Below the pieces are notes generated by a model that made no database searches, had not been told where the DNA came from, and was given only the letters and a program-made list of their open reading frames with translations. A stretch of 64,000 nt of DNA from Stentor roeselii (Eukaryota > Ciliophora > Heterotrichea > Heterotrichida > Stentoridae): contig RSEH01000023.1 of NCBI GenBank assembly GCA_006503475.1, positions 153,276 through 217,275 of the forward strand, given 5' to 3'. This document shows positions 1-64,000 of this stretch, one piece after another (the first letter of the stretch is position 1; each line of letters begins with the position of its first letter). The position numbers and the translations under genes are program-made.

Positions 1-1058
1 CGTTTTGGGCCTTTATCAGTATTAACTGTGAACATGCATTGCTGGCGATTTTGGTAGCAATTTTCAATTAAGCTCTGAATAGGTTCTTCATAAGGCTTTT
101 TATATCCATCCTCACAGTCCCATTTCCAAACAGCCTTCCCTTGAAAGCCTCCGCCATATTGTTGATAGCCGCCACCCAATGCTTGCGTGCCACCGCCTGA
201 TCCTTGAAATCCACCACCCACTCCATAATTGTTTGAATATCCATTTCCTGCTTGATTTCCAGCTGGATATCCAAAGCCTCCAGTTCCACCAACTGATCCT
301 ACATTATTAACTCCAAAAGCACCAATACCTGGACCTTGAGCTCCTAGTCCTCTTTCTTGATTATTGATTGCTGGATTCGTATTTCCACCCATTCCACCCA
401 TTCCACCCATTCCACCCATTCCACCCATTCCACCCATTCTACCCATTCCACCCATTCCACCCATTCCACCCATTCCACCCATTCCACCAGCTCCACTCAT
501 TCCACCCATTCCACCCATTCCACCAGCTCCACCCATTCCACCCATTCCACCCATTCCACCCACTCCACCCATTCCACCCATTCCACCCATTCCACCCACT
601 CCACCCATTCCACCCATTCCACCCACTCCACCCATTCCACCCATTCCACCTGCTCCACTCATTCCACCCATTCCACCCATTCCACCCATTCTACCCATTC
701 CACCTATTCCACCCATTCCTCCTCCCACACCTGGATTTCCCATTCCGATACCACCAAGACTCGCTCCTGGGGGCATTCCTTGATTTGCCATTCCCATACC
801 ACCAAGACTCGCTCCTGGGGGCATTCCTCTGCCCATCATTGCTGGATTGCCCATCATTCCTTGATTGCCCATCATCCCTTGATTGCCCATCATCCCTTGA
901 TTGCCCAATCCATTACCACCAAAATTCCCTCCTTGGGGCATTCCTCCACCAATCATGCCTTGATTTCCATAGTTTTGACCCATCGGAAGTCCACCTTGAT
1001 TAAACCCTGGTTGCATTCCTCCTAAATAACTAATACCTCCTGCGAAGTTGTTATTCAT
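1..1058 (-). CDS. Gly/Met-repeat protein with WWE-like domain (partial, 5' end of gene)
   Basis: This frame reads open from an ATG at 1058-1056 to the window edge, so its C-terminus is missing. The product starts MNNNFAGGISYLGGMQ, continues with NQGMMG units and two MPPGASLGGMGM-like units, then a long GGM/GMG tract encoded by a 9-bp minisatellite, then Gly/Tyr/Gln-rich sequence. It ends with VWKWDCEDGYKKPYEEPIQS followed by LIENCY, which fits the start of a WWE domain (Trp, Tyr-Glu-Glu, Ile-Glu-x-x-Tyr). WWE domains occur in PARPs and ubiquitin ligases and can bind ADP-ribose, so a PARP or WWE ligase C-terminus is likely off the edge; this is inference. Its start is 26 bp from the divergent SDR gene. 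Other frames across the repeat are open only because the unit length is a multiple of three. Confidence 0.72.
   Translation of the reverse strand, partial: MNNNFAGGISYLGGMQPGFNQGGLPMGQNYGNQGMIGGGMPQGGNFGGNGLGNQGMMGNQGMMGNQGMMGNPAMMGRGMPPGASLGGMGMANQGMPPGASLGGIGMGNPGVGGGMGGIGGMGRMGGMGGMGGMSGAGGMGGMGGVGGMGGMGGVGGMGGMGGMGGVGGMGGMGGMGGAGGMGGMGGMSGAGGMGGMGGMGGMGGMGRMGGMGGMGGMGGMGGMGGNTNPAINNQERGLGAQGPGIGAFGVNNVGSVGGTGGFGYPAGNQAGNGYSNNYGVGGGFQGSGGGTQALGGGYQQYGGGFQGKAVWKWDCEDGYKKPYEEPIQSLIENCYQNRQQCMFTVNTDKGPK
385..722. repeat. 9-bp minisatellite (CCACCCATT) in the WWE gene
   Basis: About 37 head-to-tail units of the 9-mer CCACCCATT, with single-base variants (CTACCCATT, CCACCCACT) and interspersed CCAGCTCCA units. 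On the minus strand it encodes GGM repeats. Every change keeps the 3-nt phase, so the coding frame is maintained. Confidence 0.95.
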
Positions 1059-1084
1059 TTTTTATAATTATAGACATTTTAATT

Positions 1085-2005
1085 ATGGATTATTTCTGGG
1101 AAATTTTAGCCTATGTCGGAATCTTCAAGGTGACTCTGTTGTTTTTAGCTTTTGTATACAGAAGTCTTGTTGGAAAGATCGATATATCAACATTCGATTA
1201 TGGATGGTTCGTGGTGACTGGAGCCACTGATGGCATCGGAAAAAGCCTCTCAAAAGTATTATCAAGTCGAGGGTTCAAAGTCCTTCTAATCTCCCGAAAC
1301 GAGCAAAAGCTTAAAGCCTTAGCTGAATCCCTAAAGACCTCAAACAAAAACATCGAGTACATCGTGGCAGATTTTTCTAAATCTCACACAAACTGCGACG
1401 ACTTCTACTCAAACCTTTCAAAAAGTATATCAAAGTACCCAGTTTCTTGTTTAATCAACAATGTCGGAGTATGCGAGTATCGCTTTTTCCCAAATCAAAG
1501 TCCTTCATCAGTTGAAGACATGCTTGGAGTGAATCTTTACCCAGTGACTTTTCTGACTCACCATCTTTTGCCGACTTTTCTGGAAAGATTCAAAAAATCT
1601 CAACAAAAAACTTTAATCATCAACTTTTCATCGACTATTGATAAACTTGTAGTTCCCACTTCTGCGGTTTACTCGGCGACGAAAACTTATATTGATTGTT
1701 TGAGTCAAAGTTTAAGTAAAGAGTACCCGGATGAACTTCAGGTTGTTACAGTTAAACCTGGAATTGTCGCTACTGCAATGAGCAGTGTGAAGACTGGAAA
1801 TGGAATGGAAACTTTACCGTTAACTGTGAGTTCGGATGAATATGCTGAGAGTTTAATTAGAAATTTACGGATTGGAGTCAATTATGGACATTGGAAACAT
1901 GATTTACAGGCTAGGGTGTTTGAGTTACTACCTCAGTCTTTACTTAACTCAGCTATTGTTTTGTTCATGCCGATATTTGAAAGGCTAGGACTCGTCAAAC
2001 ATTAA
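1085..2005 (+). CDS. Short-chain dehydrogenase, 17-beta-HSD12 / very-long-chain 3-ketoacyl-CoA reductase type (copy 1)
   Basis: The 306-aa product begins with a hydrophobic segment (about residues 5-30), as in ER-membrane HSD17B12/KAR enzymes. It has the cofactor motif TGATDGIG at 45-52, NNVG at 125-128, a catalytic Ser near 182, and YSATK (Tyr196, Lys200). The family reduces 3-ketoacyl-CoA in fatty-acid elongation or oxidizes steroids with NADP(H) at the ER; the exact substrate cannot be read from sequence. The C-terminal half has the YGHWKH motif shared with the next two copies. It is the most divergent member of the tandem array, and its sense strand shifts to T/G-rich codons in its second half. 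Confidence 0.9.
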   Translation: MDYFWEILAYVGIFKVTLLFLAFVYRSLVGKIDISTFDYGWFVVTGATDGIGKSLSKVLSSRGFKVLLISRNEQKLKALAESLKTSNKNIEYIVADFSKSHTNCDDFYSNLSKSISKYPVSCLINNVGVCEYRFFPNQSPSSVEDMLGVNLYPVTFLTHHLLPTFLERFKKSQQKTLIINFSSTIDKLVVPTSAVYSATKTYIDCLSQSLSKEYPDELQVVTVKPGIVATAMSSVKTGNGMETLPLTVSSDEYAESLIRNLRIGVNYGHWKHDLQARVFELLPQSLLNSAIVLFMPIFERLGLVKH

Positions 2006-2185
2006 ATAGTTTATTTTATGCCCTAATAATTTCTCACAAATTTAAAATAAAACTAATCTATTCCAGTTGAACGATTTACATCTCAATTAAATACCAATCC
2101 TATCACAAGAATCAAAAAATTAATAAATTAAATCCTCATAAAGATCATAAAGTATCAAACCAAAACTCTAAATTATTAATAATAA

Positions 2186-3109
2186 ATGGACTACTGGGAA
2201 ATATTTGTTTATATTGGAGCTTTACGCATTCTTTACCTAATCCTTCAAGCAATTTACTTCAATTATTATCTGAAAATCGATATCAACACTTATAAATACG
2301 GCTGGATAGTAATTACCGGCGCTTCCGACGGCATCGGCAAAGCAATCTCAGAAGAATTAGCCCGTCGAGGTTTCAAATTGATCCTAATCTCCAGAAGTGA
2401 AGAAAAACTCATAAATCTAGTCGAAAATCTGAAGTCCATTCACAAAACCGAGGACTTTCATTACATCCCCTGCGATTTCAAGCACTCCCACAGAAACCCA
2501 GAAGAATTTTACGGTAAGCTAAAGAAAAGACTAGAAAAATTCGAAATTTCAGGTCTTATCAACAATGTCGGAGTCCTTGAATTCAAGAGTTTATCAGGGC
2601 AGTCATTAGAAAGTATTGAAAATCAATTAGGAGTAAACATGTATCCTCAGACACTTCTTTCATATCACGTTTTACCTGAGTTCATCAAACGTTTTGATGA
2701 GAGTAAAAAAAGAAGTTTATTGGTTAATATTGCTTCTCTTGTGGATTTGATGAACATGCCGAATACTACTGTTTATTCTGCGGCGAAACGATATGCTGAG
2801 TTCTTGTCTGAGGGAATTAGACTTGAATATTCGAATAAAGTGGATGTTGTCACTGTAAAACCTGGAGCAGTTATCACTAATATGACAAACTCTGTTAAGG
2901 GAAATCATGACTATTCTTTACCATTAGCAGTTGAAGCTAGTTGTTATGCACAGTATTTGATTAATCATCTTCATCAAGGAGTCAATTATGGGCACTGGAA
3001 ACATTCACTTATTGCTTTTTGTTTTGATTTGACACCTCATCATATTTCGAATTTTGTTATTAAAATTTTCATTCGGATTATTCAAAATTTAGGTTTAGTT
3101 AAAAATTAA
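2186..3109 (+). CDS. Short-chain dehydrogenase, 17-beta-HSD12/KAR type (copy 2)
   Basis: A 307-aa paralogue of the flanking genes: N-terminal hydrophobic anchor, TGASDGIG nucleotide-binding motif, NNVG, YSAAK active site, and the shared VNYGHWKH segment near the C-terminus. By eye it is much closer to copy 3 than to copy 1. All catalytic residues are present, so it should be an active membrane reductase. The ATG follows AATAA. The first third uses C-ending codons and the rest uses T-ending codons, unlike copy 3 which stays C-rich almost throughout. Confidence 0.9.
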   Translation: MDYWEIFVYIGALRILYLILQAIYFNYYLKIDINTYKYGWIVITGASDGIGKAISEELARRGFKLILISRSEEKLINLVENLKSIHKTEDFHYIPCDFKHSHRNPEEFYGKLKKRLEKFEISGLINNVGVLEFKSLSGQSLESIENQLGVNMYPQTLLSYHVLPEFIKRFDESKKRSLLVNIASLVDLMNMPNTTVYSAAKRYAEFLSEGIRLEYSNKVDVVTVKPGAVITNMTNSVKGNHDYSLPLAVEASCYAQYLINHLHQGVNYGHWKHSLIAFCFDLTPHHISNFVIKIFIRIIQNLGLVKN

Positions 3110-3347
3110 GAGTTGCACATCAACACTTGTCTAAGACGGCTAATATTAATTTAATCGTTAAAACACAAGCCTATCATTCAATGGAAAATAAAATATTCCA
3201 TCTATGAGAATATTTTGTAATAATTTTTCTATTATCACGAAATAGTCATTAGGTGAGTTTTTGATAACTTAAAACGAATAAAATCATTGAAATTCCTGTG
3301 TTTTGAATCAAATATTAATATAAATAGCACAAATAGAACTAAGAATT

Positions 3348-3570
3348 NNNNNNNNNNNNNNNNNNNNNNNNNNNNNNNNNNNNNNNNNNNNNNNNNNNNN
3401 NNNNNNNNNNNNNNNNNNNNNNNNNNNNNNNNNNNNNNNNNNNNNNNNNNNNNNNNNNNNNNNNNNNNNNNNNNNNNNNNNNNNNNNNNNNNNNNNNNNN
3501 NNNNNNNNNNNNNNNNNNNNNNNNNNNNNNNNNNNNNNNNNNNNNNNNNNNNNNNNNNNNNNNNNNNNNN
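3348..3570. other. Assembly gap (223 N)
   Basis: A run of 223 N separates two contigs. It lies inside the SDR tandem array, next to a degenerate SDR copy, so repeats between paralogues may have caused the break. Any frame crossing it is artificial. Confidence 1.
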
Positions 3571-3589
3571 ATACAAACAAATTGCAGAG

Positions 3590-4030
3590 TTCATGGCTTG
3601 TCAAGAATTCATGTTGATCCTTTAATCCAGTTGTGAAGAATTAGAAAGAGTAGTTATTTATAAAGTTTTAGCTAATACGCACTATTTAGATTAATTTTCT
3701 TGTTACTTTCATAAATAGTTGACCTCATCACCATCCCTAAATCAATTTTTATTAAACAGCTAAAATATATGCTGATTTCTTTATTAAAATACAGACATGA
3801 TACTCTAATATATTAGATACTATTAGGGTAAAACCTGGTGTATTGCTGCCAATATAATTGATTAACTCCGATACATGCGATTGATAACATCACAAATGAA
3901 ACAAAGAAATAATTATTAAGACTGAATGAATACTATTAGTTAAATAATCATACGAAATTTTATAATAATTTGAAAGTATTCAAATTTTCTTTGAATTTGA
4001 AGCATTTTATATTAGAACTTTTTTGTAAAA
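3590..4030 (+). pseudogene. Decayed SDR copy (relic of a fourth tandem paralogue)
   Basis: No open frame remains, but codon-by-codon similarity to copies 2 and 3 is visible. The clearest part is 3756-3840, which reads TAKIYADF, then after a TGA stop YSNILDTIRVKPG. These match AAKRYAEF and YSNKVDVVTVKPG of copy 2 with one codon deleted between them. Upstream, LVTF matches LVNF. Downstream, a frame with a TAG matches YLINH, and SIQIFFEF resembles SLIAFCFD. Several in-frame stops are present. The 5' half would fall in or before the assembly gap. The order of motifs matches the intact genes, which argues against chance; the outer limits are approximate. Confidence 0.75.
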
Positions 4031-4290
4031 TAGAATAATAATTCTAAAATATTAACCAGATTAAAAATAACTGATTGAAAGTTATTATCTATACTCAAAA
4101 ACTTTATTTATTAATATATTCAACAGAGATTCAAAGCTATTGGCTAAATATTGGATATGGATTTGAAGTCTTTCATATATTTTTCTTTTTAATCCAATCA
4201 TCTTTTCACCATCAATCTCATTGCAGTATCATAGATCTGGTTATATAGAGTTAAAAATTTCAGAATATTCAAGCCTTTAGTTGAATAAAA

Positions 4291-5226
4291 ATGATTGACC
4301 TCTGGACTTTCGTGGTTTATGTAGGAGCCTTACGTGCTGCTTACTTAATCCTTCAAGCAGTATACTTCAACTATTTGTGCAAACTAGACATCAACACTTA
4401 TAAATACGGCTGGGTTGTCATCACCGGCTCCTCCGACGGCATCGGTAAAGCAATCTCAGAAGACCTAGCCGGTCGAGGTTTCAAGTTGATCCTAATCTCC
4501 AGAAGTGAAGAAAAGCTTTCAAAGTTAGTCCAATCCCTGAAATCCAAATACAAAACCGAAGACATCGACTACATCCCGTGCGATTTCAAGTACTCTCACC
4601 GAAACCCAGAAGAATTTTACGGTAACCTAATGAAAAGACTCGACAAATACGAGATATCAGCCTTAATAAACAACGTCGGTGTTTTAGAATTCAACAACCT
4701 AGCAGATCAATCCCTGGACAGTATCGAGACCCACCTCGGTGTGAACATTTACCCTCAAACAATGTTATCCTACCACATTTTACCCAAGTTCATAAAACGC
4801 TTCGAAGAGACAAAGCAACGCAGTTTATTAGTGAACTTTTCCTCAACAATCGACTTGATAACCATGCCGACAACGAGCGTCTATTCAGCAACCAAGCGAT
4901 ACGCTGAGTTCTTATCTGAAGGGATTCGACTGGAGTACTCAAGTAAAGTCGACGTGGTTACAGTGAAGCCAGGAGGAGTAGCTACTAACATGACAAGCGC
5001 TGAACATGGAAACGGGTTGGACATCTTGCCTATGACAGCAGAAGTGAATAGTTATGCACAGTACTTGATTAATCACCTTCACAAGGGTATCAACTACGGG
5101 CATTGGAAACATTCGATTATGGTCTTTACTTTAACCTTACTGCCTCATCAAATCATGACTTTTCTGATAAAACATTCAATGTTTCTTTTAGACTGGGCAA
5201 CGAAAAAAAAGGCTAAAAATAGTTAA
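4291..5226 (+). CDS. Short-chain dehydrogenase, 17-beta-HSD12/KAR type (copy 3)
   Basis: 311-aa product with an N-terminal hydrophobic anchor, TGSSDGIG, NNVG, a catalytic Ser in NFSST, YSATK and the INYGHWKH segment. The C-terminus is lysine-rich (KKKAKNS), which might serve ER retention, although it is not a strict KKxx tail. It is the closest intact relative of copy 2 and of the decayed copy between them. The stop lies 11 bp from the stop of the convergent RBR ligase gene. Codon choice is C-rich along nearly the whole gene. Confidence 0.9.
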   Translation: MIDLWTFVVYVGALRAAYLILQAVYFNYLCKLDINTYKYGWVVITGSSDGIGKAISEDLAGRGFKLILISRSEEKLSKLVQSLKSKYKTEDIDYIPCDFKYSHRNPEEFYGNLMKRLDKYEISALINNVGVLEFNNLADQSLDSIETHLGVNIYPQTMLSYHILPKFIKRFEETKQRSLLVNFSSTIDLITMPTTSVYSATKRYAEFLSEGIRLEYSSKVDVVTVKPGGVATNMTSAEHGNGLDILPMTAEVNSYAQYLINHLHKGINYGHWKHSIMVFTLTLLPHQIMTFLIKHSMFLLDWATKKKAKNS

Positions 5227-5237
5227 GATTAGTTAAT

Positions 5238-6416
5238 TTATCCAAAAAGTCTGGGGTACTCAAGAACGGGTCTCGGCCTGAAGCATCTTCTTATTGAGTA
5301 AAAAACTTTGCTTACTATGCATAAAGCACCTAAAACTGGTAAAATAATGACAAGTAAAGCGAGGAGGACCAAGGCAGAAGCGAATAAAAGGTTTGAAATC
5401 ATGCTGGCTAAGATAAAACGAAAAAGAAGTTCAATTGTGCCGGAGTTGTAACATTCACGAGTCGCTATCATCACGATCACTGCGAAGTAACCGAGAACTG
5501 CACTTAGGATTAAAATTATTGGAGAAAAAACAAAGGAGAGAGAATATGCCACTAGTCTTGACCTGAAACAAATGAATATGCCGGTTAAACGTTCTTTTTC
5601 AATGCTTTCGGTTTCGTAGAAGTAAACTACCATCAGGAAAATAAAGAATGGAACTGTCATTGGAAAGACTAGCATTAAGAGAATTATTCCCCAGTATAGG
5701 TCTAGAGGGTTCTTACCGAAGAGACAGGTAAAGGATGTGTGAGATGGCTGGGAATAGTCTTCACCGCAAATCCAGCACCAACGGTGAAGGCAACGGGGGC
5801 AGTACATGTGAGGACACCCTCCATTTTTCTGCACATAATTCTTACACTGAGGACAAATTTTCACATTATTAGTCATAGTCCAGATTTCAAATCCAAGATC
5901 TTTCTTAATCTTACACCTTCCACGGTGCCAAGGTTTAGAACAAATATAGCAATATCGACACTTGCACTTATTACAAGTAAGATTATAATTCAAAGCATTA
6001 GCATGGTCATACCCTTCACAATTCGGCATAGGACACCACTTGACCATGACATCCCTTTCAAGTCTTCTAATCTCCAAAAACCTGAGATATTTTTTATAAT
6101 TATCTTCACTAACATTTTCCCTAATCACATTCTCAGAAAGCTCAAACAAGCACTCCGGACAAGAAATTTTAAAAACTTCTGACTCTGAAATCTTAGTTTC
6201 CAAGTAACTTCTAATGCAAAAAGCACAAAATAGATGACCACAGTTGCCAATTTCTTTCAATAGTCTGCTTTCATAACAGATCTGGCAAATGCCTTGGACT
6301 TCATGAGGTGGGGGATTAATATACTCTAGAAATGAACGGGAAATATGAGAGACTGCTATTGTGTTGTAAGTCATTGGGCTTGAGGAATCGTGAAGAGACT
6401 CTGAAAGTTGAGACAT
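5238..6416 (-). CDS. Membrane-anchored RBR (RING-IBR-RING) E3 ubiquitin ligase
   Basis: The 392-aa product has RING1 at C44-C89 (CQICYES...CGHLFC...CPEC), IBR at about C128-C168, and RING2 at C188-C217 (CPQC, KNGGC, CPRC, WCWIC). Cys201 in GGC matches the acceptor Cys of the RING/HECT-hybrid mechanism. Three hydrophobic stretches follow (about 243-267, 290-318, 335-368), so the ligase is membrane-tethered like the RNF19/RNF144 groups. The start is TATAAATG on the minus strand. It is convergent with SDR copy 3 and divergent from the MORN gene. The substrate is unknown. Confidence 0.9.
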   Translation of the reverse strand: MSQLSESLHDSSSPMTYNTIAVSHISRSFLEYINPPPHEVQGICQICYESRLLKEIGNCGHLFCAFCIRSYLETKISESEVFKISCPECLFELSENVIRENVSEDNYKKYLRFLEIRRLERDVMVKWCPMPNCEGYDHANALNYNLTCNKCKCRYCYICSKPWHRGRCKIKKDLGFEIWTMTNNVKICPQCKNYVQKNGGCPHMYCPRCLHRWCWICGEDYSQPSHTSFTCLFGKNPLDLYWGIILLMLVFPMTVPFFIFLMVVYFYETESIEKERLTGIFICFRSRLVAYSLSFVFSPIILILSAVLGYFAVIVMIATRECYNSGTIELLFRFILASMISNLLFASALVLLALLVIILPVLGALCIVSKVFYSIRRCFRPRPVLEYPRLFG

Positions 6417-6490
6417 TTATAATAATAAAGAATTGAATAAAACTTAAGTCTTTTTCAAGTAATCTTGAAAAACTTGCTTTTTTGTTATAA

Positions 6491-7297
6491 ATGGTTGATA
6501 TTGAAATTTTATCGCTTAACCAGAGCTATGAACTTGAAGGTCAGGCGCAATTAGTTTATGAGTGGGACTTTCAATTGAAATTTCCAGTCGAAACTTGCAA
6601 TTTGAGGCAGAGACTTAAAACTCAAACTCGAATATCACGGAAAATCGGGCAGGTTGTTTTTAACGATCATTCAGAATTTGTGTATAAAAAAGAGTATCCT
6701 CAAGGTAAATACTCAGGTGAGACAAGGCATCAGAAGAGGTCAGGCTACGGGATTCAGTATTTTTCTGGTGAAGTACGGTACTACGGGCATTGGGAAGATG
6801 ACAAACCTCATGGAGAAGGTTATTTGTTGATATCTAAAGACAACTACTATGTAGGGACCTTCGTTAACGGGCAGTTCTCAGGGTACGGCGAGTATTTCTT
6901 AGGAAAAGACTACTTCTATAAAGGAAACTTCGAAAATAACTTGAAACATGGCGAAGGTATTGAAAAGTCTTCTAAAGAAAGTTATCAAGGAAGCTTCAGT
7001 CAAGGAAACAGACATGGCCAAGGGTCTCTTAAGACCACAGCAGGGACTTATTCAGGGCACTTCAACCAAGGAACTCCAATAAAAGGAAAATTTCGAGCTT
7101 CGAACAGGTCTTACACTTATTCAGGCAGGTGGAAGTCAGAGACTTGGGAAGGCAAAGGTGTTCTTCGCATTTACAATGAAACCTCTCCATTCACTAAAAT
7201 GAAAGGAACATTTAAATCAGGTATTTTCATGACAGGCCAAGTGACAACTACAGACAATTCCACGATTTTCATGAAAAGCAAGAAAAAACTTTTTTAA
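6491..7297 (+). CDS. MORN-repeat protein
   Basis: 268-aa protein. From about residue 75 to 200 it carries roughly six MORN repeats, seen as Y.G.F/W..G..HGEG and similar units (YYGHWEDDKPHGEGY, YVGTFVNGQFSGYGEYF, YKGNFENNLKHGEG, YQGSFSQGNRHGQG). MORN repeats form curved sheets that bind lipid or scaffold ciliary and cortical structures. The N-terminal 70 residues are not recognised. It starts at TATAAATG, 74 bp from the divergent RBR gene, and its stop is only 10 bp before the PIG-K start codon. Confidence 0.85.
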   Translation: MVDIEILSLNQSYELEGQAQLVYEWDFQLKFPVETCNLRQRLKTQTRISRKIGQVVFNDHSEFVYKKEYPQGKYSGETRHQKRSGYGIQYFSGEVRYYGHWEDDKPHGEGYLLISKDNYYVGTFVNGQFSGYGEYFLGKDYFYKGNFENNLKHGEGIEKSSKESYQGSFSQGNRHGQGSLKTTAGTYSGHFNQGTPIKGKFRASNRSYTYSGRWKSETWEGKGVLRIYNETSPFTKMKGTFKSGIFMTGQVTTTDNSTIFMKSKKKLF

Positions 7298-7307
7298 TTA
7301 TTTAATA

Positions 7308-8339
7308 ATGAAAAATTTCTGCATAAAATTCTTGATTTTTTTCAGTTTTTTCAAAGTGACCTTTGGAGATACTTGGGCTGTTTTAGTGGATTCTTCGAAG
7401 TTTTACTTTAACTACCGACATACAGTGAACACCCTAATGTTTTACCAGATGTTGAAGAGATTTGGACTGGATGACGAGCACATTATTCTCATGTTGCCTG
7501 AGAATCATCAGTGCCATCCAAGAAACTTGTACCCTGGGCGAATTGAAGACAGTTTTCACTCAGAAGACTTGATGAACGACGTTGAAATCGACTATCGCGG
7601 GGCTGAAGTGAGTCCAGAGTCAATTGTTCAGGTGCTGACAGGAAGACATTCACCCGGCACTCCTTATTCCAAAAGACTTGAATCAAGAGGCTCTTCAAAA
7701 GTCTTTCTTTATTTAACTGGACATGGCGGAAACGGGTACTTCAAAGTACAAGACACTCAAGTTTTACTCAGTAATGACCTGGCAAATGCGGTTTATGAAA
7801 TGTTTTACAAGGAAAGGTTCGAAGAAATGATGATTTTCATTGATAGTTGCCAGGCACTACCGATTTTTGACTATATTGACCTTCCTGGAGTTCATGGACT
7901 TTCGAGTAGTTTAAATGGACAACCTGCGAAAAGTTATGGAACGCATCGAGAACTTGGAGTTTCTGCAACTGACCACTTTTCTTATTATTTTGTAGAAATT
8001 TTCAATAAGAAAAACTTGACTCATCAGGTAGATTTGGAAACTGTCATCAAAAAATTACCGAAAAATTTGATTAAGTCTCAGATTGGTGTCAAGTCTAGAA
8101 CTAAGACAAGTCATATCATTGTTAATGATTTTATTTCTGATCGATTTGATCAGATATCGGTGAATAGAAGCTTTTTTGAGTATAGAAATCCGAAGGTTTG
8201 GAATTACTTGAGGGTTGAGGATCGGGAAAAGGGGAAGGACTGTGAAGAGGAGGTGATGGACAGAGATGGAAACTGGAATTTTTTTGTTAGTTGTTTTGTT
8301 GGGTTAGTGTTTTTAGCTGTTGGGATTAGGAATAGGTAG
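7308..8339 (+). CDS. PIGK: GPI-anchor transamidase catalytic subunit (PIG-K/GPI8)
   Basis: A 343-aa caspase-like C13 peptidase with an N-terminal signal peptide (residues 1-20). It has WAVLVDSSKFYFNYRH, GVDGYRG-like DVEIDYRGAEV, catalytic His139 in TGHGG and Cys181 in DSCQA, and a C-terminal membrane segment (about 322-340). Length and order match GPI8. The enzyme cleaves the C-terminal signal of precursors in the ER and transfers them to GPI. A likely substrate is encoded in the same window (the carbonic anhydrase at 50457-51293). Only 10 bp separate it from the upstream MORN stop. Confidence 0.95.
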   Translation: MKNFCIKFLIFFSFFKVTFGDTWAVLVDSSKFYFNYRHTVNTLMFYQMLKRFGLDDEHIILMLPENHQCHPRNLYPGRIEDSFHSEDLMNDVEIDYRGAEVSPESIVQVLTGRHSPGTPYSKRLESRGSSKVFLYLTGHGGNGYFKVQDTQVLLSNDLANAVYEMFYKERFEEMMIFIDSCQALPIFDYIDLPGVHGLSSSLNGQPAKSYGTHRELGVSATDHFSYYFVEIFNKKNLTHQVDLETVIKKLPKNLIKSQIGVKSRTKTSHIIVNDFISDRFDQISVNRSFFEYRNPKVWNYLRVEDREKGKDCEEEVMDRDGNWNFFVSCFVGLVFLAVGIRNR

Positions 8340-8779
8340 AGGTTATTCAAGGTTGGAATTCAAAGGTTTTAGGTTATTTATATTAGTTTCAGAGTTGTTA
8401 ATAATTTTAGGTTTAGGTGTTATTTTTAGTTTAAGAAATGTAAATAATTTTAGGTTTAGGTGTTAAAACATCTAATTATTAGAGGAAGGGTTTTTTATAT
8501 TTTTAGTTTGAGGTGTTCAAAGAATGTAATTGTGAGAAGAATAGAGATTTTTTTATAACCACGATGAATTTTCATTTGATTTATTGTTGAAATTAATTGA
8601 TGATTTTCTGAAGATTACATCAAAATGATAAACTTAGATAAAGCTTATAATTAATAAAACAAATAATTATATTTAAGAACTATTTTCATTTAAAACTAGT
8701 TTTCAATCCCTAGTTTATACTTTTTTCGATAAAAATTGGTAATCTTTTATAGGCCTAACCTAAATAAATATTCCCATAA
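8340..8779. other. Intergenic, G/T-rich then A/C-rich, with a 23-bp direct repeat
   Basis: No gene seen. The first part, 3' of PIG-K, is G-rich and nearly C-free on the + strand. A 23-bp sequence is repeated exactly at 8400-8422 and 8443-8465 (period 43). The rest is the A/T-rich 5' flank of the next gene. Confidence 0.7.
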
Positions 8780-9235
8780 ATGAAACCTTTCCCAGACCTC
8801 TATAGAATCATGAAACAAAGAGCTACTAGAAAGGCTCATCATTCTATAGTCTACAGCATACTTGAAATTCATTCCCTATCAATCAAAAACGATGAAAAGA
8901 CGCTTCTAATGAGTCTTCCTGTTCTTCCACAATGGGTGGATCATGATCAGCTTATTTCTCAAAGCACGCTATGCCTGATAATAGATACTATTCCTGGTAT
9001 TTACTCGATGTCAATTAACCCATTCCACCCCTCAGCAGTAAACCTAGGAGTTCGTTTTTTTTCAAGACCAAAGCAAGGTTCTCTGCTATCAATAACAGTA
9101 AAATCAAGCATATCTTCACAAGACAAGCTCGGGACATTGAGATACGAGATAAGATGTGAAGAAACTTTAGTAGCGATAGGAAAAATCAACATGATATTCA
9201 ACCAAAACTCTTTCTGGAGGTCAGAAAAACTTTAA
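8780..9235 (+). CDS. Hotdog-fold thioesterase-like protein
   Basis: 151 aa. Residues about 55-140 follow the PaaI/ACOT13 hotdog pattern: a helix with LISQSTLCLIIDT where family members have HGG...LiD, then SMSINPFHPSAVNLGVRFF (the ..nv.y..pa strand) and strands ending GTLRYEIRCEETLVAIGKI. The usual HGG is not conserved, so activity on acyl-CoA is uncertain. It sits 13 bp upstream of the PX gene in the same direction and starts at CATAAATG. Confidence 0.6.
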   Translation: MKPFPDLYRIMKQRATRKAHHSIVYSILEIHSLSIKNDEKTLLMSLPVLPQWVDHDQLISQSTLCLIIDTIPGIYSMSINPFHPSAVNLGVRFFSRPKQGSLLSITVKSSISSQDKLGTLRYEIRCEETLVAIGKINMIFNQNSFWRSEKL

Positions 9236-9248
9236 GTATTTCTTATAA

Positions 9249-11234
9249 ATGGACTCAGACGATGAAGACTCGAGCTACATTCTCCGTGCAGAACGAGAAG
9301 CAAAGCAAAATTTCTTGAAAGAAGAAATCATTGAAAACAACTACGACCCAGAACTGTTCACTTGGTACATCTCAAGTATTCAAGAGGCAGACATCGACTC
9401 CTGGGAATTCGACCAACTTCAGACAGTCGTCCGTGAGTTTAAATTAAAATTCAGAAGAGGACAAACACTTGATGAGGTCCAAGGACCTCAGCCCAAATCA
9501 GAAATTCAGGTCAAAAGAGACTATCTTCTTTCAGAAGTCATTCAAAATGGATATGAGGCTGAACTTTTCATGTGGTTTATTGAAGGACTTGGAGAACCTG
9601 ATTTGAACTTTTGGACTTTTGAGAAACTTCAAGAAGCTGTTTGTTTGTTTAAAGAGAAATTTAGACCCGGAGAGAGCTTGGATGATGTTTTGGGGAAGGG
9701 AGTTGAAAAAGTTGAAAAAGCTGAACAAATTGAAAAAGCTGAAAAAGTTGAGGAAAAAAGTGGTGAGGGTTTAAAAGTTGAAAAAAGAAATAAGTTAAAG
9801 AAGAAAAATGTTGAAAATGTTGAAGATTATCAGAAAATGATGGAGAATGAGACTTGTTTAGATACAGGGACAAATTATCCTAGCATTGGTTTAACACCTA
9901 CTTCTCCAAAGGTTAGTAAAATCACTGAATTGAAAGAAAACAATAGTTTTAAAGAAAGTATTAAGGATGAAAAACAAGGAAAACATGAAATTAATGAAAA
10001 TTTTGAAGATCATGAAAATCTTGAAGAACCTGAAGACTCTGAAGTAAAGCATGAGTCGAATAACAGTGAAAAGCCTGGATCTCCATTTCTAGAACAGGAC
10101 GAAGTGGTTTACACTGATCCTAAAGCTAAAAGTCTCTTCGACTGCGAGTCACTGCTAGTCCTTCCTTGTGGTACCATCTCAGAAACAGAGATTTCCTTAT
10201 CAAGTGACTTAAAATTCAGCTGTGGTTCACCTAAACTGCAGAAATTCGGCTTTTTCTCCAAGAAGTTCATTGAATATGAACTTTCTACTCCGGCTTTGGG
10301 GTGGCAAGTACGTCGTCGTTACAGTGACTTTATCTGGCTTCGAGATGTTCTTCAGTCCAATAATCCAGGTTCATACATCCCGCCCCTTCCATCAAAAAAA
10401 ATGATGGGTAACTTCGAAGACCAATTCATAAAAAAGCGTTCAAAGCTTTTAAACGACTTCATCAACACAGTCCTAAGAGACCCTAATCTCCGATCATCTC
10501 CAGACCTGGTAGTCTTTTTGAATGAAACCAACCCGAATTCTCTAAGACTTCATCAATCAAAGTTAAAAATCCCTCGAACGATAAAGTTCGAAGACATCAG
10601 TACTTTGAACGGCGACACCATCTGCGACTTAAACGAAGACTCAGAACTTTTTGAAGTCCTTTCTGATTACCTCGACGTTTCTGAAAGTCTTGAAAAACAA
10701 CTAAAAAATTCTACAAAAGGACTCATCAACTGCACTAAAAAAGCAAGCAACACAATCAATGAATTCGCAGAAATGGTTCAAGAACTTCAAAACTCATTCA
10801 GAGAAAGTGAAATGGCTGATAAACTCGCAGAAATCATGGAAAAGGCGAATAATATGCTTGTGAAATGGGCAGCTCATGAAGAAATTAATGGAAAAAATTT
10901 AGAAGATGACTTGAAACTACATTTTGATTTCAAGATTAAAGAAAAAAAGGTATTTAAAAATATGCTGCAAGAAAGAAATTCACGGTTTTATGATTATAGA
11001 AAAGTGAAGAATAAGAAAGGATGTGATTCGGTTGTGGAAAATGCGAGAAATATTTTTGGACATTTCAATTTTAAGATCAGGTCGGAGTTTGAAAGAAGTT
11101 TTGGAGATCAGGTCATTTATGATAGAGAACATTTCAAAACTCTTGCTACTCATGAAATTGAAAAAGCTGAGAGTCTTGAAGCTCTTTGGGTTTTAACTAG
11201 TAACGATTTTTACCAAGCTCCGAGGTTAATATAA
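9249..11234 (+). CDS. PX-domain sorting nexin-like protein with N-terminal repeats
   Basis: 661 aa. Two ~50-residue repeats open the protein (YDPELFTWYISSIQEADID and YEAELFMWFIEGLGEPDLN, each followed by an F..L..vV..FK helix and a basic turn). An acidic, lysine-rich low-complexity linker follows (about 150-290). The PX domain is at about 325-430, with RRYSDFIWLRDVL, the proline loop IPPLPSKK and RRxxL-type helix KKRSKLLNDFINTVL. The remaining 230 residues are helical and BAR-like. PX domains bind phosphoinositides, chiefly PI3P on endosomes. The N-terminal motif is, as I recall, common in ciliate PX proteins. Start at TATAAATG. Confidence 0.85.
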   Translation: MDSDDEDSSYILRAEREAKQNFLKEEIIENNYDPELFTWYISSIQEADIDSWEFDQLQTVVREFKLKFRRGQTLDEVQGPQPKSEIQVKRDYLLSEVIQNGYEAELFMWFIEGLGEPDLNFWTFEKLQEAVCLFKEKFRPGESLDDVLGKGVEKVEKAEQIEKAEKVEEKSGEGLKVEKRNKLKKKNVENVEDYQKMMENETCLDTGTNYPSIGLTPTSPKVSKITELKENNSFKESIKDEKQGKHEINENFEDHENLEEPEDSEVKHESNNSEKPGSPFLEQDEVVYTDPKAKSLFDCESLLVLPCGTISETEISLSSDLKFSCGSPKLQKFGFFSKKFIEYELSTPALGWQVRRRYSDFIWLRDVLQSNNPGSYIPPLPSKKMMGNFEDQFIKKRSKLLNDFINTVLRDPNLRSSPDLVVFLNETNPNSLRLHQSKLKIPRTIKFEDISTLNGDTICDLNEDSELFEVLSDYLDVSESLEKQLKNSTKGLINCTKKASNTINEFAEMVQELQNSFRESEMADKLAEIMEKANNMLVKWAAHEEINGKNLEDDLKLHFDFKIKEKKVFKNMLQERNSRFYDYRKVKNKKGCDSVVENARNIFGHFNFKIRSEFERSFGDQVIYDREHFKTLATHEIEKAESLEALWVLTSNDFYQAPRLI

Positions 11235-11460
11235 AATATTTAAGAATTTTGAATAATCTTGAATGAATGAAGGAAGATTTTCTGAATGTTTTAATAAGAT
11301 AATTATAGGATTGCTTCATTTTGATTAATTTAATGCTATGCGGATTGACTTAGTTAGAAATTGAAGAAAATATTAAGTTTATGTTGATAATTACTTAATA
11401 ATACCTGGGATTTATTATTGAATAGTGAAAGTTCTTCTTTCAAAGTGTAAAAGATTATGA

Positions 11461-11619
11461 TTATTTATTCTGGCTCTTCAAATGGTTCAGCAGATACTCC
11501 ACAGGGTCTTTGGGCATGTCATTAACCAGCGCTCTCATCATTTCCTCAAACCCATCATACACCTGGTTCTCAGCAAGGTACTCTTCGACTTCTTTCTGAT
11601 AAGCCTGATTAGCATCCAT
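11461..11619 (-). CDS. 52-aa RIIa/Dpy-30-type dimerization-docking protein
   Basis: A short gene reading MDANQAYQKEVEEYLAEN, then a helix VYDGFEEMMRALVND, MPKDPVEYLLNHLK and a stop. This fits the whole R2D2 (RIIa/Dpy-30) docking fold: Y-L-x-E-x-x-V..F..m...L....P.DP...L...L. Such domains dimerize and bind amphipathic AKAP or radial-spoke helices in cilia. Here the domain is the entire protein. A 46-bp duplicated sequence lies just upstream. It is too short for most gene finders. Confidence 0.75.
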   Translation of the reverse strand: MDANQAYQKEVEEYLAENQVYDGFEEMMRALVNDMPKDPVEYLLNHLKSQNK

Positions 11620-11623
11620 AACT

Positions 11624-11714
11624 GTAAATAATAATCTACTAACTTTTTATTCGACGATTTAAACCTTATGTAAATAATAATCTACTAACTTTTTATTCAA
11701 CGATTTAAACCTTA
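11624..11714. repeat. Tandem duplication of a 46-bp unit
   Basis: Two head-to-tail copies of a 46-bp AT-rich sequence starting GTAAATAATAATCTACTAAC differ at one base (TCGACG versus TCAACG). The pair fills the space between the stop of the next gene and the start of the 52-aa gene, so the 5' flank of the 52-aa gene has been duplicated recently. Confidence 0.95.
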
Positions 11715-11727
11715 ACATTAATTAACT

Positions 11728-12513
11728 TCATCCAGTTTTACTTTTGACTCTCCAGAGTTCAAAACTAAGTTTTTTTACCCAAAACTGCATAAATCTTACA
11801 TTTCCTCCATTATTAAACATCTTTCGCACGAAAAAGGTCAGAGGTATCTTCTTCTGGGTCTTAGATTTCACTTTTAAAGCTACATGCTTCACTCTAAACT
11901 TTTCAATGATTTTCTTAAGGTTATGGATTTTTTCACTTTTTTCGCTTCTTTTCTTGGAAGATGTGAAGATCTTCAAACTTGGAGACTTTATTTCTCCTAA
12001 ACGTGTTTCTATTCGAGTTTGGGTCTGGTTTCGAGGAGAGAGGAAACCGCTTAGGGACATTTTTTGTGAAAGGGTCTTGTCGAGGGTGTTTTTAAGGAGG
12101 TGCTTTTCTCGATTTGAGGATAAAAGTCTTTGAGTGCTCATAAGAATAGCTTCTTTTTGAATTTTAGTAATTAAATTGGCCTGATAGTGAAACAAACAAG
12201 AACTTTTAATATGAGTGATCAAAAGTCTTACAGAGTCTCCTGATGGAAAACAATGTCTTGCCAAGGCCTTGATGAGTTTTTCAAATTTCGAAAAAGTGAT
12301 TTCCCTAACTTTTTCTCCGAATTTATTCTTTAAAACCGAGGTAAAAACTCTTTTCAGGTCCAAAGAAGAGATCAACTCAGGATAAACCCTTAAATTACTC
12401 ACAAATTTTAAAAATTGCTTCTTGGTGATGCTTCTCAAGTCCTTTTCTGCGATTTTTTTAAAGAAAATTTCCCTGAAAGTGTTTTTATTTATTTCCAAAA
12501 GACCATCATCCAT
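11728..12513 (-). CDS. Hypothetical basic protein with EF-hand/TPPP-like N-terminal helical region
   Basis: 261 aa. Residues 1-115 are helical and contain ITKKQFLKFVSNL and EITFSKFEKLIKALA, spaced like paired EF-hand or p25-alpha/TPPP modules, but no acidic calcium loop is visible. The rest is lysine/serine-rich. Such proteins in ciliates are often cytoskeletal. I do not recognise a named family. It runs in the same direction as the 52-aa docking protein. Confidence 0.6.
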   Translation of the reverse strand: MDDGLLEINKNTFREIFFKKIAEKDLRSITKKQFLKFVSNLRVYPELISSLDLKRVFTSVLKNKFGEKVREITFSKFEKLIKALARHCFPSGDSVRLLITHIKSSCLFHYQANLITKIQKEAILMSTQRLLSSNREKHLLKNTLDKTLSQKMSLSGFLSPRNQTQTRIETRLGEIKSPSLKIFTSSKKRSEKSEKIHNLKKIIEKFRVKHVALKVKSKTQKKIPLTFFVRKMFNNGGNVRFMQFWVKKLSFELWRVKSKTG

Positions 12514-12657
12514 AATTCAATTAATAAATAAAAATCATCTTGACTTTTATTTCAATCTATCGAAAACCCTGAAAATTACTCTAAAATTTAATGAATGATG
12601 CGAAAAATGCGAAAAAAACTTAAAATCCAGACATTTTTCTATGGTTATAATAATAAA

Positions 12658-13197
12658 ATGCTAATCAAACTAACATGCTTCCTATTATCATCGCAAGTTT
12701 TCGCTTGTAGTGATTGTTTTTCTAAGTGCGATAAGCACAATAAGAATGAGTGCCTTCTGCATTGCGGCTGTCCTGTTTTCAGAGTGAATCAAGTCCATGG
12801 AGGAAGTTTCCAGGGATCGAAGGGTCAGTTGCATGTTCCAGATCTGGACGAAATATTTACTCAGTGGGTTCCTCAAGGTCTGGGGTGCGACTTGTCATGT
12901 AGTCAAGACTGTTCTTCTCAGTATCTTGACTCGAGACTTGAATCTTGTGTTCGAAAATGTGGGTGCTCTGGTCTTATGAGTGAAACAAAATTTAATGAAA
13001 ATACATCAATTCAAAGTAAGTGTGAAGCCATCTGTCGTGGTAGTCCCGCAGCATGTGCAGTTGACTGCTATGGCCACATAGAAGGCAATCAGGATTTATT
13101 TTACCTGTGGATCGTTTTTCCAGTGATCGGAGGAATTTTCGTGCTGGCCTGGCTGGCGATGAGGCAAAAGAAAGAAGATGACTACACACTTATGTAA
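12658..13197 (+). CDS. Small Cys-rich type I membrane protein
   Basis: 179 aa. I chose the ATG at 12658 because MLIKLTCFLLSSQVFA is a good signal peptide, whereas an ATG 63 bp upstream would bury it behind a basic leader. The ectodomain has about 20 cysteines in CxxxC and CxC patterns (CSDCFSKC, LHCGCP, CDLSCSQDCSS, VRKCGCS, CEAIC). One membrane span (about 150-170, LWIVFPVIGGIFVLAWLAM) and a short acidic-ended tail follow. No known family is recognised. It converges with the DYRK gene with 36 bp between stops. Confidence 0.7.
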   Translation: MLIKLTCFLLSSQVFACSDCFSKCDKHNKNECLLHCGCPVFRVNQVHGGSFQGSKGQLHVPDLDEIFTQWVPQGLGCDLSCSQDCSSQYLDSRLESCVRKCGCSGLMSETKFNENTSIQSKCEAICRGSPAACAVDCYGHIEGNQDLFYLWIVFPVIGGIFVLAWLAMRQKKEDDYTLM

Positions 13198-13233
13198 CAA
13201 GTACCCGAGTAAGTTTAACCTAAAACTATTCAT

Positions 13234-14715
13234 CTAAAATACAAAACTTTTCCCTTTATGTTTGTCTGTTAAAGCTGAGGACCTATTAAAACAAAAAAGT
13301 GGTTTCACCACAGTCTGAACAACCTCCTCATTTTTCCAATCAAAAAAAAACCGATGACTCATAGCATCTTTAGCATTGATTCTATCTTGAGGGGTCCAAG
13401 CCAAGCATCCTAAATACGATTTACTTTTCACCAAATCAAAAAATTCCAAACTAGCACCTCTAAGAATTTGATCAAGTCTTAAACTCGAATTTTTACTCAC
13501 CCTGGCCCTTGGTTTCAAATCTGAATAAAAAAACATCGAAAGTCTTTTCGATTCTTTTACCAGGTCCAAAGGTGGAGGTCCAAGAGCCTCGACCATCAAC
13601 CCAACAAGCTGCCCCTCGTCCTGACCAGGGAAAATCGGGCGCCCAGTGAAAAGTTCCGCTAAAACACATCCAAAAGACCAGATATCAATAGCCTCATTGT
13701 ACTCCAAACCTAAAACAACTTCAGGAGCTCTGTAAAATCGACTCTGAATGTAATTAAAAAGCTTTTTATTCACAAAACAAGCGGAACCCAAGTCAATCAC
13801 TTTGACTGAAGTTTTCGAATGAGTTAAAGTCAGGATGTTTTCTGGCTTCAAGTCGCAGTGGATAATTCCTTTCGTTGAAAGGTGGTTCAAAGCTTCAAAC
13901 ACTTGAAAAGCGATTTTTTTTATGAGTCGCTCGTCGAGGCCTTGGAAGCAGTTTGAATGAAGGACTGAGTAAAGGCTTGGACCTAGTAAATCGAAGACTA
14001 TGCAGAAGTGACTTCGGAAAATGAATGATTTTCGCTTTTGGACTATGTGATTTTCAAGGATTTTTTTATCTTGTTGAAGAATTTCTAAGATTTTCACCTC
14101 GGTCTCGGCTTGCTCTGATAGTCGTGATTTGTTTTTTATGATTTTTAAGGCAAGAGGCTCTTTTGTCTTGTGGTCGAAAACTTTTACAACTTGGCCGAAT
14201 GCGCCTTTGCCTAGTGGCTCAAGGATTTCGAATCTGTAGAAAATGTGGTCGTTTTTTATGATTTTGTAGTCACCTCTTTCATCATCGTAGCAGAAGTTCA
14301 ACTTTGATGAGAAGCTCTTTATTTTTTCTGATGATTGGCCGAAATAGTAAATTTTTTTGAATTCTAGAGCCTCGCCTTGCTCATAAGGACTAAGACATTC
14401 CTTAAAACTCTTCAAAAGTATCTTAGAACTGATAGGAAAAACAACATCCAACTCTAAATCCCCTTTACCCTTCTCATTTCTTTTTCTAACCCCACTCTGA
14501 AAACAAGAACCCGAGCAATTTTCCAAGTCCCTATCAAAATCACAAGAAAACCTTCTGCCCTTCCGAGTACAAATCCTATTCTCCCCAAAGCCAAGCCTCA
14601 TCTGAGCATTTTCAAGTCTTTGCGAGAACTCCAAAATAGACTTTTTCAATTTAATAGTTTCTTCCACCTGACAATCAATTGGAGAAGCTCTAAAACTCTG
14701 AGTCCCTCTTCTCAT
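13234..14715 (-). CDS. DYRK-family protein kinase
   Basis: 493 aa; catalytic domain about residues 155-455. Visible motifs are GKGAFGQVVKV, LALKIIK (catalytic Lys), HCDLKPENIL (the Cys is typical of DYRK/CLK-like kinases), VIDLGSACF in place of DFG, and the activation loop YIQSRFYRAPEVVLG, whose Tyr is the autophosphorylated residue in DYRKs. A domain-typical GRPIFPGQDE follows. The DLG at the metal site replaces DFG, and it occurs in some active kinases. The N-terminal region is basic with Cys patches. DYRKs control growth, stress and cell-cycle exit; the specific role here is unknown. Confidence 0.9.
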   Translation of the reverse strand: MRRGTQSFRASPIDCQVEETIKLKKSILEFSQRLENAQMRLGFGENRICTRKGRRFSCDFDRDLENCSGSCFQSGVRKRNEKGKGDLELDVVFPISSKILLKSFKECLSPYEQGEALEFKKIYYFGQSSEKIKSFSSKLNFCYDDERGDYKIIKNDHIFYRFEILEPLGKGAFGQVVKVFDHKTKEPLALKIIKNKSRLSEQAETEVKILEILQQDKKILENHIVQKRKSFIFRSHFCIVFDLLGPSLYSVLHSNCFQGLDERLIKKIAFQVFEALNHLSTKGIIHCDLKPENILTLTHSKTSVKVIDLGSACFVNKKLFNYIQSRFYRAPEVVLGLEYNEAIDIWSFGCVLAELFTGRPIFPGQDEGQLVGLMVEALGPPPLDLVKESKRLSMFFYSDLKPRARVSKNSSLRLDQILRGASLEFFDLVKSKSYLGCLAWTPQDRINAKDAMSHRFFFDWKNEEVVQTVVKPLFCFNRSSALTDKHKGKSFVF

Positions 14716-14736
14716 TTTTACATTTAAACTTAGAAA

Positions 14737-14973
14737 TTATTTACGTTTATGTCTTCCCATCATCTGATTAAAAAACTCTTTAGTTTCAGTTTTTTGAAGT
14801 CTTTGAACGAGTGGTTTTTTATCCTGGACCTTAACAACGAAATTTTCAATAATTTTCTCAGTTCTTGCCTTGTTCTTGACGGAGACTTTTTTATGACCTT
14901 CAGCAAGTTTTTTCTTGGAGTAGGCCTTAAGGTGGGTCTGAAAGTCATTCAAATCGTGGTCATTAAATTCCAT
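14737..14973 (-). CDS. Small basic hypothetical protein
   Basis: 78 aa, lysine-rich and helical (KAYSKKKLAEGHKK, ending MMGRHKRK). No family recognised; a nuclear or ribosome-associated role is only a guess from the charge. Its start codon is 5 bp from the start codon of the divergent gene at 14979, which makes the pair noteworthy. The frame is bounded by this ATG and has no other Met until near its C-terminus, so the start is well constrained. Confidence 0.6.
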   Translation of the reverse strand: MEFNDHDLNDFQTHLKAYSKKKLAEGHKKVSVKNKARTEKIIENFVVKVQDKKPLVQRLQKTETKEFFNQMMGRHKRK

Positions 14974-14978
14974 TATAA
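14974..14978. promoter_or_regulatory. 5-bp spacer TATAA between two divergent start codons
   Basis: The sequence reads CAT-TATAA-ATG, so the minus-strand gene and the plus-strand gene begin 5 bp apart. On the + strand this makes TATAAATG, the recurring start context in this window. Any promoter must lie within the opposite coding region. Confidence 0.6.
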
Positions 14979-15368
14979 ATGGTGCTCTTCAGAGGAACTA
15001 ACCCTATCGGTCCTGCGAATCGAGATGAAAGAGGCCCTGCAGAAGAACTTGATGAGAGGATCATAAAATACATTCAGATGCCTGACAAAGAATGGAACGA
15101 GTTGTATGAAAAAATGTATAATGATAGGAAATATCCTGGATATGATAGCTTGAAACTTGTACTTATTCCGGCTTTTGTTTATTCAGGTATTGCGGCTAGC
15201 TTGTCTTATGAACTCTATTTAAAAAGAGTCGCTCTTTTCAAGTACCCTTCGAATATTGCTAAACTTGCGGTGATCCCCTTTTTTGGACTTTTGGCTTTCA
15301 ATAATTTAGATCTCGCCAGGGATATTTGGACCTTCAGGAAGAAGTATCCTGAAATGTATCAGCCTTAA
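14979..15368 (+). CDS. Small membrane protein, possibly mitochondrial
   Basis: 129 aa. A hydrophilic N-terminus (FRGTNPIGPANRDERGP) is followed by two hydrophobic segments (about 60-80, SLKLVLIPAFVYSGIAASLS, and 92-110, AKLAVIPFFGLLAFN) and a charged tail ending YPEMYQP. Size and layout resemble accessory subunits of mitochondrial inner-membrane complexes, but no family is recognised. It shares a 5-bp divergent spacer with the 78-aa gene. Confidence 0.65.
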   Translation: MVLFRGTNPIGPANRDERGPAEELDERIIKYIQMPDKEWNELYEKMYNDRKYPGYDSLKLVLIPAFVYSGIAASLSYELYLKRVALFKYPSNIAKLAVIPFFGLLAFNNLDLARDIWTFRKKYPEMYQP

Positions 15369-15408
15369 GTAGGAATACTTAAATTAGAGTTATTCAAAAA
15401 GCTTGATT

Positions 15409-15930
15409 ATGGAAAAATATCTCAAGAATTCGATTAAAAACAGGGAAGAGGACATCAGGAAGGTTTTGAAGGAAAAAGCGGAGCTCCAAGAGAGAATCGA
15501 CCAAGAAGCGAAAAGATTTGAAGATGAATGCTTACGACTCAAGCTAGATATCGTGAGAAAAGACTGCATGAAGCAGGTGTTAACAACAAAGGTAAAAGAA
15601 ATTCAAAAGTTCATCGAAAAAGGTTCTGGAAAGGAAAAAGACGATGTTTTCATAGAAAAGACTCAGAATACTCTAGAACTAATCAACAGGGTCAAGGAAA
15701 AGACTCTCATCGAAATCAAATCAAAAAAAAAAATGACTCAAGAAGTCTCTGAACTATCAAAACTCCGAGATAAACTAAAACAAAAGGTAAAAATCTTAAA
15801 AGAAAAAAAAGAATTTTTACAAGAAACAAGTGAAGACAGTCTTCACTGGATTCGAACTCGAGATCAAAGAAGACTCTCAGCATCTTCAAACCGCTTCCAA
15901 ATCAAAATATTCCATTTTGCAAAACCTTAA
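15409..15930 (+). CDS. Coiled-coil protein
   Basis: 173 aa from the first ATG (the frame extends two codons upstream but begins with TTG). Residues 1-145 are almost continuous charged coiled coil rich in Lys and Glu. The C-terminal 30 residues are basic and different in character (HWIRTRDQRRLSASSN). No family is recognised. Its TAA stop is followed directly, with no base between, by the stop of the convergent ESF1 gene. Confidence 0.6.
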   Translation: MEKYLKNSIKNREEDIRKVLKEKAELQERIDQEAKRFEDECLRLKLDIVRKDCMKQVLTTKVKEIQKFIEKGSGKEKDDVFIEKTQNTLELINRVKEKTLIEIKSKKKMTQEVSELSKLRDKLKQKVKILKEKKEFLQETSEDSLHWIRTRDQRRLSASSNRFQIKIFHFAKP

Positions 15931-17319
15931 CTAATTATTCCTCTTTCTCTTCTGTATCTGCGAGTTAAGTAAAAGCTTGTTACCATCAGGATCAACCCTA
16001 AACAAGTTGCTAGTCGGGTCAATTCCAAACAAATTATCATCAAACAAAGGCCTAAACCTTTCATCATCAACATTGACCGAAAAATCCTGAACATCTCCTT
16101 TGCTATCAACAAGCATTTTCAAATTTTCTAAACTTTTCACATCAACTTTCCGATTTTTCTTCATTTTCTCTTCCTTTCTCTTTTCCTTCTCCACTTTTTT
16201 CTTCTTTCTCTGTTTTTCCAGTTGTTTTTCCCAGAGACTTTTATCATCATTTAAAATTTCTTTCCCGATCTGTTCAAAAGCTGAGTGAAATTTGATTTCC
16301 AGGTCTAAATTTCCATTCATTCTATTAAATTGACTCATTTTTCCTGAATAGCCAGAGGGTTGGACTTCTTCTTCTTCTTCTTCTTCATCGCGAGGGGGAC
16401 TGGGTGTTGCCATGTATTTCGCAATTTCTTCATCGTCGAGGTGATCATCGTTGAAGGCTTTTCTTAGGGCAACGACTCGTTCTCGAGGAGTTTCGTCCCA
16501 AGTCAGGGTGACTCTTGACTGTTGAAGGGATTTGGTGTAGTAATCAAGCATTTTGTAGTGTTTTGGAACTTCTGTTGCTACGTCAGTCGGTGCGTAGGGC
16601 AAGGAAAGGTCAGAAGGCACAAAGCGCAGGTCGAGCGCGTTGCTCGTTCTTTCGATTTCAAGACCGTCGCAATCGTCGTAGATCTTTCGAGAGGTTTCTA
16701 GAGAGTCGCATTCAGCAACTGCGTAGTAGTATTTCATTGTTTCTAACTCGTATCTTCGTAGAGCTTCTTCGTCTACTTCGCCGGAATTGGTTGAAAGGGC
16801 AGGACCTGACTTAGACTCTTGGTTTAGACGCGCTTTTCCGAAGTCACTTGGGTAGATGCTTACTTTGATAACACCTGGAGAAAACGACCTGAGTATAGCA
16901 AGAATATCAACAGCTTTAATAAGATTCCAGTCACAATTCATAACCGCAATTCTAAGGGTCTCATCGCCAGTAACCACATTTTCCTCAACTTCAGTTCCAG
17001 GTAACATCTGAACATCTTCATCACTCGAAGAGCTACTTTGTACTTCCCATTTGAAATTCCCTTCCTCATCAATACACTGTACCTGAGAAGTATCAAAAAC
17101 CTTCGAAAGTGGGTTGAATACCTGTTTAACTTTTTTCCCTCTTTCATCAACATTACCAGGAACCGGTGGTTGAAACTCAGTTTCTGTGAACATGGCTTGA
17201 AACCGAGGGTCAAGTTGTATTTTTCTTTCTTTTTTCGCTAAAGTTCTAAATCTTGGATCCGAGTAAATTTTCTGAAACCTGTCATCTTGGACTGAAGCCT
17301 TAAAGGACTTCTTGACCAT
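15931..17319 (-). CDS. ESF1: ESF1 pre-rRNA processing factor
   Basis: 462 aa from the ATG at 17319; the frame extends upstream only to a TTG. The N-terminal DDRFQKIYSDPRFRTLAKKE and IQLDPRFQAMF, the NUC-type RNA-binding-like region with TLRIAVMNCDWNLIKAVDIL and SPGVIKVSIYPSDFGK, YYYAVAECDS, the LDLRFVPSDLS segment, the Lys-rich linker, and the C-terminal NUC153 box (DERFRPLFDDNLFGIDPTS) are in ESF1 order. ESF1 is a nucleolar protein needed for early 18S rRNA processing. It is shorter than yeast ESF1, mainly in acidic linkers. The upstream DIEGA gene stop lies 12 bp before its ATG. Confidence 0.93.
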   Translation of the reverse strand: MVKKSFKASVQDDRFQKIYSDPRFRTLAKKERKIQLDPRFQAMFTETEFQPPVPGNVDERGKKVKQVFNPLSKVFDTSQVQCIDEEGNFKWEVQSSSSSDEDVQMLPGTEVEENVVTGDETLRIAVMNCDWNLIKAVDILAILRSFSPGVIKVSIYPSDFGKARLNQESKSGPALSTNSGEVDEEALRRYELETMKYYYAVAECDSLETSRKIYDDCDGLEIERTSNALDLRFVPSDLSLPYAPTDVATEVPKHYKMLDYYTKSLQQSRVTLTWDETPRERVVALRKAFNDDHLDDEEIAKYMATPSPPRDEEEEEEEVQPSGYSGKMSQFNRMNGNLDLEIKFHSAFEQIGKEILNDDKSLWEKQLEKQRKKKKVEKEKRKEEKMKKNRKVDVKSLENLKMLVDSKGDVQDFSVNVDDERFRPLFDDNLFGIDPTSNLFRVDPDGNKLLLNSQIQKRKRNN

Positions 17320-17331
17320 GATTATAATCAA

Positions 17332-18786
17332 CTAGTTAAAGCCACTCGTCTTTCCGATCTCTTCTCGAGAAAGTCCAAATCTGTAGTCTTTTCTATCAAC
17401 AGGGCCTGAACTTCTATTTGCCTTGTCTGGAGCGCTACTTGCTGGAGTCCCGCCATAAAAGAACTTTTTCGCGTTTTCCTTGTAACTTTGACTGTCACTT
17501 CCCTGGACTGAACGGACTGAAGCGTCGGCTGGGGTCTGTGCGAAGAAGAAATTTTTTGCATTAACTTTATAACTTTCGCTTTCTTCGTCTATTGGCTTTT
17601 TAAACACTTTTGAACGGTGAATGGTTCCAGATGGGAGGTAGTTTTGAACTACCTTTCCTTGAGATTCATAGAATTTTGAAGCGTTTTTTGAAAATTCTTG
17701 CTGCAGGGTGTTAGGTGTTGAAGTCTCATGACCGAAAAAACGCTTCGCGTTTCGTTGAATTTCAGATTTTAAGGGTTGAACTGAAGAAATGTCAGAACTT
17801 GCACTTGATGCTGTTCGGCTTGGCTTGTTTGAAGCTCCCCAGAATTGAGCGTTGTTCTTTAAGTAAGACTTGTCTGTTGTTATAGCCTCGGGCTTCGGTA
17901 GAGGTGGCTGGTCTTCAGGATCAGTAGTCATCCAAGTATAGCTTGGATCAAGAGGATTGGTAGCTCTTAACGTGCTGATTCCTTTTTTAAATGATCCAGC
18001 CTGAGCTCCATCAATATCATTAGTATCATTTGGACTTCTAATATAATTTCTAAGTTTTGTGCCGATAGGTCCATTTCCTTTACTTCCAGCTGTGGCGCCT
18101 TCAATATCAGAGGTGCTTAAATGCCGGTTATGAGGACTTTTGCCGAGATCAACAGTTTTTCGAGGTTGACTTCCACTTACCTGGCCAAGCATAACAATCA
18201 TTCCATTTTCATCTCTACAAACATATTCAGGCATGAGAGGATTAGTGACCCTTTTGCTTTCAAAGACTTCAATAGTATTAATATCCCTGGGATTATTCAA
18301 GTCAGGTTTATTAAGCAATCTTTTAGTCTGAGCCTTAGCCCCAGGAATATCAGACAAGTCGTTAATGCGAGTCTTCCACTTAGAATAAACAGAAGGTCTA
18401 CAGCCTTCAATATCATCAATGCTAGTCGCGTCCCTCAAGAAGCGAGGCGGAGTGCTGGGCTTGACTTCAAATGTTGGCAGTTTGTAAACAGGATTCAACG
18501 GGTCATGGTCTTTTCGAGTCGTTCGGAACTGCAAAGCGTTTGGACTCGCGTTTGGAATGTCTGACGTCTGAAGGTTCGTGCTCGGCTTGTTCAAAGACCG
18601 ATGACGAGGCTGAGGAGAGGCTTTTTCTATGTCGTCAATTGCGTAGAAACTCGGCTTGTTTACATACTTGTAACCGGGAAGGTAAGGCTGTGCACCTTCG
18701 ATGTCGTTTGTTCGAAGAGACATTGAGTCAGGCTTGAAGTATTGCTTTTTCTTTGCTAGGAAATCGTCTTTAGGGACTTCTGACAT
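17332..18786 (-). CDS. DIEGA-repeat protein
   Basis: 484 aa built from two repeat types. The N-terminal 290 residues carry about seven DIxGA-like units (NDIEGAQP, DDIEKASP, SDIPNASP, DDIEGCRP, SDIPGAKA, SDIEGATA, NDIDGAQA) separated by NPLxPxY motifs (DPLNPVY, NPLMPEY, NPLDPSY). The C-terminal half has about five NAKKFF-like units (NAKRFFGH, NASKFYES, NAKNFFFA, NAKKFFYG). Proteins with DIEGA/NPLxPxY repeats occur widely in ciliates and other flagellated protists and are probably cytoskeletal or ciliary; that link is from memory, not search. It reads into ESF1 with a 12-bp gap. Confidence 0.75.
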   Translation of the reverse strand: MSEVPKDDFLAKKKQYFKPDSMSLRTNDIEGAQPYLPGYKYVNKPSFYAIDDIEKASPQPRHRSLNKPSTNLQTSDIPNASPNALQFRTTRKDHDPLNPVYKLPTFEVKPSTPPRFLRDATSIDDIEGCRPSVYSKWKTRINDLSDIPGAKAQTKRLLNKPDLNNPRDINTIEVFESKRVTNPLMPEYVCRDENGMIVMLGQVSGSQPRKTVDLGKSPHNRHLSTSDIEGATAGSKGNGPIGTKLRNYIRSPNDTNDIDGAQAGSFKKGISTLRATNPLDPSYTWMTTDPEDQPPLPKPEAITTDKSYLKNNAQFWGASNKPSRTASSASSDISSVQPLKSEIQRNAKRFFGHETSTPNTLQQEFSKNASKFYESQGKVVQNYLPSGTIHRSKVFKKPIDEESESYKVNAKNFFFAQTPADASVRSVQGSDSQSYKENAKKFFYGGTPASSAPDKANRSSGPVDRKDYRFGLSREEIGKTSGFN

Positions 18787-19794
18787 TTTTAAGTTAAGAA
18801 GAGTTAGACAGGAGTAGGGCTTTTTTATGTTTGAGGATTTGGATTCAGGGTTTTAGTGGAATTTTAGGTAGTGTTTTTGGGGAAGTTGGCTTTTTTTTTA
18901 TTTGGAAGGGGAAGGGTTGATAAGGAAATTTTTTGGATTTAGAAAATTCAGTTATTTTATTGATTTTTATTTTTTCTGGAGGTTAGGGGTTAGATGGGAG
19001 ATAGAAAAAGAATTTTTTAGTGTTTGCAAGGAAATTGATATTCAGCACTCTAAGCTTTCAGGTAGTGGTAAACTAAACTTAAGTAATTAAAAAGTAAATT
19101 ATAAGAAGAAAGACTTTTCAAAATTTTTCAGGAATAGAAGATGTTTTCGATTCATACAGAAGGATTTAAACTTTATCATTCAATCAACCTGCTAAATTTT
19201 CACGTTTCTGACCCAATCAAATAAAATCAAAAGTTAATTTATAACAGATAAGTGTAAGATTAGCCTAATTTCTACACAATAGGTTTCAGAACAGATTTTT
19301 TAAGATCACTAATAAGCAACGCTAAAATATTAGACATGATCTGCTGCAACTTCATACTTTATACCGAATTTCAATACTGTAGAAGTGGAAAGACTCATTA
19401 AGCTTGTAAACTAAGGTCAAACTTTGACTTGGATTGTTTTAAATGACGGTGTTTTGAGCGTGAAACTACAACAAGAAAATCTCACATGAACTCTCTCATC
19501 TTAATTCCATATTTTAAATCGAAATTACAAATAAAGTAATTGAAATTAAGATGAAATTCTTAATTACAATTAACTAATTTAACTGAAGTCATGTATAAAG
19601 ATAAACATTCTTATCTTTAACATATAATTTCTTCTTCAACTTAACCATTTATCTTCAAAATTGAATCTCAGTAGTTGATAAATGACTTTCAATAACAAAT
19701 TATTAACTCTCTTTTCCTAAAATAAACCTCTCTACTTTTCTAGAATTTCCGAAATCATTCCACTCCTCCTAAAATTTATCTAATAAATCAATAA
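18787..19794. other. Divergent intergenic region, no gene seen
   Basis: 1 kb between two divergent genes. The left 220 bp are G-rich and C-poor on the + strand, the right 100 bp are C-rich and G-poor, and the middle is AT-rich. A short frame near 18902 opens only at TTG and was not accepted. Confidence 0.6.
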
Positions 19795-22599
19795 ATGAGT
19801 CAGAAATCATCATCAAAAAACTTTTACAAGTCAAGTTTCATAAAAATCAAGCCATCAGATCACCTAAAAAACTCAATAACCCTTCCCGAGCTTCCAGCAG
19901 CTCACTACTTAAAACTATCCGACGAAAAAACAATAAAAACTCGAGTTTTTTCCGAATTCGCATCTTTGAAGCTTCGTTCAGACAAAGCGAGTCAAAGCCA
20001 ATCCCGTCGTTTCCTAGACTCAAAAGAAATAAAAGACCATTCAAGGCCTGACCAGTCTCTTCTTCTGAGCACATTAGGAATCCTTAACACCTCATCAACC
20101 CATTCACTTCCAAGAGATTTATCAAAGTTAAAAGGAATCCTTTCAAGTTCAAAAAGTCTCGAAAAGCTATCACTGGGTCCTCCAGCGACTCGAGAAGACA
20201 CAACAAAACTCGCTGACTGGCTGAGCCAAATGCTTAAAACCGCCTTGTCCGAAAGCAATCAAGACATGGAGTCCTTATGCCAAACTGCGATGGTCATCTA
20301 CGAGGTCTGTCTCTATGAAATCGTCAGGCAGGTCAGTGTCCAGTGTGTTGAAAGAGGCGAGTTAATCAACTCTGTTTGGAAAGCTTATCAAGGCATTCTT
20401 GAAAAAGCTCTTCAGATCTCAAAGGCCATGCAGGAGTTTCAAAGGAATGAATTTCAACAGGAATGTGAAAAAATTCAACTTTCTTATAGTTCAGAACTTT
20501 CAAGGCTTAAGCAGGATAACCAGCTGCTTTCAGATGATATTGAAACTTTAAGAAGACTTGTCAAGTCTAGAGAGGAAGAATGCAGTAATATGGCTCGAAA
20601 GGAACTGAAAATCATTGACAAGGTTCATGTCCTGCAGAAACAATATGAAACATCTAAACGTGACTTGCTTTATTTACAGGAAGACAATCGCATCATGAAA
20701 GCAAAACTTTTTAATTCAAGTGTCGAGTTTGTTGAAAATTCTCAGGGTGTTATTGAACCTCGACTTGTAAGTATTCAGAAGATTAGGAGGAAAAATGACC
20801 AGGAAATTCAAGCTATTGTTAAAAGTGACCCCCTGCTCTCTGCTCAGATGGTCAGTGATGAGAAAACTGAAAATTTAATGAAAAATATTGAGAAATATGA
20901 TGAGTTTACAAAGGAATTAATGAATAAAATCGACTTTCAGGATAAAAATGAAGCTACTGAGGTTTTTCTTTGTGATAAGGAAGTGCAGACTGAGATATTT
21001 TTAATTGAAAGTTTGAAGAATACCTCTCCTGCTGAACTTATGGAGTTTAAAGTTGAGAATATTATGGATTTGTTTGAGGGAAATCAGGAAAATAGTGAGA
21101 ATGATGATGATGTCAAGGAAACTGCTGGAGATTATTTGGTTAAGTTTAAGGAAAAAATTGACCAGGTTAATGAAATTTTAGAGAAAGTTAGGAATAATAT
21201 ACAGAAAAGTACTCCTGCTGGGTATCAGAGAGAATATTTAAAGACTTTTTTTAACTCTGTTCAGAACTCTATCGATATTATGAGGTATGAAAATGAAAAT
21301 GAGAACGAAAATGAAAATGAGAAGGAGAATCAGGCTGAAGATTCTAGTGTTGTGAGAAAAAGACCTAAATTGTTAACTTTTATACAGAAAATTGAGAAAT
21401 CAAGTAAAAAGGAAACACGTGATCTGATAGGTCTTATCACTCAAAGAGTGCTCAACACTCCAGCCCACAAGTTAAAATCCGTGGTATTCAAGCGAATGTT
21501 AATGAAATTAATCTCCACCTTCTACGAAATCAAGCAAAAAAAGATGCAAGAAGGTGACCGTAAGCAACAAATGAGTCAAATCGCATCTGAATTCTTCCTC
21601 AACAAATACGGGATGCAAAAAGTAGTAGAAAACAAATTCACACAGCTCCTTTCAAGTTGTTTAAAATACAAGTCAATAAAACGAGTATACAACTTCGGCC
21701 GTTTTTTAAACCTTTTCGGTCCAAGTAAAATCGAAGACCTTCACTTTTACATGGATTCCGTGTCATGCATGAGACAAACATTCACAACTGAAAACGGTGA
21801 AGAGTTAAAAATTCCTCAAGACAAAGCAATTGACTGGTGCAAGTCCTTCTTACCAAGTATCTTACCTGAAGTAGACAGAGTAAAAGTAAAGACTTTCATT
21901 GAAAGCAATAAACAAACAGACCCTATCACACGAGTCCCGACAGTAGAAGTTGATAGTCTTTTAGACTATACAATTGAAATAATTCATAAAAATCGTATTG
22001 AAAATGCTGATTTTTTAAGATGTATTTATGAAGCTGGAGACGTATTTTTTATTTAGCTTAACCAAGATGGTTTTTTGCAACATCATGAATTTGAATTGAT
22101 TTATCGACACATCGTTCCACAACTATTCAGTCAAAGTCAATCAAAAGAAATGTTTGATGAATTTGCTGAAACTTTTAATGGAGAAGGAGATGAAATCGTT
22201 GAAGCTCTCAGTTTTGATAATTTTTCACATTTAAATGAAAAGTTCTCGATTTTCACTCCGCAGAGACTGGGAATGTTTATCAAGCTTCGAGGAGAAAGTG
22301 ACTATGTTAGTAAGGAAAGCTTGTATGTTGATGAACTTAGAAAATCAAGTAAACATATCGCTGGAACTCTTTCAGAAATGAGGTGGAGGTACTTCCAGGC
22401 AAGAAATTTGCATAATCGGGAAGAAATGCTTGGGATTCTTGATCTTGTCCAGCAGCAGATTAGACAACTCAAAAAACCTCAGGCGGTTTTAATTGCTTTG
22501 AAACTTATGGATGAGGAGTCGAAAAGGGCTTGTGTTATGGCTACTATGAATTATTATTTACCGAATGTGGCCTTTGGGTTTACTCAGGGAAATAAATAA
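19795..22599 (+). CDS. TSNAXIP1-like coiled-coil EF-hand protein (spliced, one 15-nt intron)
   Basis: Two frames join into a 929-aa protein when the intron 22042-22056 is removed. Residues about 140-310 contain the coiled-coil module of translin-associated-factor-X-interacting protein 1 and relatives (YEVCLYEIVRQVSVQC, VERGELINSVW, then long coils). A Glu/Asn-rich linker (NENENENE) lies near 500. The C-terminal part is helical. Splicing restores a canonical EF-hand loop, DLNQDGFLQHHE, at residues 749-760. TSNAXIP1-type proteins are axonemal or ciliary in animals and protists. A calcium-responsive ciliary or cortical role is inferred. Confidence 0.85.
22042..22056 (+). other. 15-nt spliceosomal intron
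   Basis: GTATTTTTTATTTAG. It begins GTA, ends TAG, and has A at position 10. Its TAG would stop the frame if retained; removal joins ...EAGD to LNQDGF and completes an EF-hand. Phase 0. Confidence 0.93.
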
Positions 22600-23685
22600 G
22601 GATTTTTATTTGGAGGTGTTATTGAGATTTAATTTTGAATAGTTTTAGTTTTTTTTTGAGAAAATCTTAAGGATTATATTTTTTTCTTAGGTTGCAGAAG
22701 AAATTTTAGTATTGGATGATAATTTTTGGTGATTTTTTAAAGTGATTTGGATTATTTTAATTCTGAGAGAAAGGATAATATATTTTTTTAAATTTGATTT
22801 TCTTTACCTAATCAAATAAAATTTCATTATAATCTTCTACCGGCTTATTCATAATTTGAAGCACTTTTAAAGGTTTTGGAATCCAGCTGATGCTTAAATT
22901 CTTCATAAGTCAGGGCCTAAGATTATTTGTTAAAATTAGATAGCCCTTTACAGAAAATCTTAGAAGTGACTATAATTAATCCAGTATCAATCCAAATATC
23001 TTCCTTTAATCCTCGAAATTTTTACAGCAAAGTTTCCAAAGTTATTTCAATCATATCGAAAAAAAACTAAGCTAAATCAATTGAAATTCCTCAAAAACTA
23101 TTCCAATCTTCCTTAAATTTCTATCTCAAACTACACAAAAGCCTAAACTATCATCAATGTTCAACTATCCAAACCTGCATCTCTAAAGATTCTTCAAAAC
23201 TTTTTTAAAGTTTCTTTAAATAGATCCTTTTGGAAATTTTTTCGATATCAACTCTTTGAAAAGCGAGTCATTGCCAATTAAAAAAGTAATTCTTGCCTTG
23301 AAAGACGATTGAGTGTTTTCCAGCAGGAGATTCTTCATTCAAAAAAAAGAATCAAAAGAACTTTTTTTCTTGATTTTTTTCAAACTTCTGAAAAATCTTT
23401 GAAATTCATTCAAAGTCTTAATTTTAAGACTCTTTTCATGAAAACATTGTTGAAAATACTTCAAACCCTTCAAACAAAAACCTCTTTAAAAATTAGAAAA
23501 ATCCTAGTATGCAAGATTATAAAAATATTTATTTCCTAGAATATCACTAGATAAGATATATAAATTTCCAAATCAAAATTTTCGAGAAATTGGAAGAGTT
23601 CCTAATTGATTCTGACAATAATCTGTTGTGTATTGCTAAATACTTCTACACCATTTTTGATTTATAGTCGTTTCCAACTTTATAA
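22600..23685. other. Intergenic, no gene seen
   Basis: 1.1 kb, very AT-rich, switching from G/T-rich (3' flank of the preceding gene) to A/C-rich (5' flank of the next) around 22.8-22.9 kb. A 76-codon frame near 23309 opens at TTG, is low complexity and was not accepted. Confidence 0.6.
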
Positions 23686-24810
23686 ATGGCTCTAAATTTG
23701 AAATTTTTCATTCTATTTTTAACTCTCGGGATCATCTCTGGAGACGGAGTACAACCGCTTGAAGAATTGCAAAAAGTTTCTTATTCTTCGGGTAGTACAA
23801 CCACAAGTTCAACAAGTTCAAGCGGATCTAAAACGACAACAACTACCAGTTCTGGAGGCTCAGCCACTGTAACAGGTAAGTCATCTAGTGGATCATCAAA
23901 AGGATCATCGACGGGATCATCAAGTGGATCATCAAGTGGATCTAGTGAAACATCAAGTGGATCAAGTGGATCAAGTGGATCAAGTGGATCAAGTGGATCA
24001 AGTGGATCAAGTGGATCAAGTGGATCATCAAGTGGATCATCAAGTGGAACATCAAGTGGAACATCAAGTGAATCATCAAGTGGATCTAGTGAAACATCAA
24101 GTGGATCAAGTGGATCATCAAGTGGATCATCAAGTGGATCATCAAGTGGATCATCAAGTGAAACATCAAGTGGAACATCAAGTGAATCATCAAGTGGATC
24201 AAGTGGATCATCAAGTGGATCATCAAGTGAAACATCAAGTGAAACATCAAGTGAAACATCAAGTGGAACATCAAGTGAAACATCAAGTGAAACATCAAGT
24301 GAATCATCAAGTGGAACACCAAGTGAATCATCAAGTGGGTCTAGTGAAACATCAACTGGATCGACAAGTGGATCATCAAGTGGATCATCAAGTGGAGCAT
24401 CAACTGGATCAAGTGAATCATCAAACGAATCTAGTGAATCATCAGAAAGCACTGAAAGTACCAGTGAATCTTCAGAAAGCACTGAAAATAGCAGTAGTTC
24501 ATCAGAAAGCAATCAAAATAGTGGAGGTTCTAACGGAAGTAATGAAGAATCTTCAGGGGAAAATGAAAATAATGGCAACACTAATGGAAGCAATGAAGAG
24601 TCATCAGTAAATGACAATGATGGTGGTGATGATGAATCAGAATGCGACTGCATAGACGGATCAAACTGTTTAGACGAGGTAGAACTAATAATCGAATGTG
24701 TTGACGGTGAATGTTCAGCACATCTCAAACATTTCACAGACATCGACTTCAACGCAAAATTTTCACTACTGGCAGTACCAGTAGAAGACAACGGACACTG
24801 CTGCGAATAA
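23686..24810 (+). CDS. Secreted Ser/Gly-repeat mucin-like protein
   Basis: 374 aa. Signal peptide MALNLKFFILFLTLGIISG, then about 250 residues of SSG, SSE, GTS and ETS units encoded by a 9-bp minisatellite, an acidic Asn/Glu/Ser stretch (about 270-315), and a C-terminal Cys module of about 55 residues (CDCIDGSNC, IIECVDGEC, ending NGHCCE). No transmembrane segment. Serine/threonine density suggests heavy O-glycosylation or phosphorylation, as in extracellular-matrix or extrusome proteins. The family is not recognised. Start at TATAAATG. Confidence 0.8.
   Translation: MALNLKFFILFLTLGIISGDGVQPLEELQKVSYSSGSTTTSSTSSSGSKTTTTTSSGGSATVTGKSSSGSSKGSSTGSSSGSSSGSSETSSGSSGSSGSSGSSGSSGSSGSSGSSSGSSSGTSSGTSSESSSGSSETSSGSSGSSSGSSSGSSSGSSSETSSGTSSESSSGSSGSSSGSSSETSSETSSETSSGTSSETSSETSSESSSGTPSESSSGSSETSTGSTSGSSSGSSSGASTGSSESSNESSESSESTESTSESSESTENSSSSSESNQNSGGSNGSNEESSGENENNGNTNGSNEESSVNDNDGGDDESECDCIDGSNCLDEVELIIECVDGECSAHLKHFTDIDFNAKFSLLAVPVEDNGHCCE
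23880..24426. repeat. 9-bp minisatellite (TCAAGTGGA) in the Ser/Gly gene
   Basis: Nested 9-bp units (TCAAGTGGA, TCAAGTGAA, TCTAGTGAA) form higher-order blocks. All preserve frame and encode SSG/SSE. Because the unit is a multiple of 3, antisense and shifted frames are also open, but these are by-products. Confidence 0.95.
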
Positions 24811-24830
24811 CCATTTTAAATTACTATTCA

Positions 24831-26444
24831 TTAAATCACGATTTCCCACATCAAAAAATTTCCTCTAATATCAGGAGAATTCGGCAATACCAATTCAATA
24901 ACATCCCCTTGCAAAACCTCAACATATTCTAAAACCCTTTTTCCATTTCCACAACTTTTCTCATTATTCCAATTCAAAAATCGTTTTCCATTTTTAAGCA
25001 CTGCTAAAACTCCTGAATCTTCACTAAAAACAATAACTTCTAAAGCGAAAAATCCAGATTTTCCAATGTTAAAGGAAACCTCGTCTTGAAGAGTCACTTG
25101 CAAGTCAGCTGAGAGTTTAAGTTGCTTAAAAACGACTCCAGAGGAGCTGTTGTAAAAAGACCAGATACCTTGAGGAAAGACTGAATTTCTGCAGTCTAGT
25201 TCGTTGTGGATCTCTACTAGTGCAATGTTTACTTCTTCTACATTTGCTTTCATGTCAAGAAGTGTGCAGAGGTCTTTCACTGATACTTTTAGTAGAAGGG
25301 ATTTTTCGATTTCGTCTAGTTTTGATGAGAGAGGATTAAATGTGTTTTCTTTTTCGGGCTCTGGTTTTAAATCTTTTTGGATGGATTTTGAGAGGGTTAT
25401 TAGTTTTTCGTGAAGTTTTGAATTTATTTCGTGGAGACTTGAACGAATTTCTGACTTGTCCGGTTTTGATTTCCACAGCATTTCAAGTTTTTCATCAACT
25501 TTTTCGAACTTTAACAGAGCTTCTTGTTTAAACTGTTCTAAATCTTTCAATCCTTGAGTAACCTGCAACTTTAAAGCCTGACTTTGAAGTCTTTTCATCA
25601 ATTCTGTTAAAGTTTCCTGTAGAAAAGCTTTCATGTTCAAAGATTCTTGTTGAAAAACTTTGATATCGACTTTAGAATCAAGTAAATCATTAATTTTTTT
25701 CTTATCAAAAGAAGCATCAATATTGGAACCAAAAGAAAATTTTAAAAAATCATCACATTCAACCTTCATCAAAATCTGATTAACTTTCTTTTCAACATCT
25801 CCAATCCTCCTCATAAAATCTTGCATTTCCAAGTCCTTATTAACCTCACTACCCTTCTTTTTCTCATTATTCTGAACTTTTCCATGAAAATCCTTAATAA
25901 AATCCTCTAAAACTTCAACCTTCTTCTCTAAACCATCGAAATCAAATCGAAAATCTTCATTAATCTTCATATTTTGACTCAAAATCGCTAATTTTGAATT
26001 AACCCTTTCAAAACTCATATTAAATTCTTGAAATCCAACCTTTTGTTTAACCTCAACATCAATTTTTTCTAAAAGACTTTGAAAAGGCTCAGAATTGTTT
26101 TTTTTTAAACTGATTAAAAGTTCAACATCATTGACAGAAGTTTTTTTATCAATCAAAGTTTGAAGTTCTGCAAGTTTACTCGATAGTTCAAGAAAGTCTG
26201 CCTTGGTGGCAAGTCCAGCGTGGAATTCAGCGATAGAAACTTTAGAATTAATCAGTCTTTCAAGTTCTCGCAGATAAAAACTCTGGTTTTTTAGTGTTTC
26301 GAACAAGGATTTCAGGCAAACTCGGCAGGTTTCAGTCTCTGAAGGCCAGTATGTTGGTGATTTGAGAAGGTCTTCTGCGAGAGTGGGCTGGGTTAGGTCG
26401 GTTTGGTAGATTTTCATTGGGCTTCTTGACCTGCTTTGAGACAT
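24831..26444 (-). CDS. Coiled-coil protein with C-terminal beta-rich domain
   Basis: 537 aa. The N-terminus has a CxxC (ETCRVCLKSL). Residues 50-400 are a long series of coiled-coil units with a recurring K.D...L...L pattern (ATKADFLELSSKLAEL, DKKTSVNDVELLI). The last 120 residues are beta-rich (GIWSFYNSSSGVVFKQLKL, ..NIGKSGFFALEVIVFSED, ..GDVIELVLPNS), resembling a jelly-roll of the C1q/TNF type. Trimeric coiled coil plus such a head is plausible but inferred. No family is named with confidence. It is convergent with the Ser/Gly gene, 20 bp apart. Confidence 0.65.
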   Translation of the reverse strand: MSQSRSRSPMKIYQTDLTQPTLAEDLLKSPTYWPSETETCRVCLKSLFETLKNQSFYLRELERLINSKVSIAEFHAGLATKADFLELSSKLAELQTLIDKKTSVNDVELLISLKKNNSEPFQSLLEKIDVEVKQKVGFQEFNMSFERVNSKLAILSQNMKINEDFRFDFDGLEKKVEVLEDFIKDFHGKVQNNEKKKGSEVNKDLEMQDFMRRIGDVEKKVNQILMKVECDDFLKFSFGSNIDASFDKKKINDLLDSKVDIKVFQQESLNMKAFLQETLTELMKRLQSQALKLQVTQGLKDLEQFKQEALLKFEKVDEKLEMLWKSKPDKSEIRSSLHEINSKLHEKLITLSKSIQKDLKPEPEKENTFNPLSSKLDEIEKSLLLKVSVKDLCTLLDMKANVEEVNIALVEIHNELDCRNSVFPQGIWSFYNSSSGVVFKQLKLSADLQVTLQDEVSFNIGKSGFFALEVIVFSEDSGVLAVLKNGKRFLNWNNEKSCGNGKRVLEYVEVLQGDVIELVLPNSPDIRGNFLMWEIVI

Positions 26445-27299
26445 TTAAAATAAGAAATGATTTGAAAGAAAGAAATAGAAAAGTGATTGGTTGGAGGATT
26501 GTAAAGTTTATTGGGATTGTTGAATTAAGGTAAAGATAGGATTTTATATGAAAGATTTTGAATGTTTTGGGAATGAATTTGGTTCAGATTTGAAGGTTTT
26601 AAGTACTGGGTATAGTTCTTAGAATGATTTTAGGGACTTATGTTTTTTTGTTATTCAGGTTATCTTTACTGTAGGTTATTTATTGAACGTAGAATTAATT
26701 ATTTTGAGACTTTATTTGTATTATTTTCTCGTAATTTTAACTTCAATGCTATGAGCTACTCAGAAATTATATAGTTTAATATGAGGCTTTATCTTAATTT
26801 GCAATCGAAATATTTCAATGATCAAGAAATTCTAAGATTCTTAACTAGAAGATCATATCAAAACAATTAAAGATTCATTGAAGTTAATCATAATTGTTTG
26901 AATATCAATGTTAGTGCATAACAGTAAATGAGATGAAAAGTTATACAGAATACTTAACTGTTTGACTATCGAAAGGTCTAAATGACTCAAAATAGTATAT
27001 ATTTGACTTGAATCTTTTCAATAAATAAATAATTTTATAATCGAATTCATTCACTAGTCCTCCTAATTCAACTTCATCCTAAATCCTCTTTAATTTAAAA
27101 TTAATCCATCTATTCTTACATTCAACCCAACATCCAATCACTTCTCTCTCAAAATTCTAAATACGCTAATAAACCCCTTCTTAATAAACCCTTCATAATT
27201 TCCTTAAAATCCTTTAAAAATCTTCCAAATCCATTCGAACCCTGCACTAATCTCATCCCAAACAATTTCCTTGCTCAAATAATCTTTCATTATAAAATA
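26445..27299. other. Divergent intergenic region, no gene seen
   Basis: 855 bp. Left side G-rich (5' flank of the minus-strand gene), right 240 bp C-rich and nearly G-free (5' flank of the plus-strand gene), AT-rich between. Confidence 0.6.
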
Positions 27300-27692
27300 A
27301 TGAAAGGTATAGCAAAAAGACTTGCAAATCATGTGAAGTCGAAGCACAAAGTGATAGAAAATAGCCAAGAGTGCATAAGAATAAAGCGAAAAGTTTTAAT
27401 AAGAGTTGCAAGAAGGCCAGAACATCAACAGTCTGAAGACAAAAGTAAATTAAAAGGGAAGTTTTTCGAGTCTGTTAAACATGTTTTGCATGGCATCAGG
27501 ATGAAAGAAGCTCTTTTAAGCCTCAAGAATAAATTCAACTTAGAAGCTCTTCAAAGTCGACTACGGCCGAGCACTTCTCAACAACTTGATGAAAATAATC
27601 ATGACTCTTCAGAACAACCAGTTGAATTGTTCGCTTCTTTTGAAGATCTCGCCGGGCAAGAGGAACCTTTATATATGCCTTTACAATTTTAA
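27300..27692 (+). CDS. Small basic hypothetical protein
   Basis: 130 aa. The first 90 residues are Lys/Arg-rich and helical (AKRLANHVKSKHK, IKRKVLIRVARR, GIRMKEALLSLKNKFN). The C-terminus is acidic (ASFEDLAGQEEPLYMPLQF). No family recognised. It stands alone between two long spacers and has the usual A/C-rich 5' flank and ATAATG start, which supports it being a real gene. Confidence 0.5.
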   Translation: MKGIAKRLANHVKSKHKVIENSQECIRIKRKVLIRVARRPEHQQSEDKSKLKGKFFESVKHVLHGIRMKEALLSLKNKFNLEALQSRLRPSTSQQLDENNHDSSEQPVELFASFEDLAGQEEPLYMPLQF

Positions 27693-28030
27693 TTAATAAA
27701 GTTTTGGAGTTTTATTTGGAATATGGATTCAGGGGGTTTTTACTTTGTATCCTTTTGTTAGAAGATATAACCATTTTTTCCTTATTTCTGTGAGTGTGAC
27801 ATGGATTTTATTTTGATAGTTTTTGGGAAATTTTGATGGATTTTTAAGGGAGGGAGGGGAAAAATCATGTTTTTAGGTTTTGATGAGTGAGAATCTTGTG
27901 AAAAGTTTTGATTAACACTTTTTATATTAATTTTAGAGTCTTGGGCTCTAAGAAAGAATAAAATCAATTTAAAGACTTTTTACATCTTAACCATCATAAA
28001 ATTAAACTTTCTATAAAGCTAAATATTTTA
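27693..28030. other. Intergenic, no gene seen
   Basis: 338 bp, G/T-rich then A/C-rich. It holds the 3' ends of two convergent genes. A 61-codon minus-strand frame here is low complexity and was not accepted. Confidence 0.55.
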
Positions 28031-28288
28031 CTATTTTTTGTTTTTTTTCTTTAGTTTCTTATCGATATCAGTAGACTCCTTCGAGTTCAAATAATCAAGC
28101 AATCTCTGTGAAGGTCTGGGCCCCAGCGAATAAACAGGTACACTTTTTTTCTGTTCAGACCTAACACTCAACAATTTAAAAATACTCGAAAATCTTTCAA
28201 CCCCATTCAAAACTTTCCCAGTCCCCAGCCCATCCGGCTTGCCATCAACACTAGTAACCGATCTTCTCACTCTGTCCATACCCCTCAT
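28031..28288 (-). CDS. Small basic hypothetical protein
   Basis: 85 aa from the first ATG (the frame runs eight codons further upstream but opens at TTG). Sequence is MRGMDRVRRSVTSVDGK..., with SLGPRPSQRLLDYLNS and a lysine tail (KKLKKKNKK). No family recognised. Divergent from the SHIPPO gene with 70 bp between starts. Confidence 0.5.
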   Translation of the reverse strand: MRGMDRVRRSVTSVDGKPDGLGTGKVLNGVERFSSIFKLLSVRSEQKKSVPVYSLGPRPSQRLLDYLNSKESTDIDKKLKKKNKK

Positions 28289-28358
28289 TATATCCTTGTA
28301 TCCATCACCCAAAATCCCAAAAGATCGATAAATCTAAAAACCTTCAATAATTATTCAA

Positions 28359-29819
28359 ATGTCAAGAAAAACCGAATTCTGGAAGTCTTCAACGCCAGAC
28401 AAGTTAGGTCCAGGGTGTTACACATCTTCAAACCCCGAGAAAATCAAGCAAAACAAGACCGCCTTTCTGATAAAATCAAAAAGACAACTATCAGCCCCAA
28501 GGCCTTACAATCGATTTACTCCAGGTCCCGGTGCATATGACCAGAGTAAAGACCGTCAATCTTCAATTTCTCACAATTCAAGTGGATTCGCTTCAAAGAC
28601 AAAGCGGGAACTATTCCAACCATTCTCAAATCCAGACACTCCAGGTCCAGGTTCATATGAAACGCGAGTATCTTCAGCGGCTTCTCAGAAGCGCCGTCCG
28701 AAATTTTCAGCTCTTTATCTCGACCCGAGTCCTGTTTCGATTCCTTCAAACGAGGTGAATTCTTTACAAATAGGCCAACCTTCACCAGTAGAGCCTCAAG
28801 TGCACCATGAAAGTGAAAGTAAAGGTACTGCCTTTGGGAAGTACAAAGCAGTCAGACAGGTCTTTGCACAGGCAAAACCTTACCCGGGTCCTGGAAGTTA
28901 TAATTTGGAGAAGCCGGTTCAAGGGAGTGAGTCTTGGATGTTTGTTTCAAGCACTGGAAGAGCTGAGTCCCCTGCTTTAATCGCAGGGTCCTCGGCGCAG
29001 GTGCCGGGGCCTGGGTACTACTCGATCACGCCGACTTCTGCGGGGCGAGCAGGGCTTTTTACTATAGCAGCGAAGGAACTGCCATTGACGAATAATCCGT
29101 ATCTTCCTATACAGGTAGGGACTTCGGAAGTTCCACCTGTCGGTAGTTATAAACTTGCTGAAGATATCAAAAAAGCGGAAAAATTGAAAGCGAAGTATGT
29201 CACTGGAGATATTCAAACTAAACGGGCACCTTTTAATACACAGGAAAAAAGGCAAATGCCTTGGCTGCCAAAGGAAAACTTCCCTGGGCCTGGGGATTAT
29301 TCAGTGCTTAAGATCAGGCCGAAGTCCACTGGGTTTAGATCAACCAGGCCAAGGTTTGAGTTATCGAAAAATGATGACTTGCCAGGTCCAGGTCATTACG
29401 ACTTTGGCCTAGTGGAAAAGGAAAAACAAGTAATAGTGAATAAAAGTCCTAGATTCGTGAAAGAAGATACAAAAACCCCAGAACCTTATCTAGGACACTC
29501 TGAATGGACTGCGAAAAGAACTCGAGCCCCTGACTTCGAAAAGTTCAACCCAGGGCTTTACTTTGACTCAGGGCAGTCCAGGTTCAGGTCAAAGGCTCAA
29601 AATGAGAACCTGGGTCCAGGGTGTTACGAAAAAGAACGTCCGTTCACCGTGAGTTCTTCAAAGGTCTCAACAACTGAAAGATTTCAAGCTTTTGGCAGTT
29701 TTCGACCTGGAACAGGAACCAGTCAGAAGTTAGGTCCAGGTTACTACAACCCTTCAATTTCACAGAAGAAGTCTTTTAACATGGGAAAAGAAATCAACTT
29801 GGAAAAGACTTGGCTCTAG
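28359..29819 (+). CDS. SHIPPO/STPG (sperm-tail PG-rich) repeat protein
   Basis: 486 aa with about ten PGPG.Y motifs: LGPGCYTSS, TPGPGAYDQ, TPGPGSYET, YPGPGSYNL, VPGPGYYSI, FPGPGDYSV, LPGPGHYDF, LGPGCYEKE, LGPGYYNPS, often preceded by a phenylalanine-rich strand. SHIPPO/ODF3 proteins bind the microtubule lumen or outer surface in cilia and in cortical microtubules. No signal peptide or membrane segment. The ATG follows TTATTCAA. Confidence 0.9.
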   Translation: MSRKTEFWKSSTPDKLGPGCYTSSNPEKIKQNKTAFLIKSKRQLSAPRPYNRFTPGPGAYDQSKDRQSSISHNSSGFASKTKRELFQPFSNPDTPGPGSYETRVSSAASQKRRPKFSALYLDPSPVSIPSNEVNSLQIGQPSPVEPQVHHESESKGTAFGKYKAVRQVFAQAKPYPGPGSYNLEKPVQGSESWMFVSSTGRAESPALIAGSSAQVPGPGYYSITPTSAGRAGLFTIAAKELPLTNNPYLPIQVGTSEVPPVGSYKLAEDIKKAEKLKAKYVTGDIQTKRAPFNTQEKRQMPWLPKENFPGPGDYSVLKIRPKSTGFRSTRPRFELSKNDDLPGPGHYDFGLVEKEKQVIVNKSPRFVKEDTKTPEPYLGHSEWTAKRTRAPDFEKFNPGLYFDSGQSRFRSKAQNENLGPGCYEKERPFTVSSSKVSTTERFQAFGSFRPGTGTSQKLGPGYYNPSISQKKSFNMGKEINLEKTWL

Positions 29820-29844
29820 ATGAAAATAATTTAAATGTAATGGT

Positions 29845-31437
29845 TTATTGCTTGGGAACTGGCCTTGGCAAAGGGATTTTGCTTGGTTTTTTCAGGATTT
29901 CTGTTAAAGTTGGACTGAGACTTAAGACTCTATCGATTTTACTTGTTTTTAACTGTTTTTGAAGTGCTTGAATTCTTTGATCTTTTACTTTCATCAAGTT
30001 TTTCATTAATTGCATGTCTTTTTGAGCCTTTTCGATCAGTCTTAGAACTTCGAAGTTCTCAAGACGGCCTTTTTCCAACATCGCTAAAGAACGATGGACT
30101 TGCTCGTGTTCAGTCTTCTTTCTGAGAAACATGCTTTGAAGACGCGCTGCCAGGCCGAGAACTGGCAAATCGTTGATATCGTCGAAACTCATCAAAAACA
30201 TCAGGAAAAAATGCCCGACTAGAGACATTTGAAGCTTTTTTGTTAAGTTGCTTTTATTGAAGTTTGGCCTACCCTTTGAAAGGTTCATCATTAGTTCTTC
30301 TAATAGGAATAAGGATGAGTTGATGCTGAAGGACTCGGAGAAACTTTGGTCGTCGTTGATTTCGCATAGGTCTAGAAGTTGAAGGACTGACGACTCTAGC
30401 TTGAATGTTACTAGTAAATGGTTTTTACCTTTGCTTAACCTGTGGAATGCTTCAGAGACCATCGCGAATGACTCGAAGCCCATTGTTACCGCTCTCCAAT
30501 CATGTGGAAAAAGATTAACAAGGTTATCCTTCACAACCTCAGTACATTGACATTCAGCTTTTTTCCCATCAAGCAAACTTGAAATCCTCTGAACAAGTGC
30601 CAAAACAAACGTTTGGCGATTTTTTCCAGAATTTAAAACAATACAGCAGTTATTTCTAGACTTTTTTCCAATTTCATTAATTTCTTGCAAATACTCTGAC
30701 TTTTTGACGACTCTATTAAACTCAATAATTTTTTTCAAAGACTTTTCCTTGACCACGACAGCATTTTCTCCAATATAAAGAACATCAGGAGAAATAACAA
30801 CTACTCGAAATTCAGGTTCTAAACTTATTTCTTTTATTTCACCATCAAAAAGAAACTCCTCTGCCTTGGAAGCAATGGCAATAGACCCAGCCTTTGAAAT
30901 CTGCATCAAACTTCTAGGAGAAACAGGAGGTTTCAAGAAAATCGGACTAGGACTTCGCGAAGGTCTTTGAATAGCCTGCTTGATTTCTTCACATTCCGAT
31001 TGAATCTTAACCAGACTTTCCTGACACTGCACAGAAGTATCATGAATACGCGAGTGAAGGTTTAATACGTAATTTTCCGTGTTGTTTAATTGACCTTCTA
31101 GTTCATTGTTGTAAAATTCTAAAGTTCTTATTGACTTTTCCCAGTTATCATTCATGGTTTCTAACTCATTTCTTAACTTTGAATGAGATTTCAAAGTAGA
31201 CTTCGCTGTTTCAAGTGAGTACTGCAGTGAAACTATTTGAGTCTCGGATTTTTGGTAGTCTTGTTTTAAAGAATTCAGCTCGTCTTGAATTGATTTGTTT
31301 TTCGCATCGGCTTCTTTGATTTGGTCTGAAATTGAAGAGATTTCGTTTAAAAGCTCTTCTTGGTATGACCCTGTCGCTTCTTTTAGAGAAAGGATTTCGT
31401 TTTGAAGTTCTTGGATCTTGTCTTGAATTTCTTCCAT
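29845..31437 (-). CDS. Kinesin-14-like protein with degenerate (non-catalytic) motor domain
   Basis: 530 aa from the first ATG (an upstream extension opens at TTG). Residues 1-160 are coiled coil and 175-450 keep the outline of a kinesin motor placed C-terminally, as in kinesin-14. CIVLNSGKNRQTFVL aligns with IFAYGQTGSGKTYTM (P-loop lost, its Lys replaced by Gln). LLDLCEIN aligns with LVDLAGSE (switch II lost). INSSLFLLEELMMNL and KSNLTKKLQMSL align with INRSLSELTNVILAL and NSKLTHLLMPSL. The NxxSSRSH switch I is not visible. A C-terminal coil follows. Fungal Vik1/Cik1 are catalytically dead partners of the motor Kar3, so a similar heterodimeric role is inferred. Confidence 0.7.
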   Translation of the reverse strand: MEEIQDKIQELQNEILSLKEATGSYQEELLNEISSISDQIKEADAKNKSIQDELNSLKQDYQKSETQIVSLQYSLETAKSTLKSHSKLRNELETMNDNWEKSIRTLEFYNNELEGQLNNTENYVLNLHSRIHDTSVQCQESLVKIQSECEEIKQAIQRPSRSPSPIFLKPPVSPRSLMQISKAGSIAIASKAEEFLFDGEIKEISLEPEFRVVVISPDVLYIGENAVVVKEKSLKKIIEFNRVVKKSEYLQEINEIGKKSRNNCCIVLNSGKNRQTFVLALVQRISSLLDGKKAECQCTEVVKDNLVNLFPHDWRAVTMGFESFAMVSEAFHRLSKGKNHLLVTFKLESSVLQLLDLCEINDDQSFSESFSINSSLFLLEELMMNLSKGRPNFNKSNLTKKLQMSLVGHFFLMFLMSFDDINDLPVLGLAARLQSMFLRKKTEHEQVHRSLAMLEKGRLENFEVLRLIEKAQKDMQLMKNLMKVKDQRIQALQKQLKTSKIDRVLSLSPTLTEILKKPSKIPLPRPVPKQ

Positions 31438-31491
31438 CTTTCGATGAGATTTTTCATATAAAGTACTCAAACTTGTCTATTCTTATAATTA

Positions 31492-32526
31492 ATGATCGAC
31501 GTCAGGGTTGGCTGGAGATATCGACTGGGAAGGAAAATTGGAACTGGAGCTTTTGGAGATATTTTTCATGGGATTAACATTCAGAATAATGAGGAAGTTG
31601 CAATTAAACTTGAAAAAGCTAATAAAAAAACAAGCCAGTTGCAGTATGAAAGTAAAATATTGAAATCTTTGCAAGGTAGTCAGGGAATACCTATTATTTA
31701 CTGGTATGGGTGTGAAGGGTGTTATAATGCTATGGTCATGGAATTACTCGGGCCAAATCTTGAAGAACTTCTTCAATTCAGCGGACAGAGATTTTCTCTT
31801 AAAACTGTTTTATTAGTCGCTGATCAACTAATCTCAAGAATCGAATCCCTGCACTCAAAAAATCTCATTCATCGAGACATGAAGCCTGAAAACTTCTTAG
31901 TAGGACTGGGTAAAAAGGCAAGTATAGTTCACATGATTGATTTTGGACTGGCAAAGCAGTATAGGGACCCTAAGACTCACAAACACATTCCTTTTATTGA
32001 ATCTAAAAGTTTAGTGGGTACTTCAAGGTACGCGTCTTTGAATAATCATCTTGGAAATGAACTTTCTAGAAGAGATGACTTGGAAAGCTTGGCTTATGCT
32101 TTGATTTATTTGATGCTTGGATGTCTTCCTTGGCAGGGAAAAAGCTACTCGAATAAGGAGGAGAAGTCTAAGGTTACTAGGGACTTGAAGTTTAATACTC
32201 CTATTGAACAGATCTGTGCTGGGACTCCTCCAGAGTTTGCGATCTTTTTGAATTATTGTAGAAATCTGAAGTTTGATGAACGGCCTGACTATCCATTCCT
32301 GAAAAAACTATTCAAAGACTTATTCTTAAAGTCCCTCTTTGAATACGATTACATTTTCGACTGGACAATCCTCAACTACGTCCGTCCAATGAATCTAAAA
32401 AGATTTTACATGTCAAGAAGAAGTATCAGCAAAGAAGAAGAAGAAAAACTAAGCGAAAGCCAGTCATCAACAGAGAAAAACAAAGAATCCGACACAAAAA
32501 CCGAGAAAAAATGCCAAATCTTTTAA
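31492..32526 (+). CDS. Casein kinase 1 with C-terminal CaaX box
   Basis: 344 aa. Motifs: [12 protein letters not shown] (P-loop), VAIKLE (catalytic Lys), [23 protein letters not shown] (HRD), [12 protein letters not shown] (DFG), [11 protein letters not shown] (CK1 substitute for the APE region), [11 protein letters not shown]. All catalytic residues are present. A Ser/Glu/Lys-rich tail ends KKCQIF, a candidate CaaX prenylation signal (Phe at X). Membrane CK1s are usually palmitoylated (CK1-gamma, yeast Yck), so a CaaX tail is unusual. Divergent from the pseudo-kinesin (54 bp) and convergent with COMMD (3 bp). Confidence 0.93.
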
Positions 32527-32529
32527 TCT

Positions 32530-33036
32530 CTAAGACTTTAAATTTCTTATAAAAGCGAAATGTTCCATGGTGAAAATATCCTTTAAAATAGAAGCCGTCT
32601 GTCTTCGAAACTCCTGAAACTGTGCAACCGTCATATGAAAAGTAATTTCCTCATTATCCCTCACCATCTTCACTTGAATTTCCGGTTTCAACACCCTCGA
32701 CAACGAGTTAGTTGACAATGCGACGTCAATTCTCCAAGTCATTTCTTTAAGTCTTTCTTTATTTTTCCTTCTTTCATATTCATTGTCGAAAGTCTTCAAT
32801 TTTTCTAAGACAGTCGACTTTAAACCTGCAGGCCATCCGTCTTCTTCGATTTCTTTTGAGTACTCTGAGAAGTGCTTTCCACTTTTAGAACGAATGTACT
32901 CTACACTTGAACTGAACGCGCCTCGGTAGGACAGAGGAACGCGACTCAGGACTTCGTAGCTGCCTTGGATGTAAGAGTTGGCCAAGTCGAATAAAGATGA
33001 CAGGTGGTCTGGCTGAAGAGACTTTAAAGAGTCCAT
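32530..33036 (-). CDS. COMM-domain (COMMD) protein
   Basis: 168 aa. The helical N-terminal domain is followed by a COMM domain at about 95-165: EMTWRIDVALSTNSLSRVL, PEIQVKMVRDNEEITFHMTV, then QFQEFRRQTASILKDI. The W-R-x-D-V...S signature is diagnostic. COMMD proteins assemble with CCDC22/CCDC93 in the Commander complex, which recycles endosomal cargo; the PX protein at 9249 and this gene both point to endosomal trafficking. Which COMMD paralogue it is cannot be said. Confidence 0.85.
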   Translation of the reverse strand: MDSLKSLQPDHLSSLFDLANSYIQGSYEVLSRVPLSYRGAFSSSVEYIRSKSGKHFSEYSKEIEEDGWPAGLKSTVLEKLKTFDNEYERRKNKERLKEMTWRIDVALSTNSLSRVLKPEIQVKMVRDNEEITFHMTVAQFQEFRRQTASILKDIFTMEHFAFIRNLKS

Positions 33037-33245
33037 TTTGATTATTAAAGGATTGGATATTCAACTGGGGTGGGTTAGGGTTTTTGAATGGGTATCAAGG
33101 ATGAAGTGATTTGGAATTTTTGGTTTGGTTGATGAATGCATGGAGAATTGTTGTTTTTGAGGATTTGATTGGATTTTAAGGTATTTTAAAAGGATTGGTT
33201 TGAGAGAGTTGAGAAAGTTAGAAAAAATAACAGGAATTGTAATTA

Positions 33246-33920
33246 ATGTGTCTATTCACAAACCCATCTGAATTATGTAACCATCCAGAATGTCAAAGAT
33301 TCATTTATAGCAGTGCTACACTTCCTATCAACAATACAAACCTTATAGGAAACTTGAATCTTTTGATACAGCAACAGTCTTTGGCTCTATCTGAACTGAT
33401 ATCTCAAAACGCTTTGCTTAACAATAAGCTTGACTGCCTTCAAAACTCGATGAAAGGTTCTCAGAAGGTTACTCAGCAAGACTCGACATTGAACAATGAT
33501 GATATTTTTAGAATTATCTCTTCAGATCGAGTTTTTCACTTTTTCATTCATTTAGTGTCTGAATTCCCTTCAGTTATTTTTAAAGAAAGAGGCTTTCCTC
33601 TTCATATCAATATTGTTGATACCTCTGGATGCAAAGTTGAGATACTAGCAAATCTTTCCTTATCAGTTTCGCTCTTCACAATGGAAAATCCTCCGAAGGC
33701 GCTGAAAAACAACATTTCAGGGAAAAAAATCATTCGAGGAACAATTGAAGCAGTTGTTGAAAATGGAGAAGCACTTTTCACTAATGTGGTGATAAATGAG
33801 GTAACTTCTCATTACCCAAACAACAAGTTTTGCTTTGTGGTGATGTGTAATAATTCTCAAGAAGTCAAGCCATTAGTCATCAGTGGAATTACTGTTAGAG
33901 CCAGAAAGCATAAACAATAA
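33246..33920 (+). CDS. Hypothetical protein with N-terminal Cys/His cluster and Ig-like beta-sandwich domain
   Basis: 224 aa. The start MCLFTNPSELCNHPEC is a small Cys/His cluster, followed by a short coiled coil (about 30-70). Residues 100-220 show alternating strands: FPLHINIVDTSGCKVEIL, LSVSLFTMENPPKAL, IIRGTIEAVVENGEALFTNV, then a VTSHYPNNKFCFVVMC strand and a basic ITVRARKHKQ end. The pattern resembles beta-sandwich domains of DNA-binding or calmodulin-binding regulators, but I cannot assign a family. The nuclear-looking basic tail is the only localisation hint. Confidence 0.55.
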   Translation: MCLFTNPSELCNHPECQRFIYSSATLPINNTNLIGNLNLLIQQQSLALSELISQNALLNNKLDCLQNSMKGSQKVTQQDSTLNNDDIFRIISSDRVFHFFIHLVSEFPSVIFKERGFPLHINIVDTSGCKVEILANLSLSVSLFTMENPPKALKNNISGKKIIRGTIEAVVENGEALFTNVVINEVTSHYPNNKFCFVVMCNNSQEVKPLVISGITVRARKHKQ

Positions 33921-34001
33921 GATAGTTAAAAATGACTTGAAAACCTGCTGTTTGATAACTAGACCAACACCTTATATTAATTTCTTCATTATATACAACT
34001 C

Positions 34002-35118
34002 ATGAAAGGATTTAAAACAAGGACAGTTCGACCCGGATCAGCCCGTCCAAAAACAAGCCAAGTTCCAGGTGTGACCGAAGCCACTCACCCAGACCTAAAT
34101 GCTTTATTCCTTGAAAGTAAGCTAAAAGATGTAAATTTTACTTCAGATCGAACTCGAAAAGTCCCGTTCCAAGTTACTCCTCCACATTGAGGCAAAGCGA
34201 AGTCTCGACGAAAAATCAATTTTAAACAAGAAATACGAAGAAACTTTAAATTCACTGAACGAGGCTCATCATTCCCGAATGAAAGCTTTGACAAACCAAC
34301 ATCATCTTGCGACTGAGACCCTTATCGACCAGTTCAACCAGGAAGTCCTGATGTTGAAATCATGTCAAAAGGCAGGAATCGACAGACTAGTCTTGGACCA
34401 CAGGGCAGAAATTGAAAGATATGAAGAAATGATTTCAAACTTAAAAGCTGAAAACGACAGAAAAATCGAAAAAAAAAATCGAGAACATGAAAAAAAAATC
34501 AGAGAAATTCATGAAAATTTTAAAAAAATAGTTGAAAGTGAAAAATCAGTATTAAGAGAAAATTTCGAGAAAGAAAAACAGGATCTTTTAAATAATGCTG
34601 GAAAGGAAAGAGACTCACAAATTAAAATAGTCATTTCTAAGGTTTACGAAGAAAGTCGAAAAGAATGGAAAAACCAGGAAAATAAACTTTTAGATGAAAT
34701 CAGAAGTTTGAGGTTTCAGCTTGAAAGTCAGAAACTTAAAGTAAAAGCTCAAGAAGACCTCGTCAGACACAGCAAGGAAAACTTTTTTCAATCACAAGTC
34801 CTAGATTTCAACGAGAAAGTCCCTGACTGGAGTCTAGAAAACATTCAAAACCTTTCAATTTTCGCTGAAAAAAAGGTAAACAACAAAGAAGTACAAACAA
34901 TTCCATCAACCTTCAAAGACTCATCAAGCCAAACCTCATCCGAAACTCCTTCATCCCCAAACCCCGACCCTTGCCCCTGTGAGTCTTTATTACTTCCAAG
35001 AGTAGAAAGCTGTATAAATTCAAAGAACCTCGAAATATCCCGCTGCAAGTCTTTAATAACTTCTCTCCAAATTCAAAACAAAGACCTATCATCCCTGCTA
35101 AAAAGTCTTAACACCTAA
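34002..35118 (+). CDS. Coiled-coil protein (spliced, one 16-nt intron)
   Basis: Two frames join into 366 aa when the 16-nt intron 34131-34146 is removed. The junction reads ...LESKLKD|IELEKSRSKLLLH, a continuous coiled coil. The first exon is Arg/Pro/Thr-rich (RTVRPGSARPKTS). The middle 200 residues are coiled coil. The C-terminus has a Ser/Pro-rich patch with CPCESLLLP and a final helix. No named family. Without splicing the first frame would stop after 62 codons. Confidence 0.75.
34131..34146 (+). other. 16-nt spliceosomal intron
   Basis: GTAAATTTTACTTCAG. It begins GTA, ends CAG, has A at position 10 and lies after codon 43 (phase 0). Because 16 is not a multiple of 3, retention shifts frame and leads to an early TGA. 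Removal restores coiled-coil continuity. Confidence 0.88.
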
Positions 35119-35209
35119 TTTTCTCAACCTTAATAATTAGCTAAAAATGACGCATGTTACTGCTCTAAGAAAAAACCCATGGCGGAACTTTTGAATTAAT
35201 TAAAAGAGT

Positions 35210-36508
35210 ATGCATCGCAACTTCTTTAGACTCCCAAGTCCCAACCGACGAGCACCTGACCAGTTTTCCCTTCCAAAAGAAAACCTTGAAGAACACCCTA
35301 TCATTTACAACAAGACATCCACGAAAGGCTGTCTTATTGAGAGTTCAAATGTTGATCGGAACTGTTTGAAACAAAACAACTTCGAATGTGATGAAAATAT
35401 TCATGAAATCAATAATGACTGTTGGAAATGTGATGGGAAAGAATATTTTGTTAGTCTTGAAAGCAATCTTAAGGAATATTTTCCTGAATTTGATTACTTT
35501 GAAAGAACCCAGCCCTTCGTTACACCCTACATGAGAGCGATTCTTTTAGACTGGATGATGGAGGTCTGCTCGGAGTTCATGTTGAAAAGAGAGACTTTCC
35601 ATATGGCTGTTAATCATTTGGACCGGTTTTTAATGTCTTATGGGCCTGTTCAGAAGAATGAGTTTCAACTGGTTGGCTTGGTTTCCATGTACATCGCATC
35701 AAAAATAGAAGAGATTTTTCCTCCAAAGCTTGAAGACTGGGTGAAGTCCGCAGATGAAGGGTATTCCCAGAAGGCGATAAAGTCGATGGAAGTTTTCATG
35801 CTTCGGCATATAAGATGGACTGTTCTTCCTCCGACACCTTTTAACTACCTCAACTGGCTTATGTCTCAATGGGACAGTTTCATTCAGTACCACTTCAGTT
35901 GTGTTCCTTATAATAACTGCAGCGACTTCAAAAATCTGTCGTCAAGTGAAAAAGCTGTTCAACAAAAACAATATGAAAAAAGGATGATTTTGTTTAAAGC
36001 ACCTAATCAACTGGCTTACAAGCGATATCGAGAAACGCTTCAGATACTTGATGCAAGTACTCTTGAACTACACAATCTTAAACCGAAGTTTATAGCAGCT
36101 GGACTTCTTTATTTAATGATTTGCAAGTATTTTTTTGAGTCCAACTATGAACTGCTTTATTATAATGGACCTGAAAGCGAAGGTCGATATAAAAATGTGA
36201 AAAATTCGTTTGTGGATGATAATGGAACTCAGATCAGTGGAGAGTTTAATATTGAAAGCTCGTCTTTTGTACATGAGTTGTTTGCGAGCTTTGTTTTAGA
36301 GTGCTTTGAAGTTGTTTCGATTGAAGAAATTTATGAAACTGTCAGGGTTTTTCATGAAATTATTGATATTGAAATTGATTTTGCGTTACCTATTGTTTGC
36401 AAGGCAAAGACTAAGGTTAATTTGGAAAGACATTATGGAGAATTTCTGACGTTTCAGACTCATACTAGTAAAAATTTGGAATTCGCGAGTAAGAGGTTGA
36501 GGAAGTAA
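35210..36508 (+). CDS. Cyclin, E-like
   Basis: 432 aa. The N-terminal cyclin fold spans about 95-230: YFPEFDYFERTQPFVTPYM, MRAILLDWMMEVCSEFMLKR, ETFHMAVNHLDRFLMS, GLVSMYIASKIEEIFPPKLEDW, then MLRHIRWTVLPPTPFNYLNW. The MRAILLDWmmEVCxxxxLkRETFhmA box is closest to cyclin E/A. A longer variable C-terminal fold follows. Cyclins activate CDKs, in this class usually at S-phase entry. Class is judged by motif only. A 15-codon upstream frame (35147-35194) lies in front of the start. Confidence 0.88.
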   Translation: MHRNFFRLPSPNRRAPDQFSLPKENLEEHPIIYNKTSTKGCLIESSNVDRNCLKQNNFECDENIHEINNDCWKCDGKEYFVSLESNLKEYFPEFDYFERTQPFVTPYMRAILLDWMMEVCSEFMLKRETFHMAVNHLDRFLMSYGPVQKNEFQLVGLVSMYIASKIEEIFPPKLEDWVKSADEGYSQKAIKSMEVFMLRHIRWTVLPPTPFNYLNWLMSQWDSFIQYHFSCVPYNNCSDFKNLSSSEKAVQQKQYEKRMILFKAPNQLAYKRYRETLQILDASTLELHNLKPKFIAAGLLYLMICKYFFESNYELLYYNGPESEGRYKNVKNSFVDDNGTQISGEFNIESSSFVHELFASFVLECFEVVSIEEIYETVRVFHEIIDIEIDFALPIVCKAKTKVNLERHYGEFLTFQTHTSKNLEFASKRLRK

Positions 36509-36592
36509 GGTATTTTAATTTAATCTTTGGAAATTAGTTCCTTAGTAAACTCAATAAAACAATATACCATGTCAACTACTAACTATACTAAG

Positions 36593-38290
36593 TTACCATC
36601 GAGACTTAACTACTTCCTTGAGTTTCGGCTGTCCAGCTTCCAAATTATCCAAGTTCATCAATTTCGACTCCAAGTCAACTTTCACAGGTTCAGCCGGTGC
36701 AGACTGAAAGCTACTAAATCCCGACCCTCCTAATTTCTTCATATCTTCCATAGTAAACCCCGACCCTCCAGTCAAATTTGAATGAATTCTCGGTCCTTGC
36801 GCAATTCCAGGATTGTTATACTCACTTCCCCCAAAGTTAAGTCCTGTAAGTCCAGAATTTGCAGAAGTCGGGTTGAAACTCGGATTTGCCCCATATCCAG
36901 AAGTCGGTAAATTCGTGAATCCCATCGAAACCCCGCCCGTCTGGCCTGTGTAGACCGGGCCAGAAGAGCCCGGGGGTGGATGACTGCCTGTGTAACTTGG
37001 GTAGCTTGTTGTTGAGACTCCTGAAGACACTTGAGGACTGAAAACTCCTGAAGGGAACTGCCCTGAAACACTTGAAGGCATTGAAAGTCCAGGGGCTACT
37101 TGAGTGGGCATCGTTGGGCTTGGGGATGGAAAAAGACCTGCAGTGTAAGTACCTGTAGTTGATGATCCACTTAATGCAACTCCGACTTGTGAGGACTGAG
37201 GGAAACTTGCACTTATTGATTGAGGAGGATAACTTACTGGGGGAAATGAACTTGAGGGCCCTGGGGGAAATGAACTTGAGGGCCCTGGGGGAAATGAACT
37301 TGAGGGCCCTGGGGGAAATGAACTTGAGGGCCCTGGGGGAAATGAACTTGAGGGCCCTGGGGGAAATGAACTTGAGGGCCCTGGGGGAAATGAACTTGAG
37401 GGCCCTGGGGGAAAGGATACTGCAGCTGACGTGAACTGGGGAACTTGTGTGAAGGGAGAGTTTGGGTCGTATTGAGGCGCAGGCTTTACTTCAGAGACTT
37501 TTTTTAGTGATACGGGCTCAAAAATGTTAGAGGTTACTGGACCTCCTGGAGGCTTTATCTTGGGAGCGGTTGGAAGTTTACCAGGTTCTCGATCCCAAAC
37601 AGTTTCCTTCGGCTGTAACTTTACAACTTTAATTTCAGGTTCCTTAAAGATATCCTTAACATCCATTCCCGTTCTTTTCTCATTCCTCTCCTCATTCCTC
37701 CTTTCCTCCCTCCTATCCTCCCTCCTATCCTCCCTCCTATCCTGATAACTTTCTTCACCTCTTCTATCAGGATAAGGATCATATCCACCTCTCCATTCAC
37801 GATTATGTCCATCTCCAGAAGAAATTCCAGAAAACTTACTCCAAGTCTTTTTCGCTTTTTCCCTTTCATCATCAAGTACCCTTCGATCACTAAGCATAGA
37901 GCTGATATACTTCGCCTTATCCCTGACGCCGATTCCCTTTTCTTCAGCTCCTTCCCTAAAAGAAAAATCCTGCAACATGCGAATCTTAAAGGCCTCATCT
38001 TGAATTTCATGCAAACAAGCAGTAGAGCCAAACTTAATAAGATGGTCAATAAGATTAAGCACTTTATACAATCGTCTCCATTCCTTACTCGGAGACTTCA
38101 GCAGTTCCCAAATCAGCTTCATGATAACCTGACGGTCTTCATGATTAAACGTTTTTTCTGAAATTTCATGAAGAACTGTATTCGCTGATCCCCAGTTCTC
38201 ATCGCTGCAGACTTCGATCACTGAACGTTCCAAGGGAGTCTTCACGATGCGGTCCTTTATGCTTGAGACTGCTTTTTTCAGAGAGTCCAT
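36593..38290 (-). CDS. ENTH-domain epsin-like protein
   Basis: 565 aa. The ENTH domain covers residues 1-150: TPLERSVIEVCSDENWGSAN, FNHEDRQVIMKLIWELLKSP, EWRRLYKVLNLIDHLIKFGS, then FSFREGAEEKGIGVRDKAK. It binds phosphoinositides. The middle is Arg/Glu/Asp-rich (REDRREDRREERRNEERNEK). The rest is disordered Pro/Ser/Gly with seven identical FPPGPSSS units and PSGVFSPQ-type repeats, fitting clathrin/AP adaptor binding. No strict DPW or UIM motif was seen, so epsinR/CLINT-type sorting between Golgi and endosomes is possible. It is divergent from the CWC2 gene with 25 bp between starts. Confidence 0.9.
   Translation of the reverse strand: MDSLKKAVSSIKDRIVKTPLERSVIEVCSDENWGSANTVLHEISEKTFNHEDRQVIMKLIWELLKSPSKEWRRLYKVLNLIDHLIKFGSTACLHEIQDEAFKIRMLQDFSFREGAEEKGIGVRDKAKYISSMLSDRRVLDDEREKAKKTWSKFSGISSGDGHNREWRGGYDPYPDRRGEESYQDRREDRREDRREERRNEERNEKRTGMDVKDIFKEPEIKVVKLQPKETVWDREPGKLPTAPKIKPPGGPVTSNIFEPVSLKKVSEVKPAPQYDPNSPFTQVPQFTSAAVSFPPGPSSSFPPGPSSSFPPGPSSSFPPGPSSSFPPGPSSSFPPGPSSSFPPGPSSSFPPVSYPPQSISASFPQSSQVGVALSGSSTTGTYTAGLFPSPSPTMPTQVAPGLSMPSSVSGQFPSGVFSPQVSSGVSTTSYPSYTGSHPPPGSSGPVYTGQTGGVSMGFTNLPTSGYGANPSFNPTSANSGLTGLNFGGSEYNNPGIAQGPRIHSNLTGGSGFTMEDMKKLGGSGFSSFQSAPAEPVKVDLESKLMNLDNLEAGQPKLKEVVKSRW
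37237..37414. repeat. 24-bp VNTR, seven perfect copies (FPPGPSSS)
   Basis: Seven identical 24-bp units (37237-37404; starts CTGGGGGAAATGAACTTG) and the start of an eighth that diverges after 10 bp. On the minus strand each encodes FPPGPSSS. No unit differs at the DNA level, so the array is recent. Confidence 0.97.
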
Positions 38291-38315
38291 TTATAAGATG
38301 GATGGATTGATATAA

Positions 38316-39731
38316 ATGTTGCTTCTTGTTAAAGATGGAAATGGAAAAGTTCTCATGCAGATGGAGGTCAATAGAGTGACTCCTATCGCTGATATTGTTA
38401 GGGAAGTTCATTCTCAGAAACAGGTCCCTATTGAAAAAATTAACTTGTTGTTGTCGACTAATGTGCCTTTGGACCTTGATAGGATTTTTGAGCATTATAA
38501 TTGTCCTAAAGAAATTTACCTCGCCACTGAGCTTTGGTTTAAATATGAAACTGAAGATGGAAAAGAGTATTTCTTTGATCCTAATAATTCTACAACTCAT
38601 TGGGAACTCCCTGCTTGGGCCCAGGCTGTGCCTGGGCCGGTTGGGGAAGATGCTGAACTTGCGACTTTGATGAAACCAGGGGCCAAACATGCGAAGTACT
38701 CACATTTGCTAAGTCCTTCTGACTGGTTGCAAGGTAAAAACTACTTAAAAAGACCAGCACGTAAACAAATCGAAAAGCCTTATATAAAAGAATTCGCTTA
38801 CAAGCAAGGAGACGAAGAATACAACATCTGGTTCGACAAATACCTAAACGACTACATAGTCCGTCAAAGAACCCCAGCTTCAACCCGATGTGACCCAGAG
38901 AAAGACATCGGTTACACAAAAGCTGATTTATTTGAACCAGAAACTTCATACTGGTGTCTTCATTTCGTCAGAGGCTGTTGTGCGGAAGGTGCAAATTGTT
39001 CTTTTTTCCATCATCTTCCTTCTCTGCAGGAGTGTAAAAAAATCGCTCCGATTAAAGATATCTTTGGACGTTCGCGACACGCCACACAAAGAGACGACAT
39101 GGGAGGAATTGGCTGTTTTCAAAAAGAATGCAAAACTATTGTAGTTGGAGATTTAAAGATACCTCCAGGCACTGACCCTGTCGAACAACTCAATGAAATG
39201 CTTTGGCGCCATTTTTCTTTATGGGGAAAAATCGAGGATATTATGCTGATCCCTGCGAAATGTCTCGCTTTTATCAGGTTTTATCATCGATGCTATGCGG
39301 AAATCGCAAAAGAAGCTATGAGCAATCAGTCACTTGACTTTGATGAAATGATCAGCATCAAGTGGACTAATGAAGACCCTAACCCTAATAAGGAAAGTCT
39401 TTATTCGGAAAATTGGCATCGGAAACAACTGCAGGTTGAAAGGGAAAATCGAGGGAAAAAGAATATGAAAAATAATGAAAAAAATAAAAATCAGAATGAT
39501 GTTCAACAAAAGGAAGAAAAAATCGATTTTAACTTACCGAAAAAATTACCTCCTCCTGTTAATGTCGCTGATTTAGATAAAAAGTTAAAGGCTGAGGCGA
39601 AGGAAAAACAGGAAATTAGAAATAACTTGAAGAAAATGGAAAGTATTTTACAGAGAATTGAATCTGAACAAACTGAAACACTTGCGGAAATCATTTTTCC
39701 TGCTTGTTTGGAGGACTTACAGAATAAATGA
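38316..39731 (+). CDS. CWC2: CWC2-type spliceosome factor with N-terminal Ubl and WW domains
   Basis: 471 aa. Residues 1-73 look ubiquitin-like (LLLVKDGNGKVLMQMEVNRV...). 74-99 is a WW domain (W74, YFF, TTHWELP). The CWC2 core follows: RQRTPASTRCDPEKDIGYTK, C3H1 zinc finger (C214, C222, C228, H232), KDIFGRSRHATQRDDMGGIG, and RRM about 272-350 (KTIVVGDL..AFIRF). CWC2 contacts U6 and intron RNA at the catalytic centre of the spliceosome. The Ubl-WW extension is not part of the usual protein; WW domains in Prp40 and similar factors bind splicing partners. It ends in TGA (the window's clearest TGA stop). Confidence 0.88.
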   Translation: MLLLVKDGNGKVLMQMEVNRVTPIADIVREVHSQKQVPIEKINLLLSTNVPLDLDRIFEHYNCPKEIYLATELWFKYETEDGKEYFFDPNNSTTHWELPAWAQAVPGPVGEDAELATLMKPGAKHAKYSHLLSPSDWLQGKNYLKRPARKQIEKPYIKEFAYKQGDEEYNIWFDKYLNDYIVRQRTPASTRCDPEKDIGYTKADLFEPETSYWCLHFVRGCCAEGANCSFFHHLPSLQECKKIAPIKDIFGRSRHATQRDDMGGIGCFQKECKTIVVGDLKIPPGTDPVEQLNEMLWRHFSLWGKIEDIMLIPAKCLAFIRFYHRCYAEIAKEAMSNQSLDFDEMISIKWTNEDPNPNKESLYSENWHRKQLQVERENRGKKNMKNNEKNKNQNDVQQKEEKIDFNLPKKLPPPVNVADLDKKLKAEAKEKQEIRNNLKKMESILQRIESEQTETLAEIIFPACLEDLQNK

Positions 39732-39742
39732 AATATTTAGAA

Positions 39743-40096
39743 TTAAGAATTTACTTCGTTTATTATGTTTCCGTAGAAGCTGATTCTTGATATTATCAGC
39801 TTCACTTCTTCTTCTTCGATTTCTGCTTCGATTAGCACTCCTTTTAACAGGCCGATGAAACGGTTCACTTGGTCTGGACTTATCATTTTGTCTCTATGTG
39901 CTTCTCGGATTGCTTCTTCGTAAAACTCGGTTTCTTCTCCGAATCCAGCTCTCAAGATGTTGAAAATTATCACTTCTGAGTCCATCGGTGAACGAGTTCT
40001 AAAAGTCGATCTTAAAGATGTGTCGTTTACGAGTTTTTCGTGGAATTTTTGAGCGATGAAGTGCCAGAATTTGTTGTCTCGGTATTGAGAGATCAT
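39743..40096 (-). CDS. Truncated-hemoglobin-like protein
   Basis: 117 aa, the size of 2/2 globins. KFHEKLVNDTSLRSTF fits the B helix, followed by a region with a GFGEETEFYEEAIREAH motif that places proximal His67 like the YtGrdMreaH motif of truncated globins, then ISPDQVNRFIGLLKGVL (G helix) and a final helix. The B10 Tyr of classical group I members would be a His here. Group I truncated globins occur in ciliates (Paramecium, Tetrahymena) and bind O2 or NO. Haem binding is inferred. Convergent with CWC2 (11 bp). Ciliate single-domain length agrees. Confidence 0.6.
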   Translation of the reverse strand: MISQYRDNKFWHFIAQKFHEKLVNDTSLRSTFRTRSPMDSEVIIFNILRAGFGEETEFYEEAIREAHRDKMISPDQVNRFIGLLKGVLIEAEIEEEEVKLIISRISFYGNIINEVNS

Positions 40097-40503
40097 TTAT
40101 TACCATTTCCATTTTCTTCTTAAGAGAACTCATAAGCTTTGTCCTCACCACTTAAACTATTTAAATCAAATTTAAAACAATAGATAATCTTTTCCCACCT
40201 CTAATATATAACTCCTTACAACCATTTAAAAAATATTAAAAATAAACTCCACTTAACAAATAAGCATCTTTTTCATTTTGATTTTTAAGTTACTGTTAAA
40301 ATATTATCCGATAGTGTTTTTAACAAAACAAATACATTATTATTTAAAAATTTAACTGTTATTTCTTTACCTCCCCAGTTCCCTTTCATAAAAAATGAAA
40401 GTCCTACATGAAAAAAGTTTTTTCCCAATACATAAGCAAAATAATATGTTTATTTATGAAAAATTACTTACCGATCATAAAAAAAAATAACTATTTAAGA
40501 TAC
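40097..40503. other. Intergenic, no gene seen
   Basis: 407 bp, AT-rich, between two minus-strand genes; A/C-rich on the + strand near 40120-40250 and very A-rich before 40500. A palindrome-like TTCATAAAAAATGAA lies at about 40387. Confidence 0.5.
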
Positions 40504-42426
40504 TCATATAAGTGAAGAAACAATCTTGCATCCTTTATTCATCGAATTAACCCAATCAGCAGGAGCCTTAGAAGCAACACTATTAACAATAGCCTTCGGT
40601 ATTAGCCCTTTGATATCATTTTGCGAAACAATCATAACTTTACAAGTATTTTCACCAGTAGGTCTAATAATATATCCTGAAATCAAAGTCTCAGCACGAA
40701 TGATTCCTTTTTTCGGTGGCATGAGAGGATGTTCCATGCTAATAAAGTGCAAAATAATAGTATTCGGTTCAGGAAAGTCATGAATTTCGATTCTCCTTTG
40801 AAGCCAGTCGCGCTTCGTGATTCCGAAAGGAGTTTTGATCATATAATACAGAACTTCGTAAAAAGGCTGAGTGTCGATTAAACGAAACTCATTAAAAACT
40901 GCATCCCACTGTCTTCGAATGTCTGTGTTCCAAATCGCTGTGTACACAGTTTTCGCTGAATAATTCACATCGCAGAAGGCCTTTATCATGCATATTGGGG
41001 AATTTTCGGCTTTACGTTGGTAGCATTTGGTTTCTGGCTTGTTTACTACTAGTCTCCATGTTTTTTCATTGTTTGGTTCTCGCTCGATTGCTAAAAGCTG
41101 CTCGAAACAATCCATATAAGGATGGACAACCTTATTCGGCACACATTCAGGTATGATTTCCATGGAGTCACTATCACCATCCTGTCGATTCGAATTATTA
41201 TCATTAATAATAATCTTAACAGTCTGTGGTTCAAAAACCTCATCATCAGTAGCCTGTTTAACCTCTTCATTATCACTTCCACTTCCTTCCAAATCAACAA
41301 TATTCTGTTGATGAAACAATGCAGGAATATTCTTCGGGACAAGTACAACTTTTTCAGAATCATCTTCAAAAATCGCCTCTCTTTCCAACTTAACCAAAAC
41401 AGGTTTCTGCAAACTTCTCACACTAGTATCCATGACACTTTCATCATCAAAACAAGCAGTAGCAGTAAAAGTTTCAATACTCTGTTGAACAATCTTCAAT
41501 CTCTTCAAATTCCTCGACTTAGAATGTCTGATATCCTTATCATCAAAGCTATTCCTTCTATACATCAAAAGCTTCTGAGTGAACTGAGTTCGACTAGGGT
41601 TGCAAATCGTGTCAACTTCAAACAAAAACCTTGAAAACTGCAAAGTTTCCTGAAAATGTTCAGCAAGTACCCAGAACGGAAAAAGAGTTTTCAAGAACTT
41701 ATCATGATTCAGTTTAAAAGTAAGAAGTAAGACCTGAGTTTGTTCCATTGACAGTAAATCTGAAATCCTTCTGACGATTTCCAGTTCTTTTCCTTCTTCA
41801 CCTGGAGGTTGTTTTAAAAGATGCATAACTGGAATGAAAAAAGTACGAAGCCTTGCAGCTGTAAGGACCTGATTTCGTTTATGGTGAATAGAAAGCTCTA
41901 AGTGAATCGTTGAGTTCAACATACTGCTATGGACTGAGTCACTTTTCAAGTATTTAATCATATCTTGCAGTTCTTTTGAAAGTTTCGGGTTATGAATACG
42001 AAGAATAATCGCAGGTAAAAATTCTTGAAAGACTTTTTCCAGGATTGACTCGAATTCTGTCAGTGAAAGACTTGATTTCTTTAAACTTTTCAGGTAAAGG
42101 TTTAAAGAAGAAAGCCGGATTTCGAATTGTTGTTCTTTTGACCGCGTTCGAAGACTGAGCAGGTAACGCCATACTTTTCGAATCACGTGAATCACACAAC
42201 AGACAAAGAAAATCGCGATGAAGGCTCCGATGAATGACAGGCCAAGAACGATAATAAGGATAATTCCAGTAACCACCAGACATATAAGTCCTGCAACGTA
42301 ACCTCTATTGATTTTCAACTTCTCATCAATGATCTTCTGCAGGTCTGTCTCAAGTGTCGCTGCTTCATTATGCATAAGTTTCGGGTAAATTTCTCTAAGA
42401 CTAAAAGAACTCGAAGACCTTTTCAT
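40504..42426 (-). CDS. START-domain lipid-transfer-like membrane protein
   Basis: 640 aa. Two hydrophobic segments lie at about 44-85 (YVAGLICLVVTGIILIIVLG, then AIFFVCCVIHVIRKVW), so the protein is anchored. A long helical and acidic middle follows. The START domain covers about 450-640: NEKTWRLVVNKPETKCYQRK, MIKAFCDVNYSAKTVYTAIW, RRQWDAVFNEF, YYMIKTPFGITKRDWLQRR, then a lipid-lining C-terminal helix ending AVNSVASKAPADWVN-like. START proteins move sterols, phospholipids or sphingolipids. The anchor suggests membrane-contact or ER function. Its start is 8 bp from the divergent 122-aa gene. Confidence 0.9.
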   Translation of the reverse strand: MKRSSSSFSLREIYPKLMHNEAATLETDLQKIIDEKLKINRGYVAGLICLVVTGIILIIVLGLSFIGAFIAIFFVCCVIHVIRKVWRYLLSLRTRSKEQQFEIRLSSLNLYLKSLKKSSLSLTEFESILEKVFQEFLPAIILRIHNPKLSKELQDMIKYLKSDSVHSSMLNSTIHLELSIHHKRNQVLTAARLRTFFIPVMHLLKQPPGEEGKELEIVRRISDLLSMEQTQVLLLTFKLNHDKFLKTLFPFWVLAEHFQETLQFSRFLFEVDTICNPSRTQFTQKLLMYRRNSFDDKDIRHSKSRNLKRLKIVQQSIETFTATACFDDESVMDTSVRSLQKPVLVKLEREAIFEDDSEKVVLVPKNIPALFHQQNIVDLEGSGSDNEEVKQATDDEVFEPQTVKIIINDNNSNRQDGDSDSMEIIPECVPNKVVHPYMDCFEQLLAIEREPNNEKTWRLVVNKPETKCYQRKAENSPICMIKAFCDVNYSAKTVYTAIWNTDIRRQWDAVFNEFRLIDTQPFYEVLYYMIKTPFGITKRDWLQRRIEIHDFPEPNTIILHFISMEHPLMPPKKGIIRAETLISGYIIRPTGENTCKVMIVSQNDIKGLIPKAIVNSVASKAPADWVNSMNKGCKIVSSLI

Positions 42427-42434
42427 TATATTTC

Positions 42435-42803
42435 ATGATTTTCGCTAATGAAAAAATCGTCAGGGCGCTTTTTGAACAACTTCCAGTCATTCAGCTGAAG
42501 AACCCCACAGATAAAAACTACAGAGATCTTTACCTTGAACAACTGGGAGAAGCTATTAATTTAGGAGGAAGGACAATTGTTATCAGCTACTTATTTATCC
42601 TAGGATTACTTCCAAAAGTCACTCGGACTGTCCCTACTCATGTCATTCGTCTTCCAATGGCTGCCCTTCTCTTATTTCAAGGAGAATCGATTTTCTTTTA
42701 TGGAGCTAAAATCGCTGTTCGTCGACAAGCTGCGAAAATCGTGGAAGAAATGAAAAATCTTCCGGAAGGACCTTTAAGTCGTTTCGCGAATTCGATTATT
42801 TAA
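42435..42803 (+). CDS. Small membrane hypothetical protein
   Basis: 122 aa with one strong hydrophobic segment (about 47-62, IVISYLFILGLLP) and a second weaker one (about 72-85, LPMAALLLFQG). The ends are charged (AVRRQAAKIVEEMKNLPEG). It may be mitochondrial, but no family is recognised. Its start is 8 bp from the START gene's start and its stop is 6 bp from the next gene, so it is held in place on both sides. Confidence 0.6.
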   Translation: MIFANEKIVRALFEQLPVIQLKNPTDKNYRDLYLEQLGEAINLGGRTIVISYLFILGLLPKVTRTVPTHVIRLPMAALLLFQGESIFFYGAKIAVRRQAAKIVEEMKNLPEGPLSRFANSII

Positions 42804-42809
42804 TAATTC

Positions 42810-43535
42810 ATGGATCGAAAGGTGAAATCTGATTGGAGACGCAAACCTGTCAACCACGCTGGCAAAAGGTACACAAAAGAAGAGGTCTTGAAAGGATTTT
42901 CAGAGGATCTTCCCTTGCCTAAGAGTTTGACTGCTGAGGATTTGGTTATTGTTGATTGTCAGAAACCTCTTGGAGGAGTGTCAATTTCTGTCATCGTCAA
43001 TAATAGCAAGAAAGAACCTTCTGGAAGAGAAAAAATTCCGGAATGGTATCTGGATGATGAAGAACAGGCGAAAGTTGAGGATTTCGAAGAGGAATTCAGC
43101 AAAATCGATGTAAAATATGAAGAAAAAACGAAAAATCTCTTGGAAGATGATGAAAAAATACCTGAATGGGAAGGGTATGATGAAAAAGAAGATGAGAATG
43201 AAGTTATTGCTTATCCGTTGACTCTTATTAAAAAGTTCGCAGTGGAAGGTAACCCTTTTGCTGGGATTATTATTTCGAATAGCACTGAAGATGAAGGGAA
43301 TTTGATTACTAATCCAAATTCTATTCCTTTTGAAAAGGTCTGGTTTTATAAAGATCCTCAGAATAATACTCAAGGGCCTTTTAGCACTATTGATATGTTC
43401 AATTGGAGTGCAGCAGGGTACTTTGGAAATAATCTGCAGATTGCTCATTCGACTCCTTGTCATTTCTTTGCCTTGAAAATGTATATTTTACAGGAGAGAT
43501 GCAAGATGTATTTGAATGGGGTTGATAGTAATTAG
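42810..43535 (+). CDS. GYF-domain protein
   Basis: 241 aa. The N-terminus has RKPVNHAGKRYTKEEVLKGF, like the eIF4E-binding or Pro-rich region of GIGYF-type proteins. An acidic lysine-rich middle follows. The GYF domain is C-terminal at about 180-225: EKVWFYKDPQNNTQGPFSTI, DMFNWSAAGYFGNNLQI, with the W..Y.D......GPF...DM..W...GYF pattern. GYF domains bind Pro-rich ligands such as those in splicing (CD2BP2) or translation repression (GIGYF). The YxxxxL-like N-terminus and small size leave the role open. 6 bp from the upstream stop. Confidence 0.87.
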   Translation: MDRKVKSDWRRKPVNHAGKRYTKEEVLKGFSEDLPLPKSLTAEDLVIVDCQKPLGGVSISVIVNNSKKEPSGREKIPEWYLDDEEQAKVEDFEEEFSKIDVKYEEKTKNLLEDDEKIPEWEGYDEKEDENEVIAYPLTLIKKFAVEGNPFAGIIISNSTEDEGNLITNPNSIPFEKVWFYKDPQNNTQGPFSTIDMFNWSAAGYFGNNLQIAHSTPCHFFALKMYILQERCKMYLNGVDSN

Positions 43536-43612
43536 TGCATAGCTTTACTTTTTAACCATGTTTCAAGATTTAATTGCTTAATTATTTGATTCAGTACCAC
43601 CCATTCCCCAAT

Positions 43613-44920
43613 CTAAAAAACCTCTGCCTTCCAGCTCCTTCTTCGAGCTAAATACTTGAGCACCTCTCTTTTCGAAATCCAATACAAAGCACTAAAAGCA
43701 ATACATCCAGTAGTCAACATAAAAGAAAAAACAAATCCCCAGCCCCTCCTAGCAAGAGTTCCAACAATGATCATTCCAAGTCCAGCACCAAGTCCTCCAC
43801 TTCCATCAATGATTCCAGCGATAGTCGCCATAGCTTCAAATTGATTAAGATTCTGATGCTGTGCAATGTCAGCTGGAACTGCAGATCCTAAAATAAAATT
43901 AGGGGCTCCAGCACAAAAGCCCGCAAAAGGAATGAAAAAAAAGTAAGGCAAGGTGGAGTCCCTGGGCATGAGAGCCAAAGCAAGTAGCGCAGGAAAGCTA
44001 AAAAAAATAAACAACGAAATAATAGGCGGCCTCGACTTAAACCTATCCCCAAGCCACCCACAAGTGAGAGTTCCAGCCAACGACCCAAGTTCCATCAAAC
44101 TCGTAAGAGCCCCAGTAGTCCCTGCACTTTTCCCCTGCTCATGAAGATAAAAGGGTATCCACATGCTGAGCGCATAGTTCATAAACTTCATACAAGCAAT
44201 AGCTACAGCAAAGTTGATAATATTCGGAATCATCACCGCCTGTATAAATGGAATTCCAGATCTTTTCCTACTCGGCACTTTTTCATTAATACTAACAAGA
44301 AGAATTTCCTTCTCAATCTCAACAGGTTTTTCCTTTACTATGAAAAGAAAGCAAATCCCTGTTAACAACTCGACAATCGAAAATAAAAACATCGCAAGTT
44401 CCCAGGTCCCTCCCTTGGCAATCATCAAAGCGACGAGAGCAGCGGCCAAAGCATTGCCTCCAGAGCTAGAAGTACAGTAAAATCCCATAATTTTCCCCCT
44501 CGATTCTGGACTGAACCATTTTCCCAAAAGAGCCACACTGCCAGGGTGGACTGGAGACTGGACCAAGCCTTGCATTACCCAAAAAGCCAAGAAAAGGCCG
44601 GGACTATTGACTTGCAAGTACCCAACAAAAGCGATTGCCCAGTAAAGAAAAGCAGAAAAGATCAGTCCTCCTCCGATCATTTTCTTTAAAGAGTAGTTGT
44701 CTTCAATGGAGCCGGAAATGATATTTCCAGTCGCGTAGCAGAAGAGGTAAAATGAGTCAATTGCACTAAGCCAAAGAGTAGAGACTTGATGTGACCTGAT
44801 ATGTGGTTTTGCCTGAATGTTTCTTACCATGTACCAGCTTTCAAGCATCAAGTGTCTTGAAAGACTCGCAGTGTAACAAAAGACTAAAGCGAGCGCCTTC
44901 GCCCTGGGCATGTCAGTCAT
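43613..44920 (-). CDS. Major facilitator transporter, SLC37/organophosphate:phosphate antiporter family
   Basis: 435 aa with about 12 membrane segments. Family features: a substrate-binding Arg early (SRHLMLESWYMVRNIQAKP), the loop DNYSLKKMIGGGLIFSAF, GLVQSPVHPGSVALLGKWFS with the RGKIMGFYCTSSSGGNALAA helix, and a central charged loop (about 205-225). SLC37 members exchange glucose-6-phosphate or glycerol-3-phosphate for phosphate in ER or other membranes; the substrate here is inferred. Its ATG overlaps the upstream stop codon by one base (TAATG on the minus strand). Confidence 0.88.
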   Translation of the reverse strand: MTDMPRAKALALVFCYTASLSRHLMLESWYMVRNIQAKPHIRSHQVSTLWLSAIDSFYLFCYATGNIISGSIEDNYSLKKMIGGGLIFSAFLYWAIAFVGYLQVNSPGLFLAFWVMQGLVQSPVHPGSVALLGKWFSPESRGKIMGFYCTSSSGGNALAAALVALMIAKGGTWELAMFLFSIVELLTGICFLFIVKEKPVEIEKEILLVSINEKVPSRKRSGIPFIQAVMIPNIINFAVAIACMKFMNYALSMWIPFYLHEQGKSAGTTGALTSLMELGSLAGTLTCGWLGDRFKSRPPIISLFIFFSFPALLALALMPRDSTLPYFFFIPFAGFCAGAPNFILGSAVPADIAQHQNLNQFEAMATIAGIIDGSGGLGAGLGMIIVGTLARRGWGFVFSFMLTTGCIAFSALYWISKREVLKYLARRRSWKAEVF

Positions 44921-45546
44921 TAGTTAATATTAAGATACTCATGAATTAATCGAGCTTTCGATAACATTATATCAGAGTCTTCTACTGTTTCTTCATCTTG
45001 ATTCAACGTCGTTGCCTTACCCGGCCTGTAGGAATAATTGAGATCCTTCTCTACTTTTCGCCTGTCTTTTAAGTTTACTGCTGTTAGTCGGTTGATCTTC
45101 AGAAAATCATGATTTCGCCGGTCATTGAAACTTCTGTTCAATGACTGAAGCTTTGAAGACCTGGTCAGAGGTTTTACTATTCTCGGCTGGACTTTTACTA
45201 TACTTTTAAACTCACTTGTTTCTGGACTTTTCTCTAGAAGACCTTTTAAAAAAGTCCTGTTCTGGTTGGTATATGACCTGAGACTTCTGTTTAAGACTTT
45301 AGGAGAAAAAACCACTTTTCTAAAGATTTTTTTAAATGAAAGTGAAGGATGAGCAAATGTCTCGAATTGGTTGAAAGGTGGAAAGTTGTTGTTATTTGAA
45401 GTGAAACCCTGGCCTTTTTTTCCCTTGTAAATCGTTTCAAGATAAGGAAAACATTTGACTGATTTAAAAGTCTTTTCATTTTCAGGTGAAGGGCTTGAAA
45501 ACAACTCTCGGGTATTTCTTTCCAAGTCGATTTTCCTGACATCCAT
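44920..45546 (-). CDS. Basic, disordered hypothetical protein
   Basis: 208 aa, rich in Lys, Arg, Ser, Asn and Phe, without membrane or signal segments. Short basic motifs (FKKIFRKVVFSPK, LNRSFNDRRNHDF) recur. No family recognised; it may be a ciliate-specific cytoskeletal or nuclear protein. Its TAA stop shares its last A with the ATG of the transporter gene. Confidence 0.55.
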   Translation of the reverse strand: MDVRKIDLERNTRELFSSPSPENEKTFKSVKCFPYLETIYKGKKGQGFTSNNNNFPPFNQFETFAHPSLSFKKIFRKVVFSPKVLNRSLRSYTNQNRTFLKGLLEKSPETSEFKSIVKVQPRIVKPLTRSSKLQSLNRSFNDRRNHDFLKINRLTAVNLKDRRKVEKDLNYSYRPGKATTLNQDEETVEDSDIMLSKARLIHEYLNIN

Positions 45547-45568
45547 GAAGTTTATTAAATACTCGACA

Positions 45569-46234
45569 TTAAAACAAGAAGAAGTTTATTGGTTTCTTCT
45601 TTTGTCGCTTTTTCATCTTCACATTCACTGATAGCGCCAGTTGACAGTCACTTCCCGTGATAGTCGCTCGAGGACTGATAACTGCAGAAGCTGGAGCTTC
45701 TGCAAAGGTAGAACTCGCAGTTCTATGCAGATGAGGCCTGATGTCTACCTTTTCTCTAATAAAATCTAAAGAAATCTCTCGAGGCACAAGGCGAAAGTTC
45801 TTCGCTTTTGCTTCCCAGTCCTGAAGATCTCTGCCGGATTTGGAAAAATCTGAAGTTTTCTTCAAAATAAAGGGAAACTCGCATCTTTCTTCACGGTCAT
45901 CAAACTCTACAAAAGAACCTGCCTGGCGCTTGTAAAGGACTGAAAAGTTAAGACCGTCGATGTAAAGTTGAACTGAATTTGAAGACTCGGTAACTGTGAA
46001 CAAATGAGAGGAGGAGTAAAAAGTAAATGAAAAATTTGAGGAATCTTTTACACTGGAAAAAATTTCAACTGAATCAGAGAAAATTTTACGATTTTTACTC
46101 CATTTGAATGTCAGGTACTCGATTTTGTGAGTTGTTTTTTCGATTTGAAGCAACCAGATGTGTGAAATTTCCCATGATTTGAATAGTTTTCCTTTGGACT
46201 CTGATTTATACTCCAAAGCTTTAATACTTGACAT
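45569..46234 (-). CDS. Hypothetical protein, beta-rich N-terminal half
   Basis: 221 aa. Residues 1-130 are rich in alternating aromatic and charged strands (KLFKSWEISHIWLLQIEKTT, FSFTFYSSSHLFTVTESSNS, VQLYIDGLNFSVLYKR) and look like a small beta domain such as a PH or FAIM type, but I cannot assign one. A loosely structured tail with Ala/Pro/Ser and a basic KMKKRQKKKP end follows. Start is TATAAATG on the minus strand. Confidence 0.55.
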   Translation of the reverse strand: MSSIKALEYKSESKGKLFKSWEISHIWLLQIEKTTHKIEYLTFKWSKNRKIFSDSVEIFSSVKDSSNFSFTFYSSSHLFTVTESSNSVQLYIDGLNFSVLYKRQAGSFVEFDDREERCEFPFILKKTSDFSKSGRDLQDWEAKAKNFRLVPREISLDFIREKVDIRPHLHRTASSTFAEAPASAVISPRATITGSDCQLALSVNVKMKKRQKKKPINFFLF

Positions 46235-46362
46235 TTATATTCACAGACGAGCCTTGAAAATTTAAGCTTTTTTCAAGTGAAGAAATCGAATAAGCGAGAA
46301 TTAAATCACTGTGAAAACTAACTTTTGAATCTTTATTTCTGAACCATTTCATACTATAAATA

Positions 46363-48201
46363 ATGGAAGACCTGAATTGTATAGTCTGCCATCAGCTACA
46401 AGTCAGACCATCGATCTTGCCATGTTGCCACAAATCAGTATGCAACTCGCATATATCTGAACATTGTCCTCTCTGTAAAATTCCTATCAACCCTGAAGAT
46501 GTCATCGACAACTGGCTGGTTAATGAGTTGATTTCAGACCCTGCTTCCAGAACTTGTGAAAGGTGCTCGGAATGTGAGTCTCAATCTTATTGTCAGGATT
46601 GTAAGATGATTCTTTGTGAAAAGTGCTACTTGAAGGTGCATAAAGGAAAGTACTTAAAACATAAATATACTAGTTTGGTTAGAGCTCCTTATCAGGCTAC
46701 TAACTGCAAGATGCATAATCAAGATCTTGATTATTTTTGTACTGAGGAGTGGAAAGGGATTTGTGATGAGTGTATTGATGAGCATGACGGACACCCTGTG
46801 CTAAACATTAGCGAAGCAGCAAAGCAGACATTGATAGAAGTCAATAATAAGCGAATCCGTCTAGTAAAAATAAAAGACCAAGCCAAATACCAACTAGACG
46901 AGCTGGAGCTAACAACAAACGAAGTAATCAGAAAGTTCAAAGACATGGTCGAAATCACTCAAGACAGTTTCCGTCAACTTCACAACTTACTTGACATAAA
47001 AGAAGAAGAGACCTGCAGTTACATAAACAGTGTAAAAGAACGAAAAATCCTTGATATCTCATCCGAAGCAGTATACCTAAAAGAAAGAATCGAAAAGTTA
47101 GAAAACGTCATCAAAATGATCGACATCTTAAAAGAAGTCCCTGCCTGCAACATGATGGAATCAATGCGATTTCTAACAAACCTAATCCAATCCTCATTCG
47201 AAACACAAGAAGCAAGTTTCACTCCAGTTAACACAAATTTTCCTTATCCTGAGTTCAGGTCTTTATTCCAAGTACTCGACAACTTCAGCTACAATGAAAA
47301 TGAAAGCCCTTCAAAAGTACAAAGCCAAAGAGTTTCTTTAACACCTTTGCCCTTACATCGTAGACAACAAACAAGCAACACTTTAACAGTATCAACAACA
47401 AGTCGATATGCAAGTCCAATTCCTTTTCGCACTTCTACTCCAACTCTAGGATCTCCTGAAGACGTACTTGAACAGAGGAAGTTTATAAGTAAACAACAAA
47501 CTCACAATTGCATTAAATTAAGCTGGAATCACATTCAAAACACTCCAAATTACGTCTTGGAATATGGAATCGGGTCGAAGGTTAATGGAGTTGAACAGTT
47601 TCGACAGGTGTACCAAGGCAGTAGTTATAATTGTTTAATCACTGACCTGATTCCTAAAACCGCTTACAAGTTTAGAGTTTGCGCTGTTGATGAAAATAAA
47701 TCACAAGGAATTTGGAGTGATACTATTTCAGTCTCTACTTTAGAACCTCAGAGCATGGATGAGAATTCTTTTAAAAATACTGCAAGTATTAATAAAAGAA
47801 ATGATGAGAAATGGATACAGTTTGAAAGAGCTGGAATTATTCAAGCTTCTTACCCGTATTATTTCGGAAAACATAGCTGGGAGATTAAAGTTCTTAGTGC
47901 TTCTTTTTTTAGTAATGAAGAAACTGCTGGGTCATTGAAAATTGGAATCACTTCTGGAAAAAATAAAAATGTTGTTGGGTATAACTTGGCTTATGCCACT
48001 TGTAAAAGTATTAAAATCAATGTCCTGCTCGATGTTGATAGTCAAATTTTGAAAGTTAGGACTTCTGAAAGTGCGGAAGTTGAAACTTTTAATACTTTGA
48101 TTGATGGACCACAGATTCCGTGTTTTCAGTATAAACCTGCAAGGAATTGCAGGAATAATGTTAAGATTCTGGTGAAGTTCGATGATAAAGTGAATTTTTA
48201 A
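46363..48201 (+). CDS. TRIM-like protein: RING, two B-boxes, coiled coil, FN3, SPRY-like
   Basis: 612 aa. RING at about 6-42 (CIVC, CCHKSVC, CPLCKIP); B-box 1 about 65-105 (CERCSECESQSYCQDCKMIL); B-box 2 about 110-150 (CKMHNQDLDYFC, CDECIDEHDGHPV); coiled coil about 155-255; FN3 about 380-465 (CIKLSWNHIQNTPNYVLEYG, AYKFRVCAVDENKSQGIWS); and a C-terminal beta domain of SPRY type (about 475-612). The order is that of animal class-I TRIM (MID-like) proteins: ubiquitin ligase with a microtubule- or target-binding C-terminus. Microtubule binding is inferred from MID homology. Confidence 0.85.
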   Translation: MEDLNCIVCHQLQVRPSILPCCHKSVCNSHISEHCPLCKIPINPEDVIDNWLVNELISDPASRTCERCSECESQSYCQDCKMILCEKCYLKVHKGKYLKHKYTSLVRAPYQATNCKMHNQDLDYFCTEEWKGICDECIDEHDGHPVLNISEAAKQTLIEVNNKRIRLVKIKDQAKYQLDELELTTNEVIRKFKDMVEITQDSFRQLHNLLDIKEEETCSYINSVKERKILDISSEAVYLKERIEKLENVIKMIDILKEVPACNMMESMRFLTNLIQSSFETQEASFTPVNTNFPYPEFRSLFQVLDNFSYNENESPSKVQSQRVSLTPLPLHRRQQTSNTLTVSTTSRYASPIPFRTSTPTLGSPEDVLEQRKFISKQQTHNCIKLSWNHIQNTPNYVLEYGIGSKVNGVEQFRQVYQGSSYNCLITDLIPKTAYKFRVCAVDENKSQGIWSDTISVSTLEPQSMDENSFKNTASINKRNDEKWIQFERAGIIQASYPYYFGKHSWEIKVLSASFFSNEETAGSLKIGITSGKNKNVVGYNLAYATCKSIKINVLLDVDSQILKVRTSESAEVETFNTLIDGPQIPCFQYKPARNCRNNVKILVKFDDKVNF

Positions 48202-49090
48202 TTTAAACATAAAATATTAACTTAGAATGATTTTGAATTGAAAAGTTGAGTTTTATGATGAAAGACTTTTGATATTTTCCTTGGTTTAGAATGGTATGTG
48301 ATGTGGTTGAAGTTAAATTAAGGTAGTTTTTTTTATGTTGTTGAAATTTCTAATAATTATTTTATTATTGAATTGTTCCTTAACTTGAAAGTAAATTCGG
48401 TTAGAATTGACTTTAAAAGGGAAAAGAATAATTGAAAAAGTTGTAAGAAGAAGAAGAAACCTTTAAACTAGAACTTTAATTTCGGTAGCTAATACAGGTT
48501 ATTGAGATATTTTAAATACATTTTGTCTTCCTGTTACGATCTGAAGTGGAAATTTCACATAAGTCCTTCTGCAGAAATATGAAAAAACCGCAGGAAGGAC
48601 AAAGGCTTTGGAAATTATGATCTGAGATCACGAAGATAATTGATGTAAATGGTTGAAAAAATTAAATTAGCTTAAAAGATAGTCTGTGTGAACCCCGAAT
48701 TCATGATATAGGAACTTAGAAGATAAGAAAATCACTAAAAGAACCAAATACCTGATTGAAGAATAATCAGAAATCAAAGCATCAATAACTTCTCCCTTCT
48801 AAATCATAAAGGGTACCTTCTCGATGTTCAGAGTCATTTACCCATTTCCAAAGCATAAAACATTCAATCTCCTGAAAATCTTCCCAAAAGAAAATCACTT
48901 CCCAGCCACTAAATCGAAAAGCCAAAACAAACATGAGAGCTGACTAAATGCCTAACCTTCCCGCCAAACCCATGCTTCATCCAAAATTTCCAACCATCCA
49001 ATCCCCCTAAAATTCCAAAACGACTACCATTCAATCCACGTCAGCTCCATAACCCCAAAAATTCGCCAGAAAAACTGTCTAATAAAAGTA
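48202..49090. other. Intergenic with one hairpin, no gene seen
   Basis: 889 bp. G/T-rich left third, AT-rich middle, C-rich right third before the MYB start. An imperfect hairpin at 48563-48600 (GTCCTTCTGC against GCAGGAAGGAC with one bulged base, 17-nt loop) is the only structured element noticed. Confidence 0.55.
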
Positions 49091-49942
49091 ATGTCAAGCG
49101 ACTACCGAAGGCCTTGGACTTCCGAAGAAGACTCCGCAATCCGTTTGCTAGTAGAAGAGTTAGGAATCAAGAACTGGAGCCTTGTGGCCTCTGAACTTGC
49201 TCAGCGATATTCAATCAAGCATCGTTCAGGAAAGCAATGCCGAGAAAGATGGCACAATCATCTTGACGCTTCAATTGACAAGAAGCCCTGGACACAAGAA
49301 GAAGACGACTTAATCTTCGACCTTCACAAGGAATTCGGCAAGTCTTGGTCGAAAATCGCGGAAAGGATTCCAGGAAGAACTGACAATTCAGTAAAAAACA
49401 GGTTTTACAGTACTTTAAGAAGAAATCTAAGAAAATACAACAAATCTCGCCCGCATTCAGAAAGACTTGTTGGTTCTGTTAGAACTATTTTAAGAAATCC
49501 TGATATTCCTGAAATTCTTTTAAAAGAACAGGCTCCGCCTAGATTGAAGAAAGGGAAAAATAATGGAATGGAGAAAGAGGAAGTTAATGTGGATGAGGGG
49601 CTTGAATGTTGTATTGAGAAGAAAATTGAGAATTTTGAGGAAAATTTGGAGGTTGAGAAGAAAGGACTTGGAAATAGGGAAATCGTTGTACCTGTTCCTA
49701 GTAAAGGTGATTGTGAGAAAAAATGCAGTGGGTTTGAAAGGATCGCGAGTGGAATGGAAGAGGCTAACTTGTTGTTTAGTCTTTCACAACCTGAACTCAA
49801 CTACTTCATGTTTTATCCACAAGCCCTTGCTGCTTATAAAGGCAATGCTAAGTTCCCACCATTTATTTGCAATGTGTTCGCTCATGGATTCCCCATGATG
49901 ATGCAGAGTAATCCTAACCTACAGAATGATAAGCATAAGTAG
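49091..49942 (+). CDS. R2R3-type MYB transcription factor
   Basis: 283 aa. Two SANT/MYB repeats: residues 4-54 (RRPWTSEEDSAIRLLVEELG, NWSLVASELAQR, GKQCRERWHNHL) and 58-105 (KKPWTQEEDDLIFDLHKEFG, SWSKIAERIPGRTDNSVKNR). Trp spacing is intact in both. The C-terminal 170 residues are acidic then hydrophobic (activation-like). R2R3 MYBs bind AACNG-type DNA and are common in ciliates, where some relate to cell-cycle or developmental gene control; the target genes are unknown. Confidence 0.92.
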   Translation: MSSDYRRPWTSEEDSAIRLLVEELGIKNWSLVASELAQRYSIKHRSGKQCRERWHNHLDASIDKKPWTQEEDDLIFDLHKEFGKSWSKIAERIPGRTDNSVKNRFYSTLRRNLRKYNKSRPHSERLVGSVRTILRNPDIPEILLKEQAPPRLKKGKNNGMEKEEVNVDEGLECCIEKKIENFEENLEVEKKGLGNREIVVPVPSKGDCEKKCSGFERIASGMEEANLLFSLSQPELNYFMFYPQALAAYKGNAKFPPFICNVFAHGFPMMMQSNPNLQNDKHK

Positions 49943-50456
49943 AACAAAGCTAAGATTATTTTAAGATGATTTGGAATAATTTTAGTTTTGCGGTATCTTG
50001 AGGGGGAAATTTTTTACAGTGCAAGGGGTTATGGGATTGGGGAATTTTGGTTGGAGGGTTTTTGAGGAAACTTCAAATTTGGAGTAGTTAGGTTTTTATA
50101 ATGGAAAAAGTTGATCTTATGTTACATTATGAATTATTATCAGCATTTTACTGTGGAAAATTAATTAGTATTGTTATTTTGATGGAATTTGTTTAGCGAT
50201 AGTAGATCGTTTATAACTTTGAATTATTTGATTTCAAATCTTATGATATTTACTCTCATGATTCTTTAAGTATAGTAAGCCCATAATACGAAAATAAAGG
50301 TAGATCATAATATCTCAAAGCAAATGATAGATGAATCTACTTTAATCAGCTAAATTAGATCCAATAACCGAATCCAAATCACCAATACTCCTGACCTCCT
50401 TAAGATAAAGTTGAATTCCAAACCAAACATCCTCCTAACTATTCTAAATAATCTAT
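49943..50456. other. Intergenic, no gene seen
   Basis: 514 bp between convergent genes. G-rich near the MYB stop, A/C-rich near the carbonic anhydrase stop (which is minus strand). No structured RNA or gene was seen. Confidence 0.55.
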
Positions 50457-51293
50457 CTAAAACAGGAATAAACCTGCAACAGAAATCACAGAAGACGCTA
50501 AAACAATTCCAAATGAAGAAGATTCACTCTCATCAATATGAAGGTAAACTTTCCTATCATTCAGTTTCTGTATCTTCCTGTTATTTCCACGTCCACCCGC
50601 AAAAGTCTTGTTATTCTTATACATATCTGAAAAGAAATCAAGCTGCTCTTGGCTCATTTCAAGAATATCGGCGATCAACATCCATCCGGTATTCTCATAA
50701 CAATCAGGAAAAGGAGCACTGATTGACCCTTCATAGTAGTAGAAAGAATCAACTACTCCATTTTCCATAAGCCAAGCAGTATCAAAAGACTTGCTTTTTC
50801 CTTCAGAGAAACTTGAAATCGCATTTTCAATGAACTTATTTTCATCTTCATCAGCTTTAAACAAAAAGGCCATTTCATAAAACTTTTGGTCTTCGTCAGC
50901 TCCGATGAAGTGCAGTTCAATGTCTAAGTAATCCCCGTTTATTGTATGCTCTGAAGGCGAGTGGAAGTGAAAATTGGTCACACTTATTGTTTTGTCATTG
51001 ATTTTCACTGAGCCGAAGCTTCCACTTATTCCTACAGACCCGCTATCTCCTTTTGCCCACTCTGCCGTAAAATCGCCAACTAAATTAAGTGTGACTGAGT
51101 ATTTGTCGTCTTCACTTGTGATCTTGGTGACAATGCTGTCTTTTAGATCTATCGGCGATTGTGAGGAACCTGACGCACAGATTCCTGTCCAGTCGTCTCC
51201 ACCTTCGAAATAATCCCATTCCGAGGTCTGACTGGAGATTTGCTGGATATATATTGAAACCAGGGCTAGGATCCCTAACATTTTTATATCCAT
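50457..51293 (-). CDS. Alpha carbonic anhydrase, GPI-anchored
   Basis: 278 aa. Signal peptide (1-21), then WDYFEGGDDWTGICASG and QSPIDL, zinc ligands His109 and His111 (FHFHSPSEHT) and His128 (ELHFIG), and the substrate loop YYEGSISAPFPDC, where the usual GS-LTT-PP reads with Ser192 for Thr199 (hydroxyl kept), Ala193 for Thr200 and one extra residue. Cys38 and Cys198 match the disulfide of secreted alpha-CAs. The C-terminus is Ser-rich (ESESSS) then hydrophobic to the end (FGIVLASSVISVAGLFLF), the form of a GPI signal. It converts CO2/bicarbonate outside the cell. PIG-K at 7308 would attach the anchor. Confidence 0.9.
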   Translation of the reverse strand: MDIKMLGILALVSIYIQQISSQTSEWDYFEGGDDWTGICASGSSQSPIDLKDSIVTKITSEDDKYSVTLNLVGDFTAEWAKGDSGSVGISGSFGSVKINDKTISVTNFHFHSPSEHTINGDYLDIELHFIGADEDQKFYEMAFLFKADEDENKFIENAISSFSEGKSKSFDTAWLMENGVVDSFYYYEGSISAPFPDCYENTGWMLIADILEMSQEQLDFFSDMYKNNKTFAGGRGNNRKIQKLNDRKVYLHIDESESSSFGIVLASSVISVAGLFLF

Positions 51294-52021
51294 TAAAAGT
51301 TTAATTGAAAATGATGTGTCTCTAGGATTTGACTTTTAAGGTTTTTGTTGAATTTTTATAAATTTTGATTATTTGGGCGCATTCATTTGTTTTTTTTTAT
51401 GGATTTGAAGTGCTTAAGATGTGAAAATTTTTTTTTTTGGTATGGATTTAAGTTTTTTTTAACAAGAAGGATAAATTCCTTTGATATGATATTGATTTGA
51501 TAGTTTATGAATATTTTGACAGAATATTTCAAAAATATGAAGAATTATTTTTTCCTGCTTTTCTTTCAAAGGTTAAGGGTTTACCAAATAAATGGTTGAA
51601 TAATTTGATTTAGTTGATTTAAGTAAGTAATCATAATTTGGTATGATTTATTTCTTACTTTAATGTTTTTCAGGAAGAATTTCTTGAAAGATCAGCTTAG
51701 GAATCTCGAGATTTCTTAAAAGAAACTAAATATTAAATTAATTGAATGAGGATAACTTTTTCGAATTATGACGAACACGATTAAAGTTTAATTTCATTCC
51801 TTTACTAGCCTGATAAGACATAAGGTATGATACTACAACAACATATGTAAAAACTTTAAAACCCATAATGAAAGCTCTTCAGTGATAATCACTTCCATTA
51901 CTTCCCATTTTTCTCAAAGAAAAAAAGACTTATCACTGATTGATATGCTTCAAATATCTACCTTCTGAAAAATGCCTTCAAATTAATTATTCAACTTAAA
52001 AAATCGATTATAAATCCAATA
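51294..52021. other. Divergent intergenic region, no gene seen
   Basis: 728 bp between the minus-strand carbonic anhydrase and the plus-strand Cys-rich gene. G/T-rich on the left, more A/C on the right, with many T runs. No repeat or gene found. Confidence 0.55.
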
Positions 52022-55000
52022 ATGTCTCAAACCTTGACCATGATTATTCTTTATTCCATCACCAGACAAGTAGCTACCAAACCACTAAGATCAGGCTTCC
52101 CAGATTCTCTCCTTCCCAAACTAACCTCAACCAAAATGATTCACTTAATCAGATCAACCGAAATTTCTCAATTTTTCATATCAGATCTGCAATATCCAGA
52201 CGACCAGATATCATGTGAGTACTTTTCTAGTCCCTACCCTTGGCTCGATTCAATTGTTTTAATGAAAAAAGAAGGATTTTTAGAGTCTAGAAGTTTTAAA
52301 TGCCATCAATCGGAAGGAATTTTAGGAATCACTTACATGAATTCATCTATTTTTGACGACCTTGAGGAAAACTTCGTTGAAATAATGAATATTCTTGACT
52401 TTTATTTCGATAAAAGAAAACTTGGAACTGATAAACCCTTTTCAGGACATAATCGGTATAAAAGACTTTCGATTTATTATAGTAAACTTGTTGATTTGAA
52501 TTCCACTTATCAGGGTTGTTTTACTTGTGCTTTGAAAACGTTTGATAGATATTCATCGCTGACTGATGAAGATTTTCTTCAAGTTGTCAAAGATTTATTT
52601 AATTATTATAGGTATTTTTTTAGTTTTAGCTCTGGAAGCTTCGAAACTATTTGTGAATTGGATGAATTTTCAGTAGCTATTGTAAAAATAATGAAAAATT
52701 CTGGATTTAAGCACCAGATTTTTCTTTGCAAGATTTATTTCAATCCTAATAATTTAAAAATTATTAACACTCAACCCAGTTGCACCAACGTACTATCAAA
52801 TATAATTGAAAAATATATTACTTGGCAGGGATATTGCTTGAAATATTATGGCTCTTTGAGTGATAAACAAGGAAGCAGCTTATCGAGTGAATTACTTGAA
52901 TCTAGCCAAAAAATATCAAAATTTGTAGCTGAAGGTGCTCATAAAGGCTACAAAACAGTAGGCTGGATTAGAAATGTGTTATCAAATTGTGAAGATGTTG
53001 CTATAACTCTTGATATTAATATTAATTATTTGCACAATCTAAATATATATTGTGGAAATACGAATGATATTGTAATTGATATCAAAATAAAATTCGAATA
53101 TTTTACCAGTATAGCCCCAGTTTTATATCGAGCTTTATATAAAATAGGAACGCAATTACCTTGCCCTCCTTGCGTAGACAGCTACTTCGAAGCTTTAATG
53201 GTTTCATGCCTACATTCAGCATATAGTGATTATGTTCTATTAAATTATTATATAAATACTGGTCAAAATCTAAAAATATCATCTCTAAGTTCAGAAAGAT
53301 TATATTCTTTATATGTCAATTTTGTTCATGTTTTATTTTCTCAAGGTTTATTTGAGTTGAAAATTAATTGTGAAGACCCGGATTGCATTAAATGTGACTC
53401 ACAGTCATCATGTGTATCATGCATTTCAGGATATGTCCTCAATCATTTACAATGCACATCTTGCTTAAGTAAATGCCTATTATGCAGTGTCACCAAGACA
53501 TGCTTACTTTGCATTGATGGCTATTATTATGATTCAGTTTCGTTAATTTGTAAACCTTGTGAAAATAACTGTAGAAGATGTTCTGCAACCGAATGCATTT
53601 CATGTTATGATAAAACTTGTCATACTTTAAATGGACAATATTGTACAAAGCATCCTACATGTGATGATTGTATTAATGAAACTAAATGTCGATCATGCTT
53701 AGACTATAATTCAGTCGTTTCTGATATCGGATGCTCATGTAATGAAGGTTTTTTTTTGAATGATTCAATTTGTAGTCCTTGTAAAAATGAATGCAAATCT
53801 TGTGTGGATAGTTTAACTTGTTCAACATGCAGATTTCTTAACTCAGAATTAAAATCGTCTCAATGCGTATGCAAGGCAGGCTACTATAATACTTCATCTA
53901 CAATATCCTCTAATTCAACATGTCAGCAGTGCTCAATTAACTGTTCAGAGTGCTCAAGCATAGATATCTGCTTAAAGTGCACTTTAGCGAATACAATCAT
54001 AGATCAAGGTAAATGCTATTGTCAAGAAGGATATTTTAATTCGTCAGGATCTTGTAATCCTTGTAACTTCCAATGCAAAACTTGTTTTTCTTCAGCTACA
54101 TGTTCTTCTTGTAAAAGTTTATATGCGATTACCTCTGATTCAGGATGTTCATGCAAAAAAGGATATGGCCAAGATTTATCATTACCCCCACCTAACTTCT
54201 GCAGTCCATGCATAAAAGAATGTGTCTCATGTTCAACTTACAATACTTGCACAATTTGTATTGCTAACAACACGATAATTGAAAATAATACTTGCAAATG
54301 CAAAGATGGTTTTTTTTCTTTAGGAAAATTAGAGACCATCAATTCGTGCCAGCTTTGCTCAAAACTCTGCAAAACATGCATTCAAGAGTTTTTCTGTAAA
54401 GATTGCATTGCTTTAAACACTAAAATCATTGAAGGCGAGTGCATATGTCTTGAAGGTTATTATAATATAAGTGCTTTGAACTCCAGTGATTCATGTTTAA
54501 AGTGCAAAGAAGAATGTCTTATTTGTGAAGATTTTGATTATTGTTTAAATTGCACTGATGTGAAAAAAGAAGCCTTGAACGGAACTTGTGTGTGTAAAAA
54601 AGGATACTTTTCAAATGATCTTGAATGCTTTGATTGCAATTCAACTTGTCTTGACTGTCTTGGAATTGATTATTGTCTTGAATGCGCTGATATCGGAACA
54701 TTTGGACCTCTTTGCTTAAACTGTCATTCTAGTTGTCAGTCTTGTTCAGGGTTCTCAGAGTTCGAATGTTTAACTTGTGAAAATTCCAGCTTTTTAGAAG
54801 GAGTTTGTTTTACCACCTGCCCAGTTGGTTATAATGAAAAAGATCAAATTTGTATATTTATTGATCAAGAAAATCCTATATTTAAAGTCACTTTTGAAAG
54901 CACTGGTGGGAGATTTTTTGATATTATCAACAATTTCACTGGAATTACTAAATTTTTAAACAAGGAAACAATTAATCAGGATAAAAATACCTCAGGTATT

Positions 55001-57439
55001 TTCAGTAGTTATAAAAGAGGGGCGTATTTTTCAGGTGATAGTTACATTGTATTCAGTTTTGAAAAAACTACTTTGTTAAGCCATCGTTTTGCTTATTTAC
55101 TCTGGATTCTACCAAAGAAAGCTTCTGGGTATGTTTTAAATAAATCAGAAAACTGGGAATTCAACAAGATTCAAGAATTTTGGTCTTTTTTTCAAGTTTT
55201 TTTTACAGGCTTGAGACCTGGATGCAGTTTCAAGTATTCTAACATCACTGAATCATTTTTTTCCACAAATTTGATAGGTTTAAAAAAGTGGAATCATTTG
55301 AAAATTGAGTTCGAGTCTTTAAGTATTTTATCGATTTCTCTAGCAGTTAATCAAAAAGTGAACATTTTTTCATTTAATGCGAGTCGTTATCTGGATTCTT
55401 CTAATTCTGAACTTTTGATTGGAGGAGAAGAAGGATCTTTTAATGGATTTATGTATTTATTTGAGATTTACTCTAGTTTTTCAAATTTTGATTTCCTTGA
55501 GTCTCTGGTTTCTACTGATTGTGATGGATGTAGTTTGTGTAGAGATAATGAAGATTGTATTCCTGATTGTGAAGTTGTTGAGTATTTTGATGAGTTTGCG
55601 AGTCTCTGTGATTACTGTCCTGATGACTGTTCAGTAGGCTGTAAAAACAAAAATTCATGCACTCTGTGCTATGATGACAACTGCGAATCATGTTCAACCT
55701 TCAAGCCCATAAGTTGTGTAGATTGTAAGCCAGGTTTCGAATTAAAAGATTGGCTTTGCATAAAATGTGAAATCAACAACTATTTCGATCCCTCAACTAA
55801 AAAATGCCTAATATGTCCCAAACTTTGCCTAAAGTGTTCAAATTCATCTTACTGTGAAAGTTGCATCGAAAACAGCATCATCATAAAAGGACTTTGTGAA
55901 TGTAATCAGGGTTACAGTTATAATGAAAAATGTATAAGAAATACTTTCAATGCAAGCTCATGGATTAGTAATGAAAATATTTTCAATCTAATATTTTCTG
56001 AAGCCCTTTCTCACAACTTAAAGGAATCAGACATAACTCTAACTGTTGATGATACAGAATTTGATTTTTCATTAAAAAAACTCGATAATAAAAACTACTT
56101 TATCACATTAAAAACCACTGATTATAGTGACGGTTCTATTTTAAAAGTGATTCTTTCTGACAAGATCACATCAGAGTCCAACTCTTTACTGTCCTCAACT
56201 ACTTTTAAAGCAAATCTTCAAGTAACTCAGGGTCAAAAAGCAGAAAAGGAACTTGAAGCAAAAGTAAAGGCTTCAAAAGAGCTGGCTTCAACAGGAACAA
56301 TAGCAGGTTTATCAATGGCTTTAGGTTTTGGACTGATGAATTTCGACCCTTCATCTTTATTTGATTTTTTAAACACAGCTGAGATGTTTTACTCAGTTTT
56401 TCTGTTTAATTTACCTTTAAGTCCTATTTTATCTGAATTTTTGCTAGGTCTAAGGATTCAAAAAAGCATGCCAAATTTATTATCTCTGATAATTCCAGTT
56501 CCAAATGATAAAGGTCTTTCACAAAAAGCAGTCAAATTCGGTTATAAGAGCCGTCTTTGTGTTATCAACATCGGTATACAATTAACTACTTTAGCATTAC
56601 TTGTAAGTGTCTGGTTTATTGTTTGGTTGTTGAGTAAAATGAATAAAATAAGGAATTATTTGAAAGTTGTTTATGAACAGTTCACTTATGGTTTTTTTCT
56701 TAGGTTCTGGGTGCAGACTTTTTTTGAAGTAATGGCCGCTGCGAGTTTAAACCTGAAGTTTCATGTAACAAACGAAAATTATGAAGTTTTTGATGTTATT
56801 ACTTGCCTTACTTTGGTCGTAATTATTATTTAGGGTATTGAATTGTTTCTTGTTTTTTTCATGGTTTTTGTTGTTTTGAAAAGTGAGAATCTTGGAAGTC
56901 CACAACGAGTTGAAGAGTTTAAGAAAAAGTTTAGTACTTTTTTTAATGAGTTTAAGGAAGGAAGAAGTTCTTCGCTTTTTTATGTATTTTTTATGATGAA
57001 AAGAATTATTATTATCTTTGGATTAGAGTTTATTGATGATGGAGTTCTTCAGTTATCTTTAATCATCGGATTGTCTGCAATAGTAAAAGATAAATAGGTT
57101 CCTTTATATGTGATTTATGTTCGATGTTTTAAGTTATTATCTCAGAATATCTATCATTTTTTCAATGAGATGATTATGCTTTCTTTTTATTCTACACTCT
57201 TTGTATCAATTTTAATGAAAGAGTCGTCGAATTCGGAGAATTTTGTGAATGTCTGTATTTACTTGGTCACATGTTCATGGGCCATGAACATTGGATATAG
57301 TATTTATTTTACTGCAACAAAACTTCACACAAAAGTAAAAAATTGCAGAAAAAATAAGAAAAATGTTGTTTCCACTGAAGCTCAGAATGAAGTTGGATAT
57401 GTTTCAACTGAAAAACCAAAAGGCTTTGCTAGATATTAG
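52022..57439 (+). CDS. Large Cys-rich surface protein with LamG-like domain and polytopic C-terminus (spliced, two 15-nt introns)
   Basis: 1795 aa after removal of two introns (56819-56833 and 57083-57097). About 450-935 is an array of furin/EGF-like Cys units (C..C..C with CxCxxGYF turns: CSCNEGFFLN, CVCKAGYYN, CYCQEGYFN, CSCKKGYG). About 960-1150 looks like a laminin-G/ConA jelly-roll (YFSGDSYIVFSF, RFAYLLWILP, LLIGGEEGSFNGFMYLFEIY). A second Cys island is at about 1165-1310. About 1420-1795 holds several membrane spans (IAGLSMALGFGLMN, RLCVINIGIQLTTLALLVSV, and those after each intron). Ciliates encode many such receptor-like proteins. Both introns carry in-frame TAG, so they must be spliced. 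Confidence 0.82.
56819..56833 (+). other. 15-nt spliceosomal intron
   Basis: GTAATTATTATTTAG, phase 0, A at position 10. It ends in an in-frame TAG. Removal continues a hydrophobic segment (TLV|GIELFLVFFMVFVVLKS). Confidence 0.93.
57083..57097 (+). other. 15-nt spliceosomal intron
   Basis: GTAAAAGATAAATAG, phase 0, A at position 10. In-frame TAG at its end. Removal joins GLSAI to VPLYVIYVRCFKLLS. Confidence 0.93.
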
Positions 57440-58513
57440 TTAAGTTAGATTTAATCAGTATAGCAATGAATGATTAAAAATAGCTAAAATAAATGATTGT
57501 TTGCTATTGATGTACCAAGAACGGATAAAATAAAAAGCTTTGATATATCTTTTGATATAAAATTTATTTTATAAAAAATATTTTATTGAATCTCAATAGG
57601 TTTGAATTTTCAAAAAAATTTAGAGAAGCATTTAATTCACTTCATTATTTATTTGATCTCTTATACAGATGACTGAATCAATGAGTTTATTGAAACAGAG
57701 CCAAATCTAGTTTATAATTAATTAATATAAATGTACCAAGACCGAACTTCATATTAGAGGATTTCTATTAACATTTGCAATACAAGAATTCTTACTGAAA
57801 TAGTATTGATTTCATTAAAAGAAGTTTGAATATTATCAATAATCTCCAAAATATTCTGAATGAAACTTGCTGTAAAAGATATTTTTAAATATACGAATTG
57901 ATGAAAAATTAGCTATTTGTCTTAACCTTATATATTCTCAGATGTATCAATTTGAATAGCCTCTTATATTATAGTTTGGCGCCTTAGGATCATTATTTGA
58001 GTGCAAGTATTGCCATAACCTAATGATTCTTTTGGTTTCTTATCTAAAAATTGAATTTGAGTTTAAATTTTATCCTTCATTAAGAATTTAACTTATACAT
58101 GACAATATAAAGCACAAAAAAACTCAATATTAAGATTTTATTTAACTTTTAAGCTAGTTTTATTATATGTTTATGAGTTTATCTAGTAAAATAATGATTT
58201 TCAGAAATATTTACTTTAAACTAATTTTGGATAAAAATCTTCAATACTAAAAAACCAAAAATAAATATTTTCTAAAAAATAGAACTTACATTAATAATAA
58301 TACCTAAACTAATCTTTGAAATTTAACTTTGATCCAAATAGTCCTTTAAACATTCAATCTCTTCAAAAATCTCTAAATCTTATAAATTCAAATCATATGT
58401 TTGGAATCCTAAGCCCTAAATATTATAATCTTTTTGAATTAGCCTCACTTCAATTGATTTTCAATCAAATTTCAAAATAATCAATTGTGCAACTCACTTC
58501 CACAATTTTAATA
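57440..58513. other. Intergenic, no intact gene seen
   Basis: 1.07 kb, strongly AT-rich. A short TGTACCAAGA motif occurs at about 57511 and 57731. The last 200 bp are C-containing and nearly G-free, as in other 5' flanks. Confidence 0.55.
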
Positions 58514-61500
58514 ATGTCGTCCGAGCTAAGATCATCTCTCTTATTTTCAAGCTCTTCTGCTAATCCAGTGCCACAACAAGATCTAAACCGTCAGTCTTCT
58601 AAAAAACTGCCAGACAAGCCAGTCCATTACTCAGAGTTTTGGTCACCAAGCATGAGCTGGGATCGACGAAAGCATCAAGCTCTAACCATCCTCTTCGACT
58701 CCAAATTCCCCGAGAACCAAGAAATCCACCGACTATCCTACGAAGGGAACTATTTATCCCTAAGCAATCTAAAAGTCTCAAAAGAAGTTCTTTTAAAGCC
58801 AAATTCATTCGATTTAACTCCAGTGATCTACGCAATCTGGGGCGAAGAAGACCGAGGTTCATTCGATTATTCAACAAGCTCCTGGCTATTGGAATCCTTC
58901 GAGTCAATGATGAACGAAGACCTAAAACTAAAATTCGGTTTCCGAGATCAAATTTCCCTCTTCATTGACTTCAACTCTATATCCAACAATGAAATCAACT
59001 TTCAAACTAAAGACAAAATGAGAGAGTCTCTAGAATGGCTGAAAAACGAATACGGTCACATAATCGTCAAATCTTCAGGCTTTTGCTTTGAATCTCATGA
59101 AATCGCTGCCTGGAATTACTTCAACAGTTTATCCTACCTGATCGAGTCAAACAATTTCCAAGTTTCTCTCAAGTCACATAAAGGTCTTTCACTGGAACTA
59201 GAAGAGTACTCTCAAGTCTTCCTAGCAGTAAAGTTCAAGTCATTAAACTGTAGCGAGCAACTTTTTGCCTTTTTATCAAAAGCAGTAAAAGATGCTGAAA
59301 CAAGTAAACAAGTCCTTCAAATAATCGAGCAAGAAATCGAGTTTTACTTGACTACTGCTTCCACGTCTTTCAGAGACTTTCTCGATAGTCTTATGCAAGA
59401 AACCACGAAACAACTCGTTGAAGACCCAGACGACCTTCCGAAATGCGCGATGATTGAAGACAACTCAAAAGTTTTCAATCATTTCTTGAACAACCCAGCA
59501 GAAGACGACTACGTCAGTTCAAAGATCTGGTCTTCAGTCATTAAACTGCCAAACATCATCGGAAGCAGCAGAAGTCTCAACTTCTTGAAAAATTTAGAAG
59601 AAGCTCAAAATCTTTCACTTTATAAATCGCCTCTTGTTAAATTTTACGTGAAGTATAAATGGGACCAGCTTTGGTCTGTTATTTTTTTGCAGGATGTACT
59701 GCTTTTGAGTAATTTGCCACTTTTGGTTGTTTTGATGTTTTTAGTGAAAGATGGAAATTTTGATTTTGCTTTTTGGAGTTTTATTGGAGTTAATTTTGCT
59801 CTTGCTGGTTTGGAAACTTTGCAGATTTTTGCACTTGGCCCTTTTGAGTTCTTTGGAGGGTTGGATAAAAGGCATACTTTGATTGTTCTTAGAGTGGCTT
59901 TTGCTGGGTTTTTAGCTTTTGCTGCTTGTTTGGGAGTTTTGGATGGGGTTCCGGTTTTTAATTATAAATTGGTTCAGTTGATTTTTTATACTTATTTGAA
60001 CTCGTTTTTTTGGGTCTTTGGGAAGTTGTCAAAAGAAAATAATGAAAAAAAAGGGGGGGATGGATTACTTTCAAGTATTATTTTTACGTTTTTGTTCAAT
60101 TTTATTATCTCGGCTCAGTTTGTATTTGGATGGCATGATAATTATATTGTTGCGATTGTGACTGGTTTACTTGGATTTATATTCAGCTTTGTATTTACTC
60201 TAATTTCACACGACTCTATCAATTTAGGACTAATCTGGACCTGTGAACTATCAGTAATCGCTTTATGCCAACAAAACTACCTATTTTCATATTCCATCCT
60301 CTTTGTACTTTTTTCCTCTGGAATCCTTATACTATACTTGCTAGCCTATTGTAACGAACTAATTTTTATATTTTTAGTTGATATAAAACTAAACACCTAT
60401 CAAAGCAAAGACGTGCACATACTCTACCTGAAAAGTTCAATTTTAAAGATAATTCTTCTAGAAGTCTTAACAATTTCCACATATTCCTTGAACTTTTTCC
60501 TCGACGCCTACCTCCTAATAACTAGTCTAACAGTGGCTTTAAGCCTTTTAACTTACTTATCCTATTACCTGCTATTCCGGATGCAATCCTTAAAAAGAAA
60601 CTCAGAATATTTCATCTACTCAATGGGTTATTCCTTATTAGTTTTAAACCCAAGCAACTCCACCCTTCAACTAGTTCTCTTCGCAATTGTTAACACGATT
60701 CTAGTAATTTCTTCTTTCCATACTCAAGACATTTACCTGAAAAAACTTTTGAAAACATTGAAAACTTTTGTATTAAGTTGGAATACAGTTGACCTTGCTA
60801 GGCTTCTTCTTTGTTATTTTTGGGTTTTTAGTGTTTTTTCGAATTCTGAGTCGAAAGACCTGTCATTTGCTTTGACTGTTGTGACACTTGCAAGAGGTCT
60901 GACGTCTTTTCGGTCATTTAGTGGGACAAGGTACTATGTTAGGTTGATTTTTAACTCTTTTTATGATATTTCGTCGTTTATCGTGATTTTCATGTACTCG
61001 ACTATTAGCTTTGGAATTATTAGCGGGATTTATAGAAATGATTTTCAGGTTCAAGATATATGGATTTCGTCATATTATGTTAATCTTGGAGACTTTTCTA
61101 ATCAGCAGAATAAAATTGATTTGACTTATCTTTCATTTGTGGCGGCTACTATTGTAAATGTAATCATTATGTTGAATTTGCTCATTTCGATACTTGGAGA
61201 CTCTTTTGATAAGTTTCAACTGTCCGCTCAGCAAATCGATTGCATGGAAATGACTTCTGCACTTGTTGAAGTTGAGTCAATGATGTTTTTTAGAAGAAAT
61301 CGGGAAGATACTGGAATGTTTCTGGTAGTTTGTGATATTGCTCCTAAGATGAAGAAAGAATGGGAAGGGAAAATTATTGTTATAAGGAATGAGATTGAAG
61401 AAATTCAGAATAGGGTCAGAGAAGGACTTGAAATGGTAGTGAATGAGATTCAGAGAGGTTCTGTTGTGTCAAAGGATATTGTGGACTTGGTTGATTTGAA

Positions 61501-61558
61501 GATGAAGGAACATTCTCAGGCTCTGATTGCTGAGATTAAACAATCATTAGGAAAATAG
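58514..61558 (+). CDS. TRP-family ion channel
   Basis: 1014 aa from the ATG at 58514; an earlier GTG would add nine residues but is not a eukaryotic start. Residues 1-370 are cytosolic and helical with no clear ankyrin or WD motif. About 390-880 holds a polytopic core with many hydrophobic segments. The last ones (LARLLLCYFWVFSVF, SFRSFSGTRYYVRLIFNSF, IVIFMYSTISFGIISGIY, ATIVNVIIMLNLLISILGDS) match TRP S5-S6 and the NLLISILGDSF end of S6. A coiled C-terminus follows (EIEEIQNRVREGLEMV). TRP channels pass Ca2+/cations; in ciliates they serve mechanosensation and behaviour. Ligand or stimulus unknown. Confidence 0.82.
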   Translation: MSSELRSSLLFSSSSANPVPQQDLNRQSSKKLPDKPVHYSEFWSPSMSWDRRKHQALTILFDSKFPENQEIHRLSYEGNYLSLSNLKVSKEVLLKPNSFDLTPVIYAIWGEEDRGSFDYSTSSWLLESFESMMNEDLKLKFGFRDQISLFIDFNSISNNEINFQTKDKMRESLEWLKNEYGHIIVKSSGFCFESHEIAAWNYFNSLSYLIESNNFQVSLKSHKGLSLELEEYSQVFLAVKFKSLNCSEQLFAFLSKAVKDAETSKQVLQIIEQEIEFYLTTASTSFRDFLDSLMQETTKQLVEDPDDLPKCAMIEDNSKVFNHFLNNPAEDDYVSSKIWSSVIKLPNIIGSSRSLNFLKNLEEAQNLSLYKSPLVKFYVKYKWDQLWSVIFLQDVLLLSNLPLLVVLMFLVKDGNFDFAFWSFIGVNFALAGLETLQIFALGPFEFFGGLDKRHTLIVLRVAFAGFLAFAACLGVLDGVPVFNYKLVQLIFYTYLNSFFWVFGKLSKENNEKKGGDGLLSSIIFTFLFNFIISAQFVFGWHDNYIVAIVTGLLGFIFSFVFTLISHDSINLGLIWTCELSVIALCQQNYLFSYSILFVLFSSGILILYLLAYCNELIFIFLVDIKLNTYQSKDVHILYLKSSILKIILLEVLTISTYSLNFFLDAYLLITSLTVALSLLTYLSYYLLFRMQSLKRNSEYFIYSMGYSLLVLNPSNSTLQLVLFAIVNTILVISSFHTQDIYLKKLLKTLKTFVLSWNTVDLARLLLCYFWVFSVFSNSESKDLSFALTVVTLARGLTSFRSFSGTRYYVRLIFNSFYDISSFIVIFMYSTISFGIISGIYRNDFQVQDIWISSYYVNLGDFSNQQNKIDLTYLSFVAATIVNVIIMLNLLISILGDSFDKFQLSAQQIDCMEMTSALVEVESMMFFRRNREDTGMFLVVCDIAPKMKKEWEGKIIVIRNEIEEIQNRVREGLEMVVNEIQRGSVVSKDIVDLVDLKMKEHSQALIAEIKQSLGK

Positions 61559-61821
61559 AATTAGATTTAGTTTATTTCATAGAGATCATTGTGTTATTTA
61601 TAATAGTAATTAAATCTTATTGAATGCCATTCTTACAAGCATAAAGTTAATAAATTAAACTTTTTAATCTAGAGAAATTTTAAATATGTAAAGCAAGAAA
61701 AATAGTCTTGAGAATTAGCTAAAGGATTAAATTAGATGCATTCTGATTGAAGTATTAATCATTTTAAACTTTTAAAATCCCCTTAAAAATTCTTTGATTA
61801 AATCTTAATTTATCCTATAAA

Positions 61822-63225
61822 ATGTTCTCAAAAGGATTTTTATTTTTTTTGAATCTTCTGATGTTTTACTTATCTGAGTCAGGAATAGCAGGTTTTTACC
61901 ATGAATCAGAACTCTTAAAAGCACTGATGAATGCAAGTGAAAAATGCTTTAGTTCCGAACTATTAAAGGATAATTTTCACAATTATGTCTCAATAAGGCC
62001 TAAAAATCAAGTAAATTTTCAAAAAGTTTTAGTTTTTGGAGGCTTCTACGGATCACTGACAGCAGCTGCAGAAATAATTTCATTTCTTTCAAATTTTTGT
62101 AATGATTTAAGATTTTTCAATGATTGGTCACACTTATATGAAAACTTCCAATTTGACTTCTTGCCAGTCACTTGTAGAGGACTTTATCATCAGTCATATA
62201 ATTTAAAAACTTCTGAAAATAAAGACGTTATTGTTAAAAGTCAAAATTCATTTGATCCTTTCGAAAACTTTAGAGAATATAGAAATAATCTAGAGTGTGA
62301 AAGTTTTATTTTGGATAACATTCAAGACTATAACATAATCATCATGATTCAAGGCAATAAAAATAATTATGACTCAGGTACTAAAGTAACAGCTCTACAA
62401 GATTATGTTTATAAATCAGTTCTTGGTACTAAGCCTAGAGTTTCATCATCTTCTTCTTTTAACTACGCAGTTTTAAATTATTTTGATTCCTTTGTTTTCC
62501 AGTTCAAGCATCGCCTACGAAAAAAAATTAATCCACAAAAAATTGAAAATGAATTCAAAAGTCAATTTTACAATATTTTTTCTAAGATTTCAAATACTTT
62601 TCAGCCTCCTTTATTTCAATTTATAACTGCTACAGAGAATAAAAGCTCAAAAAAAGAGAATAATAAAAATGTTAATTTTTTATTTGCAGTTGTAAACAGG
62701 TACGCTTTAAATATTGATTTTAAAATATTCATTGATTTATCGGTACTAATTGATGAAAACTTTAGAATTTTAGAATTTTTAGAGTATCAAGAAGCCGATG
62801 TTCTGTTGTATGGGCAGAGAGATGAGGAATTTATTAGTATGGATAATGGAAGAGCTGAATGGATTAGTGATGAAATCGATGAAAAGAAAATTTCGAGATA
62901 TTATTTGAATGTTTCTTTTTTGAATATTTTACCTTTTAGCACTAAGAAATTCAAATTTGTTTTTAATAAAACTGCTGAAGGAGAAATTAAATTTGATCTT
63001 AGAGCTGATGCTAAAGATTATTGGAGAAATTTTGATCATATGGTGGAAGGAATTGAAGTAAATGGAAGAACTGTGCAAGTTGTTTCGGAAGAGTTAAAAA
63101 TAGGTGAAAATTATACCAAGGCTCCAAAATTTGTAGTTTTGGCTTTAATGGTATTGGAATTTTTTGGTATTGTTTTTATGGTAGCGTACTTTCTTTTATT
63201 TCATAATAGCAAAGAATATGAATAA
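61822..63225 (+). CDS. Type I membrane protein with degenerate M14-carboxypeptidase-like ectodomain
   Basis: 467 aa. Signal peptide (1-23), ectodomain, one C-terminal span (about 436-457, FVVLALMVLEFFGIVFMVAY) and a short HNSKEYE tail. Ectodomain resemblance to M14 peptidases: KVLVFGGFYGSLTAAAEIIS sits where they have the zinc motif HGxE, FDFLPVTCRGLYHQSYN matches the P..NPDGy strand, and LECESFILDNIQDYN matches SEPET....i. The His-x-x-Glu pair is absent, so zinc binding and catalysis are unlikely. Assignment is tentative; it could be unrelated. Confidence 0.55.
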   Translation: MFSKGFLFFLNLLMFYLSESGIAGFYHESELLKALMNASEKCFSSELLKDNFHNYVSIRPKNQVNFQKVLVFGGFYGSLTAAAEIISFLSNFCNDLRFFNDWSHLYENFQFDFLPVTCRGLYHQSYNLKTSENKDVIVKSQNSFDPFENFREYRNNLECESFILDNIQDYNIIIMIQGNKNNYDSGTKVTALQDYVYKSVLGTKPRVSSSSSFNYAVLNYFDSFVFQFKHRLRKKINPQKIENEFKSQFYNIFSKISNTFQPPLFQFITATENKSSKKENNKNVNFLFAVVNRYALNIDFKIFIDLSVLIDENFRILEFLEYQEADVLLYGQRDEEFISMDNGRAEWISDEIDEKKISRYYLNVSFLNILPFSTKKFKFVFNKTAEGEIKFDLRADAKDYWRNFDHMVEGIEVNGRTVQVVSEELKIGENYTKAPKFVVLALMVLEFFGIVFMVAYFLLFHNSKEYE

Positions 63226-63926
63226 ATCTGTTATAGTTAATTAATAGTTTTTTAATGAAGTAATTTTTGAGAGATTGAATCTATTCTTTGAATTGATATT
63301 TTTACTTAAAAAATTATTATTTGGTTCTATACCACTGTGAATTCCTTCTATATAAAAATAATTTATTAATTAGTAAGTAATGCTCCTCAATCCTAAAAAA
63401 CCAACAATTATTTCTCGAAATAATATTAAATCGATATTGACGTAAGTAATAAAATAGCATAAAAAGTTTAAATATATTTAAGCATTATTCGTATTTTTTT
63501 TAATTTTTTAGACTTTTAGTTTAGATAAATTAAGAATTCATGAAGATAAACAATTTTTAATTTTCTTATATTCACAAAAATATAGTTCAGAATATGATAA
63601 ATTTATTCTTGAAGCATTTAGATAAAGATATAATTTTTAAAGATAAAATAAAAATACTTCTGAAACAAATAACAGATTTCAGCGCTTTTATTTAAGTAAT
63701 CTTGTAAATTTTGATTAGAATTTAAATAATTTAAATAACATGCAGATGATCAATAATCAATTAAAAATTTGAAAAACCTATTTTGTTATTGAGCTTGAAT
63801 AAATAATCTTATTTATATATTTTTGTAATCTGGATGAATTTTTATTGATTTATACTTAAGATGTTTATATAATTTATGCTTTGATTATTAGAGATATGTT
63901 AATAATAAATATCAATTACTCTCTAA
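63226..63926. other. Subtelomeric AT-rich region, no gene seen
   Basis: 701 bp, extremely AT-rich, with no coding frame of note and no repeat shared with the telomere. The last gene therefore ends about 0.7 kb from the chromosome end. Confidence 0.7.
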
Positions 63927-64000
63927 GGTGTTAGGGTGTTAGGGTGTTAGGGTGTTAGGGTGTTAGGGTGTTAGGGTGTTAGGGTGTTAGGGTGTTAGGG
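63927..64000 (+). repeat. Telomere (TGTTAGGG)n
   Basis: About nine perfect TGTTAGGG units end the window, joined at ...CTCTAAG|GTGTTAGGG. The G-rich strand runs 5' to 3' toward the right end, as at a true chromosome terminus. TGTTAGGG/CCCTAACA is the telomere repeat of heterotrichs such as Stentor and Blepharisma. Confidence 0.99.

Follow-up and report, generated by a model that had tools for sequence, protein, structure and literature searches.

Stentor is a model for the building of large microtubule arrays in a single cell. The window analysed here, a stretch of 64,000 nucleotides from Stentor roeselii, harbours a gene (Table 1) whose product resembles a kinesin and is altered at the positions of its ATP-handling motifs. 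This raises the question whether such a protein is maintained at all and, if so, what a head without catalysis might be used for. According to the open-licence PMC literature, the purpose of one dead head in a motor complex has been studied mainly in yeast. A case of independent origin, in which one genome carries two dead families together with intact sisters, would make it possible to compare the uses of such heads. Surveys can furthermore overlook proteins of this kind; a plant kinesin survey reports that sequences without ATP-binding sites were discarded (PMC1434745).

The start codon of the gene is separated by 54 bases from that of a divergent protein kinase gene (31492-32526, PF00069), which to the eye looks CK1-like. 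At its other end the gene stands tail to tail with a SHIPPO/sperm-tail PG-rich repeat gene (28359-29819; PF07004, E 7.8e-24). Elsewhere in the window a gene at 38316-39731 shows a Torus domain (5e-30), while its RRM match sits right at the cut-off and its WW match slightly below; we take the combination of Torus and RRM to be reminiscent of the Cwc2/RBM22 splicing factors.

Table 1. Features of the pseudo-kinesin and of two related genes of the same genome. Positions are those of the window unless a locus is named.
Feature	Residues	Position	Strand	Remark
Whole ORF, pseudo-kinesin, family A	530 aa	29845..31437	-	single ORF, 530 codons, ATG to TAA
N-terminal coiled coil	2-156	30970..31434	-	one predicted helix; weak Pfam coiled-coil matches; common to intact sisters
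Four-heptad block	92-114	31096..31164	-	L/W/L/L every 7 residues, Glu after each
RSPSP, disordered linker	161-165	30943..30957	-	at least 90% conserved
Kinesin-fold head	205-440	30118..30825	-	predicted model, fold and profile matches
Former P-loop NSGKNRQT	269-276	30610..30633	-	intact sisters: GQTGSGKT
Switch I remnant SKGKNH	335-340	30418..30435	-	sisters: SSRSH
Former switch II DLCEIN	356-361	30355..30372	-	sisters: DLAGSE; loop 11 shortened
Alpha-4 helix	367-389	30271..30339	-	alignment with sisters
Loop 12 / alpha-5	390-407	30217..30270	-	PYRNSxLT (sisters) replaced by FxKSxLT
Post-head helix	445-498	29944..30105	-	pLDDT partly low; RTLxLLEKER common to intact sisters
SxIP-type motif SKIPLP	519-524	29866..29883	-	family alignment
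L036, in-genome family-A paralogue	530 aa	L036:547-2136 (G000:C324)	-	without catalytic motifs
L043, second dead-head family B	537 aa	L043:829-2439 (G000:C130)	-	relatives P0012-P0017

A protein search with the query returned 11 proteins with E 8.4e-63 or better, and a profile search recovered the same 11; in both searches only the 7,997 candidates with the most words in common were scored. One of these proteins (P0001) is a near copy that differs from the query in 1 of 530 residues, and the remaining ten are 38-69% identical to it. The sole named orthologue is the hypothetical protein SteCoe_23085 of Stentor coeruleus (P0007). Since P0008 is a JGI gene model of the paralogue L036, 32 residues short, and P0011 a piece of the same gene, family A comprises ten distinct proteins. 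Both were included in the family alignment from which invariant residues were read, so that its 11 rows stand for 10 distinct genes; the tree and the region counts were made without them, without the near copies P0001 and P0012 and without the fragment P0017. Between the query and L036 the four-fold sites are saturated, being identical at 14 of 55 positions (0.25, with 0.27 expected by chance), and yet 232 of 517 amino acids (45%) are identical. This points to purifying selection on a maintained gene, as the initial annotation had concluded from the long intact frame.

Structure prediction followed by a fold search had been proposed as a check of the kinesin assignment. Both were run, and the predicted head matched the kinesin fold in fold and profile comparisons that were accompanied by shuffled controls. 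The head profile was built from 35 of 38 other kinesin loci of the genome (L006, L021 and L053 left out). These 38 remained from 41 sampled loci after removal of L022, L025 and L028, which the P-loop pattern had missed though G-x4-GK[ST] is present in them; about 80 further genome matches lie outside the sample. In total the 44.4-Mb genome yields at least 122 kinesin-motor matches, which is many for one organism. A viral model of 576 residues without a name (A0A0K1Y7K6) also came up in Foldseek against the query model, with an E of 6.0e-10 and a low TM-score.

The P-loop, DLAG and SSRSH motifs are missing in all ten distinct family-A proteins, and in the query nine alignment columns are absent before the remnant of switch I. 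The query is thus almost certainly a pseudo-kinesin that has lost its ATP-handling motifs, and the claim of the initial annotation holds for a family that is kept across species and not for a single gene only. Judged by the missing motifs, the protein is predicted not to be a motor itself. Two residues at the former catalytic sites are nevertheless invariant in family A, R274 in the former P-loop and H340 in the former switch I.

A search of the genome recovered the query itself, L036, L043 with a match in the coil only, and seven kinesins whose matches cover both the coil and the region from switch II onward. The seven kinesins (L037-L042 and L044) have the coil, the head fold and the post-head helix in common with the query, and five of them also an SxIP-like tail motif, but they keep the P-loop, switch I and switch II, which the query lacks (GQTGSGKT, SSRSH and DLAG in 7/7). 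The alignments make the query homologous to these intact kinesins of the same genome over its full length, coil and tail included. L043 and its relatives form, as their sequences indicate, a second conserved dead-head kinesin family of the same group. Like family A it has the same coil and has lost the catalytic motifs (in 5/5 proteins); unlike family A it passes the Pfam Kinesin cut-off and keeps the tubulin-side motif NKSLSTLEA...YIPxRNSxLT. When 8 further kinesins from this genome served as outgroup in a tree, A, B and the seven intact proteins formed one group (100/100), and A and B are each recovered with 100/100; the order of A, B and the intact proteins inside the group is without support. 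A single loss of the ATPase common to A and B was not rejected. New beyond the initial annotation are the homology over full length to seven intact kinesins of the same genome, the second dead-head family and an invariant SxIP-type tail motif.

The class of this clade is probable rather than settled. The initial annotation had spoken of a kinesin-14 motor. The coiled coil indeed precedes the head, as in that class, with about 90 residues following the head, and for two intact sisters compared with solved structures the best matches were chains of KIFC3, KCBP-type kinesins and Kar3. This points to a class like kinesin-14, although kinesin-1 follows close behind. Kinesins-14 carry a Gly-Asn neck signature directly before the head, and in an alignment read by eye this is absent from the query and from the seven intact sisters. 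We therefore do not file the clade as kinesin-14.

Which parts of the protein have been kept can be read from the identity between family A and the intact sisters, divided by the identity between the sister groups. This ratio is low where ATP is handled and in the adjoining helix (P-loop 0.30, switch I 0.42, switch II 0.35, alpha-4 0.39) and higher in the first head strands (0.80), the post-head helix (0.67), the coil (0.63-0.69) and the tail (1.12). Among the 22 proteins from A, B and the intact group, 21-22 have the same residue at each of the coil positions L92, W99, L106 and L113 and at the Glu that follows each of them, so that dead and live paralogues have the core of one heptad register in common. 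The alpha-4 helix is the most conserved head part within family A, with an identity of 0.76 there and of 0.30 to the sisters.

From switch II through alpha-4 the net charge is -4 to -8 in family A; the intact sisters range from -1 to 0 and family B from -1 to -2. For alpha-4, loop 12 and alpha-5 together it is -2 to +2 in A (query +2), while the sisters have +1 to +3 and B has +3. Family A has also lost the PYR that the sisters carry in loop 12. The family-A head may thus grip microtubules more weakly than the sisters, and the charges speak mildly against a Cik1-like microtubule foothold. The argument is mixed, because the first region is acidic but the second about neutral, and for this reason the family-A head may still bind microtubules. 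The family-B head could grip them, given the tubulin-side motif that it has kept.

A [ST]xIP string in a basic, disordered stretch is the signature of EB1 binding. The tail around SKIPLP has a net charge of +5 and a pLDDT below 50, and S519, I521, P522 and P524 are invariant in 11/11 rows of the family alignment (10 distinct genes); SKIPLP is therefore a putative EB1-binding motif of the SxIP type. By itself such a string is not rare, as the other kinesins of the genome contain 22 in 27,130 residues, and the weight rests on its invariance in a tail whose mean identity is 0.41. The genome has seven loci for EB1 (PF03271). Most organisms have one to three EB1 genes.

The likeliest single reading, to which we give a probability of roughly 0.45, is that the query is a non-catalytic partner in a heterodimer with an intact sister kinesin and at the same time an EB1 adaptor. 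Sequence and model show a duplicated kinesin of the kinesin-14-like clade that lost the ATP motifs and kept the coil, the head fold, the post-head helix and the tail. The coil, with its core nearly unchanged, would pair the dead subunit with an intact sister, and the SKIP tail would bind EB1 and carry the pair to growing microtubule ends. The head would act as a spacer, or as a fixed module to which proteins bind, and not as a strong microtubule foothold, as the charges mildly suggest. Two parts of this reading are less firm. The evidence from the coil is equivocal, since a conserved coil core suits a homodimer equally well, and the EB1 adaptor would be partly redundant, since 5/7 intact sisters have an SxIP-like motif of their own.

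It is also quite conceivable that the protein is a homodimeric, non-motor adaptor at microtubule tips, in which its own coil joins two dead heads that hold another ligand, and the SKIP motif and EB1 carry them without any kinesin partner. Coil and tail would be enough for this, the SxIP motif is invariant, alpha-4 is conserved within family A and remote from the sisters as if a new ligand had been gained, and the region from switch II to alpha-4 has turned acidic. Against it stands the coil core, which is about that of the intact sisters; had the homodimer become fully separate, one would expect its coil to have diverged so that mispairing is avoided. Improbable, in our view, is a dominant-negative or regulatory subunit, which would pair with intact sisters and switch off the motor or halve the motor count. 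The evidence for dimerisation is the same as for the heterodimer, and the lower charge between switch II and alpha-4 could loosen the grip of the pair, but poisoning alone needs neither a folded, conserved head nor an invariant tail motif. A decaying pseudogene, for which only the vanished catalytic motifs would speak, is refuted by the invariant residues in ten distinct proteins and by the purifying selection seen against L036. The idea of a coiled-coil protein that resembles kinesins by chance, suggested by the lack of any Pfam Kinesin match of the query up to E 10, is equally refuted, here by the controlled fold and profile matches and the full-length homology to intact kinesins; the probability of either is close to nil.

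A wider scheme can be imagined, though we consider it rather unlikely. Heterotrichs would combine half-dead kinesins, in which several intact kinesins pair through the shared coil either with a dead B subunit that has kept its face for gripping microtubules or with a dead A subunit that has given up this face for another ligand and provides EB1 targeting. Such a system would be independent of Kar3-Vik1/Cik1 in yeast, with the ATPase lost twice.

KIF26, Costal-2, VAB-8 and plant KAC have kinesin heads whose ATPase is lost or weak; they belong to other kinesin classes and have other architectures than the query. The kinesin-like orphan group 'pseudoKinesin-21' is described as unique to fungal taxa (PMC5076506), and we set it beside the query by this description. 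In the titles and abstract openings of open-licence PMC papers no ciliate pseudo-kinesin appeared among the matches listed, in agreement with the initial annotation, which knew of none. The closest parallel is the one that it had drawn to Vik1 and Cik1. These proteins (PMC4338441, PMC3544905) combine a coil with a kinesin-type head without nucleotide motifs, and the same combination is found in the query. In yeast, Cik1 supplies Kar3 with a non-catalytic head and with binding to EB1 (Bim1) (PMC4338441), and the query has a candidate EB1 motif of the SxIP type. The arrangement differs, for the query head, unlike that of Vik1/Cik1, is not C-terminal, and the EB1-type motif lies at the C-terminus and not, as in Cik1, in an N-terminal tail. 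The Pfam Microtub_bd profile, suggested as a check for the Vik1/Cik1 type, is not diagnostic, as it matches 8/8 ordinary kinesins tested. Kinship is unlikely, because the closest relatives that came up are intact kinesins from the query's own genome, in a tree built without Vik1/Cik1 sequences. What stands of the parallel is a conserved dead head of the same manner; the query lineage is probably separate from that of yeast Vik1/Cik1, and the likeness would lie in the mode of work.
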